48,311 nucleotides of DNA from NCBI GenBank assembly GCA_030539495.1, contig JAUNRX010000011.1:1-48311 (forward strand). The letters run 5' to 3'. Origin of the DNA: a bacterium. Lineage in GTDB: Bacteria; Bacillota; Clostridia; Lachnospirales; Lachnospiraceae. The notes under the pieces were generated by a model. That model was given only the letters and a program-made list of their open reading frames with translations, was not told the origin of the DNA and made no database searches. Both the position numbers and the translations under genes were made by a program. Position 1 is the stretch's first letter. Every line of letters starts with the position of its first letter. Positions 1-48,311 of this stretch are shown here, in pieces.

Positions 1-1417
1 TTGTAACTGTTTCTAAGTCAAAACCGAAGTAGTTTACGGCATTGTTGTAAGAAATATTAGTTACCATTTCGCTGAGTGTTTTCATATCAGCTGGGTATTC
101 GCCGTTTTCAACCCAAGTACCGAATAAATCACAAAGGATTCTTCTGAAGTACTCATGACGAGTGTAGCTTAAGAAGCTTCTTGAATCAGTAAGCATTCCT
201 ACGAAACCAGCAAGATATCCTAAGTTACCAAGGCTGATCATTTGATTTTGCATACCTACTTTGTGATCGTTGAACCACCAAGCAGAACCTTGTTGAATCT
301 TAGCTGTAGCAGTGGAGTCTTGGAAACATCCAAGAATAGTTCCGATTGCTTCGTTATCGTTTGGATTTAAGCTGTATATAATTGTTTTTGGTAATTCATC
401 TGCAATATTTAATGCATTTAATAAATCAGCCATTTGTGCACTTGGAGCATAGTTGTTGATGCAGTCATATCCTGTATCTGGTCCAAGTTGTTTATATCTA
501 AGCTCATTGTTGTCACGTTTACAGCCATAGTGTAACTGCATAACCCAACCAAGAGCGTGATATTCTTTACCAAAGAATATCATGCAAGCTGTTTTGTATT
601 TTAATTCTTCTTCTTTTGTTACTGCTTCACCATTAAGGCGTTTTGCGAAGATTGCTTCGATTTCTTCCTCTGTTGCAGGAGAGTACATAACGTATTCAAG
701 TGCATGGTCAGAAACTTTACATCCTCTTGTATTAAAGTAAGACATACGAGCGCGTAATACGGCTTTTAAGTCTTCAAAATTATCAATATGTTTTCCGCTT
801 ACATCATAAAGTTGTTTTAAATATGTTGTAAATTCCGGTTTTTCGATGTTCATTGCTTTGTCTGGTCTCCAAGCAGGAAGAACCTGAACGTCAAAGCTTT
901 CATCTGCAGCAATTTTTTCATGCCATTCTAATGTGTCAATTGGATCATCGGTTGTACAAATTAATGTAACATTTGATTTTTTGATTAAGTTTCGTACGGA
1001 CATATCTTTTTCTGCAAGTTTTGCATTGCATAAGTTCCATACTTCTTCAGCAGTATCGCCGTTTAAGTATCCGTCAAATCCAAAGTAACGTTGAAGTTCT
1101 AAATGACTCCAGTGATAAAGTGGATTACCAATTGCTTTTCCTAATGTTTCTGCCCACTTTTGGAATTTTTCACGGTCAGAAGCATCACCTGTTATGTAGC
1201 GTTCTTCAACGCCGGCTGAACGCATAAGTCTCCATTTATAATGGTCTCCGCCAAGCCATACTTGAGTTATGTTCTCGAATTGTCTGTCTTCAGCAATTTC
1301 TCTAGGATTGATGTGACAGTGATAGTCTAATACAGGTGTTGTTTCAGCGTAGTCATGAAAAAGTACTTTTGCAGTTTCAGTAGATAAAAGAAAATCTTTG
1401 TCCATAAATTGTTTCAT
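1..1417 (-). CDS. uxaC: Glucuronate isomerase (uronate isomerase), partial
   Basis: Catalyses galacturonate to tagaturonate (and glucuronate to fructuronate), the first step of the isomerase pathway, in the cytoplasm. My reverse-strand translation starts MKQFMDKDFLLSTETAK and shows the family's metal-site segment DYHCHINP, the stretch VWLGGDHYKWRLMRSAGV, a CTTDDP motif and the late segment MLTDSRSFLSYTRHEYFRR. The start ATG lies at 1415-1417 with an AGGCT-type ribosome binding site. About 472 codons are visible against a usual length near 470, so only a few C-terminal residues are missing; the frame is still open at base 1. It sits 24 bp downstream of a LacI-family gene on the same strand, so the two are probably co-transcribed and co-regulated with the divergent uxaB-uxaA genes. 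Confidence 0.95.
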   Translation of the reverse strand, partial: MKQFMDKDFLLSTETAKVLFHDYAETTPVLDYHCHINPREIAEDRQFENITQVWLGGDHYKWRLMRSAGVEERYITGDASDREKFQKWAETLGKAIGNPLYHWSHLELQRYFGFDGYLNGDTAEEVWNLCNAKLAEKDMSVRNLIKKSNVTLICTTDDPIDTLEWHEKIAADESFDVQVLPAWRPDKAMNIEKPEFTTYLKQLYDVSGKHIDNFEDLKAVLRARMSYFNTRGCKVSDHALEYVMYSPATEEEIEAIFAKRLNGEAVTKEEELKYKTACMIFFGKEYHALGWVMQLHYGCKRDNNELRYKQLGPDTGYDCINNYAPSAQMADLLNALNIADELPKTIIYSLNPNDNEAIGTILGCFQDSTATAKIQQGSAWWFNDHKVGMQNQMISLGNLGYLAGFVGMLTDSRSFLSYTRHEYFRRILCDLFGTWVENGEYPADMKTLSEMVTNISYNNAVNYFGFDLETVT

Positions 1418-1441
1418 AAAATAGCCTCCATAAATATGAAA

Positions 1442-2443
1442 TTAGAATGCGGTCGTCTCTCGTTTTACAATTTCCGCTTGGAAAATAGTCTTTAGTGGAA
1501 CTTGTTCATCTGAGAAAACTCCCATCAATGTTGAAACGCAGTTTTTGCAAACTGTTTCAAGCTTGTTATCAATTGATGTAAGCTCAGGATCACAACATTC
1601 AGCATAAATAGAGTTATTATAGCCAATGATAGATAGTTCTTCTGGAATGGCTAATTTTAAGGCTTTGGCGTATTTAATCGCGCCAACTGCTAAGCTATCG
1701 TCACTTGTAATAATACCCTTGAAGTCAAGTCCATTTTGTGAAAGGGAAACAAGGTGGTTTGTAACACTTTGCAAATCACCAGTAAAATAAGAAACGAGTT
1801 CTTTTTTGTAAGCAATTCCATTATCCTTTAATGCAGCCATATAGCCATCAAGTTTTTGCTTACCGCTATAAGATTTTGAATTATAAAGATATAAAATATC
1901 CTTGATTCCATTCTGAATAAGGGCGTTTGTTGCATCATAAATTGCCTGGAAGTCATCACATAAAGCGCAGTAAATATTTTCTCCGCTAAGTGCACCATTT
2001 AAAATCAGGATAGGAACTTTTTTTGCAGCAAGACGGATATAGTCATTTTTGGAATCTTCCGCCTCAACAAAATTAGATCCAACAAGAATCATTGCATCTA
2101 CACGCTTTGAAAGCAGTAAATTCAAATATTTTTGCTTTCCTTCTAATTCGTATCCTGTACAGCAGAGGATTACGTCATAACCATTCTTTCTAAGCATTTG
2201 TTCTAAATAGTAAATTGCTTTTGCCAGGTAAGGGTCGGATGAATCCGCACAAGAAATACCCACTGTGTTCATAGTGTTAAGTCCAAGACCTCTTGCAAAT
2301 GCATTAGGAGTGTAACCACATTCCTTAATGACTGCTAGAACTTTATCTTTTGTCTTTTGACTAACATTGGTATTTCCGTTAATAACCCTTGAAACAGTAG
2401 CAATTGAAACTCCTGCCTCTTTCGAAATATCATAAATGTTCAT
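1442..2443 (-). CDS. LacI-family transcriptional regulator (uronate operon)
   Basis: A 333-residue LacI/GalR-type repressor. Residues 2-45 are the helix-turn-helix (IYDISKEAGVSIATVSRVIN), followed by the hinge helix and a periplasmic-binding-protein-like sugar sensor domain (SIIGYNNS is the usual late motif). An AGAGG ribosome binding site lies 7 nt before ATG 2441-2443. It heads the leftward unit with uxaC and faces uxaB across a 295-bp control region that carries TGTAAG/CTTACA operators, including sites over its own predicted start of transcription, so it most likely represses both directions and itself. The inducer is probably a uronate or a pathway intermediate; that is inference from position only. 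Confidence 0.9.
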   Translation of the reverse strand: MNIYDISKEAGVSIATVSRVINGNTNVSQKTKDKVLAVIKECGYTPNAFARGLGLNTMNTVGISCADSSDPYLAKAIYYLEQMLRKNGYDVILCCTGYELEGKQKYLNLLLSKRVDAMILVGSNFVEAEDSKNDYIRLAAKKVPILILNGALSGENIYCALCDDFQAIYDATNALIQNGIKDILYLYNSKSYSGKQKLDGYMAALKDNGIAYKKELVSYFTGDLQSVTNHLVSLSQNGLDFKGIITSDDSLAVGAIKYAKALKLAIPEELSIIGYNNSIYAECCDPELTSIDNKLETVCKNCVSTLMGVFSDEQVPLKTIFQAEIVKRETTAF

Positions 2444-2468
2444 ACATGCACCTCTTCAAAAAATAAAA

Positions 2469-2519
2469 TGTAAGCGACTATGCTTACACCAAATTGTAAG
2501 CCCTTTCACTAAGCTTACA
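2469..2519. promoter_or_regulatory. Paired inverted TGTAAGC/GCTTACA operators
   Basis: Four copies of one 7-mer lie in alternating orientation: TGTAAGC at 2469 and 2495, GCTTACA at 2482 and 2513. The first pair is separated by 6 bp, the second by 11 bp, and the middle two by 6 bp. The half-site is typical of LacI-family operators and matches the perfect palindrome at 2698. The block covers the predicted start of transcription of the lacI-uxaC unit. Confidence 0.75.
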
Positions 2520-2522
2520 TAG

Positions 2523-2551
2523 AGTATACTATAAAAAAAAAACGAATACAA
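2523..2551 (-). promoter_or_regulatory. Predicted sigma-A promoter of lacI-uxaC
   Basis: On the minus strand TTGTAT (2551-2546) and TATACT (2528-2523) are separated by 17 bp. Transcription would start near 2516, inside the operator block at 2469-2519, consistent with autorepression. Confidence 0.5.
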
Positions 2552-2665
2552 GCCATAGAAATCAAAAAAATAGGCAATCGATTTTATCCTTTTTATAAGG
2601 AAAATACTATAAATTGGCCATGAAATTATACAAAAAATGAAATAGTTACCATTATGAAAATAATC

Positions 2666-2694
2666 TTGACGAAATGTTTGAATAGAGTTAAAAT
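2666..2694 (+). promoter_or_regulatory. Predicted sigma-A promoter of the uxaB operon
   Basis: TTGACG at 2666-2671 and TAAAAT at 2689-2694 with an ideal 17-bp spacer. The start of transcription would fall at about 2701, inside the palindromic operator that begins 3 bp downstream of the -10 box. Confidence 0.75.
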
Positions 2695-2697
2695 GCA

Positions 2698-2711
2698 TGT
2701 AAGTACTTACA
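2698..2711. promoter_or_regulatory. Perfect 14-bp palindromic operator TGTAAGTACTTACA
   Basis: A perfect palindrome of the same TGTAAG half-site as the block at 2469-2519. It overlaps the predicted +1 of the uxaB promoter, where a bound repressor would block initiation. Most likely the binding site of the adjacent LacI-family protein. Confidence 0.8.
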
Positions 2712-2738
2712 ATAAATTTATCGCAAGAGGTAATGGGA

Positions 2739-4202
2739 ATGAATACATTAAACAAAGAACTTGTAAAAAAGGCCAATCGACCTATTAAAGTTTTACAATT
2801 TGGTGAAGGTAATTTCCTTCGTGCATTTGTAGATTATATGATCGATGTAGCTAATGAAAAAAATGTTTTCGATGGTGATGTTGTATTAGTAAAACCAATC
2901 GAATTCGGTAACTTAGACCGCTTCCATAATCAAGATTGTGTATACACAGTTTCCTTACGTGGATTAGTTGATGGCGAAGCAACTGAAATCAATCGTGTAA
3001 TCACAAGTGTAGCTGATGCAGTAGATGCTGGATTAGAATATGAAAAATACAGCGAATTAGCAAAATTAGATTCTTTACGTTTCATCGTTTCTAACACAAC
3101 AGAAGCAGGTATCGTATATGATGAAACTGATCAGTTCGAATTAAACCCACCAAAAACATATCCTGGTAAATTAACAAAATTATTATTTACAAGATATGAA
3201 GAATTCAAAGGTGATGTAAACAAAGGACTTATCATTCTTCCAGTTGAATTAATCGACGACAACGGAATTAAATTAAAAGAATGTGTTCTTAAATTAGCAA
3301 AACTTTGGAACTTAGAAGAAGATTTCATTACATGGTTAAATGAAGCATGTGTATTCTGCTCCACATTAGTTGACCGTATCGTAACTGGATACCCATTTGA
3401 TGAAGCAAAAGCAATCTGGGAAAAACTTGGTTACGAAGATAACTTATTAGATACTGCTGAACCATTTGGTTTATGGGTAATCGAAAGTGAAAAAGATATC
3501 AGTGGAGAATTCCCACTTGATAAAGCAGGCATGCCAGTAATCTTTACTGACAATCAAAAACCTTACAAACAAAGAAAAGTTAGAATCTTGAATGGTGCAC
3601 ATACTTCATTCGTTTTAGCATCTTTCCTTGCTGGAAACGATTACGTATTACAATCTATGGACGACAAATTAGTTCATGATTACATGTACAGTACATTATT
3701 TGACGAGGTTATTCCTACGTTAACTTTACCAAAACAAGATTTAGTAGATTTCGCAAACGCTGTAATCCAACGTTTCAGAAATCCATATATCAAACATGCA
3801 TTATTATCAATCTCCCTTAACTCTGTTTCTAAATGGAGAGCAAGATGTATGCCAAGTTTCTTAGGTTACATTGAAGAATTTAACAAACTTCCAAAACATC
3901 TTACATTCTCTTTAGCTGCATTAATCGCATTCTACAGCGGTAATGAAATGAGAGACGGCGCGTTAATCGGCAAACGTGGAGATGAAGAATACAAGATCAT
4001 GGACGACAAAGATGTACTTGAATTCTTCTTCAATCACAAAGATGCTGAAAGCAAAGTAGTTGTAAAAGAATTCTTAAGCAATGAAAAATTCTTCGGCCAA
4101 GACTTAACAAAAGAATTAGATACTCTTGAAGCTGTAACTGCTTACCTTGATGACATTAAAGCAATGGGCATGAGAAAAGCAATGGAGAAACATTTCGCAT
4201 AG
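2739..4202 (+). CDS. uxaB: Tagaturonate reductase (altronate oxidoreductase)
   Basis: Reduces tagaturonate to altronate with NADH in the cytoplasm. It belongs to the mannitol dehydrogenase/UxaB family: N-terminal nucleotide-binding segment IKVLQFGEGNFLRAFVDYM, then the C-terminal catalytic half with RKVRILNGAHTSF and LPKHLTFSLAALIAFYSG. Length 487 is normal for UxaB. Two ATGs lie close together; 2739 is chosen because AGAGG at 2726-2730 is 8 nt away, while the ATG at 2733 would be only 2 nt from it. First gene of the rightward operon, 12 bp before uxaA. Codon use is strongly biased (TTA, AAA, TTC), suggesting high expression. Confidence 0.94.
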   Translation: MNTLNKELVKKANRPIKVLQFGEGNFLRAFVDYMIDVANEKNVFDGDVVLVKPIEFGNLDRFHNQDCVYTVSLRGLVDGEATEINRVITSVADAVDAGLEYEKYSELAKLDSLRFIVSNTTEAGIVYDETDQFELNPPKTYPGKLTKLLFTRYEEFKGDVNKGLIILPVELIDDNGIKLKECVLKLAKLWNLEEDFITWLNEACVFCSTLVDRIVTGYPFDEAKAIWEKLGYEDNLLDTAEPFGLWVIESEKDISGEFPLDKAGMPVIFTDNQKPYKQRKVRILNGAHTSFVLASFLAGNDYVLQSMDDKLVHDYMYSTLFDEVIPTLTLPKQDLVDFANAVIQRFRNPYIKHALLSISLNSVSKWRARCMPSFLGYIEEFNKLPKHLTFSLAALIAFYSGNEMRDGALIGKRGDEEYKIMDDKDVLEFFFNHKDAESKVVVKEFLSNEKFFGQDLTKELDTLEAVTAYLDDIKAMGMRKAMEKHFA

Positions 4203-4214
4203 AGGAGATTAGTT

Positions 4215-5696
4215 ATGCAAAAAGCAATCAGAATCAATGAGAATGATAATGTTGCAGTTGCATTACAGGACATTACTAAAGGAGAAAGCTTCTCCTTTGG
4301 TGATGTAAATGTAACAGTAGCAGAAGACATTCCACGCGGACATAAATTCGCGCTTAGAAACCTTGAAGCAAAAACACCTGTTATCAAATACGGCTTTAGC
4401 ATCGGTAACACGACTGAAAACGTAGAAGCAGGACATTGGATCCATACTCACAACTTAAAGACAGGTCTTGGAGATCTTCTTGAATATTCTTACAATCCAA
4501 CAGAAAAGAAAGCACTTACAAAAGAGCAAGCATATTTCAACGGATTCCGCTGGGAAAATGGTAAAGTTGGTGTTCGTAACGAAGTATGGATTATCCCAAC
4601 AGTTGGCTGTGTAAACAACATTGCAACCGCAATGGCTACACAAGCTAATAAAAAGATCAAAGGAAGCGTAGAAGGCGTTATTGCATTCCCACATCCTTAT
4701 GGTTGTTCCCAAATGGGTGACGATCAAGAAAACACAAGACAAATTCTTGCTAACTTAGTAAATCATCCAAATGCTGGTGCAGTATTAGTATTAGGACTTG
4801 GATGTGAAAACAGCAATGTAAACGAACTTAGAAAATACATTGGTGAATACGACGAAAATCGTGTAAAATTCTTAGTCTGTCAAGATAGCCATGATGAAAT
4901 GGAAGATGGACTTGAATTATTAGATGAATTAATTGATTATGCAGCTAAATTTGAACGTGAAAAAATTAGTGCAGACGAATTAGTAATTGGTTTAAAATGC
5001 GGTGGTAGTGACGGATTATCCGGAATTACAGCAAACCCAACTGTTGGCGGTTTCTCCGATAAGCTGATTGCAAATGGCGGAACAACAATCCTTACTGAAG
5101 TACCTGAAATGTTTGGTGCAGAAACGCTTCTTATGAATCGTTGTGAAAATGAAGGATTATTCCATCAGACAGTTGACTTAATTAATGATTTCAAAAATTA
5201 TTTCACAAGTCACAATCAAACAATTTATGAAAACCCAAGCCCAGGAAACAAAGCTGGTGGTATTTCAACACTTGAAGATAAATCTTTAGGTTGTACACAA
5301 AAATCAGGCAGTGCAGTAGTAAAAGGCGTATTAGGATACGGAGATATCGTAAAGACAAAAGGCCTTAACTTACTTAGCGCACCTGGCAATGATCTTGTTG
5401 CAGCTACAGCTCTAGCAGCATCAGGAGCACATATTGTATTATTTACAACTGGTAGAGGAACACCATTTGCGTCTCCAGTACCAACTGTAAAAATCTCTAG
5501 TAATTCCAATCTTGCAGGACGTAAATCCAATTGGATCGACTTTAATGCAGGCGAATTAGTAGAAGGTAAGACTATGGAAGACATGGTAAATGGATTATTT
5601 GACTTTGTACTTGAAGTTGCTTCCGGCAAACAAGTAAAGAGTGAAGAAGCTGGTTTCCATGACATGGCTATCTTTAAACAAGGCGTTACATTATAA
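4215..5696 (+). CDS. uxaA: Altronate dehydratase
   Basis: Dehydrates altronate to 2-keto-3-deoxygluconate (KDG). A 493-residue UxaA/GarD-family enzyme: residues 1-95 are the SAF-type N-terminal domain (ending GHWIHTHN), the rest is the catalytic domain with conserved GVRNEVWIIPTVGCVN, PHPYGCSQMGDD, GLGCEN, LKCGGSDGLSGITANP and the C-terminal TTGRGTPF segment. The cysteine and glycine-rich motifs are those of the metal-dependent family. Ribosome binding site GAGGAG lies 7 nt before ATG. Follows uxaB by 12 bp, completing the tagaturonate-to-KDG step pair. Confidence 0.94.
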   Translation: MQKAIRINENDNVAVALQDITKGESFSFGDVNVTVAEDIPRGHKFALRNLEAKTPVIKYGFSIGNTTENVEAGHWIHTHNLKTGLGDLLEYSYNPTEKKALTKEQAYFNGFRWENGKVGVRNEVWIIPTVGCVNNIATAMATQANKKIKGSVEGVIAFPHPYGCSQMGDDQENTRQILANLVNHPNAGAVLVLGLGCENSNVNELRKYIGEYDENRVKFLVCQDSHDEMEDGLELLDELIDYAAKFEREKISADELVIGLKCGGSDGLSGITANPTVGGFSDKLIANGGTTILTEVPEMFGAETLLMNRCENEGLFHQTVDLINDFKNYFTSHNQTIYENPSPGNKAGGISTLEDKSLGCTQKSGSAVVKGVLGYGDIVKTKGLNLLSAPGNDLVAATALAASGAHIVLFTTGRGTPFASPVPTVKISSNSNLAGRKSNWIDFNAGELVEGKTMEDMVNGLFDFVLEVASGKQVKSEEAGFHDMAIFKQGVTL

Positions 5697-5733
5697 CGAA
5701 ATGTTAATTTTTTAACTTGTAGGGAGTATTTGT

Positions 5734-5745
5734 TTCCTGCAGGAA
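5734..5745. repeat. Perfect 12-bp palindrome TTCCTGCAGGAA in the uxaA-eda gap
   Basis: Self-complementary 12-mer in the 94-bp gap after uxaA. It lacks a T-run, so it is not a standard terminator; it could be a processing hairpin or a protein site. Confidence 0.35.
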
Positions 5746-5790
5746 GAAAAACTCAATAAATACGATTAGAAAAAGTAGGAGGATTTTATC

Positions 5791-6756
5791 ATGAGTAACA
5801 AAATTATCGACGAAGTATCAAAAATTGGTATTGTACCTGTAATCGCATTAAATGATGTAAAAGACGCAGAACCTTTAGCAAAAGCACTTATCGCTGGTGG
5901 TCTTAACTGTGCAGAAGTAACATTCAGAACAGATGCTGCTGAAGAATCAATCAGAATTATGGCTGAAAAATTCCCAGAAATGATCGTTGGTGCTGGTACA
6001 GTTCTTACTGAAGATCAAGCAGACCGCGCTATGAACGCTGGTGCTAAATTCTTAGTAAGCCCAGGTCTTAATCCAAAAATCTTAGCTTACTGTGTAGAAA
6101 AAGGATATCCAATGATCCCAGGTACAGCTAACCCATCTGACGTTGAACAAGCAATCCAATTAGGTTTAGAAGTTGTTAAATTCTTCCCAGCTGAACAAGC
6201 AGGCGGAATCAACATGATCAAAGCTATGTGTGGACCATACACTAAATTAAGATTCATGCCAACAGGTGGTGTTAACGCTGGAAACTTAAACAACTACTTA
6301 GCATTCGATAAAATCGTAGCTTGTGGTGGTACTTGGATGTGTAAAAACGACTTAATCGAAGCTGGTAAATTCGATGAAATCGAAAGATTATCCAAAGAAG
6401 CAGTAGTTAACATGTTAGGTTTCGAATTAAAACACATCGGTATCAATGCTGAAAATGCTGAAGAAGCAGAAAAAACAGCTGATATGTTCCAAGCTATGTT
6501 TGGATTTGCTAAAAAAGTTGGAAACAGCTCTGTATTCGCTGGAAGCGAAGTAGAAGTTATGAAATCTCAAGGTAGAGGAACTCATGGACATATCGCAGTA
6601 GCAACAAACTCTGTTGATCGTGCAGTTTACCATTTACAAAAACAAGGCTTTGAATTCGATATGGACAGTGCTGCATACGACAACAAAGGCAATATGAAAG
6701 TTGTTTACTTCAAAAACGAAGTTAACGGTTTCGCAATTCACTTATTAAGAAAATAA
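5791..6756 (+). CDS. eda: KDPG aldolase fused to a VOC/glyoxalase-like domain
   Basis: Cleaves 2-keto-3-deoxy-6-phosphogluconate to pyruvate and glyceraldehyde 3-phosphate. Residues 1-210 are a complete class I KDPG/KHG aldolase: AEVTFRT carries the catalytic glutamate, VGAGTVLT and FLVSPGLNP shape the barrel, VVKFFPAEQAGG carries the Schiff-base lysine, and FMPTGGV binds phosphate. The protein is 321 residues rather than the usual 205-215. The extra C-terminal ~110 residues (from LKHIGINAENAEEA to GFAIHLLRK) look like one vicinal-oxygen-chelate module, with possible metal-ligand histidines in LKHIGI and THGHIAV. Strong AGGAGG site 8 nt before ATG. Function of the extra module is unknown; aldolase call is firm. 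Confidence 0.93.
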   Translation: MSNKIIDEVSKIGIVPVIALNDVKDAEPLAKALIAGGLNCAEVTFRTDAAEESIRIMAEKFPEMIVGAGTVLTEDQADRAMNAGAKFLVSPGLNPKILAYCVEKGYPMIPGTANPSDVEQAIQLGLEVVKFFPAEQAGGINMIKAMCGPYTKLRFMPTGGVNAGNLNNYLAFDKIVACGGTWMCKNDLIEAGKFDEIERLSKEAVVNMLGFELKHIGINAENAEEAEKTADMFQAMFGFAKKVGNSSVFAGSEVEVMKSQGRGTHGHIAVATNSVDRAVYHLQKQGFEFDMDSAAYDNKGNMKVVYFKNEVNGFAIHLLRK

Positions 6757-6770
6757 TATAGATAAATCAA

Positions 6771-6805
6771 CCTAGTTACTACCTATTATATAAGGGGTAA
6801 CTAGG
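6771..6805 (+). other. Intercistronic hairpin between eda and kdgK
   Basis: CCTAGTTAC at 6771-6779 pairs perfectly with GTAACTAGG at 6797-6805, loop 17 nt. No T-run follows, so it is more likely an mRNA stabiliser or processing site than a terminator. Confidence 0.6.
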
Positions 6806-6849
6806 GATTAAATAAAATTACAATGTAAGATTGAAAGGAATATAACATT

Positions 6850-7875
6850 ATGAGTAAAAAAGTAGTTACATTTGGTGAAATTATGTTAAGACTAGCTCCA
6901 GAAGGATATTATCGCTTTGTACAAGCTGATAAATACGGCGCTACATACGGCGGTGGAGAAGCAAACGTTGCAGTTTCTTTAGCAAACTATGGTTTTGATG
7001 CAAAATTCGTTACAAAACTTCCTAAACATGAAATCGGTCAAGCTGGAGTTAACTCCTTAAGAAAATTCGGCGTTGATACTTCTTACATCACTCGTGGTGG
7101 TGACAGAGTAGGTATCTACTTCTTAGAAAAAGGTGCTTCTCAAAGACCTTCTAAAGTAATCTACGATCGTGCTGGTTCTTCCATCGCAACTGCAACAACT
7201 GCAGACTTCAACTGGGATGAAATCTTCGAAGGAGCTGAATGGTTCCACTTCACTGGTATCACTCCAGCATTAGGAGATAACGTAACAGAAATCTGTTTAG
7301 AAGCTTGTAAAGCTGCAAAAGAAAGAAACATTACAATCAGCTGTGACTTAAACTACCGTAATAAATTATGGTCTAAAGAAAAAGCTGGCGAAGTAATGGC
7401 TAAATTATGTGAATACATCGACGTATGTATCGCAAACGAAGAAGATGCTGCTGACGTATTCGGTATCCACGCTTCTAACACAGATGTAACTTCTGGTCAA
7501 TTAAACTTAGATGGTTACACTGACGTTGCAAAACAATTAACTGATCGTTTCGGATTCAAAAAAGTTGCAATCACTTTAAGAGAATCTATCTCAGCTAACG
7601 ATAATAACTGGGGTGCTATGTTATACGTAGACGGACAAAGCTACTTCTCTAAGAGATACAAAATGCACATCGTTGACCGTGTAGGTGGTGGAGATTCCTT
7701 CGGTGGCGGATTAATCTGCGCATCTTTAAATGAATTAGATCCTCAAGCTACAATCGAATTCGCTGTAGCAGCTTCTTGCTTAAAACACAGTGTTGAAGGT
7801 GACTTCAACTTAGTATCTGTTGATGAAGTTAGCAAATTAGCTGGTGGCGATGCTTCAGGTCGTGTTCAAAGATAA
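6850..7875 (+). CDS. kdgK: 2-keto-3-deoxygluconate kinase (PfkB family)
   Basis: Phosphorylates KDG to KDPG with ATP, the junction of the galacturonate and unsaturated-uronate branches. A 341-residue ribokinase/PfkB fold: N-terminal TFGEIMLRLAPEGY, the glycine-rich substrate lid YGGGEANVAVSLANYG, and the C-terminal PfkB signature VGGGDSFGGGLI with the catalytic aspartate. Follows the aldolase in the same direction. Codon bias is extreme even relative to neighbours (almost only AAA, AAC, TTC, TAC and TTA), suggesting a highly expressed gene. Ribosome binding site AAAGGAA. Confidence 0.92.
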   Translation: MSKKVVTFGEIMLRLAPEGYYRFVQADKYGATYGGGEANVAVSLANYGFDAKFVTKLPKHEIGQAGVNSLRKFGVDTSYITRGGDRVGIYFLEKGASQRPSKVIYDRAGSSIATATTADFNWDEIFEGAEWFHFTGITPALGDNVTEICLEACKAAKERNITISCDLNYRNKLWSKEKAGEVMAKLCEYIDVCIANEEDAADVFGIHASNTDVTSGQLNLDGYTDVAKQLTDRFGFKKVAITLRESISANDNNWGAMLYVDGQSYFSKRYKMHIVDRVGGGDSFGGGLICASLNELDPQATIEFAVAASCLKHSVEGDFNLVSVDEVSKLAGGDASGRVQR

Positions 7876-7927
7876 TAATTATTTAACAGAAAATCTCTCT
7901 GCGAGAGCTTATCTATTTAATAATTAT
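7875..7927 (+). other. Two-part hairpin just after kdgK
   Basis: Outer stem ATAATTATT (7875-7883) with AATAATTAT (7919-7927) encloses an inner CTCTC/GAGAG stem (7895-7899 with 7903-7907). It begins at the kdgK stop codon. No clean T-run, so a structural or processing role is more likely than termination. Confidence 0.45.
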
Positions 7928-7933
7928 AAGGTG

Positions 7934-8046
7934 CACACTCAGCTGAAAGGAGTATGTCGCTAAGGCGACCAGCTTCGGCGCGGCAAAGTTTGTGTTCCTT
8001 GATCAAGACTTAGGACGTGAGAGTGTGTGGAACACACACTTTGTTC
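7934..8046 (+). repeat. Dispersed structured intergenic repeat, copy 1
   Basis: A compact structured element also found at 35791-35876. The core stem pairs 7985-7998 with 8029-8042 (AAAGTTTGTGTTCC with GGAACACACACTTT, one mismatch) around a 30-nt loop containing GACTTA and GAGAGTGT. A second pairing, CACACTC at 7934-7940 with GAGTGTG at 8021-8027, would cross the first and form a pseudoknot. Between them lies a side hairpin GTCGC/GCGAC (7956-7969) nested in GCTGAA/TTCGGC. No protein-coding potential seen. It could be a non-coding RNA, an mRNA processing element in the kdgK-kduI gap, or a small non-autonomous mobile repeat. Confidence 0.65.
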
Positions 8047-8075
8047 TATAAATTAACTTAATAATGAGTTTTAAA

Positions 8076-8110
8076 GATAGCGTATGTTCCTATAGGGGGC
8101 ATGCGCTATC
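8076..8110 (+). other. Hairpin 22 nt upstream of kduI start
   Basis: GATAGCGTATG at 8076-8086 pairs with CATGCGCTATC at 8100-8110 with a single G-U pair and a 13-nt loop. It ends shortly before the kduI ribosome binding site and could protect the 5' end of a processed kduI message. Confidence 0.55.
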
Positions 8111-8132
8111 CTATAAGAAAGGAAGTAATACT

Positions 8133-8960
8133 ATGGAATTACGTACAGCTGCATCTCCAAAAGACGTAAAACACTACGATACAGCACGTCTTAGAGAAGA
8201 ATTCTTAATTCAAGATTTATTTACACCAGGAGAAGTGAAAATGATCTACAGTCATATCGACCGTATCATTACAGGTAGTGCTGTTCCTACTCCAAGCTTA
8301 ACATTAACTGCAGGTGATGAATTACGTGCAGAATATTTCCTTCAAAGAAGAGAAATGGGTATTATCAACATCGGTGGAAAAGGTACTGTAACAGTTGACG
8401 GAACTGTTTACGAAATGGACTACAAAGATGGTTTATATATCGGTATGGGAAGTAAAGACATTGAATTTAAATCCAATGACGAAACTACACCAGCAAAATT
8501 CTACTTCCACAGTGCACCAGCACACAAAACTTATCCAACAGTATTTATTAAACCAGAAGATTGCGTAACAGAAGAATTAGGTTCTTTAGAAACTGCAAAT
8601 CATCGTACAATTAGAAAATACATCCTTCCAGGCCAAGTAGAAAGCTGCCAATTAGTAATGGGTATGACTACACTTGAACCAGGTAGTGTTTGGAACACTA
8701 TGCCATGTCATACACATGACAGAAGAATGGAAGTTTACTTATACTTCGAATTACCAGAAGATGCTGTAGTATTCCACTACATGGGTGAACCTACAGAAAC
8801 AAGACATATTGTTATGAGAAATGAAGAAGCAGTAATCAGCCCAAGCTGGTCAATTCACTCTGCTTCAGCTACACAAGCGTATACATTTATCTGGGGTATG
8901 GTTGGTGAAAACCAAGCATTTGATGATATGGATCACGTTAAAATGACAGACCTTAGATAA
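8133..8960 (+). CDS. kduI: 5-keto-4-deoxyuronate isomerase
   Basis: Converts 5-keto-4-deoxyuronate (from unsaturated galacturonate) to 2,5-diketo-3-deoxygluconate. A 275-residue cupin of the KduI family; it begins MELRTAASPKDVKHYDTARLREEFLI, the standard family N-terminus, and carries the metal-binding segment MPCHTHDRRMEVYLYFE. The ATG at 8133 follows AAGGAAG; an upstream in-frame ATG at 8064 would add 23 residues encoded through the hairpin at 8076-8110 and is not supported. Works with kduD directly downstream. Confidence 0.95.
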   Translation: MELRTAASPKDVKHYDTARLREEFLIQDLFTPGEVKMIYSHIDRIITGSAVPTPSLTLTAGDELRAEYFLQRREMGIINIGGKGTVTVDGTVYEMDYKDGLYIGMGSKDIEFKSNDETTPAKFYFHSAPAHKTYPTVFIKPEDCVTEELGSLETANHRTIRKYILPGQVESCQLVMGMTTLEPGSVWNTMPCHTHDRRMEVYLYFELPEDAVVFHYMGEPTETRHIVMRNEEAVISPSWSIHSASATQAYTFIWGMVGENQAFDDMDHVKMTDLR

Positions 8961-8986
8961 TTTTAAGGTCTTCGCTACATAGGTGT

Positions 8987-9016
8987 GGCAATGCTTTAAG
9001 CATTAGAAGTGTTGCC
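8987..9016 (+). other. Intercistronic hairpin between kduI and kduD
   Basis: GGCAA at 8987-8991 pairs with TTGCC at 9012-9016, and an inner near-palindrome AATGCTT/AAGCATT lies at 8990-9004. The kduI stop is itself inside a small CCTTA/TAAGG hairpin. No strong T-run, so partial attenuation or processing is more likely than full termination. Confidence 0.45.
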
Positions 9017-9071
9017 TTTATAAAAAGGGCGCATTTTTATATAAATTGACAATTAAAAAGGAGATTTAACT

Positions 9072-9875
9072 ATGGATTATTTAAATAAGTTTTCATTAGA
9101 AGGTAAAGTAGCATTAGTTACAGGTGCTTCTTATGGTATCGGTTTTGCAATCGCTAAAGATATGGCAAAAGCTGGCGCAACTGTTGTTTTCAACGATATC
9201 AAACAAGAATTAGTTGACAAAGGTTTAGCTGCATACAAAGAAGAAGGCATCGAAGCTCATGGTTATGTATGTGACGTAACAAATGAAGAAGCTGTAAACG
9301 CTATGGTAGCAACAATCGAAAAAGAAGTTGGCGTAATCGATATCTTAGTTAACAACGCTGGTATCATCAAACGTATCCCAATGTGCGAAATGACAGCTGC
9401 TGAATTCAGACAAGTTATCGACGTAGATTTAAATGCTCCATTTATCGTAGCAAAAGCTGTTATCCCTTCAATGATCAAAAAAGGTCATGGTAAGATCATT
9501 AACATCTGTTCTATGATGAGTGAACTTGGTCGTGAAACTGTATCTGCTTATGCAGCTGCAAAAGGCGGTTTAAAAATGCTTACTAGAAATATCTGTTCTG
9601 AATACGGTGAATTCAATATCCAATGTAATGGTATTGGACCTGGTTACATCGCTACTCCACAAACTGCACCATTACGTGAAACTCAAGCAGATGGAAGCAG
9701 ACATCCATTCGATCAATTTATCATTTCTAAGACTCCAGCAGCTAGATGGGGAGAACCAGAAGATTTATCTGCTCCAGCTGTATTCTTAGCATCTGATGCA
9801 TCTAACTTCGTAAATGGACATGTTCTTTACGTTGATGGTGGTATTTTAGCTTACATTGGTAAACAACCACAGTAA
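9072..9875 (+). CDS. kduD: 2-deoxy-D-gluconate 3-dehydrogenase (short-chain dehydrogenase)
   Basis: Reduces 2,5-diketo-3-deoxygluconate to KDG with NAD(P)H, after KduI. A 267-residue classical short-chain dehydrogenase: TGASYGIG cofactor motif at about residue 18, NNAG at about 93, catalytic serine in ICSMMSELG and the YAAAKGG active site at about 161. The proline-glycine step GPGYIATPQT follows the active site. Ribosome binding site AAAGGAG 8 nt before ATG. Placement after kduI makes KduD the most likely assignment, although SDR specificity cannot be read from sequence alone. Confidence 0.9.
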   Translation: MDYLNKFSLEGKVALVTGASYGIGFAIAKDMAKAGATVVFNDIKQELVDKGLAAYKEEGIEAHGYVCDVTNEEAVNAMVATIEKEVGVIDILVNNAGIIKRIPMCEMTAAEFRQVIDVDLNAPFIVAKAVIPSMIKKGHGKIINICSMMSELGRETVSAYAAAKGGLKMLTRNICSEYGEFNIQCNGIGPGYIATPQTAPLRETQADGSRHPFDQFIISKTPAARWGEPEDLSAPAVFLASDASNFVNGHVLYVDGGILAYIGKQPQ

Positions 9876-9912
9876 AAATTTGTAGAAAATTAGCATCATA
9901 TTTCCAAAAAAA

Positions 9913-9926
9913 TGAAATCGTTTGCA
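9913..9926. promoter_or_regulatory. Catabolite-responsive element (cre) candidate
   Basis: TGAAATCGTTTGCA fits the CcpA cre consensus TGWAANCGNTNWCA at 13 of 14 positions. It lies 227 bp before the binding-protein gene, in the control region of the transporter genes, consistent with carbon catabolite repression. Confidence 0.65.
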
Positions 9927-9938
9927 TAAATACGATGA

Positions 9939-9958
9939 TTGTACGTCAATTTGTACAA
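9939..9958. promoter_or_regulatory. Inverted repeat TTGTAC-N8-GTACAA, operator candidate
   Basis: A symmetric 6-bp pair spaced by 8 bp and lying 12 bp after the cre candidate. It could bind a dimeric regulator such as the second LacI protein encoded at 16883, but no matching site near that gene was seen. Confidence 0.4.
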
Positions 9959-10032
9959 AAAAAGTGTGCATGATGTGTAAAATATCACGATAGACATATG
10001 AATTGCATAATGGTATATTAAAAGAGCAAAGT

Positions 10033-10090
10033 AAATATGCATAAATTACACAAAGTTTATATGGAATGGCAATGTAATTTATGCATATTT
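10033..10090 (+). promoter_or_regulatory. 18-bp perfect inverted repeat with T-run in the binding-protein leader
   Basis: AAATATGCATAAATTACA at 10033-10050 is the exact reverse complement of 10073-10090, with a 22-nt loop; six T residues run over 10088-10093. The shape is that of an AT-rich terminator or attenuator located 63 bp before the binding-protein start. The same bases could be a paired operator, since each arm contains the palindrome ATGCAT. Confidence 0.6.
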
Positions 10091-10152
10091 TTTACAATCA
10101 GTTTGCAAAGGTTTGCAAGGAATTAAACCCAAAAGGAAAAGGAGAAAGAGAT

Positions 10153-11466
10153 ATGAGAAACTTTAAAAAAGTAGTTGCTATGACTCTTATTGCTGCTTCT
10201 ACTGCATCTTTAGCAGCATGTGGTTCAGGTTCAAAAGACAATGGTAAAAAGAAAATTACATTAGCTTGGTGGGGTGGCGATTCAAGACACACTGCAACAA
10301 AAGCTGCTGTAGAAAAATGGAAAGCTACACATACAGATTTCGAAGTAGATCTTCAATATAACTCATGGGATGGTTATGAAGACAAAATGTCTACAAAATT
10401 CGCTTCTAAAACTCAAGCTGATATCAACCAAATTAACTGGGGCTGGTTAAACGCTTACAATAAACAAGCTAATTTATTCATGGATTTAAATGACAGCAAA
10501 TTAGGTGGCAAATTAGACTTAACTCAATTTGATGAAAAATACTTAAATCAATGTAAAGATAGCAATGGTAAAGTAGTTGCTGTACCAGTTTCTATCACAG
10601 GTAGAATTTTCTACTGGAACATGACAACATTTAAAGCAGCAGGAATTGAGAAAGCTCCTACTACATACGATGAACTTAAAGCAGCAGGACAAAAGTTCAA
10701 AGAAAAATTAGGGGATGATTATTACCCATTAGCACTTAATGAATTAGATAGAACAATCCTTATGGTTAACTATCTTGAATCTAAATACAACAAAGAATGG
10801 GTTACAGATAATAAATTAAACTACAATGAATCAGAAATCAAAGAAGGTTATGCATTCATTGAAGATCTTGAAAACAACCATGTAATTCCAACACTTAAAA
10901 AATTAATCGGTGATGGTGCTGACTCTCTTGATAAGAACAGCAACTGGATCGATGGAAAATATGCTGGTATCTTTGAATGGGATTCTTCAGCAGTTAAATT
11001 CCAAAAAGCTCTTAACAAAGATAAAAAACCTGAATTCGTTGTTGGTGACGAAATCAAATTCGGCGATAATAAAGGTGGATACACTAAGATTTCCTTAGCA
11101 TTTGCTATTTCTCAAAACACTAAATTCCCAGCTGAATGTGCTGATCTTGTTAACTTCTTATTAAATGAAGAAGACGGCGTTAAAGAAATGGGTCTTGAAC
11201 GTGGTACTCCACTTAGCAAAAAAGCTTTAAGTACATTAGATGCTGCTGGTAAGTTAAAAGGCGATATGGTTACAGAAGCAAATGCTAAAGTAATCGCTAA
11301 CTCTCCATTCCAAATGGATCCAACATTTGAAGATCAAAAACTTAAAGGATCTACTGGTGCTTACTACACAACTATGCAAAATGCAAGTTACAAATCTAAA
11401 TCTTTAGATGACGCAGCTAAAGACTTAGTAACAGCTATCAACGAAGTTCTTGGATCTAATAAATAG
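10153..11466 (+). CDS. ABC transporter sugar-binding lipoprotein (CUT1 family)
   Basis: Extracellular solute-binding protein family 1, expected to capture an oligogalacturonide or related pectin fragment and deliver it to the two permeases downstream. Signal peptide MRNFKKVVAMTLIAASTASLAAC ends in a LAAC lipobox with the lipidated cysteine at about residue 23. The mature part shows family features: ITLAWWGGDSRHTATKAAVEKW, NQINWGWLNAYNKQ, and FPAECADLVNFLLNEEDG. Mature length and total 437 residues are normal. Start at 10153 is chosen from the signal peptide and the AAAGGAG site; a longer frame from 10081 would bury the signal sequence. The substrate is inferred from context. Confidence 0.92.
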   Translation: MRNFKKVVAMTLIAASTASLAACGSGSKDNGKKKITLAWWGGDSRHTATKAAVEKWKATHTDFEVDLQYNSWDGYEDKMSTKFASKTQADINQINWGWLNAYNKQANLFMDLNDSKLGGKLDLTQFDEKYLNQCKDSNGKVVAVPVSITGRIFYWNMTTFKAAGIEKAPTTYDELKAAGQKFKEKLGDDYYPLALNELDRTILMVNYLESKYNKEWVTDNKLNYNESEIKEGYAFIEDLENNHVIPTLKKLIGDGADSLDKNSNWIDGKYAGIFEWDSSAVKFQKALNKDKKPEFVVGDEIKFGDNKGGYTKISLAFAISQNTKFPAECADLVNFLLNEEDGVKEMGLERGTPLSKKALSTLDAAGKLKGDMVTEANAKVIANSPFQMDPTFEDQKLKGSTGAYYTTMQNASYKSKSLDDAAKDLVTAINEVLGSNK

Positions 11467-11475
11467 GTAATTTAC

Positions 11476-11505
11476 AAGTCGCCAAATAGTAATATTTGGC
11501 GACTT
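11476..11505 (+). other. Strong hairpin directly after the binding-protein gene
   Basis: AAGTCGCCAAAT (11476-11487) pairs perfectly with ATTTGGCGACTT (11494-11505), loop 6 nt. Followed by CTTCTTAAAG rather than a pure T-run, so probably partial termination or 3' protection, which would give more binding protein than permease. Confidence 0.7.
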
Positions 11506-11527
11506 CTTAAAGCGATAGGAGAAAGCC

Positions 11528-12400
11528 ATGGATATAAATGACTGTATAACAGACTATCTAATAAGTGTTATAGGAAACGATATGCTAGGCAAAGAACAAA
11601 AAAATAAGTTCGCTGTTTGTCTTGATCATTTATACAAAGCATCTAAGGATGACCAATGTAAAAGTGAAGTTTATAAGATAGTAAATGAAGAGTGCAGTCG
11701 CACAACATTTGGTTATTCTGACTTAGATCTTGGTACAGTACTATATGACTGTTATTTAGAAACCAAAGATAAAAAATATCAAAAAGCGATAGAGCTATTT
11801 ATGTCAGAAGTAAATAGCAAACTTCAATCTGAATGGAAAGACTTTTTAAAAAGTGAAGATTGTAAGGCAGAAATCTGTGCAGACAGGTTGCAGAAGGCAA
11901 TGCCTTTATATATGGCCTATGAGACAGCCTTTCATAATAAAGAGAATTATAATGATATTGTAAATACTTTCATGAATGCAAATTCTTATCTGGACTTACA
12001 GAATAAGTTTTCATTACATGTAGCCTCAGTATATGCAATGGCATTGATTGATACGATGGATATGATGTCAAAAGAAATCTTTGAGCATTACAAGGCACTT
12101 GAGATATTATGTAAAACATCCATAAAACAAATATTAGAACATATCAAAAACGAAAACAAATTAATTTATCAAGAAATTGATAAAAGTGAAATAGACGATC
12201 GTACACTTTCTGATTTAGCTAGGATAGCGTATGTTTTACTAAAAGCATGCCGTATGAGAGTAGTACTACCAGAAAAATATCAAACAACCGGTATGGATCT
12301 TTATGATTACATATGTAGCGGTGTTGATAATAAAAAGGAACAAGAGTATGAGTTAATGGCAATGAGTATACTGGCGTATGCTGAAAAACTTATGCTTTAA
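11528..12400 (+). CDS. Unrecognised soluble helical protein inside the transporter operon
   Basis: I do not recognise this 290-residue protein with confidence. It has no signal peptide or membrane segment, is rich in predicted helix, and contains paired-helix segments such as LDLGTVLYDCYLETKDKKY, AMPLYMAYETAFHNKENY and MDLYDYICSGVDNKKEQ. These resemble the helix pairs of an (alpha/alpha)6 barrel as in GH105/GH88 unsaturated uronyl hydrolases, which would fit kduI-kduD, but I see none of the family's usual aromatic and glycine-rich active-site motifs (a GRGNGW-like segment is absent). It may be a degenerate relative or a regulatory or substrate-binding subunit. AGGAG ribosome binding site; codon use is less optimised than in its neighbours. 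Confidence 0.75.
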   Translation: MDINDCITDYLISVIGNDMLGKEQKNKFAVCLDHLYKASKDDQCKSEVYKIVNEECSRTTFGYSDLDLGTVLYDCYLETKDKKYQKAIELFMSEVNSKLQSEWKDFLKSEDCKAEICADRLQKAMPLYMAYETAFHNKENYNDIVNTFMNANSYLDLQNKFSLHVASVYAMALIDTMDMMSKEIFEHYKALEILCKTSIKQILEHIKNENKLIYQEIDKSEIDDRTLSDLARIAYVLLKACRMRVVLPEKYQTTGMDLYDYICSGVDNKKEQEYELMAMSILAYAEKLML

Positions 12401-12443
12401 GTCCAACTAATAATTTTAACAGCCAGGAATGGAGGAAGTTAGT

Positions 12444-13382
12444 ATGGCGAAGAAACAAGCCTCTGCTGCGGTAGCTATACCAAAGCAAAAATTCAGTTTT
12501 AAGAAAAGTTTAGAAAACAATATGGGATTCTTCTTTATCTTACCATGGTTAATTGGTTTCTGTGTATTTAAGTTATACCCATTTGGCGCATCACTTTTCT
12601 ACAGTTTCACAGATTACAATCTTTTCAAAGGTATCAATGAATATGGTTTTATGAACTATAAGACTATCTTTGAAACAGAACGAATTGTAAAAGCATTAAT
12701 TGTAACTTTTAAATATGCATTCATTACAGTTCCATTAAAACTTGTATTTGCATTATTTATTGCGTACATCCTTAACTTTAAGATTAAAGGTGTTAACTTC
12801 TTTAGAACAGGTTACTATATCCCTTCTATCTTAGGTGGTTCTGTAGCAATCGCAGTATTATGGAAAGCATTATTCAGAGATGAAGGTTTAATTAACACTG
12901 CATTAGGCTTTATCGGTATCAATGGACCAAACTGGTTAGCTGATCCGAACTATGCATTATTTGTAATTTGTGCATTAAGAGTATGGCAATTCGGTTCTGC
13001 AATGGTTATCTTCCTTGCAGCACTTAAAAATGTACCTCAAGATCTATATGAAGCTGCTTCAATCGATGGTGCTGGTAAATGGAGACAATTCTTCAAAATT
13101 ACAGTTCCAATGATCACACCAGTTATCTTCTTCAACATGGTAACTCAGCTTTGTCAAGCATTCCAAGAGTTCAATGGACCTTACGTAATCACAAAAGGTG
13201 GTCCTCAAGGATCAACAAACCTTATCTCCTTACTTGTTTACGATAGTGCGTTCAAGACAAATGAAATGGGTATGGCAAGTGCAATGGCTTGGGTAATGTT
13301 TGTTATCGTAATGGTATTAACTATTATTTCATTCATTAGCCAGAAACATTGGGTATATTACTCAGATGAAGACGGGAGGTAA
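12444..13382 (+). CDS. ABC sugar transporter permease, MalF-type
   Basis: First of two membrane subunits of a CUT1 importer. About six membrane helices, starting at FFFILPWLIGFCVFKLYPFG. The cytoplasmic EAA loop YEAASIDGAGKWRQFFKITVP, which contacts the ATPase, is present at about residues 204-224. It ends QKHWVYYSDEDGR, typical of the family. The ATG at 12444 follows GGAGGAAG; an upstream start at 12429 would overlap that site. Separated from the second permease by 7 bp. Confidence 0.93.
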   Translation: MAKKQASAAVAIPKQKFSFKKSLENNMGFFFILPWLIGFCVFKLYPFGASLFYSFTDYNLFKGINEYGFMNYKTIFETERIVKALIVTFKYAFITVPLKLVFALFIAYILNFKIKGVNFFRTGYYIPSILGGSVAIAVLWKALFRDEGLINTALGFIGINGPNWLADPNYALFVICALRVWQFGSAMVIFLAALKNVPQDLYEAASIDGAGKWRQFFKITVPMITPVIFFNMVTQLCQAFQEFNGPYVITKGGPQGSTNLISLLVYDSAFKTNEMGMASAMAWVMFVIVMVLTIISFISQKHWVYYSDEDGR

Positions 13383-13389
13383 TTAGATC

Positions 13390-14247
13390 ATGAGTTTACA
13401 AGCTAGAAAACGTATTAGTAACTTCTTTAAATATTTTGTACTAATCCTTGTAGGTTTCTTCATGGTATATCCATTATTATGGATGTTTGGTGCAACATTT
13501 AAAGATAACAGTGAAATTTTCAATGGCGTTGGTTTGATTGCAAAACATCCAACCGTAGATGGCTATAAAGCTGCAATGAACAGTGTTGGTGGTGATATTA
13601 ACATTTGGTCATCATTACTTAACACATATAAATTTGTAATTCCAAAAGTTGTATTTACTATTTTCTCAGCAACAATTACAGCATTTGGATTTGCTCGTTT
13701 CAAATTCAAAGGTAGAAACCTTTTATTCAGTGTATTAATGGCAACATTATTCATTCCACAAGTAGTACTTAATATTCCACAGTTCGTTTTATTCAACAAA
13801 CTTGGATGGGTGGATTCACCATTTTACTTAGCAATTATGATACCTTCTTTATTTGCATGTGATACATACTTTGTATACATGTTAATTCAGTTCTTACGTG
13901 GTGTTCCAGTAGAACTTGAAGAAGCAGCAAAAATCGATGGATGTAACATTGTTCAAACATTATATAAAGTTATTATTCCAATGATTAAACCAGCAATCGT
14001 TTCTTGTGCATTATTCCAATTCATGTGGTCAAATAATGACTTTATGGGACCTTTGCTTTATGTACAAACACCATCTTATTATCCAGCTTCCCTATTTGTT
14101 AAGATTTCTATGGATGCGGATACAGGATTTGAATGGAACCGTGTATTAGCAGTTTCCTTAATCTCCATTATCCCTTCATTAGTTATTTTCTTCTTAGCTC
14201 AAGATTCCTTCGTAGATGGTATCGCAGCTGGTGGTGTTAAGGGTTAA
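13390..14247 (+). CDS. ABC sugar transporter permease, MalG-type
   Basis: Second CUT1 membrane subunit, 285 residues with about six membrane helices. Starts with FFKYFVLILVGFFMVYPLLWMFGATFK and carries the EAA loop LEEAAKIDGCNIVQTLYKVIIPMIKP. It ends with the family-typical QDSFVDGIAAGGVKG. No ATPase gene is found in the window, so a shared MsmX/UgpC-type ATPase encoded elsewhere is expected. GGAGG site 10 nt before ATG. Followed by a strong terminator. Confidence 0.93.
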   Translation: MSLQARKRISNFFKYFVLILVGFFMVYPLLWMFGATFKDNSEIFNGVGLIAKHPTVDGYKAAMNSVGGDINIWSSLLNTYKFVIPKVVFTIFSATITAFGFARFKFKGRNLLFSVLMATLFIPQVVLNIPQFVLFNKLGWVDSPFYLAIMIPSLFACDTYFVYMLIQFLRGVPVELEEAAKIDGCNIVQTLYKVIIPMIKPAIVSCALFQFMWSNNDFMGPLLYVQTPSYYPASLFVKISMDADTGFEWNRVLAVSLISIIPSLVIFFLAQDSFVDGIAAGGVKG

Positions 14248-14256
14248 GTCCCTTGG

Positions 14257-14289
14257 AGGTTGTCCAATTTCATTGGGCAACCTTTTTTT
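14257..14289 (+). terminator. Rho-independent terminator after the permease genes
   Basis: AGGTTGTCC (14257-14265) pairs with GGGCAACCT (14275-14283) with one G-U pair, followed by seven T residues. Ends the uxaB-to-permease transcription unit, at least in part. Confidence 0.88.
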
Positions 14290-14319
14290 AATATATAGCT
14301 ACGCTATATATTAAAAAAA
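14283..14319. repeat. 17-bp perfect AT-rich hairpin overlapping the terminator
   Basis: 14283-14299 is the exact reverse complement of 14303-14319 with a 3-nt loop; the left arm begins with the terminator T-run and the right arm ends with seven A residues. In the minus direction the A-run supplies a T-run, so it could stop transcription coming from the right. Confidence 0.65.
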
Positions 14320-14338
14320 TGCTCCGTATTTTTATTTC

Positions 14339-14374
14339 TAGGACAAAGTGCCGGCAGAACGACGGTTTGTCCTA
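14339..14374. repeat. Hairpin possibly related to the dispersed repeat, minus orientation
   Basis: TAGGACAAA (14339-14347) pairs with TTTGTCCTA (14366-14374), with an inner CCG/CGG. Read on the minus strand it contains GCACTTTGTCCTAGA, which differs at one base from GCACTTTGTTCTAGA at the 3' end of the repeat copy at 35791-35876. It may be a short or decayed member of that family. Confidence 0.4.
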
Positions 14375-14466
14375 TGAGTAATAATATAATTTTATGTTTT
14401 CTCTATAAGACAGTAAATAAGACAGAAAAATAATGAAGTTACAAGTAGTGAAAGGAAGATAGGATA

Positions 14467-15999
14467 GTGAATATTAAAATACTTATGACAACTGCCAGAA
14501 GTGCAGTCCTTGAGATTGAAGACGGTGGATTATATGAAACCAAAAAACAATATGATGTGTATCTAAATGGAGAACTTGTAACGAGTACAAACCGAGTGAT
14601 TACCAATCTTTTTTCACTTACTCCAGATACCAGCTATGATGTATCTATTATGGAAGGTGAAACAAAGGTTGGAGAAGCAAACTTTAAGACAGCCTATGAA
14701 TTTGTAACGCTAAATGTAAAAGACTTTGGAGCAAAAGGCGACGGCGTGCAAAATGATACAAGCTTTATCCAAGCAGCAATTATGGCTTGTCCAAAGGATA
14801 GCCGCGTATTAATTCCAGAAGGTACTTATCTTGTAACAAGCTTATTTCTAAAGAGTGATACTAATATCGAGATTGGAAAAGGTACAAGAATTGTAGCTCA
14901 TAAAGACCGCAGTTTATATCCAAAACTACAAGGGCTGATTGAAAGTTATGATGAAACAAAAGAATACAACCTTGGAACATGGGAAGGAAATCCTCTTGTT
15001 ATGTTTGCAGGAATTATCACAGGAATTAATGCTGAAAATGTAACGATTTATGGAGAAGGAGTTCTTGATGGTGATGCTACCTTTGAAGACTGGTGGAAAG
15101 ATCCGAAAATCATGAATGGCGCATTCCGCCCAAGATTGTTATATCTAAACAAATGTAAAAACATTACCGTACAAGGATTTACATTTAAAAACAGTCCATC
15201 CTGGACAATCCACCCATACTTTAGTAACCAGCTAGGATTCTACGGTTTAACAGTAGAAAATCCAGCGGACTCACCAAATACCGATGGATTAGATCCAGAG
15301 TCTTGTGAAGACGTTCAGATCATAGGGGTTCGTTTTACATTAGGAGATGACTGTATTGCAATTAAATCCGGAAAAATCTATATGGGCAAGAAATATAAGG
15401 TGCCTTCTAGAAATATTATGATCCGTCAGTGCCTAATGGAAAATGGTCATGGTGCAGTAACGATTGGAAGTGAAATGGCAGCGGGCGTAAAAGAAGTTAT
15501 GGTACGTGACTGTGTATTCCGCCATACAGACAGAGGACTACGCATCAAGACAAGACGAGGAAGAGGCGAAGATGCAGTTCTTGATGAAATCATCTTTGAA
15601 AATATCAATATGGATCATGTAATGACACCATTTGTTGCAAACAGCTTTTATTTCTGTGATCCAGATGGTAGAAGTGAATATGTTCAGTCTAAAGAGTATT
15701 ATCCTGTGGATGACCGAACTCCTGCAATCAAGCATTTGGCATTCCGCAATATCAAGGCAACCAACTGCCATGTAGCAGCTGCTTATTTCTACGGATTACC
15801 GGAACAAAAGATTTCTTGTATTGAAATGAAAAATGTATATGTTGACTTTGCAGAAAATCCAAAATGTGATGTGCCAGCTATGATGACAGGCATTAAACCA
15901 TGCAGCAAGATGGGTGTATTTGCAAAGAATGTTGAAAATATGATTATGGAAAATGTAAAAATCGTTGGTCAGACAGAATGGGACCAAGGCGAAGAATAG
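14467..15999 (+). CDS. Intracellular polygalacturonase, glycoside hydrolase family 28
   Basis: Hydrolyses alpha-1,4 links in galacturonan oligosaccharides, most likely exo-acting in the cytoplasm after import. The GH28 beta-helix shows all four active-site signatures: SPNTDGLDPESC (NTD), LGDDCIAIKSG (DD), ENGHGAVTIGSE (GHG) and DRGLRIKTRRGRG (RIK). Residues 1-75 form a small beta-rich, Fn3-like domain typical of bacterial exo-acting GH28 enzymes, followed by VKDFGAKGDGVQNDT. No signal peptide is present, so it cannot be a secreted pectinase. Start codon is GTG with AAAGGA 10 nt upstream. It begins the second part of the pectin cluster and runs 12 bp before the next gene. Confidence 0.93.
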   Translation: MNIKILMTTARSAVLEIEDGGLYETKKQYDVYLNGELVTSTNRVITNLFSLTPDTSYDVSIMEGETKVGEANFKTAYEFVTLNVKDFGAKGDGVQNDTSFIQAAIMACPKDSRVLIPEGTYLVTSLFLKSDTNIEIGKGTRIVAHKDRSLYPKLQGLIESYDETKEYNLGTWEGNPLVMFAGIITGINAENVTIYGEGVLDGDATFEDWWKDPKIMNGAFRPRLLYLNKCKNITVQGFTFKNSPSWTIHPYFSNQLGFYGLTVENPADSPNTDGLDPESCEDVQIIGVRFTLGDDCIAIKSGKIYMGKKYKVPSRNIMIRQCLMENGHGAVTIGSEMAAGVKEVMVRDCVFRHTDRGLRIKTRRGRGEDAVLDEIIFENINMDHVMTPFVANSFYFCDPDGRSEYVQSKEYYPVDDRTPAIKHLAFRNIKATNCHVAAAYFYGLPEQKISCIEMKNVYVDFAENPKCDVPAMMTGIKPCSKMGVFAKNVENMIMENVKIVGQTEWDQGEE

Positions 16000-16011
16000 A
16001 GAGGGAATAAT

Positions 16012-16851
16012 ATGCAAATAGGATTACGTTTACACGATGCAAAACAACTTCCATTGGAAGAACGATTAGAAGTAGTGCATGAACAAGGATTTAAGTGTGG
16101 GCATCTAGCACTTTCTAAAGTAATTAGTGAATACAGTGTTGCAAATAGTGCCCTAACACCAGGATATGCTATGTATTTAAAACGATTATTTTGGAAAAAT
16201 GAATTAGATGTAGCAGTACTAGGCTGTTATCTAAATTTAGCAAATCCAAATAAAGAACAATTAAAACAAGTGATGAAAAAATATGAAGCACATATTCGTT
16301 TTGCCTCCGTTTTAGGAGTTGGAGTGGTCGGAACTGAAACAGGCGCTCCAAATGAAGAATATAAGTATGTGCCAGAATGCCATGGGGAAGAAGCATTACA
16401 AACATTTATTACAAACCTTCGTCCAGTAGTAGAGTATGCAGAGAAGATGGGAGTTATCTTTGCAATTGAGCCTGTTTGGAACCACATTGTTTGGAATCCA
16501 AAGAGAGCAAGACAAGTATTAGATGCAATTAAGTCACCAAACTTAAAGATTATTTTAGATCCTGTAAATCTATTATCTATTCATAACTATGAACAGAGAG
16601 AAGAAGTGATCAGAGAGGCAATTGAACTTCTTGGGGAAGATGTAGCAGTTGTCCATATTAAAGACTTTGTTGTAGAAGATAATCAGCTGGTATCTGTTGG
16701 GGCAGGAACTGGTATGATGAATTATGAAGAAATCCTATCCTTTATTAAAAAGGAAAAACCATATATTCATGTAACGCTTGAAAATACAACTCCAGAGAAT
16801 GCAGTTGCTTGTAAGAACCATATCGAGGGGATTTATAACAGCATAGTATAA
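16012..16851 (+). CDS. Sugar phosphate isomerase/epimerase-like TIM barrel
   Basis: AP endonuclease family 2 / xylose-isomerase-like barrel of 279 residues. Metal-ligand positions are visible in strand order: IEPVWNH (Glu), IILDPVNL (Asp), VVHIKDF (His) and VTLENTTPEN (Glu). The segment GVVGTETG is typical of the family. No signal peptide. It probably isomerises or epimerises a uronate, keto-sugar or aldonate derived from pectin, since it sits between GH28 and a LacI regulator, but the substrate cannot be read from sequence. Confidence 0.85.
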   Translation: MQIGLRLHDAKQLPLEERLEVVHEQGFKCGHLALSKVISEYSVANSALTPGYAMYLKRLFWKNELDVAVLGCYLNLANPNKEQLKQVMKKYEAHIRFASVLGVGVVGTETGAPNEEYKYVPECHGEEALQTFITNLRPVVEYAEKMGVIFAIEPVWNHIVWNPKRARQVLDAIKSPNLKIILDPVNLLSIHNYEQREEVIREAIELLGEDVAVVHIKDFVVEDNQLVSVGAGTGMMNYEEILSFIKKEKPYIHVTLENTTPENAVACKNHIEGIYNSIV

Positions 16852-16882
16852 TAAAATGGGTTAGAAAATAGGAGAGAAGGCT

Positions 16883-17875
16883 ATGGCAGTTACAATAAAG
16901 GATATTGCAAAGCAAGCAGGAGTATCTTATTCTACGGTATCCAGGGCACTTAACAATAGTGACATGGTTAGAGATGAAAAGAAAGAAATGATATTGGAGA
17001 TTGCTAATAAGTTAGGCTACTTTCCGAATCAAGCAGCCATTAATTTGAAAAATCAAAAAGCAAATACCATTGGATTGTTCTTTTCCGAATTTGGAAGAAT
17101 TACGTCTCCATTTGTACTACATAAATCATTGATTGGAATGTATGAAGTGGTGGAGTCCAAGTATAATATTATTGTAAAGGGTATTGATTCTCAGACACCA
17201 GGTTCTCTAAATCCTAGTAATATGGATGGAATCCTTGTAATTAGTCAGAAAGAAACAGATAGTATATTTATAGAAGAAGCAATCAAGAAAAGTATTCCCG
17301 TAGTCGTATTAAATCGTCCGGTGTATCTAGGGGTATCCAATGTACTGACGGATGAGACAAAGGGGATGAAACATGCTATGCTTCATTTACTTGAAAACGG
17401 ACATCGAAATATAGGGATTATCGAGGCAGGCTCTGAGCTTGCCAGTACCAGGGCAAGACATCGAGGTTGGGTAGAGGCGGTACAGCAGTATCATTTATCC
17501 GAAAATGATTTTATTGTAGAACGTGGCAACTATTCCTTTGAAAGTGGATATAATGCCGCAAAATATCTAATTCAATCTGATGACATTACTGCAATCCTTT
17601 GCTTTAATGACGATATGGCATTTGGTGCAAATCAGGCAATTGCAGAAGCAGGTCTTCATATGCCAAATGATATTTCTCTTGTTGGATATGATAATCTGGA
17701 CATTAACCGTGTTGCTGAGCTTGGACTTACAACAGTGGAACGTAATATGGAAAAATTGGCAGTGGAGGGAACAAAGCTGCTATTAGAGAAAATCGAAGAT
17801 GGCTTAGTTGAAAATGAAAGAATTTACATGGAGACAAAGTTAATCGTTCGAAGTTCTGTAAAAAATATAGGTTAA
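16883..17875 (+). CDS. LacI-family transcriptional regulator, second copy
   Basis: A 330-residue LacI/GalR repressor: helix-turn-helix VTIKDIAKQAGVSYSTVSRALN at residues 3-24, then the sugar-binding domain with DGILVISQKE, GHRNIGIIEAGSE, ILCFNDDMAFGANQAIAEAG and DISLVGYDNLD. It is the third gene of the GH28 unit, 31 bp after the isomerase-like gene. It probably controls the GH28 and transporter genes. It is clearly different in sequence from the regulator at 1442-2443. Ribosome binding site AGGAGAG. Confidence 0.9.
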   Translation: MAVTIKDIAKQAGVSYSTVSRALNNSDMVRDEKKEMILEIANKLGYFPNQAAINLKNQKANTIGLFFSEFGRITSPFVLHKSLIGMYEVVESKYNIIVKGIDSQTPGSLNPSNMDGILVISQKETDSIFIEEAIKKSIPVVVLNRPVYLGVSNVLTDETKGMKHAMLHLLENGHRNIGIIEAGSELASTRARHRGWVEAVQQYHLSENDFIVERGNYSFESGYNAAKYLIQSDDITAILCFNDDMAFGANQAIAEAGLHMPNDISLVGYDNLDINRVAELGLTTVERNMEKLAVEGTKLLLEKIEDGLVENERIYMETKLIVRSSVKNIG

Positions 17876-17943
17876 TGATTATTTGATATAGACCAGTCTG
17901 TTAAAATGGCCGATATAGTAATTGGAGATATTGGAGGCACTTT

Positions 17944-18462
17944 ATGACAGAAAACATAGATACTAGTATTTGCCTAACCAAACTAACGACTTCAGATGGT
18001 CCTCTTGTATATCGTATGTTACAGCGGATTCCTAGATTGGAAAATGGGTTTTATAATGGAGCATATGACTTGTCTTATGATGCCTATAAAAGGTGGTTAA
18101 TAAGACAGGATGAGATATCGAGAGGAATTAATCTGGAGAAAGACATGGTACCTCAGACAATGTACTGGCTTGTTGTGGATCATATTCCAGTTGGGTATGG
18201 GAAACTACGACATGAGTTAACAGATATATTAAGAGAGACCGGTGGTAATATATCCTATAGTATCGAACCGACAAGAAGAGGGAAGGGCTATGGAACTTTG
18301 CTGTTGTCTCATTTGTTAGAGGAGGCAAAGAAAAGCGGCCAGTCAGAAGCTATTGTGACTGCATATAATTATAATTTTAAGAGTATTCATGTTGCCAAAC
18401 GAAATGGTGGCATAAATTATCGAATAACAAATGTAAAGCACTACTTTCGCTTTCAACTATAA
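17944..18462 (+). CDS. GNAT-family N-acetyltransferase
   Basis: A 172-residue GCN5-related acetyltransferase. The acetyl-CoA pyrophosphate loop is visible as RRGKGYGTLLLSHLL (R/Q-x-x-G-x-G/A type), preceded by ISYSIEPT and followed by IVTAYNYNFKSIHVAKRNGG, the late alpha helix and strand of the fold. The acceptor substrate is unknown. GGAGG site 7 nt before ATG; 68 bp after the LacI gene, so possibly co-transcribed. Its last codons form the left arm of the downstream terminator. Confidence 0.87.
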   Translation: MTENIDTSICLTKLTTSDGPLVYRMLQRIPRLENGFYNGAYDLSYDAYKRWLIRQDEISRGINLEKDMVPQTMYWLVVDHIPVGYGKLRHELTDILRETGGNISYSIEPTRRGKGYGTLLLSHLLEEAKKSGQSEAIVTAYNYNFKSIHVAKRNGGINYRITNVKHYFRFQL

Positions 18463-18491
18463 AATGTTGAAGGTAAAAGTAGTGCTTTTTT
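18435..18491 (+). terminator. Terminator whose left arm lies inside the GNAT gene
   Basis: AAAGCACTACTTT at 18435-18447 pairs with AAAGTAGTGCTTT at 18476-18488, with an inner TTCAAC/GTTGAA stem, and six T residues end at 18491. The coding sequence stops at 18462, so 28 bp of the hairpin region are coding. Confidence 0.85.
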
Positions 18492-18558
18492 GAAGCCTTT
18501 TTTTGAAATTCTAAAAACACTTTGCTGATGGCGATTGCCCCGAGAAAAACAATCAAAT

Positions 18559-18948
18559 CTAGCGGTTAAGCCACTCGACTGCACTTTTCACAGATGAGAA
18601 GAATTGATAATGGAAAGGCTTTCGATCTTCCTTTACTAGTTTCACTCGGAAAACAGGACGTTCATTTACCGGAATACCGACAATAGCGATTTTATCAATA
18701 TTATCTTTATATGTAAGCAGTTGTTGTATATATCGTTCGATTACTTCAGAAGTAACGTTGGTGTTATAAAAAAGAGTACAAAGATGAAGACATTCCTCTT
18801 TGTGATTATGAAGATATTCATTTTCCAGTTCCATAACATGATAGAGCTTGTCGTAATCACTATAAAAACCATTGTAATTTAGTGTATAAATGGATGTATC
18901 CATACTATGAATCAGAGTTATTTCATCGGTATTAGGTTTTACTAACAT
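18559..18948 (-). CDS. SpoIIAA-like / STAS-type hypothetical protein
   Basis: A 129-residue soluble protein. Its second half, with NIDKIAIVGI, PVFRVKLV and the ending FFSSVKSAVEWLNR, resembles the SpoIIAA-like (STAS-type) fold in which the last helix reads AxxWL. The assignment rests on this pattern only and is moderate. Minus strand, alone between two rightward units; AGGAGG lies 8 nt before the ATG at 18946-18948. A good sigma-A type promoter precedes it. Confidence 0.7.
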   Translation of the reverse strand: MLVKPNTDEITLIHSMDTSIYTLNYNGFYSDYDKLYHVMELENEYLHNHKEECLHLCTLFYNTNVTSEVIERYIQQLLTYKDNIDKIAIVGIPVNERPVFRVKLVKEDRKPFHYQFFSSVKSAVEWLNR

Positions 18949-18998
18949 CTGTATTCCTCCTATGATTTTAATATGTAAAAAAGAATTTACTCTTTCAT

Positions 18999-19027
18999 AT
19001 TATAATCTACAAATTATCAGGATGCAA
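18999..19027 (-). promoter_or_regulatory. Predicted promoter of the SpoIIAA-like gene
   Basis: On the minus strand TTGCAT (19027-19022), 17 bp, then a perfect TATAAT (19004-18999). Confidence 0.55.
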
Positions 19028-19051
19028 TAAGACAAGCACAAAGTGATGAGA

Positions 19052-19061
19052 CATACATAAT
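19052..19061 (+). promoter_or_regulatory. Possible sigma-E -10 element of the cotJ operon
   Basis: CATACATAAT fits the mother-cell sigma-E -10 pattern (CATACA-T), and the cotJ operon of B. subtilis is sigma-E dependent. No matching -35 was found 14-15 bp upstream, so this is tentative. Confidence 0.3.
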
Positions 19062-19104
19062 ATGTACTATAACTAAGTTAAAGACCTAGAAAGGAGCAAT
19101 TGAT

Positions 19105-19479
19105 ATGGAGCAATGTAATGCATGTAAATGCAATAAGTCTTGTAATAATGAGTATAAGAAAGAATGTAAAATGGATTGTAAATTAGATTGTAAACTAGAT
19201 TGTAATAAATCTTGTGAAAATAGATCAGCTTGTTATACAGAGAAGACGCCATGTCAACAAATGAAGAATAGGACTGCATATTATAAAGAAGAGAAGAGAT
19301 GCTATCCTAAATATAATTGTCCAGAGACAGCAAATGATGAGATTGGATGTATGCCACTCGCAATGTCATACGTACCATGGCAACAATGGGGAGATGTATT
19401 CACAGCAGAATGTGGATTAGAGCATGCAACGATATTCCCTGAGTTAGTAAAACCATTCTGGGTTAATTGTGGACAGTAG
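19105..19479 (+). CDS. cotJA: Spore coat protein CotJA with cysteine-rich N-terminal extension
   Basis: Spore coat component made in the mother cell. The C-terminal ~50 residues match CotJA: CMPLAMSYVPWQQWGDVF and ATIFPELVKPFWVNCG. The protein is 124 residues against about 80 for B. subtilis CotJA. The extra N-terminal part is rich in cysteine and lysine and contains four tandem four-residue units (ECKM, DCKL, DCKL, DCNK) encoded by four 12-bp DNA repeats at 19162-19209. AGGAG site 9 nt before ATG. First gene of cotJA-cotJB-cotJC. Confidence 0.88.
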   Translation: MEQCNACKCNKSCNNEYKKECKMDCKLDCKLDCNKSCENRSACYTEKTPCQQMKNRTAYYKEEKRCYPKYNCPETANDEIGCMPLAMSYVPWQQWGDVFTAECGLEHATIFPELVKPFWVNCGQ

Positions 19480-19496
19480 GATTAGGAGGAAGCAAA

Positions 19497-19748
19497 ATGT
19501 GTGAAGAAGAGAAATTGTTACAATTTATCAGAGAAGTAAGTTTTGCAGTAACGGATGTAGGATTATATCTGGATACCCATCCTTGTGATCGTTATGCATT
19601 AAAATATTATGCTAAGTATAAAGAGTTAAGAGAAAGAGCATTAGAAGAATATCAAAAAGAATATGGTCCATTGCTGTTAGATGGCGTAGAAAGCTGCGAT
19701 TATTGGACTTGGGTAGAAGATCCATGGCCATGGAAAGGTGGTAAGTAG
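19497..19748 (+). CDS. cotJB: Spore coat protein CotJB
   Basis: An 83-residue CotJB-family protein. Diagnostic segments are LLQFIREVSFAVTDVGLYLDTHPCD, ALKYYAKYKELRERALEEYQKEYGPL and the aspartate/tryptophan-rich end YWTWVEDPWPWKGG. Start at 19497 is chosen because TAGGAGGA lies 5-9 nt upstream; a longer frame from 19467 would run over that site and over the end of cotJA. It partners CotJA and CotJC in the spore coat. Confidence 0.92.
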   Translation: MCEEEKLLQFIREVSFAVTDVGLYLDTHPCDRYALKYYAKYKELRERALEEYQKEYGPLLLDGVESCDYWTWVEDPWPWKGGK

Positions 19749-19751
19749 TTT

Positions 19752-20408
19752 ATGTGGAATTATGAAAGCAGATTACAATATCCTGTAAAAATAAAGAAAT
19801 GTAACTTAAAAGCTGCTCAGGTTATTATGAGTCAGTTTGGCGGACCAGACGGTGAGTTGGCTGCAGCATGGAGATATCTTTCCCAAAGATATGTTCAACC
19901 TTATAAAGAAGTAGCTGGTCTTTTAACAGATATCGGAACAGAAGAATTAGCTCATATTGAAATCGTAAATGCTATTCTGTATCAATTAACAAAAGGTGCT
20001 ACTCCTTGCGAAATCAAGGCAGCAGGCATGGATAAATATTTTGTTGACCATACACTAGGCCAATGGCCACAATCTGCAGGCGGCGTACCATTTACCGCAA
20101 CTTATTTCCAGAGCAAAGGTGATCCAATTTGTGATTTACATGAAGATATGGCAGCAGAGCAGAAAGCTAGAGTAACTTATGATAATATCTTACGTTTAGT
20201 AGACGATCCTGATGTTTGTGATCCAATCCGCTTCTTAAGAGAGCGTGAAGTAGTACATTTCCAGAGATTTGGTGAAGCACTTCGTATTACTCAGGATAAT
20301 CTGAATGCAAAGAATTTCTATTATATCAATCCAGCATATGATATGCCATGTAAGAAACGTTGCAATACTTGTGACAGCTGTAATCCTTGTAAAAAATGTG
20401 GTGAATAG
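19752..20408 (+). CDS. cotJC: Spore coat protein CotJC (manganese-catalase-like)
   Basis: A 218-residue ferritin-like four-helix protein of the CotJC/manganese catalase family. Conserved segments include IMSQFGGPDGELAAAWRYLSQRY, GTEELAHIEIVNAILYQL, the WPQSAGGVPFTATY stretch and EDMAAEQKARVTYDNIL; REREVVHFQRFGEAL supplies further metal ligands. The glutamate and histidine ligands of the dinuclear site are retained, so catalase-type activity in the spore coat is plausible. The last 20 residues are cysteine-rich (CKKRCNTCDSCNPCKKC), which is not part of the family core. Starts 3 bp after cotJB with a weak ribosome binding site, suggesting translational coupling. Confidence 0.93.
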   Translation: MWNYESRLQYPVKIKKCNLKAAQVIMSQFGGPDGELAAAWRYLSQRYVQPYKEVAGLLTDIGTEELAHIEIVNAILYQLTKGATPCEIKAAGMDKYFVDHTLGQWPQSAGGVPFTATYFQSKGDPICDLHEDMAAEQKARVTYDNILRLVDDPDVCDPIRFLREREVVHFQRFGEALRITQDNLNAKNFYYINPAYDMPCKKRCNTCDSCNPCKKCGE

Positions 20409-20438
20409 CTTCGATATATAGGAGGTAAGAAGTAGAAT

Positions 20439-20473
20439 AAAAAGGGGTGGAAGAATGACTTCCACCCCTTTTT
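20439..20473. terminator. Terminator of the cotJ operon, probably bidirectional
   Basis: AAAAAGGGGTGGAAG at 20439-20453 pairs perfectly with CTTCCACCCCTTTTT at 20459-20473, loop 5 nt. A-run on one side and T-run on the other allow termination in either direction. Confidence 0.95.
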
Positions 20474-20605
20474 AAAAAGTGCCGTTTAGAGACCGTAGTA
20501 TTAGTATTTTCTTAGTGAAAGTTACTATTGTAAAGTAAAGATACTTCTTATAAAATAGAACAATGTATAGGTTACATATAATAGGATGTAAGAAGGAGGG
20601 ACGAG

Positions 20606-21091
20606 ATGAAGATACAAGCGAGAAATATGAGAAAATCCATACATCGGGTAAGTCTATTGGTTGCATTTAAGAAAGCGAGAAGTGTGACCATATGCTTGTT
20701 GTTGTTGGATTTTATACAAAGGGTTTATTATAAATATCCCGTTACAGGAATTTATATTTTACTTAGTTATATACTGCTCCCTATATTGCTTGGAGCTATA
20801 TTAAGTCCCTATATAAAAAATGAGTCAGAAGAAGAGCTGCCAGTTATGCAGAAAATTTATAAATATACAAAAAATGAATACTATACATTTGCAATTACCA
20901 CCGTTATTGTGATTTTTATGAGTATGCTTTGGGGAACTGGGACAAGCAGAACAGCAAATATTAGTGAGCAGGCATGGCACATGAAAATGGGGCCTATTCT
21001 GATCAGTGGTGTTTGCATAAGTATAATTATTGGGGTCTATTATTATAATAGGAAAGAACTAGTGAAACGTTTAAAAAACAATACGTTATAG
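20606..21091 (+). CDS. Small integral membrane protein, unknown function
   Basis: A 161-residue protein with three to four hydrophobic helices: VTICLLLLDFIQRVYY, IYILLSYILLPILLGAIL, FAITTVIVIFMSMLW and ILISGVCISIIIGVYYY. The N-terminus is positively charged, suggesting a cytoplasmic start. No domain is recognised. GAAGGAGGG precedes the ATG by 7 nt, which supports it as a real gene. It sits alone between the cotJ operon and mbl, where B. subtilis has spoIIID before mbl; it is not SpoIIID. Confidence 0.75.
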   Translation: MKIQARNMRKSIHRVSLLVAFKKARSVTICLLLLDFIQRVYYKYPVTGIYILLSYILLPILLGAILSPYIKNESEEELPVMQKIYKYTKNEYYTFAITTVIVIFMSMLWGTGTSRTANISEQAWHMKMGPILISGVCISIIIGVYYYNRKELVKRLKNNTL

Positions 21092-21183
21092 TCATAAATT
21101 TACAGAAAAAGAGTAATAATATGAGGGAAATACTGCGATTTCATCAGAATGGAAAAGATTTGTTTATAAAATGAAATTTTGGT

Positions 21184-21211
21184 TTGAAAATTAAGAGAAA
21201 CAGTATATAAT
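21184..21211 (+). promoter_or_regulatory. Predicted promoter of mbl
   Basis: TTGAAA at 21184-21189, 16 bp, then a perfect TATAAT at 21206-21211. It would give a leader of about 130 nt before mbl. Confidence 0.5.
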
Positions 21212-21348
21212 ATAGTATGTATGTTTATGTATATTATTTTGTATATATTTGGGAAGAATTATTGACAGTATAACTTAAGTACTATTGGTAATATTAGATA
21301 GATAATAATAAGAGAATATAGAGAATGAGTGTTTGAAAGGAGAACGTC

Positions 21349-22338
21349 ATGTTAGGTAGTGATATCGGTATCGATTTAGGAACGGCAAGCGTGCTTGTTT
21401 ATATAAAAGGAAAAGGTGTTGTATTAAAGGAGCCATCAGTAGTGGCATTTGATCGTGATACAAACAAAACAAAGGCAATTGGTGAAGAAGCAAGATTAAT
21501 GCTTGGTAGAACACCAGGAAACATTGTTGCAGTAAGACCTTTAAGACAAGGTGTTATTTCTGATTATACAGTAACAGAAAAAATGCTAAAATACTTCATT
21601 CAAAAAGCAGTTGGTAAAAAGCCATTTAGAAAACCTAGAATCAGTGTTTGTGTACCAAGTGGCGTAACGGAAGTTGAAAAGAAAGCAGTAGAAGATGCAA
21701 CATATCAAGCAGGAGCAAGAGAAGTTGCAATTATCGAAGAACCAATTGCAGCAGCAATCGGTGCAGGTATTGATATCTCAAGACCTTGTGGAAACATGAT
21801 TGTTGATATCGGTGGGGGTACATCTGATATCGCTGTAATTTCTTTAGGTGGTACTGTAGTTAGTACATCTATCAAAATCGCAGGTGATGATTTTGATGAA
21901 GCAATCGTTCGTTACATGAGAAAGAAACATAACTTATTAATCGGTGAAAGAACTGCAGAAGATATCAAGATCAAGATTGGTTCTGCTTACAAACGCCCAG
22001 AAGTTGTATCTATGGATGTTCGTGGTCGTAACTTAGTAACTGGTTTACCAAAGACAATCACAGTAACTTCTGACGAAACAGAAGAAGCATTAAAAGAAAC
22101 AACATCTCAAATCGTAGAAGCTGTACACAGTGTATTAGAAAAAACTCCACCAGAATTAGCAGCTGATATCGCTGATCGTGGTATCGTATTAACAGGTGGT
22201 GGCTGCTTACTTTACGGATTAGAAGAATTAATCGAAAGTAAGACAGGCATTCAAACAATGACAGCAGAAGATCCTATGACAGCAGTAGCAATCGGTACTG
22301 GTAAATTCGTAGAATTCTTATCTGGTAAAAGAGATTAG
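21349..22338 (+). CDS. mbl: MreB-family actin homologue (Mbl)
   Basis: Bacterial actin that guides lateral wall synthesis and rod shape at the membrane. A 329-residue MreB-type ATPase: phosphate 1 loop DIGIDLGTASVLVY, connect 1 EEPIAAAIGAG, phosphate 2 loop MIVDIGGGTSDIAVISLGG and the adenosine motif GIVLTGGGCLLYGL. Assigned as Mbl rather than MreB because flgF/flgG-type genes follow, as in the B. subtilis mbl-flhO-flhP cluster, and mreC/mreD are absent. AGGAG site 8 nt before ATG. Confidence 0.9.
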   Translation: MLGSDIGIDLGTASVLVYIKGKGVVLKEPSVVAFDRDTNKTKAIGEEARLMLGRTPGNIVAVRPLRQGVISDYTVTEKMLKYFIQKAVGKKPFRKPRISVCVPSGVTEVEKKAVEDATYQAGAREVAIIEEPIAAAIGAGIDISRPCGNMIVDIGGGTSDIAVISLGGTVVSTSIKIAGDDFDEAIVRYMRKKHNLLIGERTAEDIKIKIGSAYKRPEVVSMDVRGRNLVTGLPKTITVTSDETEEALKETTSQIVEAVHSVLEKTPPELAADIADRGIVLTGGGCLLYGLEELIESKTGIQTMTAEDPMTAVAIGTGKFVEFLSGKRD

Positions 22339-22357
22339 TTAAATATAGAAAATCAAT

Positions 22358-22398
22358 CAAAACTTAAGTGGAGGAGCAATCATTCTGCTTAAGTTTTG
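22358..22398 (+). terminator. Terminator of mbl
   Basis: CAAAACTTAAG at 22358-22368 pairs perfectly with CTTAAGTTTTG at 22388-22398, loop 19 nt, followed by TTTGG. Its right arm overlaps the -35 of the flagellar promoter that follows. Confidence 0.75.
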
Positions 22399-22415
22399 TT
22401 TGGTTTAGCCGATAT
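22389..22415 (+). promoter_or_regulatory. Sigma-D (FliA) promoter of the flgF-flgG genes
   Basis: A perfect sigma-D -10, GCCGATAT at 22408-22415, is preceded by TTAA at 22389-22392 with a 15-bp spacer (TAAG with 14 bp is the alternative). The sigma-D consensus is TAAA-N15-GCCGATAT. It lies 45 bp before flgF and suits a flagellar operon. Confidence 0.75.
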
Positions 22416-22460
22416 AATATATGATAAGTATAATTAGCAGGAAAAGAAGGGAAAACGGTT

Positions 22461-23225
22461 ATGGTTAAAGGGTTATACTCCGCCTATACAGGATTACTCA
22501 GTGAACAAAAACGATTAGATATCGTTTCTAATAATGTAGCCAATGCTGCAACGGTAGGATATAAAAAAGAAGGCGTAACAAATCAAGCATTTGGGGAGCT
22601 ATTAGCAATTAAGACAAAAGATGCATCTGTAGACCAGTCCATTGGATCCATGAGTTTGGGGACGAAGCTAGGGGAAGTTTATACAAACTATGATCAAGGC
22701 TCTCTTCAAGAAACAGGGAACACCTTTGACCTAGCGATTTCTGGGAAAGGTTTTTTCCAAGTTGCTGTAGCTGATAAGAACGGAAATGAAACAACAAAGT
22801 ATACAAGGGATGGCAGTTTTAAATTAGATAGTAATGGCTATCTCCTTGATAGTGATGGAAATCATTTAATTGGAGAAAATGGATATGTTCAGGTTCCAGA
22901 TACTAATGGGACAATTGCAATAGATGACTCAGGAGCAGTATTCTGCAATAATGTGCAGGTTGATTTAATTGAATTAAAAGATTTTGAAGACTATAATTAC
23001 TTAAAGAAATACGGAAATAACTTGTATGATGCAGTGGATGGAGCTGCTGAAAAAGATGCAACAGGGAATGTATTACAAGGGTACTTAGAACAATCCAATG
23101 TTCAGACGGTAGAGGAAATGGTAAATATGATTACGATCACAAGAGCGTATGAGACAAATCAAAAAGTAATGAACACTATGGACAGCATGCTTGACAAAGT
23201 AGTAAATCAGGTAGGAAGCATTTAG
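22461..23225 (+). CDS. flgF: Flagellar basal-body rod protein FlgF-type (FlhO)
   Basis: Axial rod protein of the flagellum, exported by the flagellar type III system, so no signal peptide. A 254-residue member of the FlgF/FlgG family: N-terminal rod motif MVKGLYSAYTGLLSEQKRLDIVSNNVANAATVGYKK, central FDLAISGKGFFQV, and the C-terminal coiled segment VQTVEEMVNMITITRAYETNQKVM. Corresponds by position to B. subtilis flhO after mbl. Controlled by the sigma-D promoter at 22389-22415. Followed by flgG after 17 bp. Confidence 0.92.
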   Translation: MVKGLYSAYTGLLSEQKRLDIVSNNVANAATVGYKKEGVTNQAFGELLAIKTKDASVDQSIGSMSLGTKLGEVYTNYDQGSLQETGNTFDLAISGKGFFQVAVADKNGNETTKYTRDGSFKLDSNGYLLDSDGNHLIGENGYVQVPDTNGTIAIDDSGAVFCNNVQVDLIELKDFEDYNYLKKYGNNLYDAVDGAAEKDATGNVLQGYLEQSNVQTVEEMVNMITITRAYETNQKVMNTMDSMLDKVVNQVGSI

Positions 23226-23242
23226 GAGGGAAAACGAAACGT

Positions 23243-24058
23243 ATGATGAGAGCACTATGGACAGCCGCAACAGGTATGTCATCCCAACAGACAAATGTTG
23301 ATACGATATCAAATAATATTGCCAACATTAACACGACAGGTTATAAAAAGGAAACTGCAGAATTTAAATCTCTTTACTATCAAACGATTCAAGAGACACA
23401 ATCTGATAGTGAAGGCGTTCAAAAGCCAGTAGCAGCACAAGTTGGTCTAGGTGTACGTAATTCAGCAATTACGTCAAGATTTGAGCAAGGTGCATTAACA
23501 GAAACAGGAAACTATCTTGATCTTGCAGTATCCGGAAGCGGATTTTTTGCAGTACAGTTAAATGATGGCTCTGTTGCCTACACAAGAACGGGAGCATTCA
23601 ATGCTTCGGTCACTGCAAATGGAACAACAATCTGTGATGCAGATGGAAACCCATTATTAGATGTAGATGGTAATCCAATTGAAATTCCACAGGGTATGAG
23701 CATGAATAAAATGAGCATTGATTCTAGTGGGGTTATTAGTTTCCCTGATGCATCAGGAAACTATCAGTCTACAGGAATTAAGATTGCAATGTATCAGTTT
23801 GCAAATCCGGCCGGTCTTGAAAAGCTAGGTAATTCCAACTATAGAGAAAGCAGTGTATCCGGTGGGGCTCAGTTAGAAAGCGACGCAGAGGGCTTGTCAA
23901 TCAGTACGATCAGACAAGGCTATTTAGAATCTTCTAATGTACAGGCAGTAGATGAAATGGTTAACTTAATCGTGGCACAGCGTGCATATGAAATGAACTC
24001 TAAGATCATTACTGCAGCAGATACAATGATGCAACAGGCAAACAATCTTAGAGGCTAA
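23243..24058 (+). CDS. flgG: Flagellar basal-body rod protein FlgG-type (FlhP)
   Basis: Distal rod protein, 271 residues. N-terminal MMRALWTAATGMSSQQTNVDTISNNIANINTTGYKKETAEFKSLYYQ is the FlgG signature, the centre has YLDLAVSGSGFFAVQ, and the C-terminus ends SSNVQAVDEMVNLIVAQRAYEMNSKIITAADTMMQQANNLRG, close to the FlgG consensus. AGGAGGG lies upstream with a slightly long spacer. Corresponds to B. subtilis flhP. Second gene of the sigma-D unit. Confidence 0.93.
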   Translation: MMRALWTAATGMSSQQTNVDTISNNIANINTTGYKKETAEFKSLYYQTIQETQSDSEGVQKPVAAQVGLGVRNSAITSRFEQGALTETGNYLDLAVSGSGFFAVQLNDGSVAYTRTGAFNASVTANGTTICDADGNPLLDVDGNPIEIPQGMSMNKMSIDSSGVISFPDASGNYQSTGIKIAMYQFANPAGLEKLGNSNYRESSVSGGAQLESDAEGLSISTIRQGYLESSNVQAVDEMVNLIVAQRAYEMNSKIITAADTMMQQANNLRG

Positions 24059-24079
24059 GTAAAATAGGAGAGAAAACGA

Positions 24080-24403
24080 ATGAGTTTATCAATTGATAGC
24101 AGTTCCTTATATAGTATGTATGGAACAGACACAACCTCTTCTTCTACAAGCAAGTTAGAAGCTACCTTAGATTCTAACCTTACAACTGCAAAAGATGAAG
24201 AGTTAATGGAAGCATGTAAAAGCTTTGAGACTTATTTTGTAGAGCAAGTATTTAAAGAAATGAAAAAGACAGTACAGAGCAGTGATGACAATGAATATAA
24301 CGAATACTTTGGAGATATGCTATATCAGGAGTATGCCAAAGAGGCTTCCGAACAAGGAAATCTTGGAATCGCACAGATGCTTTATGAGTCTATGAAACGA
24401 TAG
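24080..24403 (+). CDS. FlgJ-like rod-binding protein
   Basis: A 107-residue protein matching the rod-binding N-domain of FlgJ without the muramidase domain: LMEACKSFETYFVEQVFKEMKKTV, EYFGDMLYQEYAKEASEQGNLGIAQMLYESM. It would chaperone or cap rod assembly as the rod crosses the wall. No signal peptide, as expected for a flagellar export substrate. AGGAGAG site. Last gene of the flgF-flgG unit, before a terminator; wall cutting would need a separate hydrolase. Confidence 0.85.
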   Translation: MSLSIDSSSLYSMYGTDTTSSSTSKLEATLDSNLTTAKDEELMEACKSFETYFVEQVFKEMKKTVQSSDDNEYNEYFGDMLYQEYAKEASEQGNLGIAQMLYESMKR

Positions 24404-24425
24404 AAAATACGATAGAATGAATTAG

Positions 24426-24476
24426 AAAAGACTGTTTTAGGCTAAAATAAATTTTTAGTTTTAGAACAGTCTTTTT
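24426..24476 (+). terminator. Terminator of the flagellar rod genes
   Basis: AAAAGACTGTT at 24426-24436 pairs with AACAGTCTTTT at 24465-24475, with a second inner CTAAAA/TTTTTAG stem, and a T-run at the end. Confidence 0.8.
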
Positions 24477-24520
24477 CATGTATAATAATAGTATGGAATG
24501 AAACGCATGGAGGTGACGAA

Positions 24521-26752
24521 GTGGAAGAAGAAGTACTAGAGGGATATGTGGATCGAATCGTATATCGAAATAGTGAAAATGGATACACGGTACTAAGTTT
24601 AGTACGTGATGATATAGAGATGACCGTAGTTGGTACCTTTACCTTTATTAATGAAGGTGAATTTATCTGTGTTACGGGGAATTATACAAAGCATGCAGTA
24701 TATGGAGAACAGCTTGTGATGAAAAGCTATGAAATCAAAGAGCCAGAAGATTTGTTCTCCATGGAGCGCTATTTAGGTTCCGGTGCCATTAAAGGTGTCG
24801 GAAGTGCACTTGCAGCTAGGATTGTAAGAAAGTTTAAGAAAGAGACCTTTACCATTATTGAGCAGGAGCCGGAACGTCTTTCTGAAGTAAAAGGAATATC
24901 GGAACGTTTGGCAAGAGAAATCTGTGAACAATTTGAGGAAAAGAGAGAGATGCGAAGCGCAATGCTTTTTCTTCAGAAATATGGAATTTCCACAACCTAT
25001 GCAGTTAAGATTTATCAGCAATATGGACAGCGTCTTTATGAAGTAGTAAGGGACAACCCCTATAAACTTGCAGAGGATATTAGTGGCATTGGTTTTAAGC
25101 TTGCAGATGAGATTGCAAGAAATGTAGGTGTTAATGTAGATAGTGAAAACCGCATCAAGGCCGGAATTATGTATGCATTATCCAATGCAACTGCATTTGG
25201 ACATACCTTTCTTCCGGAAGCAGAACTATTAGCAACAGCCAGTGAGCTTCTTGGCGTGGAACAGGAAAAAATCAATCATCAGATTATGGATATGGTAATT
25301 GAGAAAAAGATCATTATAAAGGAAGTAAATGAGCGAAGAGTCATTTATCATGCAACCTATTATTATATGGAATTAAACTGTGCCAGAATGTTAGTGGATT
25401 TGGATATTAAATATGATGTGCCAGAGGCAGCATTAATAGAACATGTGAAACAGATTGAGGCATCGTCAGGCATTATGCTGGATGAAATGCAGAGAATGGC
25501 AGTCTATGAAGCGGCACGAAACGGTTTATTAGTAATTACAGGTGGACCTGGTACTGGTAAGACAACTACAATTAATCAAATTATCCGCTTCTTTGAGTCA
25601 CAAGGACTGGAAATCCTGTTGGCAGCACCGACAGGAAGAGCGGCAAAGCGAATGAGCGAGACAACAGGATATGAAGCCCAGACAATCCACAGACTTTTAG
25701 AGTTGAATGGCGGGATGCAAGAGAATGGTGGTCGAATGCATTTCGAGAGAAATGATGAAAATCCACTTGAGGCGGATGCCATTATTATTGATGAGATGTC
25801 GATGGTAGATATCAGTTTAATGAATGCATTTTTAAAGGCAATCAGTGTTGGAACAAGAGTAATCCTAGTAGGTGACGTAAATCAGCTTCCTAGTGTTGGA
25901 CCGGGTAATGTGTTAAAAGATATTATTGATTCAGAATGCTTCAATGTGGTTCGTCTAAAGAAAATCTTCAGGCAGGCAGCAGAGAGTACGATTATTACCA
26001 ATGCCCATAAGATTAATGATGGACAGCCAATTAAGTTTGACAATAAGAGCAAGGATTTCTTTGTCTTGCAGCGAGAGGACACCACGCTAATTCAAAGAGT
26101 TGTATTGTCTCTTGTAATGGAAAAGATGCCTAAGTATGTAAATGCCTCTCCATTAGATATCCAAGTATTAACGCCAATGCGTAAAGGAGAACTTGGAGTA
26201 GAAAAGTTAAATGAGATTTTGCAGAGATATATTAATCCGCCGGCACCGGATAAAAAGGAGAAGGAATATCGTGGTATTGTTTTCCGAGAAGGCGATAAGG
26301 TAATGCAAATCAAAAATAACTACCAGCTGGAATGGGAAGTGAAAAATCAATACAATATTCGGTTAAATAAGGGAACAGGTGTATTTAATGGAGATTGTGG
26401 AATAATAAAGGAAATAAATACTTTTGCAGAACTGATGGAAGTAGAGTTTGAAGAAGGAAAGACGGTAGAATACCCATTTAGTAATCTTGATGAATTAGAG
26501 CTGGCATATGCAATTACGATTCATAAATCACAAGGTAGTGAGTATCCGGCAGTCGTGTTGCCACTTCTTACTGGACCAAGGATGTTATTTAATCGAAATC
26601 TTCTGTATACAGCCGTTACCAGAGCGAAAAGTTGTGTTACCATAGTAGGTAGTGCATACATGGTTCAGAAGATGATCGACAATACAATGGAACAAAAACG
26701 ATATTCTACGCTAGATATTCGATTAAAGGAAATAATTGGTTTGAAAAACTAG
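24521..26752 (+). CDS. recD2: RecD2-type ATP-dependent DNA helicase
   Basis: A 743-residue superfamily 1B 5'-3' helicase of the RecD2/YrrC type, acting in DNA repair and replication restart without RecBC. The N-terminal OB-like and helix-hairpin-helix region includes YLGSGAIKGVGSALAARIV and SGIGFKLADEIA. Walker A GGPGTGKTTT lies near residue 341, motif II IIIDEMSMVD follows, then DVNQLPSVGPGNVLKD, LKKIFRQA and the C-terminal YAITIHKSQGSEYPAV and LLYTAVTRAK. Start is GTG with GGAGGTG 6 nt upstream. Stands alone after a terminator. Confidence 0.93.
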   Translation: MEEEVLEGYVDRIVYRNSENGYTVLSLVRDDIEMTVVGTFTFINEGEFICVTGNYTKHAVYGEQLVMKSYEIKEPEDLFSMERYLGSGAIKGVGSALAARIVRKFKKETFTIIEQEPERLSEVKGISERLAREICEQFEEKREMRSAMLFLQKYGISTTYAVKIYQQYGQRLYEVVRDNPYKLAEDISGIGFKLADEIARNVGVNVDSENRIKAGIMYALSNATAFGHTFLPEAELLATASELLGVEQEKINHQIMDMVIEKKIIIKEVNERRVIYHATYYYMELNCARMLVDLDIKYDVPEAALIEHVKQIEASSGIMLDEMQRMAVYEAARNGLLVITGGPGTGKTTTINQIIRFFESQGLEILLAAPTGRAAKRMSETTGYEAQTIHRLLELNGGMQENGGRMHFERNDENPLEADAIIIDEMSMVDISLMNAFLKAISVGTRVILVGDVNQLPSVGPGNVLKDIIDSECFNVVRLKKIFRQAAESTIITNAHKINDGQPIKFDNKSKDFFVLQREDTTLIQRVVLSLVMEKMPKYVNASPLDIQVLTPMRKGELGVEKLNEILQRYINPPAPDKKEKEYRGIVFREGDKVMQIKNNYQLEWEVKNQYNIRLNKGTGVFNGDCGIIKEINTFAELMEVEFEEGKTVEYPFSNLDELELAYAITIHKSQGSEYPAVVLPLLTGPRMLFNRNLLYTAVTRAKSCVTIVGSAYMVQKMIDNTMEQKRYSTLDIRLKEIIGLKN

Positions 26753-26798
26753 TAGAAATATAATATAATAAAGCATAATGTAAAAGGAGAAAATGAAA

Positions 26799-27701
26799 AT
26801 GAATTGTACATTAGTTATTATGGCAGCAGGCATGGGGAGTCGCTTTGGTGGCATTAAACAATTAGAACCAGTAGGACCTAGCGGTGAAATTATTATGGAT
26901 TATTCTGTATTCGCAGCAAAAAAGGCTGGGTTTACAAAAGTAGTATTTATTATTCGTAGAGATATTGAGGAAGCATTTAAAGAAGCAATCGGTAATAGAT
27001 TAGCAGAACAAATTGAAGTTGAATATGTATTCCAAGACATGGATGCGATTCCAGAAGGATATGAAGTTCCTGCAGGAAGAACAAAACCTTGGGGAACTGG
27101 ACAAGCAATCCTTGCAATCAAAGATACAGTAAAAGAACCATTTGCAGTAATTAACGCAGATGACTACTATGGTGAAGAAGGATTTAAGAAAATTGCAGAA
27201 TTCTTATCTACAGCAAAAAATACAGATGGCAAATACAACATCTGCATGGTAGGTTTTGAATTAGGTAATACATTAAGTGATAACGGATCCGTAACACGTG
27301 GTGTTTGTGAAGTAAATGAAGCAAATGAACTTGTTGATATCTGTGAAACAAGTGGAATTGAAAAAGTAGATGGTGTAATTAAGTCTGATATCGAAGGACA
27401 AAAGTTAACAGATAAAACTCCTGTATCTATGAATATGTGGGGCTTCACTCCAGAATTTATCAATGAATTAGATGCTAGATTTGCAGCATTCTTAGATGGT
27501 ATTAAAGGAAATGAATTAAAAGCAGAATACTTACTTCCATCTATCGTTGGTGATTTAATTCAAGAAAATAAAGCAGAAGTTACGGTTCTTACATCTTCTG
27601 ATAAATGGTTTGGTGTAACTTATAAAGAAGATAAACAAGTAGTAGTAGATAGCTTTGCAAAACTTGTTGAAGAGGGCGTATACCCTAAAAAATTATTCTA
27701 A
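26799..27701 (+). CDS. Sugar-phosphate nucleotidyltransferase
   Basis: A 300-residue Rossmann-type nucleotidyltransferase. The N-terminal signature MAAGMGSRFGGIKQLEPVGPSGEIIMDYSVF binds the nucleotide triphosphate, and AVINADDYYGEEGF carries the metal-binding aspartate. The rest resembles glucose-1-phosphate thymidylyl/uridylyltransferases and related cell-surface sugar activators; exact substrate not determinable. ATG 26799 is preferred because GGAG is 9 nt upstream; the ATG at 26793 is only 3 nt from it. Confidence 0.85.
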   Translation: MNCTLVIMAAGMGSRFGGIKQLEPVGPSGEIIMDYSVFAAKKAGFTKVVFIIRRDIEEAFKEAIGNRLAEQIEVEYVFQDMDAIPEGYEVPAGRTKPWGTGQAILAIKDTVKEPFAVINADDYYGEEGFKKIAEFLSTAKNTDGKYNICMVGFELGNTLSDNGSVTRGVCEVNEANELVDICETSGIEKVDGVIKSDIEGQKLTDKTPVSMNMWGFTPEFINELDARFAAFLDGIKGNELKAEYLLPSIVGDLIQENKAEVTVLTSSDKWFGVTYKEDKQVVVDSFAKLVEEGVYPKKLF

Positions 27702-27731
27702 GGAATAAAATTTTAATATGGGGAGAATGAG

Positions 27732-28454
27732 TTGGGATTATATAAGAGAATGATCGAACTTATATATCCGCAACGATGTCCAATCTGTGAAAAGATTGTG
27801 CTTCCAAAAGGAGCATTTATTTGTTCGGAGTGTTATAAGAAACTCCAATGGGTAAATGCTCCTTATTGCATGAAGTGTGGAAAGCCAATAGAAAGCGAAT
27901 GCAAGGAATACTGTTATGACTGTGAGAATAAGAACTTTCATTATGAGTATGGATATGGAATGTGGATATACGATGAGAACTTAAGAAGATCCATAGTAGG
28001 TTTTAAGTATAAAAATAGAAGAGAATATGCGGACTTTTATATTCAGCAGTTGGTATTGCATTACAGAGAAAAGATAAACCGCATGCAGGTGGATGTAATT
28101 GCTCCTGTGCCAGTACATAGAAGAAGATACCGTCAAAGAGGATATAATCAGGCTGCAATACTTGCAGAAGGATTAGGAAAAGAGCTGGAGTATGCGGTAG
28201 AAGATCAGTTATTAGTACGAAGCAAGTATACGGCACCTCAGAAGACATTAAATGATAAGGAACGTTTTCTTAACTTAGAGAAGGCGTTTAAGGTAAATAA
28301 GAAAAGGATATCCGAGTATGTTGGGAAAAGAGTGTTACTAGTGGATGATATCTATACGACCGGCAGTACAATAGAGGCTTGTACCAATGTACTATTGCAG
28401 GCTGGAGTATCTAAGGTATACTTTATTAGCTTGTGCATAGGAAAAGGATATTAG
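27732..28454 (+). CDS. comFC: ComF family protein (ComFC, phosphoribosyltransferase-like)
   Basis: A 240-residue ComFC-type protein linked to DNA uptake and recombination. An N-terminal double zinc ribbon (CPICEKIV, CSECYKKL, CMKCGKPI, CYDC) is followed by a phosphoribosyltransferase domain: VDVIAPVPVHRRRYRQRGYNQA and the PRPP-binding motif VLLVDDIYTTGSTIEAC. The start is TTG with GGGGAG 6 nt upstream. comFA is not next to it. Followed 11 bp later by the yvyF-like gene, as in B. subtilis comFC-yvyF. Confidence 0.92.
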   Translation: MGLYKRMIELIYPQRCPICEKIVLPKGAFICSECYKKLQWVNAPYCMKCGKPIESECKEYCYDCENKNFHYEYGYGMWIYDENLRRSIVGFKYKNRREYADFYIQQLVLHYREKINRMQVDVIAPVPVHRRRYRQRGYNQAAILAEGLGKELEYAVEDQLLVRSKYTAPQKTLNDKERFLNLEKAFKVNKKRISEYVGKRVLLVDDIYTTGSTIEACTNVLLQAGVSKVYFISLCIGKGY

Positions 28455-28465
28455 GAGGAATACAT

Positions 28466-28870
28466 ATGGATGTAAGAAATTGCAAAAGTTGTGGAAGATT
28501 ATTTAACTACTTTACTGGACAGCAATTTTGTCCAGCATGCATGACCGAACTAGATGAAAAGTTTAAATTAGTCAAAGAGTATATTTATGATCATCCAGAG
28601 GCGGATGTACAAGAAATTTCAACAGAATTTGAGGTTGGTATTCCAATTATACATCGTTGGATACGGGAAGAGCGTCTTGCATTTTCTGAGAACTCTCCAA
28701 TTGGCTTAGCATGTGAGGGCTGTAGAGTGACTATTAAGACAGGCCGTTACTGTAAGAAATGTAAGGATAATCTGACACACGGTTTTTCTAATGTATTTGA
28801 GAAAGAAGAGGAGCCGATGAAGAAAGAACAAAAGACAGTTGCAAATCCTAAAATGAGATTTTTTAAATAA
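28466..28870 (+). CDS. yvyF: YvyF-like flagellar operon zinc protein
   Basis: A 134-residue protein with two four-cysteine zinc clusters: CKSCGRLFNYFTGQQFCPAC at the N-terminus and CEGCRVTIKTGRYCKKC in the middle. Between them is a helical segment VQEISTEFEVGIPIIHRWIREERL that reads like a helix-turn-helix. It matches the family annotated as flagellar operon protein YvyF, which follows comFC in B. subtilis. Here flgM and flgK do not follow. Start 28466 has GGAGGAA 7 nt upstream. Confidence 0.85.
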   Translation: MDVRNCKSCGRLFNYFTGQQFCPACMTELDEKFKLVKEYIYDHPEADVQEISTEFEVGIPIIHRWIREERLAFSENSPIGLACEGCRVTIKTGRYCKKCKDNLTHGFSNVFEKEEEPMKKEQKTVANPKMRFFK

Positions 28871-28871
28871 A

Positions 28872-28906
28872 AAAAAGGAGCTCCTAATAACTAGGGACTC
28901 CTTTTT
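28872..28906. terminator. Bidirectional terminator between yvyF and cvfB
   Basis: AAAAAGGAG at 28872-28880 pairs with CTCCTTTTT at 28898-28906, with an inner TCCT/AGGG stem. The two convergent genes share it. Confidence 0.85.
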
Positions 28907-28937
28907 CCTATTATAAACGTTAAAAACGCTTAAGATC

Positions 28938-29786
28938 TTATAATTTGTAAGAGCCTTTTTCATCCTGACGGATTTTGTTTTCTTTCATTAATCGTCCAAG
29001 AGCTCTTTTGAATGCATTTTTACTTAAGTTAAATTCTTTTTTGATTGCTTCTGGAGCAGATTTATCATTGAATGGGATAAATCCGTTGTTAGCAGTTAAA
29101 GAATTATAGATTAAAGTAGCATCGTCATCCATTTGGATGTGAGTTTTTTCGCGAAGGCTAAGATCTAATTTTCCATCTTCTCTTACGTTGCTGACACGAG
29201 CTTCAATTATTTGACCAACACGAACAGGTTCAAATAATTGTTGTCTTGTGATTAAACCAGAGTATTTTTCATCAACGGCAACGAATGCGCCGAATTGATC
29301 ACTGATTTCATAGACCATACCGGATACTTTGTCATCTCTTTTGTATGGAGAGTCTGTGCTTAAGTATTCATATACTTTCATAGTTGCACAAAGACGGTTA
29401 CTCTTATCAATATATAAAGTAACTAGGGCTTGTTCTCCTTGTCTTACTTTATCTGTTTGTTCTTTGAATGGTAAAAATAAATCTTTAGCAAGTCCCCAGT
29501 CAAGGAAAGCACCGATTGTGCCAACTTCTTTTACATTTAATTTGTTTACTTGTCCCATTACTAATGTTGGAGTCATACGAGTAGCGATTAGACGGTCTTC
29601 ACTATCTTTGTAAATAAATACAGAAATCGTATCTCCTACTTTTGTATGTTCTGGAACTTGGCTTTTTGGTAAAAGTACTTTATCGTTAGAACCTTCTTCT
29701 GTTGCTAAGTAAACACCAAAGTCTGTTGTCTTAACAACAAGAAGTGTTTGTTGTTCCCCGAGTGATATTGTTTTATTAATGCTCAT
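28938..29786 (-). CDS. cvfB: S1-domain RNA-binding protein CvfB
   Basis: A 282-residue CvfB/YitL-family protein with tandem S1 RNA-binding domains (LLVVKTTDFGVYLA; VGTIGAFLDWGLAKDLFLPFKEQ; VSGMVYEISDQFGAFVAVDEKYSGLI) and a C-terminal winged-helix domain (AIKKEFNLSKNAFKRALGRLMKENKI). It is thought to tune expression by binding RNA. Minus strand, 13 bp downstream of the thioesterase gene, sharing its promoter. Ribosome binding site GGAG before ATG 29784-29786. Confidence 0.9.
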   Translation of the reverse strand: MSINKTISLGEQQTLLVVKTTDFGVYLATEEGSNDKVLLPKSQVPEHTKVGDTISVFIYKDSEDRLIATRMTPTLVMGQVNKLNVKEVGTIGAFLDWGLAKDLFLPFKEQTDKVRQGEQALVTLYIDKSNRLCATMKVYEYLSTDSPYKRDDKVSGMVYEISDQFGAFVAVDEKYSGLITRQQLFEPVRVGQIIEARVSNVREDGKLDLSLREKTHIQMDDDATLIYNSLTANNGFIPFNDKSAPEAIKKEFNLSKNAFKRALGRLMKENKIRQDEKGSYKL

Positions 29787-29799
29787 GTAGTAAATCTCC

Positions 29800-30507
29800 T
29801 TATTTCTTTATGAAAATGACAACGCAGTATGGGTAATCATCAATTCCTGCAAGTACCACCGTACATTTGTTGTCTTCTATTGTGACTTTTGGAATAATTG
29901 TATCGGATAGAACGGCAGACTTTTTATATTCTGCACGCATCTCTTTAATTTCAAAATCTTCAGGAAGATAATCAGTCGCCATCTTTATATATTGACCATT
30001 GTTTACATGGTTATTCGTATCAAGATTACTTTTTGTCACTAAAAACGAATCATGTACTGTATACTCTTGAGGGATAGAAATCTTACGAGGAGCTTTTTCC
30101 ATTGGATATTTTTCTTCAAGCTGGTATTTTTCAAGTTCCTCTTCTGTTAGCTTGGATGGACGCATACGGATGGTGTCCATTAGAACCCAGATAGAGTTAG
30201 CAACAGCTAGAAGTTCGCCATCTTCTGTTTCCATTTTAAAATTACGATATCCGAACATAGATTTAAAATCGTAAGGCCAAGTGCTTACAATGATCTTTTC
30301 ATTTAATTTTGGAAAACGAGTTACGACGATTTGCCAGTTAGTGATAATCCAGACACGGTTTGTACCGTTTAAATAGTCAATGCCAAGACCAATATCTTCT
30401 GATTGGAATGTAGTACAATCTTGGAAATAGTTTATGATGCCAGCTAAATCAAGTCTTCTATTGGGATCAATTTCACTATAACGAACTCGACTTTGAAATG
30501 AATACAT
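29800..30507 (-). CDS. Acyl-ACP thioesterase
   Basis: A 235-residue double hot-dog acyl-ACP thioesterase, releasing fatty acids from the carrier protein in the cytoplasm. Starts MYSFQSRVRYSEIDPNRRLDLAGIINYFQDC, a family-typical N-terminus, has WIITNWQIVVTRFPKLNE and the second-domain active-site motif DTNNHVNNGQYIKMA with the catalytic asparagine and histidine. ATG 30505-30507 is chosen because AAAGGAG is 6 nt upstream; a longer frame from 30531 would include that site. First gene of the minus unit with cvfB. Confidence 0.9.
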   Translation of the reverse strand: MYSFQSRVRYSEIDPNRRLDLAGIINYFQDCTTFQSEDIGLGIDYLNGTNRVWIITNWQIVVTRFPKLNEKIIVSTWPYDFKSMFGYRNFKMETEDGELLAVANSIWVLMDTIRMRPSKLTEEELEKYQLEEKYPMEKAPRKISIPQEYTVHDSFLVTKSNLDTNNHVNNGQYIKMATDYLPEDFEIKEMRAEYKKSAVLSDTIIPKVTIEDNKCTVVLAGIDDYPYCVVIFIKK

Positions 30508-30538
30508 AATTAACTCCTTTGTTATTGACATTGTTGTA

Positions 30539-30566
30539 ATTATAACATTTTATAGGAAAAATACAA
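30539..30566 (-). promoter_or_regulatory. Predicted promoter of the thioesterase-cvfB unit
   Basis: On the minus strand TTGTAT (30566-30561), 16 bp, then TATAAT (30544-30539). Confidence 0.5.
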
Positions 30567-30655
30567 TAGAAATGACGGGAAATGGGTACTGGACTGGTTT
30601 TTTTATGAAAAAAAGTATATAATAAGGAAGAAAACCATTAAAAGGAGTAAAAATA

Positions 30656-31033
30656 ATGAAAAAGATAATTAATACTGAAAAGGCACCAGCAGCAATCGGG
30701 CCATATTCTCAAGCAATCGAAGTAAACAACATGGTATTTACTTCAGGTGTAATTCCAATTGATCCAACAACTAATACATTAGTAACAGGTCCAATCGAAG
30801 AACAGGCAGAACAAGTTCTTTTAAATTTATCAAACTTATTAGAAGCAGCAGGAACAAGTACAGATAACGTAATTAAAACTGTTGTATTCATTAAAGATAT
30901 GAATGATTTTGCAAAAGTAAACGAAGTGTATTCTAAATACTTCACAAAAGACTTCCCAGCAAGATCATGTGTAGAAGTTGCAAGACTTCCTAAAGATGTT
31001 CTTATCGAAGTAGAAGCAATTGCAGTAAAATAA
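30656..31033 (+). CDS. ridA: RidA family enamine/imine deaminase
   Basis: Hydrolyses reactive 2-aminoacrylate-type enamines to keto acids and ammonia, protecting PLP enzymes. A 125-residue YjgF/YER057c/UK114 protein with the family N-terminus APAAIGPYSQAIEVNNMVFTSG and the C-terminal signature PARSCVEVARLPKDVLIEVEAIA, which contains the catalytic arginine. Length is standard and trimer formation is expected. AAAGGAG 8 nt before ATG. A TATAAT at 30618-30623 may be its -10; no clear -35. Confidence 0.94.
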   Translation: MKKIINTEKAPAAIGPYSQAIEVNNMVFTSGVIPIDPTTNTLVTGPIEEQAEQVLLNLSNLLEAAGTSTDNVIKTVVFIKDMNDFAKVNEVYSKYFTKDFPARSCVEVARLPKDVLIEVEAIAVK

Positions 31034-31071
31034 TAGATTGTTGGGGGACAATCGTAAGGAGGCTTTAAGAT

Positions 31072-32052
31072 TTGAATAATAGAAACAGCGTGATAAAGGG
31101 AAATGCCCTATTTTTCATGATTATTATTAATTATTTAGTCTTGAATATTGGATTAAATATAATAGTAGGAATTTTTCATGTCCAGATAACGTATATCGAA
31201 AGCATATTGATTGCACAATTTGGATATGCACTCCCTGCCATTGTATATGCATTTTCAAGAAAACGACCAGTAAGAAATCATATACGACTTAAGAAAATAA
31301 ATCTGCTTACGATTTTACTTCTGATCATATTTGCATTTGCAATTATGCCGCTTATGACATTTATAAACTCGTTATCGTTGTTGATTGGACATAATACAAT
31401 TAACAGTACGATAACAGGTATGTTAGATCAGACGAGTTTCGTATGGTGTCTTCTGGCGGTCGGTGTTTTGCCAGCCGTTATGGAAGAGTTTGTATATCGT
31501 GGAGTGATTTATAATGAGCAACGAGAAGGGAACGTCATAAAGGCGATTTTATGTAGTGGTTTATTCTTTGGATTACTTCATATGAACATTAACCAGTTCT
31601 CTTATGCTTTTGTATTAGGTGCGATTTTTGCAGTATTAACAGAAGCAACAGGAACTATTCTCAGCTCGATGATCGTACATGCTACGATTAACTCGTTCTC
31701 AGTTACGTTATCAAAGATACAGCCTTATCTTATGGAGCGAATGAATCAGATCCAGCAAAGTGCTGGTCAGGAAGTAACACCGATTAGTGACACTCTTTCT
31801 AGAGCAGACATTATTCAGATGCTTCCAACTTACTTTGTATCTGCAATCTTTTCTGCCGCTTTTTCTGCATTTATTGTATTCTTAATTATAAAATATAATA
31901 AACGAGAAAATGAAGTAAGACAAATTGTAAGCTGTAGTCCAGAAGAGAAGAACAGAAGAAAGCAAGTAGCATTTGCGGATGTGTGGTTTATCCTTGCAGT
32001 AACCATATGCGTTGTAATCATGCTTTCAAGAGAAATCAGTTATTGGATTTAG
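31072..32052 (+). CDS. CPBP family intramembrane metalloprotease
   Basis: A 326-residue membrane protein with about eight helices and the CPBP (Abi) signatures: EEFVYRG (the EExxxR motif) in VMEEFVYRGVIYNEQ, FFGLLHMN with the metal-binding histidine, and SSMIVHATINSFS with the second histidine. These proteins are intramembrane proteases or bacteriocin-immunity-like proteins. Start is TTG with GGAGG 8 nt upstream. Follows ridA by 38 bp, then a strong terminator. Confidence 0.88.
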   Translation: MNNRNSVIKGNALFFMIIINYLVLNIGLNIIVGIFHVQITYIESILIAQFGYALPAIVYAFSRKRPVRNHIRLKKINLLTILLLIIFAFAIMPLMTFINSLSLLIGHNTINSTITGMLDQTSFVWCLLAVGVLPAVMEEFVYRGVIYNEQREGNVIKAILCSGLFFGLLHMNINQFSYAFVLGAIFAVLTEATGTILSSMIVHATINSFSVTLSKIQPYLMERMNQIQQSAGQEVTPISDTLSRADIIQMLPTYFVSAIFSAAFSAFIVFLIIKYNKRENEVRQIVSCSPEEKNRRKQVAFADVWFILAVTICVVIMLSREISYWI

Positions 32053-32058
32053 CATAAT

Positions 32059-32102
32059 AAAAAAACGGATTGTAACTTTTTATAGGTTACAATCCGTTTT
32101 TT
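32059..32102. terminator. Terminator after the CPBP gene, also usable by yjfB
   Basis: AAAAAAACGGATTGTAAC (32059-32076) pairs with GTTACAATCCGTTTTTT (32086-32102). Flanking A-run and T-run allow both directions; the minus-strand yjfB gene ends 34 bp to the right. Confidence 0.92.
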
Positions 32103-32136
32103 GTATAACGAGTGATTGTGTTCAAGACACAAGTAG

Positions 32137-32313
32137 TTAAAGCTTAATATCAATGTGTTGTCCCACATTCGGATCAACAGACTCTTCTAACATTGTAGTC
32201 ATTGCTTCGCCAGTGGCTTCTGCTTGGTCTAAGCTTTTAGAAAGCATGCCAATGCTGATTGCTGAAGAGATATTATATTGGCTCATTGCCATTGAAAGTG
32301 ATGCGATATCCAT
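32137..32313 (-). CDS. yjfB: YjfB-like small motility protein
   Basis: A 58-residue gene read from the minus strand, starting MDIASLSMAMSQYNISSAIS and ending NVGQHIDIKL. The pattern (short, SMAMSQ, Q/A-rich centre, final DIKL) fits the YjfB putative motility protein family. GGAG lies before the ATG at 32311-32313. A near-consensus sigma-D promoter just upstream supports co-expression with flagellar genes. The molecular role is not known. Confidence 0.85.
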   Translation of the reverse strand: MDIASLSMAMSQYNISSAISIGMLSKSLDQAEATGEAMTTMLEESVDPNVGQHIDIKL

Positions 32314-32343
32314 AAAAGTACACTCCTTTCTTACTTATAGTAC

Positions 32344-32370
32344 ATATCGGAATAGAAGACCCATGTCTTA
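32344..32370 (-). promoter_or_regulatory. Sigma-D (FliA) promoter of yjfB
   Basis: On the minus strand TAAG (32370-32367), 15 bp, then TCCGATAT (32351-32344), one mismatch from consensus in each box. The start of transcription would be about 24 nt before the yjfB ATG. Confidence 0.75.
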
Positions 32371-32494
32371 ATAGAGGATAAAAAAGTATCAACTGATATT
32401 TCCAAGAAGTTAATAGAATGTTACAAATATGCTTAAAACAGTTATTAATTACATAATATATGTAAAGAAAATACCATAAAATGCATAAGTTTTA

Positions 32495-32523
32495 TTGACA
32501 CTGTAGGTCAACTTTGTTATACT
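32495..32523 (+). promoter_or_regulatory. Sigma-A promoter of the NlpC/P60 gene
   Basis: A perfect TTGACA at 32495-32500, 17 bp, then TATACT at 32518-32523. AACTTT (32510-32515) and AAAGTT (32524-32529) form an inverted repeat centred on the -10 box, a possible repressor site. Confidence 0.8.
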
Positions 32524-32598
32524 AAAGTTAAGAAATTTAACAATTTTGTAATAATTTGAAATATAAATATAACTTTTAGATAAATTGGAGGCTAAAGT

Positions 32599-33969
32599 AT
32601 GAATAAGGCTAGATTATGGAAATCTACCATTGGTATGACTTCCGCATTGGCATTGTTTATGTCGGTAAATACACTTTCTGTAAATGCAACACCAGCAGCT
32701 ACAGCAGATAGTCAAAACGTAACAGTTTCTTCAGCATTAGACGGATCTACAAACTCATTAGCAGGGATTTCCGTATCTTTAGATAATTACTATGCTGATA
32801 GCTTAACAAATATAGAGATGGCTGACGACGTGTTAGCGCAAAACGCAGTAGCAGCAGCTGCTACACCACAACCAAAAGTAGTGGAAGAGAAAAAAGAAGA
32901 AGTTAAAAAGAAAAGCAAATACGAAAATACAGGTATTGCTATCGTTAATAAATATGTAAACATTAGAAAAAAACCTACAACAGATAGTGACGTCGTTGGT
33001 AAGCTTTATAAAGGTGGATCCGCGAAAGTACTTAAGATTTCTGGAGATTGGGTTAAAGTTGAATCTGGTTCGGTTACTGGATACATAATGAAAGATTTCT
33101 TAGCAATTGGTGAAGAAGCTGAAAAAGTTGCTGAGGAATACGGACGTGTATACATGGTAGTTAAAACTGAGACATTACGTCTTAGAGAAAAGAAAAGTAC
33201 AGATAGCAAGATTCTTACATTACTTGCAAACGATGAAAAGTATGATGTACAGGCTTATAATAGTAAATGGGTAAAAGTAAAAGTAGATAATGAAGTTGGT
33301 TATGTAGCGAAAGAATTCGTTGATGTAAAGGTGAAATTTACTAAAGCAATTTCCATTAAAGAGGAACAAGAAGCAGCAGCGAAAAAAGCAGCTCAACAAG
33401 CAGCAATCGCAGCAGAAGAAGCAAGAAGACGTGAAGAAGCACAAGCACAAGCAAATAGCTCAAGTTCATCTTCCTCAAGTTCATCTTCAAACTCAAGTTC
33501 TTCAAGTTCATCTTCAAGTTCAAGCTCAAGTTCTTCCTCTACGAAGAAACCAAGTAGTTCTTCAAGCTCAACAAGCAATAAGACAAACTCTTCAGGTTCT
33601 ACGTCATCAAGCAAATCCGGAAGTGCTGTTGCAAGCTATGCAACTCAATTTGTTGGAAATAGCTACAGATGGGGTGGTACAAGCTTAACAAATGGTACTG
33701 ATTGTTCTGGTTTCACAATGTCTGTATATAGACATTTTGGTATCAGTATTTCTAGAACTTCATCTGCTCAATCTTCTTGTGGTAGAAGTGTAAGCACAAG
33801 CAGCTTACAGGCTGGTGATTTAGTATTCTATGGCAGCGGCGGATCTATCAGCCACGTAGCAATCTACATTGGCGGTGGAAGAATCGTTCATGCTAGTAAT
33901 AGAAGAGATGGTATTAAGATTTCAAGTGTAAACTACAAAACTCCAATCTGTGCAAGAAGAGTTTTATAA
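32599..33969 (+). CDS. Secreted SH3 / NlpC-P60 cell wall endopeptidase
   Basis: A 456-residue secreted peptidoglycan hydrolase. Signal peptide about residues 1-31 (KSTIGMTSALALFMSVNTLSVNA). Two bacterial SH3 domains follow: VNKYVNIRKKPTTDSDVVGKL to YIMKDFLAIG, and VKTETLRLREKKSTDSKIL to YVAKEFVDV. Then comes an alanine/glutamate helix (about 255-280), a long serine-rich linker of about 60 residues, and the NlpC/P60 catalytic domain with the cysteine in TDCSGF and histidines in SHVAIYIGGG and IVHASN. Likely cuts D-Glu to diamino acid bonds in peptides. Similar proteins often act in cell separation. GGAGG site 7 nt before ATG. Confidence 0.92.
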   Translation: MNKARLWKSTIGMTSALALFMSVNTLSVNATPAATADSQNVTVSSALDGSTNSLAGISVSLDNYYADSLTNIEMADDVLAQNAVAAAATPQPKVVEEKKEEVKKKSKYENTGIAIVNKYVNIRKKPTTDSDVVGKLYKGGSAKVLKISGDWVKVESGSVTGYIMKDFLAIGEEAEKVAEEYGRVYMVVKTETLRLREKKSTDSKILTLLANDEKYDVQAYNSKWVKVKVDNEVGYVAKEFVDVKVKFTKAISIKEEQEAAAKKAAQQAAIAAEEARRREEAQAQANSSSSSSSSSSSNSSSSSSSSSSSSSSSSTKKPSSSSSSTSNKTNSSGSTSSSKSGSAVASYATQFVGNSYRWGGTSLTNGTDCSGFTMSVYRHFGISISRTSSAQSSCGRSVSTSSLQAGDLVFYGSGGSISHVAIYIGGGRIVHASNRRDGIKISSVNYKTPICARRVL

Positions 33970-33974
33970 TATAG

Positions 33975-34009
33975 AAAAAGGTGGTCCTAAAGATAGGGCC
34001 GCCTTTTTT
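33975..34009 (+). terminator. Terminator of the NlpC/P60 gene
   Basis: AAAAAGGTGGTCCT pairs with AGGGCCGCCTTTTTT (two G-U pairs), ending in a six-T run. Confidence 0.9.
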
Positions 34010-34106
34010 GTTATATTAGGAGTGGTAAAAAATGTAAGTAATGATATAATAGACCTAGTTGATTTTAAAATAGAGATGAAAAATGTTTCATATTAGGAGG
34101 AATAGT

Positions 34107-34472
34107 ATGCAACAACAGGATCGTAGAAAAGATAGAAGACTTCCGATAAAGTTATATTTAGAAATAAACCATATGTTTCGACAAGGAGAAGAAGTAATTA
34201 ATGATATGGATGCTAAAATTGAAGTCATCAATATATCGAAGTCAGGAATTGGATTTATCAGTAAGGCAACATTACCCATTGATTATTATTTTAATGCAAG
34301 GATTGCACTATCAGAAAAGGAATATTTTTTTGCAGTAATTAAGATTAACCGTAAAAAGCAGTGCACGGAAGAAAGATATTTATATGGAGCCGAGTTTGTA
34401 GGATTAGCGCCATTCCTTGCAGATAAGATAGATGTGTACGAATACCATTTATATAAAGAAATAATGAAATAA
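34107..34472 (+). CDS. PilZ domain protein, c-di-GMP binding
   Basis: A 121-residue stand-alone PilZ domain. The two c-di-GMP contact motifs are visible: the arginine motif RRKDRR at residues 6-11 and NISKSG (D/N-x-S-x-x-G) about 30 residues later. The fold continues with YFNARIALSEKEYFFAVIKI. It would sense c-di-GMP and likely influence motility or surface behaviour. Start 34107 is chosen because AGGAGGA is 5-6 nt upstream; a longer frame from 34083 would include that site. Confidence 0.88.
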   Translation: MQQQDRRKDRRLPIKLYLEINHMFRQGEEVINDMDAKIEVINISKSGIGFISKATLPIDYYFNARIALSEKEYFFAVIKINRKKQCTEERYLYGAEFVGLAPFLADKIDVYEYHLYKEIMK

Positions 34473-34653
34473 TACATTTAAATAAGTAATATAATCTATT
34501 ACAATAGTTAGAAAACTATATAACTTTCAATACAGTCCACAAAATGTTAGAAAACTTTTTTTGGGTAAAAATTACTTGGATAAATTTAAATTGTGCAATT
34601 TGCACAAAAAAGAAAGTATTATATAGTCCTAAATTCCAAGAGAAACTGACATA

Positions 34654-34761
34654 TGTGGATAGACTGGATAAAACTATCCACAGGAAGATGTATGATAAAA
34701 TCAATAAAATTGAGTTATGCACCAAGTTATCCACTTTATCCACAAGTGAATGTGTGGAAAA
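34654..34761. other. DnaA-box cluster
   Basis: Five DnaA-box-like 9-mers occur in 108 bp: CTATCCACA on minus at 34654-34662, CTATCCACA on plus at 34674-34682, TTATCCACT on plus at 34727-34735, perfect TTATCCACA on plus at 34736-34744, and TTTTCCACA on minus at 34753-34761. The first two form a perfect inverted pair; the third and fourth abut. No dnaA or dnaN is near, so this resembles the non-origin DnaA-box clusters known from B. subtilis rather than oriC. Confidence 0.7.
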
Positions 34762-34986
34762 TGGGGTTCATAATTATTGTCAAGTTCGAATGTTTGTTTT
34801 GTTGTAAATGATAAATCAGTACTAAATTTAATTAATAGTTTTACTTGCTACTAAAAATGAATTGTCATGAAACTTAATGAAATAATGTAAATTATAAGCA
34901 TTATTGTAAAATAAGTTATAGTTATTAGTGAATATGGATATATAAGTATTAGTAACTAAAAAAGAGTGGATTAATTTGGATATCGC

Positions 34987-35015
34987 TTGATATCTTAAAG
35001 CTATATTGCTATAAT
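34987..35015 (+). promoter_or_regulatory. Predicted sigma-A promoter of hpf
   Basis: TTGATA at 34987-34992, 17 bp, then a perfect TATAAT at 35010-35015. Start of transcription would be near 35022, giving a leader of about 155 nt. The -35 sits in a GATATC-N4-GATATC hairpin (34979-34994). Confidence 0.75.
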
Positions 35016-35053
35016 ATTATTAAATAATACATAGTTCTTCAAATTACATAGCC

Positions 35054-35156
35054 TTATCAGAATGACGTTGTATTAGGATAAAAAAGCTTTTATAAGTACA
35101 TAACTCATATTAGAATAAAGCGATACATCCCAATATGAAAACTCCACTTATAAAAG
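35054..35156 (+). ncRNA. Structured leader of hpf
   Basis: CTTTTATAAGT (35087-35097) pairs perfectly with ACTTATAAAAG (35146-35156), enclosing CATATT (35106-35111) with AATATG (35132-35137); a smaller TTATC/GATAA hairpin (35054-35081) precedes it. The long stem ends 8 nt before the ribosome binding site. Structured leaders upstream of raiA/hpf are known in Clostridia (raiA motif); identity with that motif is not established here. Confidence 0.5.
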
Positions 35157-35177
35157 TTAAAAAAGGAGTTGGATCTT

Positions 35178-35708
35178 ATGAAATATATTATTAGCGGTAA
35201 GAACATTGACGTAACAAATGGTTTGAGATCAGCAGTATATGAAAAGATCGGTAAGCTTGAAAAGTTCTTTACTGATGAAACAGAGGTTCATGTTACATTA
35301 AGTGTTCAGAAGGACAGACAAAAGATTGAAGTAACAATTCCCGTGAAAGGTAATATCATACGTGCAGAACAAACAAGTGCGGATATGTATGTATCAATCG
35401 ATCTAGTTGAAGAAGTAATAGAACGCCAACTTAAAAAGTACAAAAACAAATTGACTCTACATAAACAACAGGCAGCAATTAATTTTAACTCTGCTTTTAT
35501 TGAGGAAGAGGATGATGATGACGAAACAATTAACATTATCCGTTCCAAACATTTTGCAATGAAGCCAATGGATGCAGAAGAAGCTTGTGTACAGATGGAA
35601 CTATTAGGACATGCCTTTTATGTATTTAGAAATGCAGATACTGATGAAGTAAATGTAGTATATAAGAGAAAAGGTAATACATATGGTCTGATAGAACCAG
35701 AATTTTAA
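35178..35708 (+). CDS. hpf: Ribosome hibernation promoting factor, long form
   Basis: Binds the decoding centre of 30S and dimerises 70S ribosomes into inactive 100S in stationary phase. A 176-residue long HPF: N-terminal S30AE domain MKYIISGKNIDVTNGLRSAVYEKIGKLEKFF, an acidic linker (EEEDDDDE), and the C-terminal dimerisation domain FAMKPMDAEEACVQMELLGHAFYVFRNADTDEVNVVYKRKGNTYGLIEPEF. The ATG at 35178 has AAAAGGAG 9 nt upstream; a TTG nine bases earlier is not preferred. Followed by a terminator and then secA, the same order as yvyD-secA in B. subtilis. Confidence 0.95.
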   Translation: MKYIISGKNIDVTNGLRSAVYEKIGKLEKFFTDETEVHVTLSVQKDRQKIEVTIPVKGNIIRAEQTSADMYVSIDLVEEVIERQLKKYKNKLTLHKQQAAINFNSAFIEEEDDDDETINIIRSKHFAMKPMDAEEACVQMELLGHAFYVFRNADTDEVNVVYKRKGNTYGLIEPEF

Positions 35709-35733
35709 AAATTAGAAAATTGAATATAATAGG

Positions 35734-35769
35734 AAAAGGGAAGCTAAGGAATGTTAGCTTCCCTTTTTT
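35734..35769 (+). terminator. Terminator of hpf
   Basis: AAAAGGGAAGCTAA pairs with TTAGCTTCCCTTTT around a 6-nt loop, ending in a T-run. Confidence 0.93.
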
Positions 35770-35790
35770 GCTTTATAGGAAATAAAAAGC

Positions 35791-35876
35791 GACATTCTCC
35801 TTTAGCGCGGGCAAAGTGTCTGTTCCTTACAAGGGACTTAAGGTGCGAGAGTGTACGGAACACGCACTTTGTTCTA
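35791..35876 (+). repeat. Dispersed structured intergenic repeat, copy 2
   Basis: Related to the element at 7934-8046. Core stem 35813-35826 pairs with 35857-35870 (AAAGTGTCTGTTCC with GGAACACGCACTTT) around a 30-nt loop of the same length, again with GACTTA and GAGAGTGT at the same offsets. ACATTCTC at 35792-35799 can pair with GAGAGTGT at 35847-35854 (one G-U), reproducing the crossing pairing of copy 1. The flank GCGACATTCTCCTTTAGC is the near reverse complement of GCTGAAAGGAGTATGTCGC in copy 1. Followed by a TCTAGA-N6-TCTAGA repeat. Confidence 0.65.
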
Positions 35877-36129
35877 GAGTAAAATCTAGAGCTTGAGTCA
35901 TAGAAATAATATCTTGTCGATTACGATAAGAATGAGAAAAAGCGATATGAGGTATTTCTTCTTGATTACAGTTTTAAAAGCGTGAAAAATGTCATATATA
36001 TAAGGCTTTATGCGACTTTCCTTAGGGAAAAAAGAGTTGCTATGTCTATATAGTAATGTTACAATAAGACTATTATGATAATAGTAGAAGACTATTACTA
36101 ACTTTAGAGAGCACAGGAGTGAGTACAAT
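35877..36129. other. Upstream region of secA
   Basis: No gene or clear sigma-A promoter pair was found. It contains a near-palindrome ACTATTAT/ATAATAGT at about 36070-36087 and ends in the secA ribosome binding site AGGAGTGAG. Confidence 0.4.
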
Positions 36130-38703
36130 ATGGGTTTAATAACGAAACTATTTGGAACACATAGCCAAAGGGAACTTAAATTGGTTTATCCAATTGTTGA
36201 TAAAATTGAAGCTTTGGAACCTGAATTTGAGAAATTAACAGATGAAGAGTTAAAACATAAAACCATAGAATTTAAGGAACGTCTTGCAAAAGGTGAAACG
36301 TTAGATGATTTATTAATAGAGGCATATGCAACAGTTCGTGAAGCTGGTAAACGTGCATTAGGTATGAGACATTATAGAGTACAGTTAATGGGTGGTGTAA
36401 TCTTACATCAAGGACGTATTACAGAAATGCGTACTGGTGAAGGTAAGACATTAGTAGCAACATTGCCAGCATATTTAAATGCACTTGAAGGCAAAGGCGT
36501 TCATATCGTAACAGTAAATGACTATCTTGCACAGCGTGATGCGGAAGAGATGGGAAAACTTCATAGATTTTTAGGACTTACAGTTGGTGTTGTACTAAAC
36601 TCCATGACAAATGATGAGAGAAGAGAAGCTTACAACTGTGATATCACATATGCAACAAATAATGAATTAGGATTCGATTACCTAAGAGATAACATGGTTA
36701 TTTACAAAAATCAGCTTGTAATGCGTGATTTACACTATGCAATCATCGATGAAGTCGATTCCGTATTAATCGATGAAGCTCGTACTCCATTAATTATTTC
36801 TGGTCAGAGCGGAAAATCTACAAGATTATATGAAGCTTGTGATATCTTAGCTAGACAATTAGTTCGTGGTGAAGAAGTAGAATTATCCAAGATGGATATG
36901 CTTATGAGCGAAGAAAAGGAAGAAACCGGCGATTTCGCTGTAAATGAAAAAGATAAGAATGTAACACTTACATTACAGGGTATTCAAAAGGTTGAAAAGT
37001 TCTTCCACTTAGAAAACTTAGCAGATCCTGAAAATCTTGAAATCCAACATAATATTATCTTAGCATTACGTGCACATAATCTTATGTTCAAAGATAAAGA
37101 CTATGTAGTAAAAGATGACGAAGTTCTTATCGTAGATGAATTCACTGGTCGTATTATGCCAGGTCGTCGTTACTCTGATGGTTTACATCAAGCAATCGAA
37201 GCAAAAGAAGGAGTAAAGGTAAATCGTGAAAGTAAGACACTTGCGACAATCACATTCCAAAACTTCTTTAACAAATATAAAAAGAAATCTGGTATGACTG
37301 GTACTGCATTAACAGAAGAAAAAGAATTCAGAGAAATCTATGGATTAGACGTTATCGAAGTTCCAACAAATCTTCCTGTACAACGTGCAGATCATCATGA
37401 CGCAGTTTATAAGACTCGTAAAGAAAAGATTCATGCAATTATTGAAGATATTAAGGCATCTCATGAAATTGGACAGCCAGTATTGGTTGGTACGATTACA
37501 ATTGAAGGTTCTGAGGAAATCAGCTCTTTATTAAAGCGCCAAGGAATTCCTCATAAAGTATTAAATGCCAAGTTCCATGAACTTGAAGCGGAAATCATCA
37601 AAGACGCAGGTCAAAAGGGTGCAGTAACAATTGCAACAAATATGGCTGGTCGTGGTACCGATATCAAGCTTGGAGAAGGCGTAACAGAAGTAGGTGGTCT
37701 TAAGATCATCGGTACGGAACGTCATGAATCCCGTCGTATTGATAATCAGTTAAGAGGTCGTTCTGGTCGTCAAGGCGATCCAGGTGAATCTAAATTCTAC
37801 ATCTCTCTTGAAGATGATTTAATGCGTTTATTCGGTTCTGACCGCTTAATGAGCATGTTTAACTCTTTAGGTATCCAAGATGGAGAAGAAATTCAACACA
37901 AGATGTTAACAAGTGCAATTGAAAAAGCACAGATGAAGATTGAGAATAACAACTTTGGTATTCGTAAAAACTTATTAGAATACGATCAAGTAAACAATGA
38001 ACAAAGAGAAGTAATCTATACAGAACGTCGTCGTGTATTAGATGGCGAAAGTATGAGAGATACGATTATCAAAATGATTGGTGATGATGTAGAACACATC
38101 GTAAATAACTGTATTAGCGATGAACAAATGTCAGAAGAATGGGATATCCCAACATTAAACCAAGAATTACTTCCTGTCATTCCAATCGAACCAGTTCATT
38201 TAACAAAAGAACAACTTAACACATTCAGTAAAGATCAGTTAATTCAAGAAATCAAAGAACAAGCTGTGAAATTCTATGAAGGAAAAGAATCTGAGTTCCC
38301 AGAACCAGAAGCAATTCGTGAAATTGAACGTGTTATCTTATTAAAAGTTATCGATAATAAATGGATGGCTCATATCGATGATATGGATCAATTACGTCAA
38401 GGTATTGGTTTACAAGCATATGGTCAACGCGATCCATTAGTAGAATATAAATTTGCAGGATATGAAATGTTCGATGAAATGATCGAATCTATTTCTATGG
38501 ATACAGTTCGTGCATTAATGCATGTACGTATTGAGCAAAAAGTAGAACGTGAAGAAGTTGCTAAAGTAACTGGCACAAACAAAGATGAGTCAGCTGGTAA
38601 AGCACCTGTAAAACGTAAAGACAAAAAAGTTCAGCCAAATGATCCATGCCCATGTGGAAGTGGCAGAAAATATAAACAATGCTGTGGTAGAAAAGCATTA
38701 TAA
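36130..38703 (+). CDS. secA: Preprotein translocase ATPase SecA
   Basis: Motor ATPase that drives proteins through SecYEG. 857 residues, normal length. Walker A MRTGEGKT near residue 100, DEAD-like [15 protein letters not shown] near 205, the preprotein crosslinking domain after it, [13 protein letters not shown] and [12 protein letters not shown] of the second nucleotide-binding fold, [26 protein letters not shown], and the C-terminal SEC-C zinc motif [23 protein letters not shown] precedes ATG. Lies between hpf and prfB, 36 bp before prfB, as in B. subtilis. Confidence 0.97.
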
Positions 38704-38739
38704 TTACGACAAGTAAACGACTAGAATGAGGTGAGTTAA

Positions 38740-39855
38740 GTGGTTGAATTAGACCAGTTCAAATATACGTTATCTACGTATGAAAAACCGTTACTTGAAG
38801 TGGGGGACTCACTTGACTTAGCCAATAAAAAGCTAAGAGTCGAAGAGTTAGAGTTAATGTTAGAGGCCCCTGACTTCTGGGATAATCCGGAGAAATCAAC
38901 GGCTGTTATGAAAGAACTTACTTCTCTTAAAGGAACAATTAAGGGATTTAAGGACTTACAGGAAAAATATGAAGATATTCAGACGTTACTTCAAATGGGA
39001 TATGAGGAGAATGATCCTTCTCTTATCCCTGAAATTGAAGAGGAATTAAACCAGTTTATACAAGAGTTTGAGACATTACGAATTACTACGTTATTGTCAG
39101 AAGAATATGACAGAGATGATGCAATCTTAACATTGCATGCAGGTGCAGGTGGAACAGAAAGTTGTGACTGGGCAAGCATGCTTTGCAGAATGTATCAGCG
39201 TTGGGCTGAGAAGAAAGGCTTTAAGACAGAAATCATTGATTATTTAGATGGTGAGGAAGCTGGACTTAAGTCTGTAACGATAGAAATTCATGGAGAAAAT
39301 GCATATGGACTATTAAAGTCAGAACGAGGGGTTCATAGACTAGTTCGTATTTCTCCGTTTAATGCTGCAGGAAAGAGACAGACATCATTTGCCTCCTGCG
39401 ACGTAATGCCGGATATTGAAGAAGATATCGACATTGAAATTAATGATGATGACATTAGAATTGATACGTATCGTTCTAGTGGTGCTGGTGGTCAGCACAT
39501 TAATAAGACATCATCTGCCATTCGTATTACCCATTTTCCAACGGGAATTGTTGTACAATGTCAAAATGAGCGTTCCCAGCATATGAATAAAGATAAGGCA
39601 ATGCAAATGTTAAAAGCAAAGCTTTACTTATTAAAACAGCAGGAAAATGCCAAAAAAGAGTCTGCCATTCGTGGTGAGGTAACGGATAATGGTTGGGGAA
39701 GCCAGATACGTTCTTACGTAATGCAGCCATATACGATGGTAAAAGACCACAGAACAAATGAGGAAACAGGGAATGTAACAAGTGTATTAGATGGAGCAAT
39801 CGATCCATTTATTAATGCGTATTTAAAATGGATTAATAAGAAGAAACTTTCCTAG
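38740..39855 (+). CDS. prfB: Peptide chain release factor 2, single reading frame
   Basis: Terminates translation at UGA and UAA. A 371-residue class I release factor with the RF2 codon-recognition tripeptide SPF (VRISPFNAAGKRQ, about 205) and the peptidyl-hydrolysis motif GGQ (GAGGQHINKTSSAIRI, about 250). Start is GTG with GAGGTGA 5 nt upstream. Most bacteria carry a +1 programmed frameshift near codon 26; here the frame runs straight through (GDSLDLANKK), yet a G-run at 38802-38806 and CTTGAC at 38812-38817 keep the layout of the lost site. Follows secA by 36 bp. Confidence 0.95.
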   Translation: MVELDQFKYTLSTYEKPLLEVGDSLDLANKKLRVEELELMLEAPDFWDNPEKSTAVMKELTSLKGTIKGFKDLQEKYEDIQTLLQMGYEENDPSLIPEIEEELNQFIQEFETLRITTLLSEEYDRDDAILTLHAGAGGTESCDWASMLCRMYQRWAEKKGFKTEIIDYLDGEEAGLKSVTIEIHGENAYGLLKSERGVHRLVRISPFNAAGKRQTSFASCDVMPDIEEDIDIEINDDDIRIDTYRSSGAGGQHINKTSSAIRITHFPTGIVVQCQNERSQHMNKDKAMQMLKAKLYLLKQQENAKKESAIRGEVTDNGWGSQIRSYVMQPYTMVKDHRTNEETGNVTSVLDGAIDPFINAYLKWINKKKLS

Positions 39856-39897
39856 TACAGTTGTGCCGTAGAAGTACAAAAAGAGGAGAAAATGATT

Positions 39898-40371
39898 ATG
39901 CCAGTAGAAAAACTCATATTATTCCAGATTAATAATCAAATGTATGGAATTAATGTTGATTATGTCAGCGCCATTGAGTCTGTTACTGATATCGTAAGAG
40001 TTCCGAATGCACCTGCTAATATTGAGGGGATTATTAGTTTAAGAGGGAATGTAATTCCAGTTTACAGCCTTCATAAAAAGTTTAATACGGTATTGGATAC
40101 AACGAGACAAGAGTCACAACTGATTATTACAAGAAGCGAGGACAATGTATTTGCGTTTATGGTAGACCAAGTAGATGAAATTCATCTTATGGAAAAAGGA
40201 CAGTATTTGGATCCACCGAATGTATTAATGTGTGAAAAGACATCTTATATTGCAGGAATTGCGAAGATTAAAGATAGCTTAGTATTATGTATTGACGTAA
40301 ATGAACTAATGTCAGAAGCAGAAAAAGAAAAGATGCAGACTTTTGTAGAACAAATGTCCAATAACGATTAG
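39898..40371 (+). CDS. cheW: Chemotaxis coupling protein CheW
   Basis: Bridges chemoreceptors and the kinase CheA. A 157-residue CheW domain: LILFQINNQMYGINVDYVSAIESV, VPNAPANIEGIISLRGNVIPVYSL, AFMVDQVDEIHLM and YIAGIAKIKDSLVLCIDVNELM. ATG 39898 is preferred because GAGGAG is 9 nt upstream; ATG 39892 is only 3 nt from it. It is an isolated cheW, with no cheA or receptor gene in the window. Terminator follows at once. Confidence 0.93.
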   Translation: MPVEKLILFQINNQMYGINVDYVSAIESVTDIVRVPNAPANIEGIISLRGNVIPVYSLHKKFNTVLDTTRQESQLIITRSEDNVFAFMVDQVDEIHLMEKGQYLDPPNVLMCEKTSYIAGIAKIKDSLVLCIDVNELMSEAEKEKMQTFVEQMSNND

Positions 40372-40372
40372 G

Positions 40373-40415
40373 AAAAAAAGTCCTGAACTACAACTTGTGG
40401 TTCAGGGCTTTTTTT
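40373..40415. terminator. Bidirectional terminator between cheW and lysR
   Basis: AAAAAAAGTCCTGAAC pairs with GTTCAGGGCTTTTTTT around an 11-nt loop. The right arm encodes the last residues (QKKP and stop) of the minus-strand lysR gene. Confidence 0.93.
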
Positions 40416-41325
40416 GTGGATATATTTCTGACTGACCTTGAGTGAACTGGCTTTTTTGGTAGTAGTCATCTAATTCTTGTAAGAAGACCTTGGTAACTTC
40501 ATTTTGTGTCACATTTTTAGGTGTCAGGTAAGAGAAGTTTCTTGTAAATCGGTCATCCAATGTAAAGAGATTTAGTTCCCCTTTTTTAGAAGGTTCATTT
40601 ACAACCAGTCTTGAGATGATCGTGATGCCTAAATCATTCTTGATCGCTTCTTTAATGGCGTAGTTGCTTCCTAGTATCATTAGCTTTTTGGGAATAATAT
40701 GATTTTGACTAAGGAACATGTTTAGATATTCTCTTGTTCCAGAGCCGTCTTCACGGGAAATCCAACATTGATTGGCAAAGGCATCGATATTGGAGATGTC
40801 AGTTAACGTATTAGAATATGCCAAGACCATCTCATCAGTATAGAAGCAGTGTTGATTTAGGTTTCCAAATGCAGGTGGTCCTTCAATAAATCCGATGTCA
40901 TAGGATAATTCTTTAATGCCTTTACAGACTGCTGCCGTATTGTTCATTAACACCTTAATATCAATTTCGGGGTACTTATTGGTGAAGTAAGCAATAAATT
41001 TAGGAAGCAGGTATTCTCCAATGGTAAAGCTGGAGCCTATCTTTAGAGAGCCTCTTATGGAAGAGGTTTCTGTCTTTAGTTCGTGCTTTGTCGTATCAAT
41101 TAAATCCAGAATTTCTTTTGCCCTAGCATATAGTTTATATCCTTGATCTGTAATAATGATTTTTTTTTGCTTTACGGAGCGGTTAATTAGTTTGACTTCA
41201 AACTGTGCTTCCAGGTTCTTAATGTGAATGCTTACACTAGGCTGTGAGAGGTTAAGAACTTCTGCGGCCTTTGTAAAATTCTTAAGTTCGACGACAGTTA
41301 CAAATGTCTTAAGTTCTGAGATCAT
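40402..41325 (-). CDS. LysR-family transcriptional regulator
   Basis: A 307-residue LysR regulator: winged helix-turn-helix MISELKTFVTVVELKNFTKAAEVLNLSQPSVSIHIKNLE, then the two-lobed effector domain (GSLKIGSSFTIGEYLLPKFIAYF, ISREDGSGTREYLNMFL). Divergent from the yeiH-like gene with 126 bp between, the classic layout for a LysR protein that controls its neighbour. The effector-domain stretch resembles CysB/YeiE-type regulators, but the inducer is unknown. GGAGG before ATG 41323-41325. Confidence 0.9.
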   Translation of the reverse strand: MISELKTFVTVVELKNFTKAAEVLNLSQPSVSIHIKNLEAQFEVKLINRSVKQKKIIITDQGYKLYARAKEILDLIDTTKHELKTETSSIRGSLKIGSSFTIGEYLLPKFIAYFTNKYPEIDIKVLMNNTAAVCKGIKELSYDIGFIEGPPAFGNLNQHCFYTDEMVLAYSNTLTDISNIDAFANQCWISREDGSGTREYLNMFLSQNHIIPKKLMILGSNYAIKEAIKNDLGITIISRLVVNEPSKKGELNLFTLDDRFTRNFSYLTPKNVTQNEVTKVFLQELDDYYQKSQFTQGQSEIYPQKKP

Positions 41326-41340
41326 AGTTACCTCCTATCA

Positions 41341-41353
41341 TTAATTATATTAA
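41341..41353. promoter_or_regulatory. LysR-type binding site candidate TTAAT-N3-ATTAA
   Basis: A perfect 5-bp inverted pair of T-N11-A form, as bound by LysR proteins, 25 bp before the yeiH -35. Confidence 0.55.
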
Positions 41354-41365
41354 TAATGCATATTG

Positions 41366-41394
41366 TTAACATTTATTTTACTTATGATTATAAC
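41366..41394 (+). promoter_or_regulatory. Predicted promoter of the yeiH-like gene
   Basis: TTAACA at 41366-41371, 17 bp, then TATAAC at 41389-41394. Confidence 0.55.
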
Positions 41395-41451
41395 ACAAAT
41401 ATAATAGAGAAAGTAAATAATAGATAAAACAAATAGAATTGAGGCGTAATC

Positions 41452-42468
41452 ATGAAAAATATAAATGGTATCAAGGAAATACTTCCTGGATTATTAGTAT
41501 CTGTCGGGCTTGGATTTTTAAGCATATTTCTTGCCAGATTTGTACCAAAGTTAGGTGCAGGCACGATCGCTATATTTTTAGGAATGTTTATTGGCAACTT
41601 ATTTTTAAATCAAAAGGTTTTTCATAAAGGATATAAATTTGCGGAATCAGATCTTCTTTCGTATTCCATCGTATTATTAGGAGCGACACTAAGTGTTTCA
41701 ACGTTAATGGAACTGGGTGTGGGCGGTATTGTATTTATTATACTTCAGATGTTAATTACAATTGTATGGGCAATCTATGTTGGTAAGAAATTAAAGTTTA
41801 GCCAAAATTTCTCCCTTATGATGGCAGGCGGAAATGCCGTTTGTGGTTCATCTGCAATTGGAGCGATTGCACCAGTCATCGATGCAAAAGATGAGGAAAA
41901 AGGAATTGCAATTACAATTGTTAATGTAACTGGTATTTTCTTAATGTTCTTATTACCAGTGATTGCAGGGCATCTTTATAATCATGATGCAATGCCAACT
42001 TCCGCTTTAATCGGTGGTACTCTTCAATCTGTTGGACAAGTTGTTGCCAGTGGAGATATGGTAAATGGCACAGTAAAAGAATTATCTACGATCTTTAAAA
42101 TTGTTCGTGTTATCTTATTAGTAGTTGTTGTTATTGGGTTCGGACATCTTAAGAAGAAAACAAATGCAGAAATCATTGATGAAGAAATTGAAGATGTGAA
42201 AAAAGGAAAAGTTACAGTACCTTGGTATGTAATTGGTTTCTTTATTACATGTGCATTATTCTCTTTTGGAATTATTAATGACGATGTATCTGTGCTATGT
42301 AAGGCAATTAGTAATAAGCTAGAAGTAATTGCACTTGCAGCAATCGGTCTTAAAGTAAATGTAAAAGAGTTAGTAAGACAAGGAAAAACAGTATCCATTT
42401 ATGCGTTTGCAGTAGGAGCAATGCAGATTATCAGCGCAGTAGCTTTAATCTATTTCTTAGTAAAATAA
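41452..42468 (+). CDS. yeiH: YeiH/UPF0324 family membrane protein, putative exporter
   Basis: A 338-residue integral membrane protein with about ten helices. Family segments: LPGLLVSVGLGFLSIFLARF, GTIAIFLGMFIGNLF, VLLGATLSV, MMAGGNAVCGSSAIGAIAPVIDA and GGTLQSVGQVVASG. YeiH proteins are putative anion exporters; in E. coli yeiH is divergent from a LysR gene (yeiE), the same arrangement as here. A sulfur-anion role is inference from family and context. Terminator follows. Confidence 0.9.
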   Translation: MKNINGIKEILPGLLVSVGLGFLSIFLARFVPKLGAGTIAIFLGMFIGNLFLNQKVFHKGYKFAESDLLSYSIVLLGATLSVSTLMELGVGGIVFIILQMLITIVWAIYVGKKLKFSQNFSLMMAGGNAVCGSSAIGAIAPVIDAKDEEKGIAITIVNVTGIFLMFLLPVIAGHLYNHDAMPTSALIGGTLQSVGQVVASGDMVNGTVKELSTIFKIVRVILLVVVVIGFGHLKKKTNAEIIDEEIEDVKKGKVTVPWYVIGFFITCALFSFGIINDDVSVLCKAISNKLEVIALAAIGLKVNVKELVRQGKTVSIYAFAVGAMQIISAVALIYFLVK

Positions 42469-42477
42469 TAAATAAAG

Positions 42478-42512
42478 AAGTAAGTTTATCGAGAGGTAGG
42501 CTTACTTTTTTT
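42478..42512 (+). terminator. Terminator of the yeiH-like gene
   Basis: AAGTAAG at 42478-42484 pairs with CTTACTT at 42501-42507, then a T-run to 42512. Confidence 0.7.
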
Positions 42513-42789
42513 ATTTACACGAACAACGAGCTAAAGTTAAAGAGAGTGTTTCCTCTTGTATTATAGGAAAGACAGCCTAATCCTTGATAGGAAAAAATCA
42601 ACATTTAATAGAATTTATATACATAAAAGAAAATTGATATTTATCATAATTTTGTTACTTCCTATAATAAAAGTAAGGTGTTTTATACTGTTTTATATGG
42701 TATGAAGGAGGCGAGAAAAAGACAGATATGAAATAGTGTAACTCACATTCTTAGGCATTCATTTTAATGTGGGAAAGGAAGAAAGTATT
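42513..42789 (+). promoter_or_regulatory. Leader and control region of the amylopullulanase gene
   Basis: No gene here. A TATAAT at 42663-42668 has no good -35 at 17 bp (a TTGATA lies 23 bp upstream). Just before the start, CTCACATT (42742-42749) pairs with AATGTGGG (42766-42773) with one G-U pair, and the right arm touches the ribosome binding site GGGAAAGGAAG, so it could restrict translation. Confidence 0.4.
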
Positions 42790-45700
42790 ATGAGGAGAAG
42801 GGTTAAGAAAGTGATTTCTTACATACTTGCATTGGCAATGATTTTAACAAGTTTATCATTTCCTGTTAATCAGACAGTTGCTTATGCAGAGACAAAAGAA
42901 GCAAAAGTGGCATCAGATACAATTAATCTGACAGACCAGCTTCAGGTAAAAGTAGATGGTGCGTCTGATGGACAAGCTATGAAGCTTTATTTAAACAGTG
43001 TATATGAGGCAAAAGTTTCATTAAAAGAAGGAAAACATACAGTACAAGTGTTACTGAATGGCACTGCTTATGGGGAAGAAAAGTCCGTTCAGTTAACAGA
43101 AGCTCAAGATGTATATGTGAGAGTAAAAGATGGAGCAGTATTAACTTCTGTAACTGATGCAGCTAGTTTTCATAAAGCTTCGGTTGCAGGTACCTTTAAT
43201 CAATTTTCGTTTAAGGATGAAAAGGAATCTGAATATAAAATTGGAGACTGGGATCCAAAAGATGAAAATGGACTAGTAGCCTATGTAGGCGGTGGACTGT
43301 ATAAAAGAACATTTCAGTTTGCTGAACTTGAGAAAGACACAGAACTAGAATATAAGATTGCTTTCGATCAAGACTGGGCTTATAGCATTGGTAATGGAAG
43401 CGAAAATATTAAAGTAACTCTTAAAAAGGGCACAAAGCAATTTACGGTATTAGCAGATGAAGTAAATGGAGTTGTTTATGATTCTGTTAGAACAAGTGAA
43501 TATTCAGTAACTCAAAATGATGGAGCAGTTACCTACCCAGCATTAGGAATGAGTGTATCTTTAATTGGAAGCATTCGAAATGATGAGAGTAAGAATTGGG
43601 CAAATAGTGAAAAAGGATTTGAGTTTACACAAGTTAGCGATACTCTATTCTTATACCAGGCAGCAGTAAAGGCAGGTTCTTATGAATATAAGGCAGTCTT
43701 TAACTATGAGAAATGGTATGAGAAGTCAGACGGTAACAAGAAGCTTGAGATCAAAGAGGACGATACAAATATAGTATTCTTATATGATGCCAGCGATGAG
43801 TCACTGCTTGATACTGTAAATGATTCCAATGCAATTGCAGTAAAGCTTGGAATGCAGGAAACACCAGCGGAAAGCAGTGTAACAACAAATCCGAATGGAA
43901 CGACTACATTTATTACGACAGCTGCAAAGAATGAAACAGATCAAGTACAGCTTGTCTATGCTAAGAAGACTGCATTAAATGATACAAAGACAATTGACTT
44001 TAAGAAAGGAACGGACAACAAAGGAAACTTTAATGGAACCTTTAAAGCAAACGAAGTATTCTTTGGAGACGAAGCAGTTGATATTTACTATTACTATAAG
44101 ATTAATGGCAAGAAACAACTTGATAATATATCAGAGACAGTAAAGACTGAGGATGGAACCGAATACAATCATTATCAGAGAGCGGAATTTAAAGGAAGAG
44201 ATGTCTATATTCCCGGAACATTCCCAGGTGAGAGTTGGAATCCTGCATCGAATAAAATGGAATACAAGGGAAATGGCTTGTATGAGTATACCTTTAAAAA
44301 TGTAGGTGCAGCTAACTATGAATATAAGATCGCAATGGGTTCTTGGACAGAGAACTATGGTGTAGATGGTGTAGCTGATGGAGGTAATATAGCAGTAACG
44401 GTAACAAAGACGCAAGATGTAACCGTATACTATATGGATCTTGTTACGCATTATTCAAAGACATCCATTGACTATGTGGAAGCAGACATTACTCTTGAGG
44501 GAACAGGAATTCCTAAAGACTGTAAGTTTGAAGATCCAGGCCTTGCTGGTATTTATAGCTGTAAGACAACATTAAAGAAAGGTACATATTCTGATGTTAA
44601 GGCAGTTTATGAAGGAAAAGAGTATAAGATGGATGTCTTCACATTAAGTGAAGAGAAAGCAGTAACCTTCTATTTTGATCCATCTACTGATATTTATTAT
44701 AATGATTCTACGAAAGTAGATATTAATGTAAGCAATGTACATTATGACTCAAAGAGTACTACATATAAGAGTGTATTTGGTGCAGTAGAAGAAGGACAAC
44801 GTGTTAAATACTCCATTGATACAGGTGCAGATGCTACTAAGGTCCTCTTATATATCAAAGGCAAAGACAATGTAATACAGGAATTATCCAAGAAAGAAGC
44901 AGACGGAAAAGTAACTTGGTCTGCAGAGGTTAAATTAGATACCTATGGACAGTATAAATATTTCTTCGCTATTTACTATGGCTCTTATGTAAAAGTGTAT
45001 TGTGATGATGATGGATATTATGGAACTGGTACAGTAACCGATCTTACATCAATGAAACCTTATGACCTTACGGTATATAAGAAAGGATATAAGACTCCAG
45101 ACTGGATGAAGAATGCAGTAATCTATCAGATCTTCCCAGATCGTTTCTACAATGGAGACACTTCCAATGATGATGCTCAGACTACATCACGTGGAGCAAC
45201 TGATTATGAATTCATTACGGACTGGAACACGCTTCCTGAAAATCCGGATCAAGAAAAGGCACATCCAGATACCTATCCTACTACTGCATTTAAGGGAGAT
45301 GGAAACTGGAGTAATGAGATATATGGTGGAGACTTACAAGGTATTATAAAACGCATGGATTACTTAAAAGCATTAGGGGTAAATGTAATCTATTTGAACC
45401 CTGTATTTTCTTCTATTTCAACACATCGTTATGATACTAGTGATTATAGCAAGATTGATCCAATCTTAGGTGCCTTAGGTGATTTTACAGAATTAGTGAA
45501 AGTTGCAAAAGAAAATAATATGCATATCGTATTAGATGGCGTATTCAATCATGTTTCCGATGACTCTATTTACTTTGACCGTTACTACAAATTTGTTGGT
45601 AAAGATGGTAAAGTAGGTGCATACCCATATTGGGCATATGTATATGATTATATGAACGAGAACAAGGATGCAACTGAGGAAAATGCCATTGAAGCAGCAA

Positions 45701-47886
45701 AAACACATTTTACATCATTAGGTGTTACTGACTTCTCTTATACAGAATGGTTTACAGTAAACAATACTGCTTTAGTAGATAAAGATACGAAAGAACATGT
45801 AAAGGATACGATTGGTGATCGTAAAGGAAAAGAAGTTTATGGCTATGAAGGATGGTGGGGATATGATTCTATGCCGGTCATCACATCTACCAACGGTTCT
45901 GAGTATCAAACAGGAAACTGGGGTACAGAAGTAATTGAAGGAGAAAAATCCATCGGTCAATATTGGTTAAATCAAGGTTCTAATGGATGGAGACTTGATG
46001 TTGCAAATGAAGTCTCTGATGAAACATGGCAGCACTTTAGAAACTCTGTAAAATCATTAAATGATGATAATGTAGTAATCGGTGAAATCTGGGATGATGC
46101 AACTGAATACTTATTAGGTGACATGTACGACTCTGTTATGAACTATATCTTTAGAAATGCAGTATGCTCCTTTGCAAAAGGTGGCTCAGCATCCAGTAGT
46201 TTACAGGCATTAGAGAATATTAGAGAGCGTTATCCAAAAGAAGCATTCTATGCAATGATGAACTTAGTAGGATCTCATGATACAACACGTTTATTATCTT
46301 ACCTGGATGGAGTAGCTGATGATCGTACTTCTGATGATCCAGATAGCAGTTATCCAACGGTAAAAAGTGCATATCCAACGTATGAAACAACCTCAGAGGA
46401 AGCGAAGAGAAGACAGTATGTAGTAGCATTTATCCAAATGACCTATGCCGGAGCACCAACTATTTACTATGGTGATGAAATTGGTATGGTAGGCGCTGAT
46501 GATCCAGATAACAGACGTTCTATGACATGGGGGGAAGGAAATAAAGAGCTTGTAGAGTGGTATGCAACACTTGCAAAGATTCGTAGTGAATATACAGCAT
46601 TACGTACCGGCGATGTAGTACCTTTCGATTTAAAAGATAACGACAATAAGGTTCTTGATTCATTAATGGGTTATGTAAGAAGTGATGATGAAAATCAGAT
46701 GATCGTAATTTCTAATAACTCAGGGGATGACCAAAAGGTTACCATTCCTGTAAAAGATCTTATTAAGTTAACAGGTGCCACCCTATTTGATGAAGTGACG
46801 GGAATTGAGTATGCAGTAGAAGGTGGTAAAGCAACAATAACAGTTGCAGCTTATAAGGGTGTAATCTTAACGGAAAATAAGAAGAGTGTAAGCATCAATG
46901 CAGAAGCATTAAAACCAGCTTATGATCCTTCTTATAAAGTTGAGTCTTCCTTAACAGAAGTTACAGTAAATAAGACGAGTGCTACAATTAATAAAGGAAA
47001 TACATTAACATTAAATATTACATATGCACCATCAAATGCAGCAGATATCAAAGAGATTGTGTGGACAAGCAGCAATGAAGCAGTTGCAACAGTAAAAGAT
47101 GGTGTAGTTACCGGAGTTGGGGCAGGAAAGGCAACCATTACAGTAACCTTGAATAATGTTGTAAGCGCAACCTATGAGATCACGGTAAAAGAAGAGGTGA
47201 AACCAGCAACACCAAGTCCAAGTCCAACGGTTAAGCCAAGTCCAACGGTTAAGCCAAGTCCTACAGTACCAACACCAACAGTAAAACCAGCAACTCCTAA
47301 GCCAACGCCAACAGTAAAAGCACCTTCTCAAGTTAAGAATGTTAAGGTAGTAAAACAGTCTGCATCTAAAGTTAAAGTGTCTTGGAAGAAGATATCTGGG
47401 GTAACAGGCTATGAAATTTATATGAAGACGAATAATGGACAGTATAAGAAAGTATACACAAACAAGGGGACTTCTAAGGCAACTTATACAAGAAGTGGCT
47501 TAAAGAAGGGATATCGTTATTCCTTTAAAGTACGTGCATACAAGAAAGTAAATGGGAAGACCGTTTATGGTAAGATGTCTTCAGTGGCTTCTATTCGAAT
47601 GCCAGTTACAGCTGTGTCTAATGTTAAAGCTAGTAAGAATTCTAAGACTAGCATAAAGATTAGCTGGAGTAAAGTAAGTGATATTACCGGATATGAGGTC
47701 TATATGAAGAAAGCAAATAAATCATATTCTAAGGTTGCAACCATTAAGAAGTCTGGTACTTGTTCTTATAAGAAAACGAAGTTAAAGAGAGGTACAAAAT
47801 ATACCTTTAGAGTAAGAGCATATAAAGTAGTAGACGGAAAGAAATATTATAGCAGCTTTAAGACAACAAAACAGATAAAGCTATAA
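42790..47886 (+). CDS. Secreted multi-domain amylopullulanase (GH13)
   Basis: A 1698-residue exported enzyme for starch, pullulan or related alpha-glucans. Signal peptide about 1-36 (RRRVKKVISYILALAMILTSLSFP, ending VAYAE). Residues 40-770 hold several beta-sandwich modules, including two with the pullulanase pattern GTFNQFSF/GTFPGESWN ... GLY ... YEYKIA. The GH13 barrel starts near 772 (WMKNAVIYQIFPDRFYNGD); catalytic regions read DGVFNH (about 915), GWRLDVANEV (nucleophile Asp, about 1069), VIGEIWDD (Glu, about 1099) and VGSHDTTR (about 1162). C-terminal parts: a BIG2-like domain (about 1383-1470), a proline/threonine linker and two lysine-rich Fn3 domains. No SLH or sortase motif. ATG 42790 chosen because GGAAAGGAAG is upstream; the GTG at 42769 lies before it. 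Confidence 0.93.
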   Translation: MRRRVKKVISYILALAMILTSLSFPVNQTVAYAETKEAKVASDTINLTDQLQVKVDGASDGQAMKLYLNSVYEAKVSLKEGKHTVQVLLNGTAYGEEKSVQLTEAQDVYVRVKDGAVLTSVTDAASFHKASVAGTFNQFSFKDEKESEYKIGDWDPKDENGLVAYVGGGLYKRTFQFAELEKDTELEYKIAFDQDWAYSIGNGSENIKVTLKKGTKQFTVLADEVNGVVYDSVRTSEYSVTQNDGAVTYPALGMSVSLIGSIRNDESKNWANSEKGFEFTQVSDTLFLYQAAVKAGSYEYKAVFNYEKWYEKSDGNKKLEIKEDDTNIVFLYDASDESLLDTVNDSNAIAVKLGMQETPAESSVTTNPNGTTTFITTAAKNETDQVQLVYAKKTALNDTKTIDFKKGTDNKGNFNGTFKANEVFFGDEAVDIYYYYKINGKKQLDNISETVKTEDGTEYNHYQRAEFKGRDVYIPGTFPGESWNPASNKMEYKGNGLYEYTFKNVGAANYEYKIAMGSWTENYGVDGVADGGNIAVTVTKTQDVTVYYMDLVTHYSKTSIDYVEADITLEGTGIPKDCKFEDPGLAGIYSCKTTLKKGTYSDVKAVYEGKEYKMDVFTLSEEKAVTFYFDPSTDIYYNDSTKVDINVSNVHYDSKSTTYKSVFGAVEEGQRVKYSIDTGADATKVLLYIKGKDNVIQELSKKEADGKVTWSAEVKLDTYGQYKYFFAIYYGSYVKVYCDDDGYYGTGTVTDLTSMKPYDLTVYKKGYKTPDWMKNAVIYQIFPDRFYNGDTSNDDAQTTSRGATDYEFITDWNTLPENPDQEKAHPDTYPTTAFKGDGNWSNEIYGGDLQGIIKRMDYLKALGVNVIYLNPVFSSISTHRYDTSDYSKIDPILGALGDFTELVKVAKENNMHIVLDGVFNHVSDDSIYFDRYYKFVGKDGKVGAYPYWAYVYDYMNENKDATEENAIEAAKTHFTSLGVTDFSYTEWFTVNNTALVDKDTKEHVKDTIGDRKGKEVYGYEGWWGYDSMPVITSTNGSEYQTGNWGTEVIEGEKSIGQYWLNQGSNGWRLDVANEVSDETWQHFRNSVKSLNDDNVVIGEIWDDATEYLLGDMYDSVMNYIFRNAVCSFAKGGSASSSLQALENIRERYPKEAFYAMMNLVGSHDTTRLLSYLDGVADDRTSDDPDSSYPTVKSAYPTYETTSEEAKRRQYVVAFIQMTYAGAPTIYYGDEIGMVGADDPDNRRSMTWGEGNKELVEWYATLAKIRSEYTALRTGDVVPFDLKDNDNKVLDSLMGYVRSDDENQMIVISNNSGDDQKVTIPVKDLIKLTGATLFDEVTGIEYAVEGGKATITVAAYKGVILTENKKSVSINAEALKPAYDPSYKVESSLTEVTVNKTSATINKGNTLTLNITYAPSNAADIKEIVWTSSNEAVATVKDGVVTGVGAGKATITVTLNNVVSATYEITVKEEVKPATPSPSPTVKPSPTVKPSPTVPTPTVKPATPKPTPTVKAPSQVKNVKVVKQSASKVKVSWKKISGVTGYEIYMKTNNGQYKKVYTNKGTSKATYTRSGLKKGYRYSFKVRAYKKVNGKTVYGKMSSVASIRMPVTAVSNVKASKNSKTSIKISWSKVSDITGYEVYMKKANKSYSKVATIKKSGTCSYKKTKLKRGTKYTFRVRAYKVVDGKKYYSSFKTTKQIKL
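47212..47260 (+). repeat. Short tandem repeat in the amylopullulanase linker
   Basis: Two near-identical 18-bp units (CCAAGTCCAACGGTTAAG) and a third partial unit encode PSPTVKPSPTVKPSPTV. Proline/threonine linker; likely variable in copy number between strains. Confidence 0.7.
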
Positions 47887-47899
47887 TTGTCAAATTAAA

Positions 47900-47947
47900 T
47901 TTAAAAACCCCGAGCCATATATAAAAATATAGTTCGGGGTTTTTAAA
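47900..47947. terminator. Terminator of the amylopullulanase gene
   Basis: TTTAAAAACCCCGA pairs with TCGGGGTTTTTAAA, with a small inner ATAT stem. T-run and A-run make it bidirectional. Confidence 0.93.
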
Positions 47948-48139
47948 TTAGGATGCAAATAAGGATTCTAATTTTTAGAGGGCGGATTTCCTAGAATATT
48001 CTCTAGCGAATCGATTATATTTAGAACAATTTCGTCATATTTTTTACCACTATATGGTTGATATTAAAAAGGAAGTGTGTTAATATCTTTCTAGGAAAAA
48101 CAAGTGTATTTGCAGCACATACACAAAGGTGGTGGATTT

Positions 48140-48311
48140 ATGGAAGATGAAAAGTATTATATTATAAAGAAGAATGCATTGCCGGAAGTTTTGCTGAAAG
48201 TCGTGTCTGCAAAAAAGTTATTAGAGACTGACGAGGCCCTTACTGTGCAAGAGGCAACGGAAGCCGTTGGTATCAGCCGAAGTTCATTTTACAAGTATAA
48301 AGATGATATAT
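48140..48311 (+). CDS. pheB: PheB-like ACT-domain protein, partial
   Basis: The gene is cut by the right edge after 57 codons. Visible start MEDEKYYIIKKNALPEVLLKVVSAKKLL and VQEATEAVGISRSSFYKYKDDI match the N-terminus of the UPF0735/PheB family, in which a helix-turn-helix-like segment (AVGISRSSFYKYKD) precedes an ACT domain. PheB is a putative regulator of aromatic or branched amino acid synthesis. AAGGTGGTGG precedes ATG. The 190 bp between the terminator and this gene show no clear signal. Confidence 0.85.
   Translation, partial: MEDEKYYIIKKNALPEVLLKVVSAKKLLETDEALTVQEATEAVGISRSSFYKYKDDI

Follow-up and report, generated by a model that had tools for sequence, protein, structure and literature searches.

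A conserved DnaA-box cluster outside oriC, anciently associated with hpf in Clostridia, as a candidate element for limiting free DnaA

DnaA-box clusters are defined, in the part of PMC7561715 consulted, as at least three DnaA boxes with a mean spacing under 100 bp. In Bacillus subtilis, the oriC-proximal clusters of Okumura et al. 2012 are presumed to lower the amount of free DnaA, and the deletion of six DnaA-box clusters results in early initiation, as related in excerpts of PMC5295017 and PMC13220808. In Escherichia coli, according to the section of PMC11317965 available, DnaA binds best to pairs of boxes that are 2–3 bp apart. How free DnaA is limited outside oriC in Gram-positive bacteria is nevertheless little understood. 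A search of the open-licence PMC literature found nothing joining the DnaA box with hibernation promoting factor, and nothing related by title on the DnaA box in Lachnospiraceae. The locus described here, from a genome of this family, is best read from sequence comparison, with a rough probability of 0.6, as an autonomous DnaA-box cluster outside oriC that restricts the amount of free DnaA and in many cases is followed by a LexA-like site.

The window, meaning the whole stretch of 48,311 nucleotides that was analyzed, is contig C88 of a 257-contig, 3.96 Mb assembly (genome G000). The gene order in it is NlpC/P60, PilZ-like gene, boxes, hpf, secA, and prfB, and the features are as follows.

32599–33969, + strand: gene for an NlpC/P60 and SH3 wall hydrolase, which often keeps the element where hpf is elsewhere
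34083–34472, + strand: PilZ-like gene (20.3 bits, under the Pfam cut-off of 22.5), the last gene preceding the element
34591–34607, no strand assigned: inverted repeat TTGTGCAA-TTGCACAA, upstream of the boxes
34654–34662, − strand: extra DnaA box, inverted relative to R1; retained in the nearest relative (L012), not widely
34674–34682, + strand: DnaA box R1 (CTATCCACA), 41 bp (start to start) upstream of box A
34715–34723, + strand: DnaA box A (TTATGCACC), weaker, with 2 mismatches, 3 bp before box B
34727–34735, + strand: DnaA box B (TTATCCACT), abutting box C
34736–34744, + strand: DnaA box C (TTATCCACA), perfect
34753–34761, − strand: extra DnaA-like box (TTTTCCACA); retained in L012, not widely
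34788–34802, + strand: LexA-like site GAATGTTTGTTTTGT, 43 bp past box C, with 1 mismatch to GAAC-N4-GTTTTGT
34987–35015, + strand: best promoter-like site preceding hpf, TTGATA-17-TATAAT with TG before the −10
35178–35708, + strand: hpf (HPF/YfiA family, TIGR00741)
36130–38703, + strand: secA

An ORF at 34544–34807 that spans the boxes gave no NCBIfam or Pfam match at E 0.001 and was taken as spurious. The block TGCACAAA recurs upstream of the boxes in relatives. An Rfam scan of the window returned no family at the gathering score, and 34560–34860 had no match in plasmid and phage collections. RNAalifold consensus folding of 39 unlinked elements, a test of low power, gave 0 kcal for real and shuffled alignments on both strands, thereby offering no indication of a structured RNA.

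The initial annotation had described five boxes within one mismatch of TTATCCACA at 34654–34761, and all five were located, at 34654 and 34753 on the − strand and at 34674, 34727, and 34736 (perfect) on the + strand, along with the inverted pair and the two abutting boxes that it had claimed. Its list overlooked the weaker box A at 34715, which belongs to the conserved array. Five boxes with at most one mismatch in 108 bp make a cluster by the definition given above, and such clustering does exceed chance, the maximum in 150 first-order Markov simulations of the window being 2. The whole window holds 18 boxes with at most one mismatch against a chance mean of 17.15, so that the total is unremarkable and the clustering exceptional. 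The expectation of less than one perfect box per window is borne out by the assembly, which has 59 in 3.96 Mb, approximately 0.7 per 48 kb.

The intergenic region holding the DnaA boxes is AT-rich (GC 0.297 for 34001–36000) and the core also adjoins dnaA in a few genomes (L215, L234, L400), which might suggest that the site is oriC itself, an additional origin, or a degenerate copy. Such an identity is highly improbable against the position of the site, which is neither adjacent to dnaA nor at the GC-skew switch. The dnaA gene (C257:323–1657) lies on another contig, beside rpmH with boxes between them, consistent with the earlier statement that the cluster is far from dnaA, and the GC-skew check proposed for excluding the origin showed positive skew on both sides of the site. 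The distance from the element to dnaA, measured in three genomes, is 236 kb (5% of the genome) in the complete congener G003, about 5% of the genome in G129, and 14% in G073.

Other concentrations of DnaA boxes were encountered as well. A second non-oriC cluster is located at G000:C257:147870–148058 (L002, L003), between murC and a dnaD-like gene, and core matches occupy the equivalent murC–dnaD position in five other genomes (L228, L231, L233, L239, L243); this cluster may link DnaA to the expression of helicase-loading genes. At G000:C241:13264–13920 (L006, L007), three repeat copies with paired DnaA-like boxes surround a small cysteine-rich gene. Perfect TTATCCACA boxes are unusually many at the dnaA flanks of two genomes, 17 in L175 (the genome of L053) and 23 in L322 (G221).

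Comparison across genomes reveals a distinct geometry. In the window, the array runs head-to-tail as R1, 41 bp, A, 12 bp, B, 9 bp, and C (start to start), and the layout recurring upstream of hpf in relatives, all on a single strand, consists of a box, 41–42 bp, a weaker TTATACAC/TTATGCAC box, 12 bp, TTATCCACA, 9 bp, and TTATCCACA. Box conservation in related genomes, which the initial annotation had put forward as a check, holds widely for R1 (+), A, B, and C; the boxes at 34654 and 34753 are not in the widely conserved array. A core pattern of 30 bases with up to 3 mismatches, controlled by the reversed pattern, matched 134 of 200 family genomes (one per genus, partly metagenome bins; control 0) and 119 of 393 genomes of a class sample (control 0), the latter figure being 104 of 373 outside the family. 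One match is present in 96 of the 134 family genomes and more in 38, some of the second matches representing the murC–dnaD cluster or oriC. In the 66 core-less family genomes, a variant-box search gave hits in 10 genomes versus 3 with the reversed pattern, and because the latter also gave hits, variants were taken as firm only upstream of hpf (5 of the 10). The other 56 of the 200 have no element under the core or variant-box pattern; thus, the element is not essential to the family.

Among 122 non-redundant family elements, the core letters are near invariant, partly by construction since the elements were chosen by the core pattern. R1 lies outside that pattern, and an R1-type + box is found 39–43 bp upstream of box A in 83 of the 122, with 72 counts at 41 or 42. 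R1, A, B, and C share one orientation in this set, and some lineages have added boxes at 76 (16 counts) and 85 (12 counts). In hpf-linked loci outside the family, a box is 30–33 bp from A in 28 of 37, a distance about one helical turn less. Genomes of family f47 (G356, G409, G442, G485, G543, G611; L191–L196 and further hits) have as many as three copies of the core. One copy lies upstream of hpf in all four genomes in which it was examined, and the other examined copies adjoin an RNase III-like and an exonuclease-like gene (L193) or a glycosyl hydrolase 3 gene (L194).

The conserved array is often followed by a second site, termed LexA-like only. The motif GAAC-N4-GTTTTGT, allowing up to 2 mismatches, lies about 42 bp after box C in 81 of the 122 family elements, compared with 1.3% in shuffled regions and 25 of 122 for the reversed motif, whose higher background comes from composition. 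The window site at 34788 is the best match to it in the whole 48 kb and has GAAT where the family motif has GAAC. In six other families, AAAC-N4-GTTTTGT (as the motif AAACA-N2-YGTTTTGT) follows the core at 14–15 bp in 14 of 14 hpf-linked loci, and it was not seen in f42 (L206–L208). Elements away from hpf have the family motif in 38 of 41 cases (20 exact), and other elements in 43 of 81 (11 exact). Nor is the motif confined to the element, as it occurs with up to 2 mismatches in 55 of 68 hpf upstream regions with the core and in 10 of 36 without (600 bp, both strands). The exact GAACNNNNGTTY precedes lexA in 10 of 12 genomes, against 2 of 12 for the control CAAGN4TTGY, and a search for LexA motifs in Clostridioides difficile included GAACnnnnGTTT, as given in the consulted part of PMC4234289. 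Farther downstream in unlinked elements, a TTGAC-N9-GTCAA-like block and AATTGTC-like blocks recur.

The genomic neighborhood of the element is as telling as its internal layout. Element and hpf could be joined in 94 of the 134 core-bearing family genomes, those with both among the matches listed (the element was listed in 113 of the 134), a join that misses some core-bearing genomes having no hpf match. Among these matches, the element is 140–452 bp (from the core end) upstream of hpf, always on the strand of hpf, in 63 of the 94 genomes and away from hpf in 29 of the 94; 2 of the 31 matches not linked to hpf represent other loci, namely murC–dnaD (L233) and oriC (L234). Of the 29 unlinked elements, 25 are within 3 kb of trxB and/or an NlpC gene and 4 are elsewhere; for one of the 25, in G209, the contig stops 231 bp downstream, so hpf linkage is still possible there. 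Outside the family, where 96 of the 104 core-bearing genomes were examined (mostly with one copy each), hpf is downstream on the same strand in 37 of the 96, distributed over 17 families, at 150–743 bp from the core start; among the rest, dnaA is close by in two, hpf is at another place in the stretch in one, and the others are without the genes tested. These arrangements fit an ancestral order of trxB, NlpC, element, hpf, and secA, which would have broken on either side while the element survived. Membership of the element in an NlpC or trxB gene unit is ruled out by hpf loci with neither gene upstream (L167, L246, L247).

The consistent position raises the possibility that DnaA regulates hpf, the array serving as an operator or enhancer upstream of the gene, through which ribosome hibernation would follow replication state or the level of DnaA-ATP. 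The same-strand upstream location in 63 of the 94 family genomes and in the 37 genomes of 17 other families speaks for it, as does the AAACA-N2-YGTTTTGT motif after the core in all 14 loci noted above. Yet the 29 of 94 family genomes among the matches listed that keep the element off hpf weigh against such regulation, as does its opposite orientation to hpf, seen in Alkaliphilus serpentinus (L116) and, among elements with divergent boxes, in L104, L105, and L107. In addition, at least 9 of 36 unlinked loci have their next long ORF on the opposite strand, the family shows a threefold range of distances to hpf, and the best predicted hpf promoter-like site in the window begins 243 bp past box C. 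Before hpf, 7 promoter-like sites were found versus 6.3 expected in shuffles, and only that best one scores 11/12. Given this distance, relocation, and inversion, direct repression of hpf is disfavored, and regulation of hpf by DnaA is doubtful, at odds of roughly one in four. Accordingly, the initial annotation was right in recognizing a genuine non-origin DnaA-box cluster, whose placement before hpf is conserved in many Clostridia, and the coupling of replication state to ribosome shutdown, which it had raised as a possibility, is not supported as the main function, given the relocated and inverted copies; coupling to hpf as such is possible. Since 29 of the 94 genomes hold the element elsewhere, linkage to hpf is an old association and not a requirement. 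From gene order, the location before hpf appears old in Clostridia and far from random without being the whole reason for conservation.

The signature DHTT of DnaA presumably contacts the DnaA box, and the boxes of the element evolve in step with DnaA. In genomes with a CC-type box C, DnaA has DH[T/S]T in 24 of 24 and TTATCCACA is present at the dnaA flanks in 23 of 24, whereas both figures are 0 of 9 for hpf-linked elements with other boxes (Fisher p 2.6e-8 for DH[T/S]T and 2.6e-7 for TTATCCACA at the dnaA flanks, with relatedness ignored and G230 and G231 alike). These nine comprise TTATCAACA elements in G156, G187, G161, G067, G097, and G135, a TTATTGACA element in G227, and TTATTAACA elements in G230 and G231, all upstream of hpf, and their DnaA signatures are DHAT, NHAT, NHTT, or THGT. 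In 6 of the 9 (G156, G187, G067, G227, G230, G231), the TTATNNACA seen most often at the dnaA flanks is the matching box; in the remaining three, that box is tied at one copy (G161), one of several (G097), or absent (G135). The natural pairs of DnaA and box seen here are DHTT-TTATCCACA, DHAT-TTATCAACA, NHAT-TTATTAACA, and THGT-TTATTGACA.

Several genomes were left out of this count. G110, G124, and G207 have variant hits unconfirmed by hpf, and adding these three doubtful cases blurs the separation, with DHST in G124 and one TTATCCACA at the dnaA flanks in G207. Also left out were G234 and G235 (L045, L080), which combine TTATCAACA-type elements with NHTT, no TTATCCACA, and few boxes at dnaA; the genome of L104, with two dnaA genes; and G036, G232, and G237, with DHTT and TTATCCACA. 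DHTT is found in 8 of 40 core-less genomes versus 16 of 22 with the core, an association between absence of the core and loss of DHTT that is reported and given no weight because relatedness is uncorrected.

Since boxes, dnaA flanks, and DnaA signature change together, it is very likely, on this comparative basis, that DnaA binds the element. The same three-way change stands against the alternative that some protein other than DnaA, recognizing a DnaA-like site, occupies the boxes, and the chance of this seems slight.

Within the family at large, DHTT varies to DHST, DHAS, DHAT, DHGT, NHAT, NHTT, NHST, and THGT (L177, L180, L182, L183, L184, L294–L353, L414–L430), and the boxes near dnaA shift along with the signature in several genomes, amounting to a drift of the DnaA box code. 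One bin, the genome of L104 (L176, L184), contains two full-length dnaA genes with the signatures DHTT and NHAT and differing adjacent boxes, reflecting either two mixed strains or a true second dnaA.

How the element might work can be pictured from its layout. DnaA would bind the A–B pair, 3 bp apart, cooperatively, spread from it to the abutting box C, and meet R1, about four helical turns away, on the same face of the helix, yielding a small, compact oligomer or a loop. The complex would hold DnaA and thereby set the amount free for initiation at oriC, as presumed for the oriC-proximal clusters of B. subtilis, and a second regulator at the LexA-like site may act on it, which is offered as a suggestion. 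By analogy with B. subtilis, the leading expectation is that removal of the element would cause early initiation. Two points sit uneasily with a cluster that merely limits free DnaA: a few additional boxes make a small sink, and the hpf linkage in 17 further families exceeds what a neutral sink would need.

Alternatively, the element could alter the nucleotide state of DnaA, like datA or DARS of E. coli, with a cofactor at the LexA-like site. This would suit the second site at about 42 bp in the family and the single copy in 96 of 134 genomes, given that E. coli datA and DARS2 too combine spaced boxes with a second protein (PMC5742627, in the part consulted). However, DnaA on the core boxes I and II of DARS interacts head-to-head, according to the same excerpt, whereas the conserved boxes here are head-to-tail and the inverted pair of the window (34654/34674) is not widely conserved, by which DARS-type action is disfavored; moreover, B. 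subtilis is described in the available portion of PMC13220808 as being without IHF, datA, and DARS. An effect on nucleotide state is therefore an unlikely account, at about one chance in ten. Less remote, though still tentative, is the proposal of a Clostridia-wide counterpart of datA and DARS. It would be a portable element for the control of DnaA, with a characteristic geometry and an ancient location before hpf, linking replication control with a LexA-like signal, and its boxes would have been rewritten several times as the recognition residues of DnaA changed. If this holds, the DnaA box, commonly regarded as almost universal, has drifted inside one family. A conserved element evolving with DnaA provides a defined test target in a major gut family, and the natural pairs of DnaA and box offer a direct route to how an essential initiator alters its DNA code yet keeps its sites.

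Taken as a cluster that limits free DnaA, the element resembles the oriC-proximal clusters of B. subtilis in having DnaA boxes outside oriC, here 5–14% of the genome from dnaA in three genomes. Unlike them, it is one element of characteristic geometry, traceable through the family and found before hpf in 17 other families; to our knowledge, B. subtilis has no hpf-associated DnaA-box cluster. With E. coli datA, it shares a non-coding nature, spaced DnaA boxes, and a candidate site for a second protein, whereas datA needs IHF, which B. subtilis lacks according to the part of PMC13220808 consulted, and has another box layout. It is like DARS1 and DARS2 in being intergenic, in the conserved spacing of the core boxes, and in being retained in relatives, and differs from them in the box orientation discussed above. 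Finally, the A–B pair, 3 bp apart, corresponds to the double DnaA boxes of E. coli as presented in the available section of PMC11317965, from which the element is set apart by the abutting box C, the distant R1, and the lack of a tie to one promoter.
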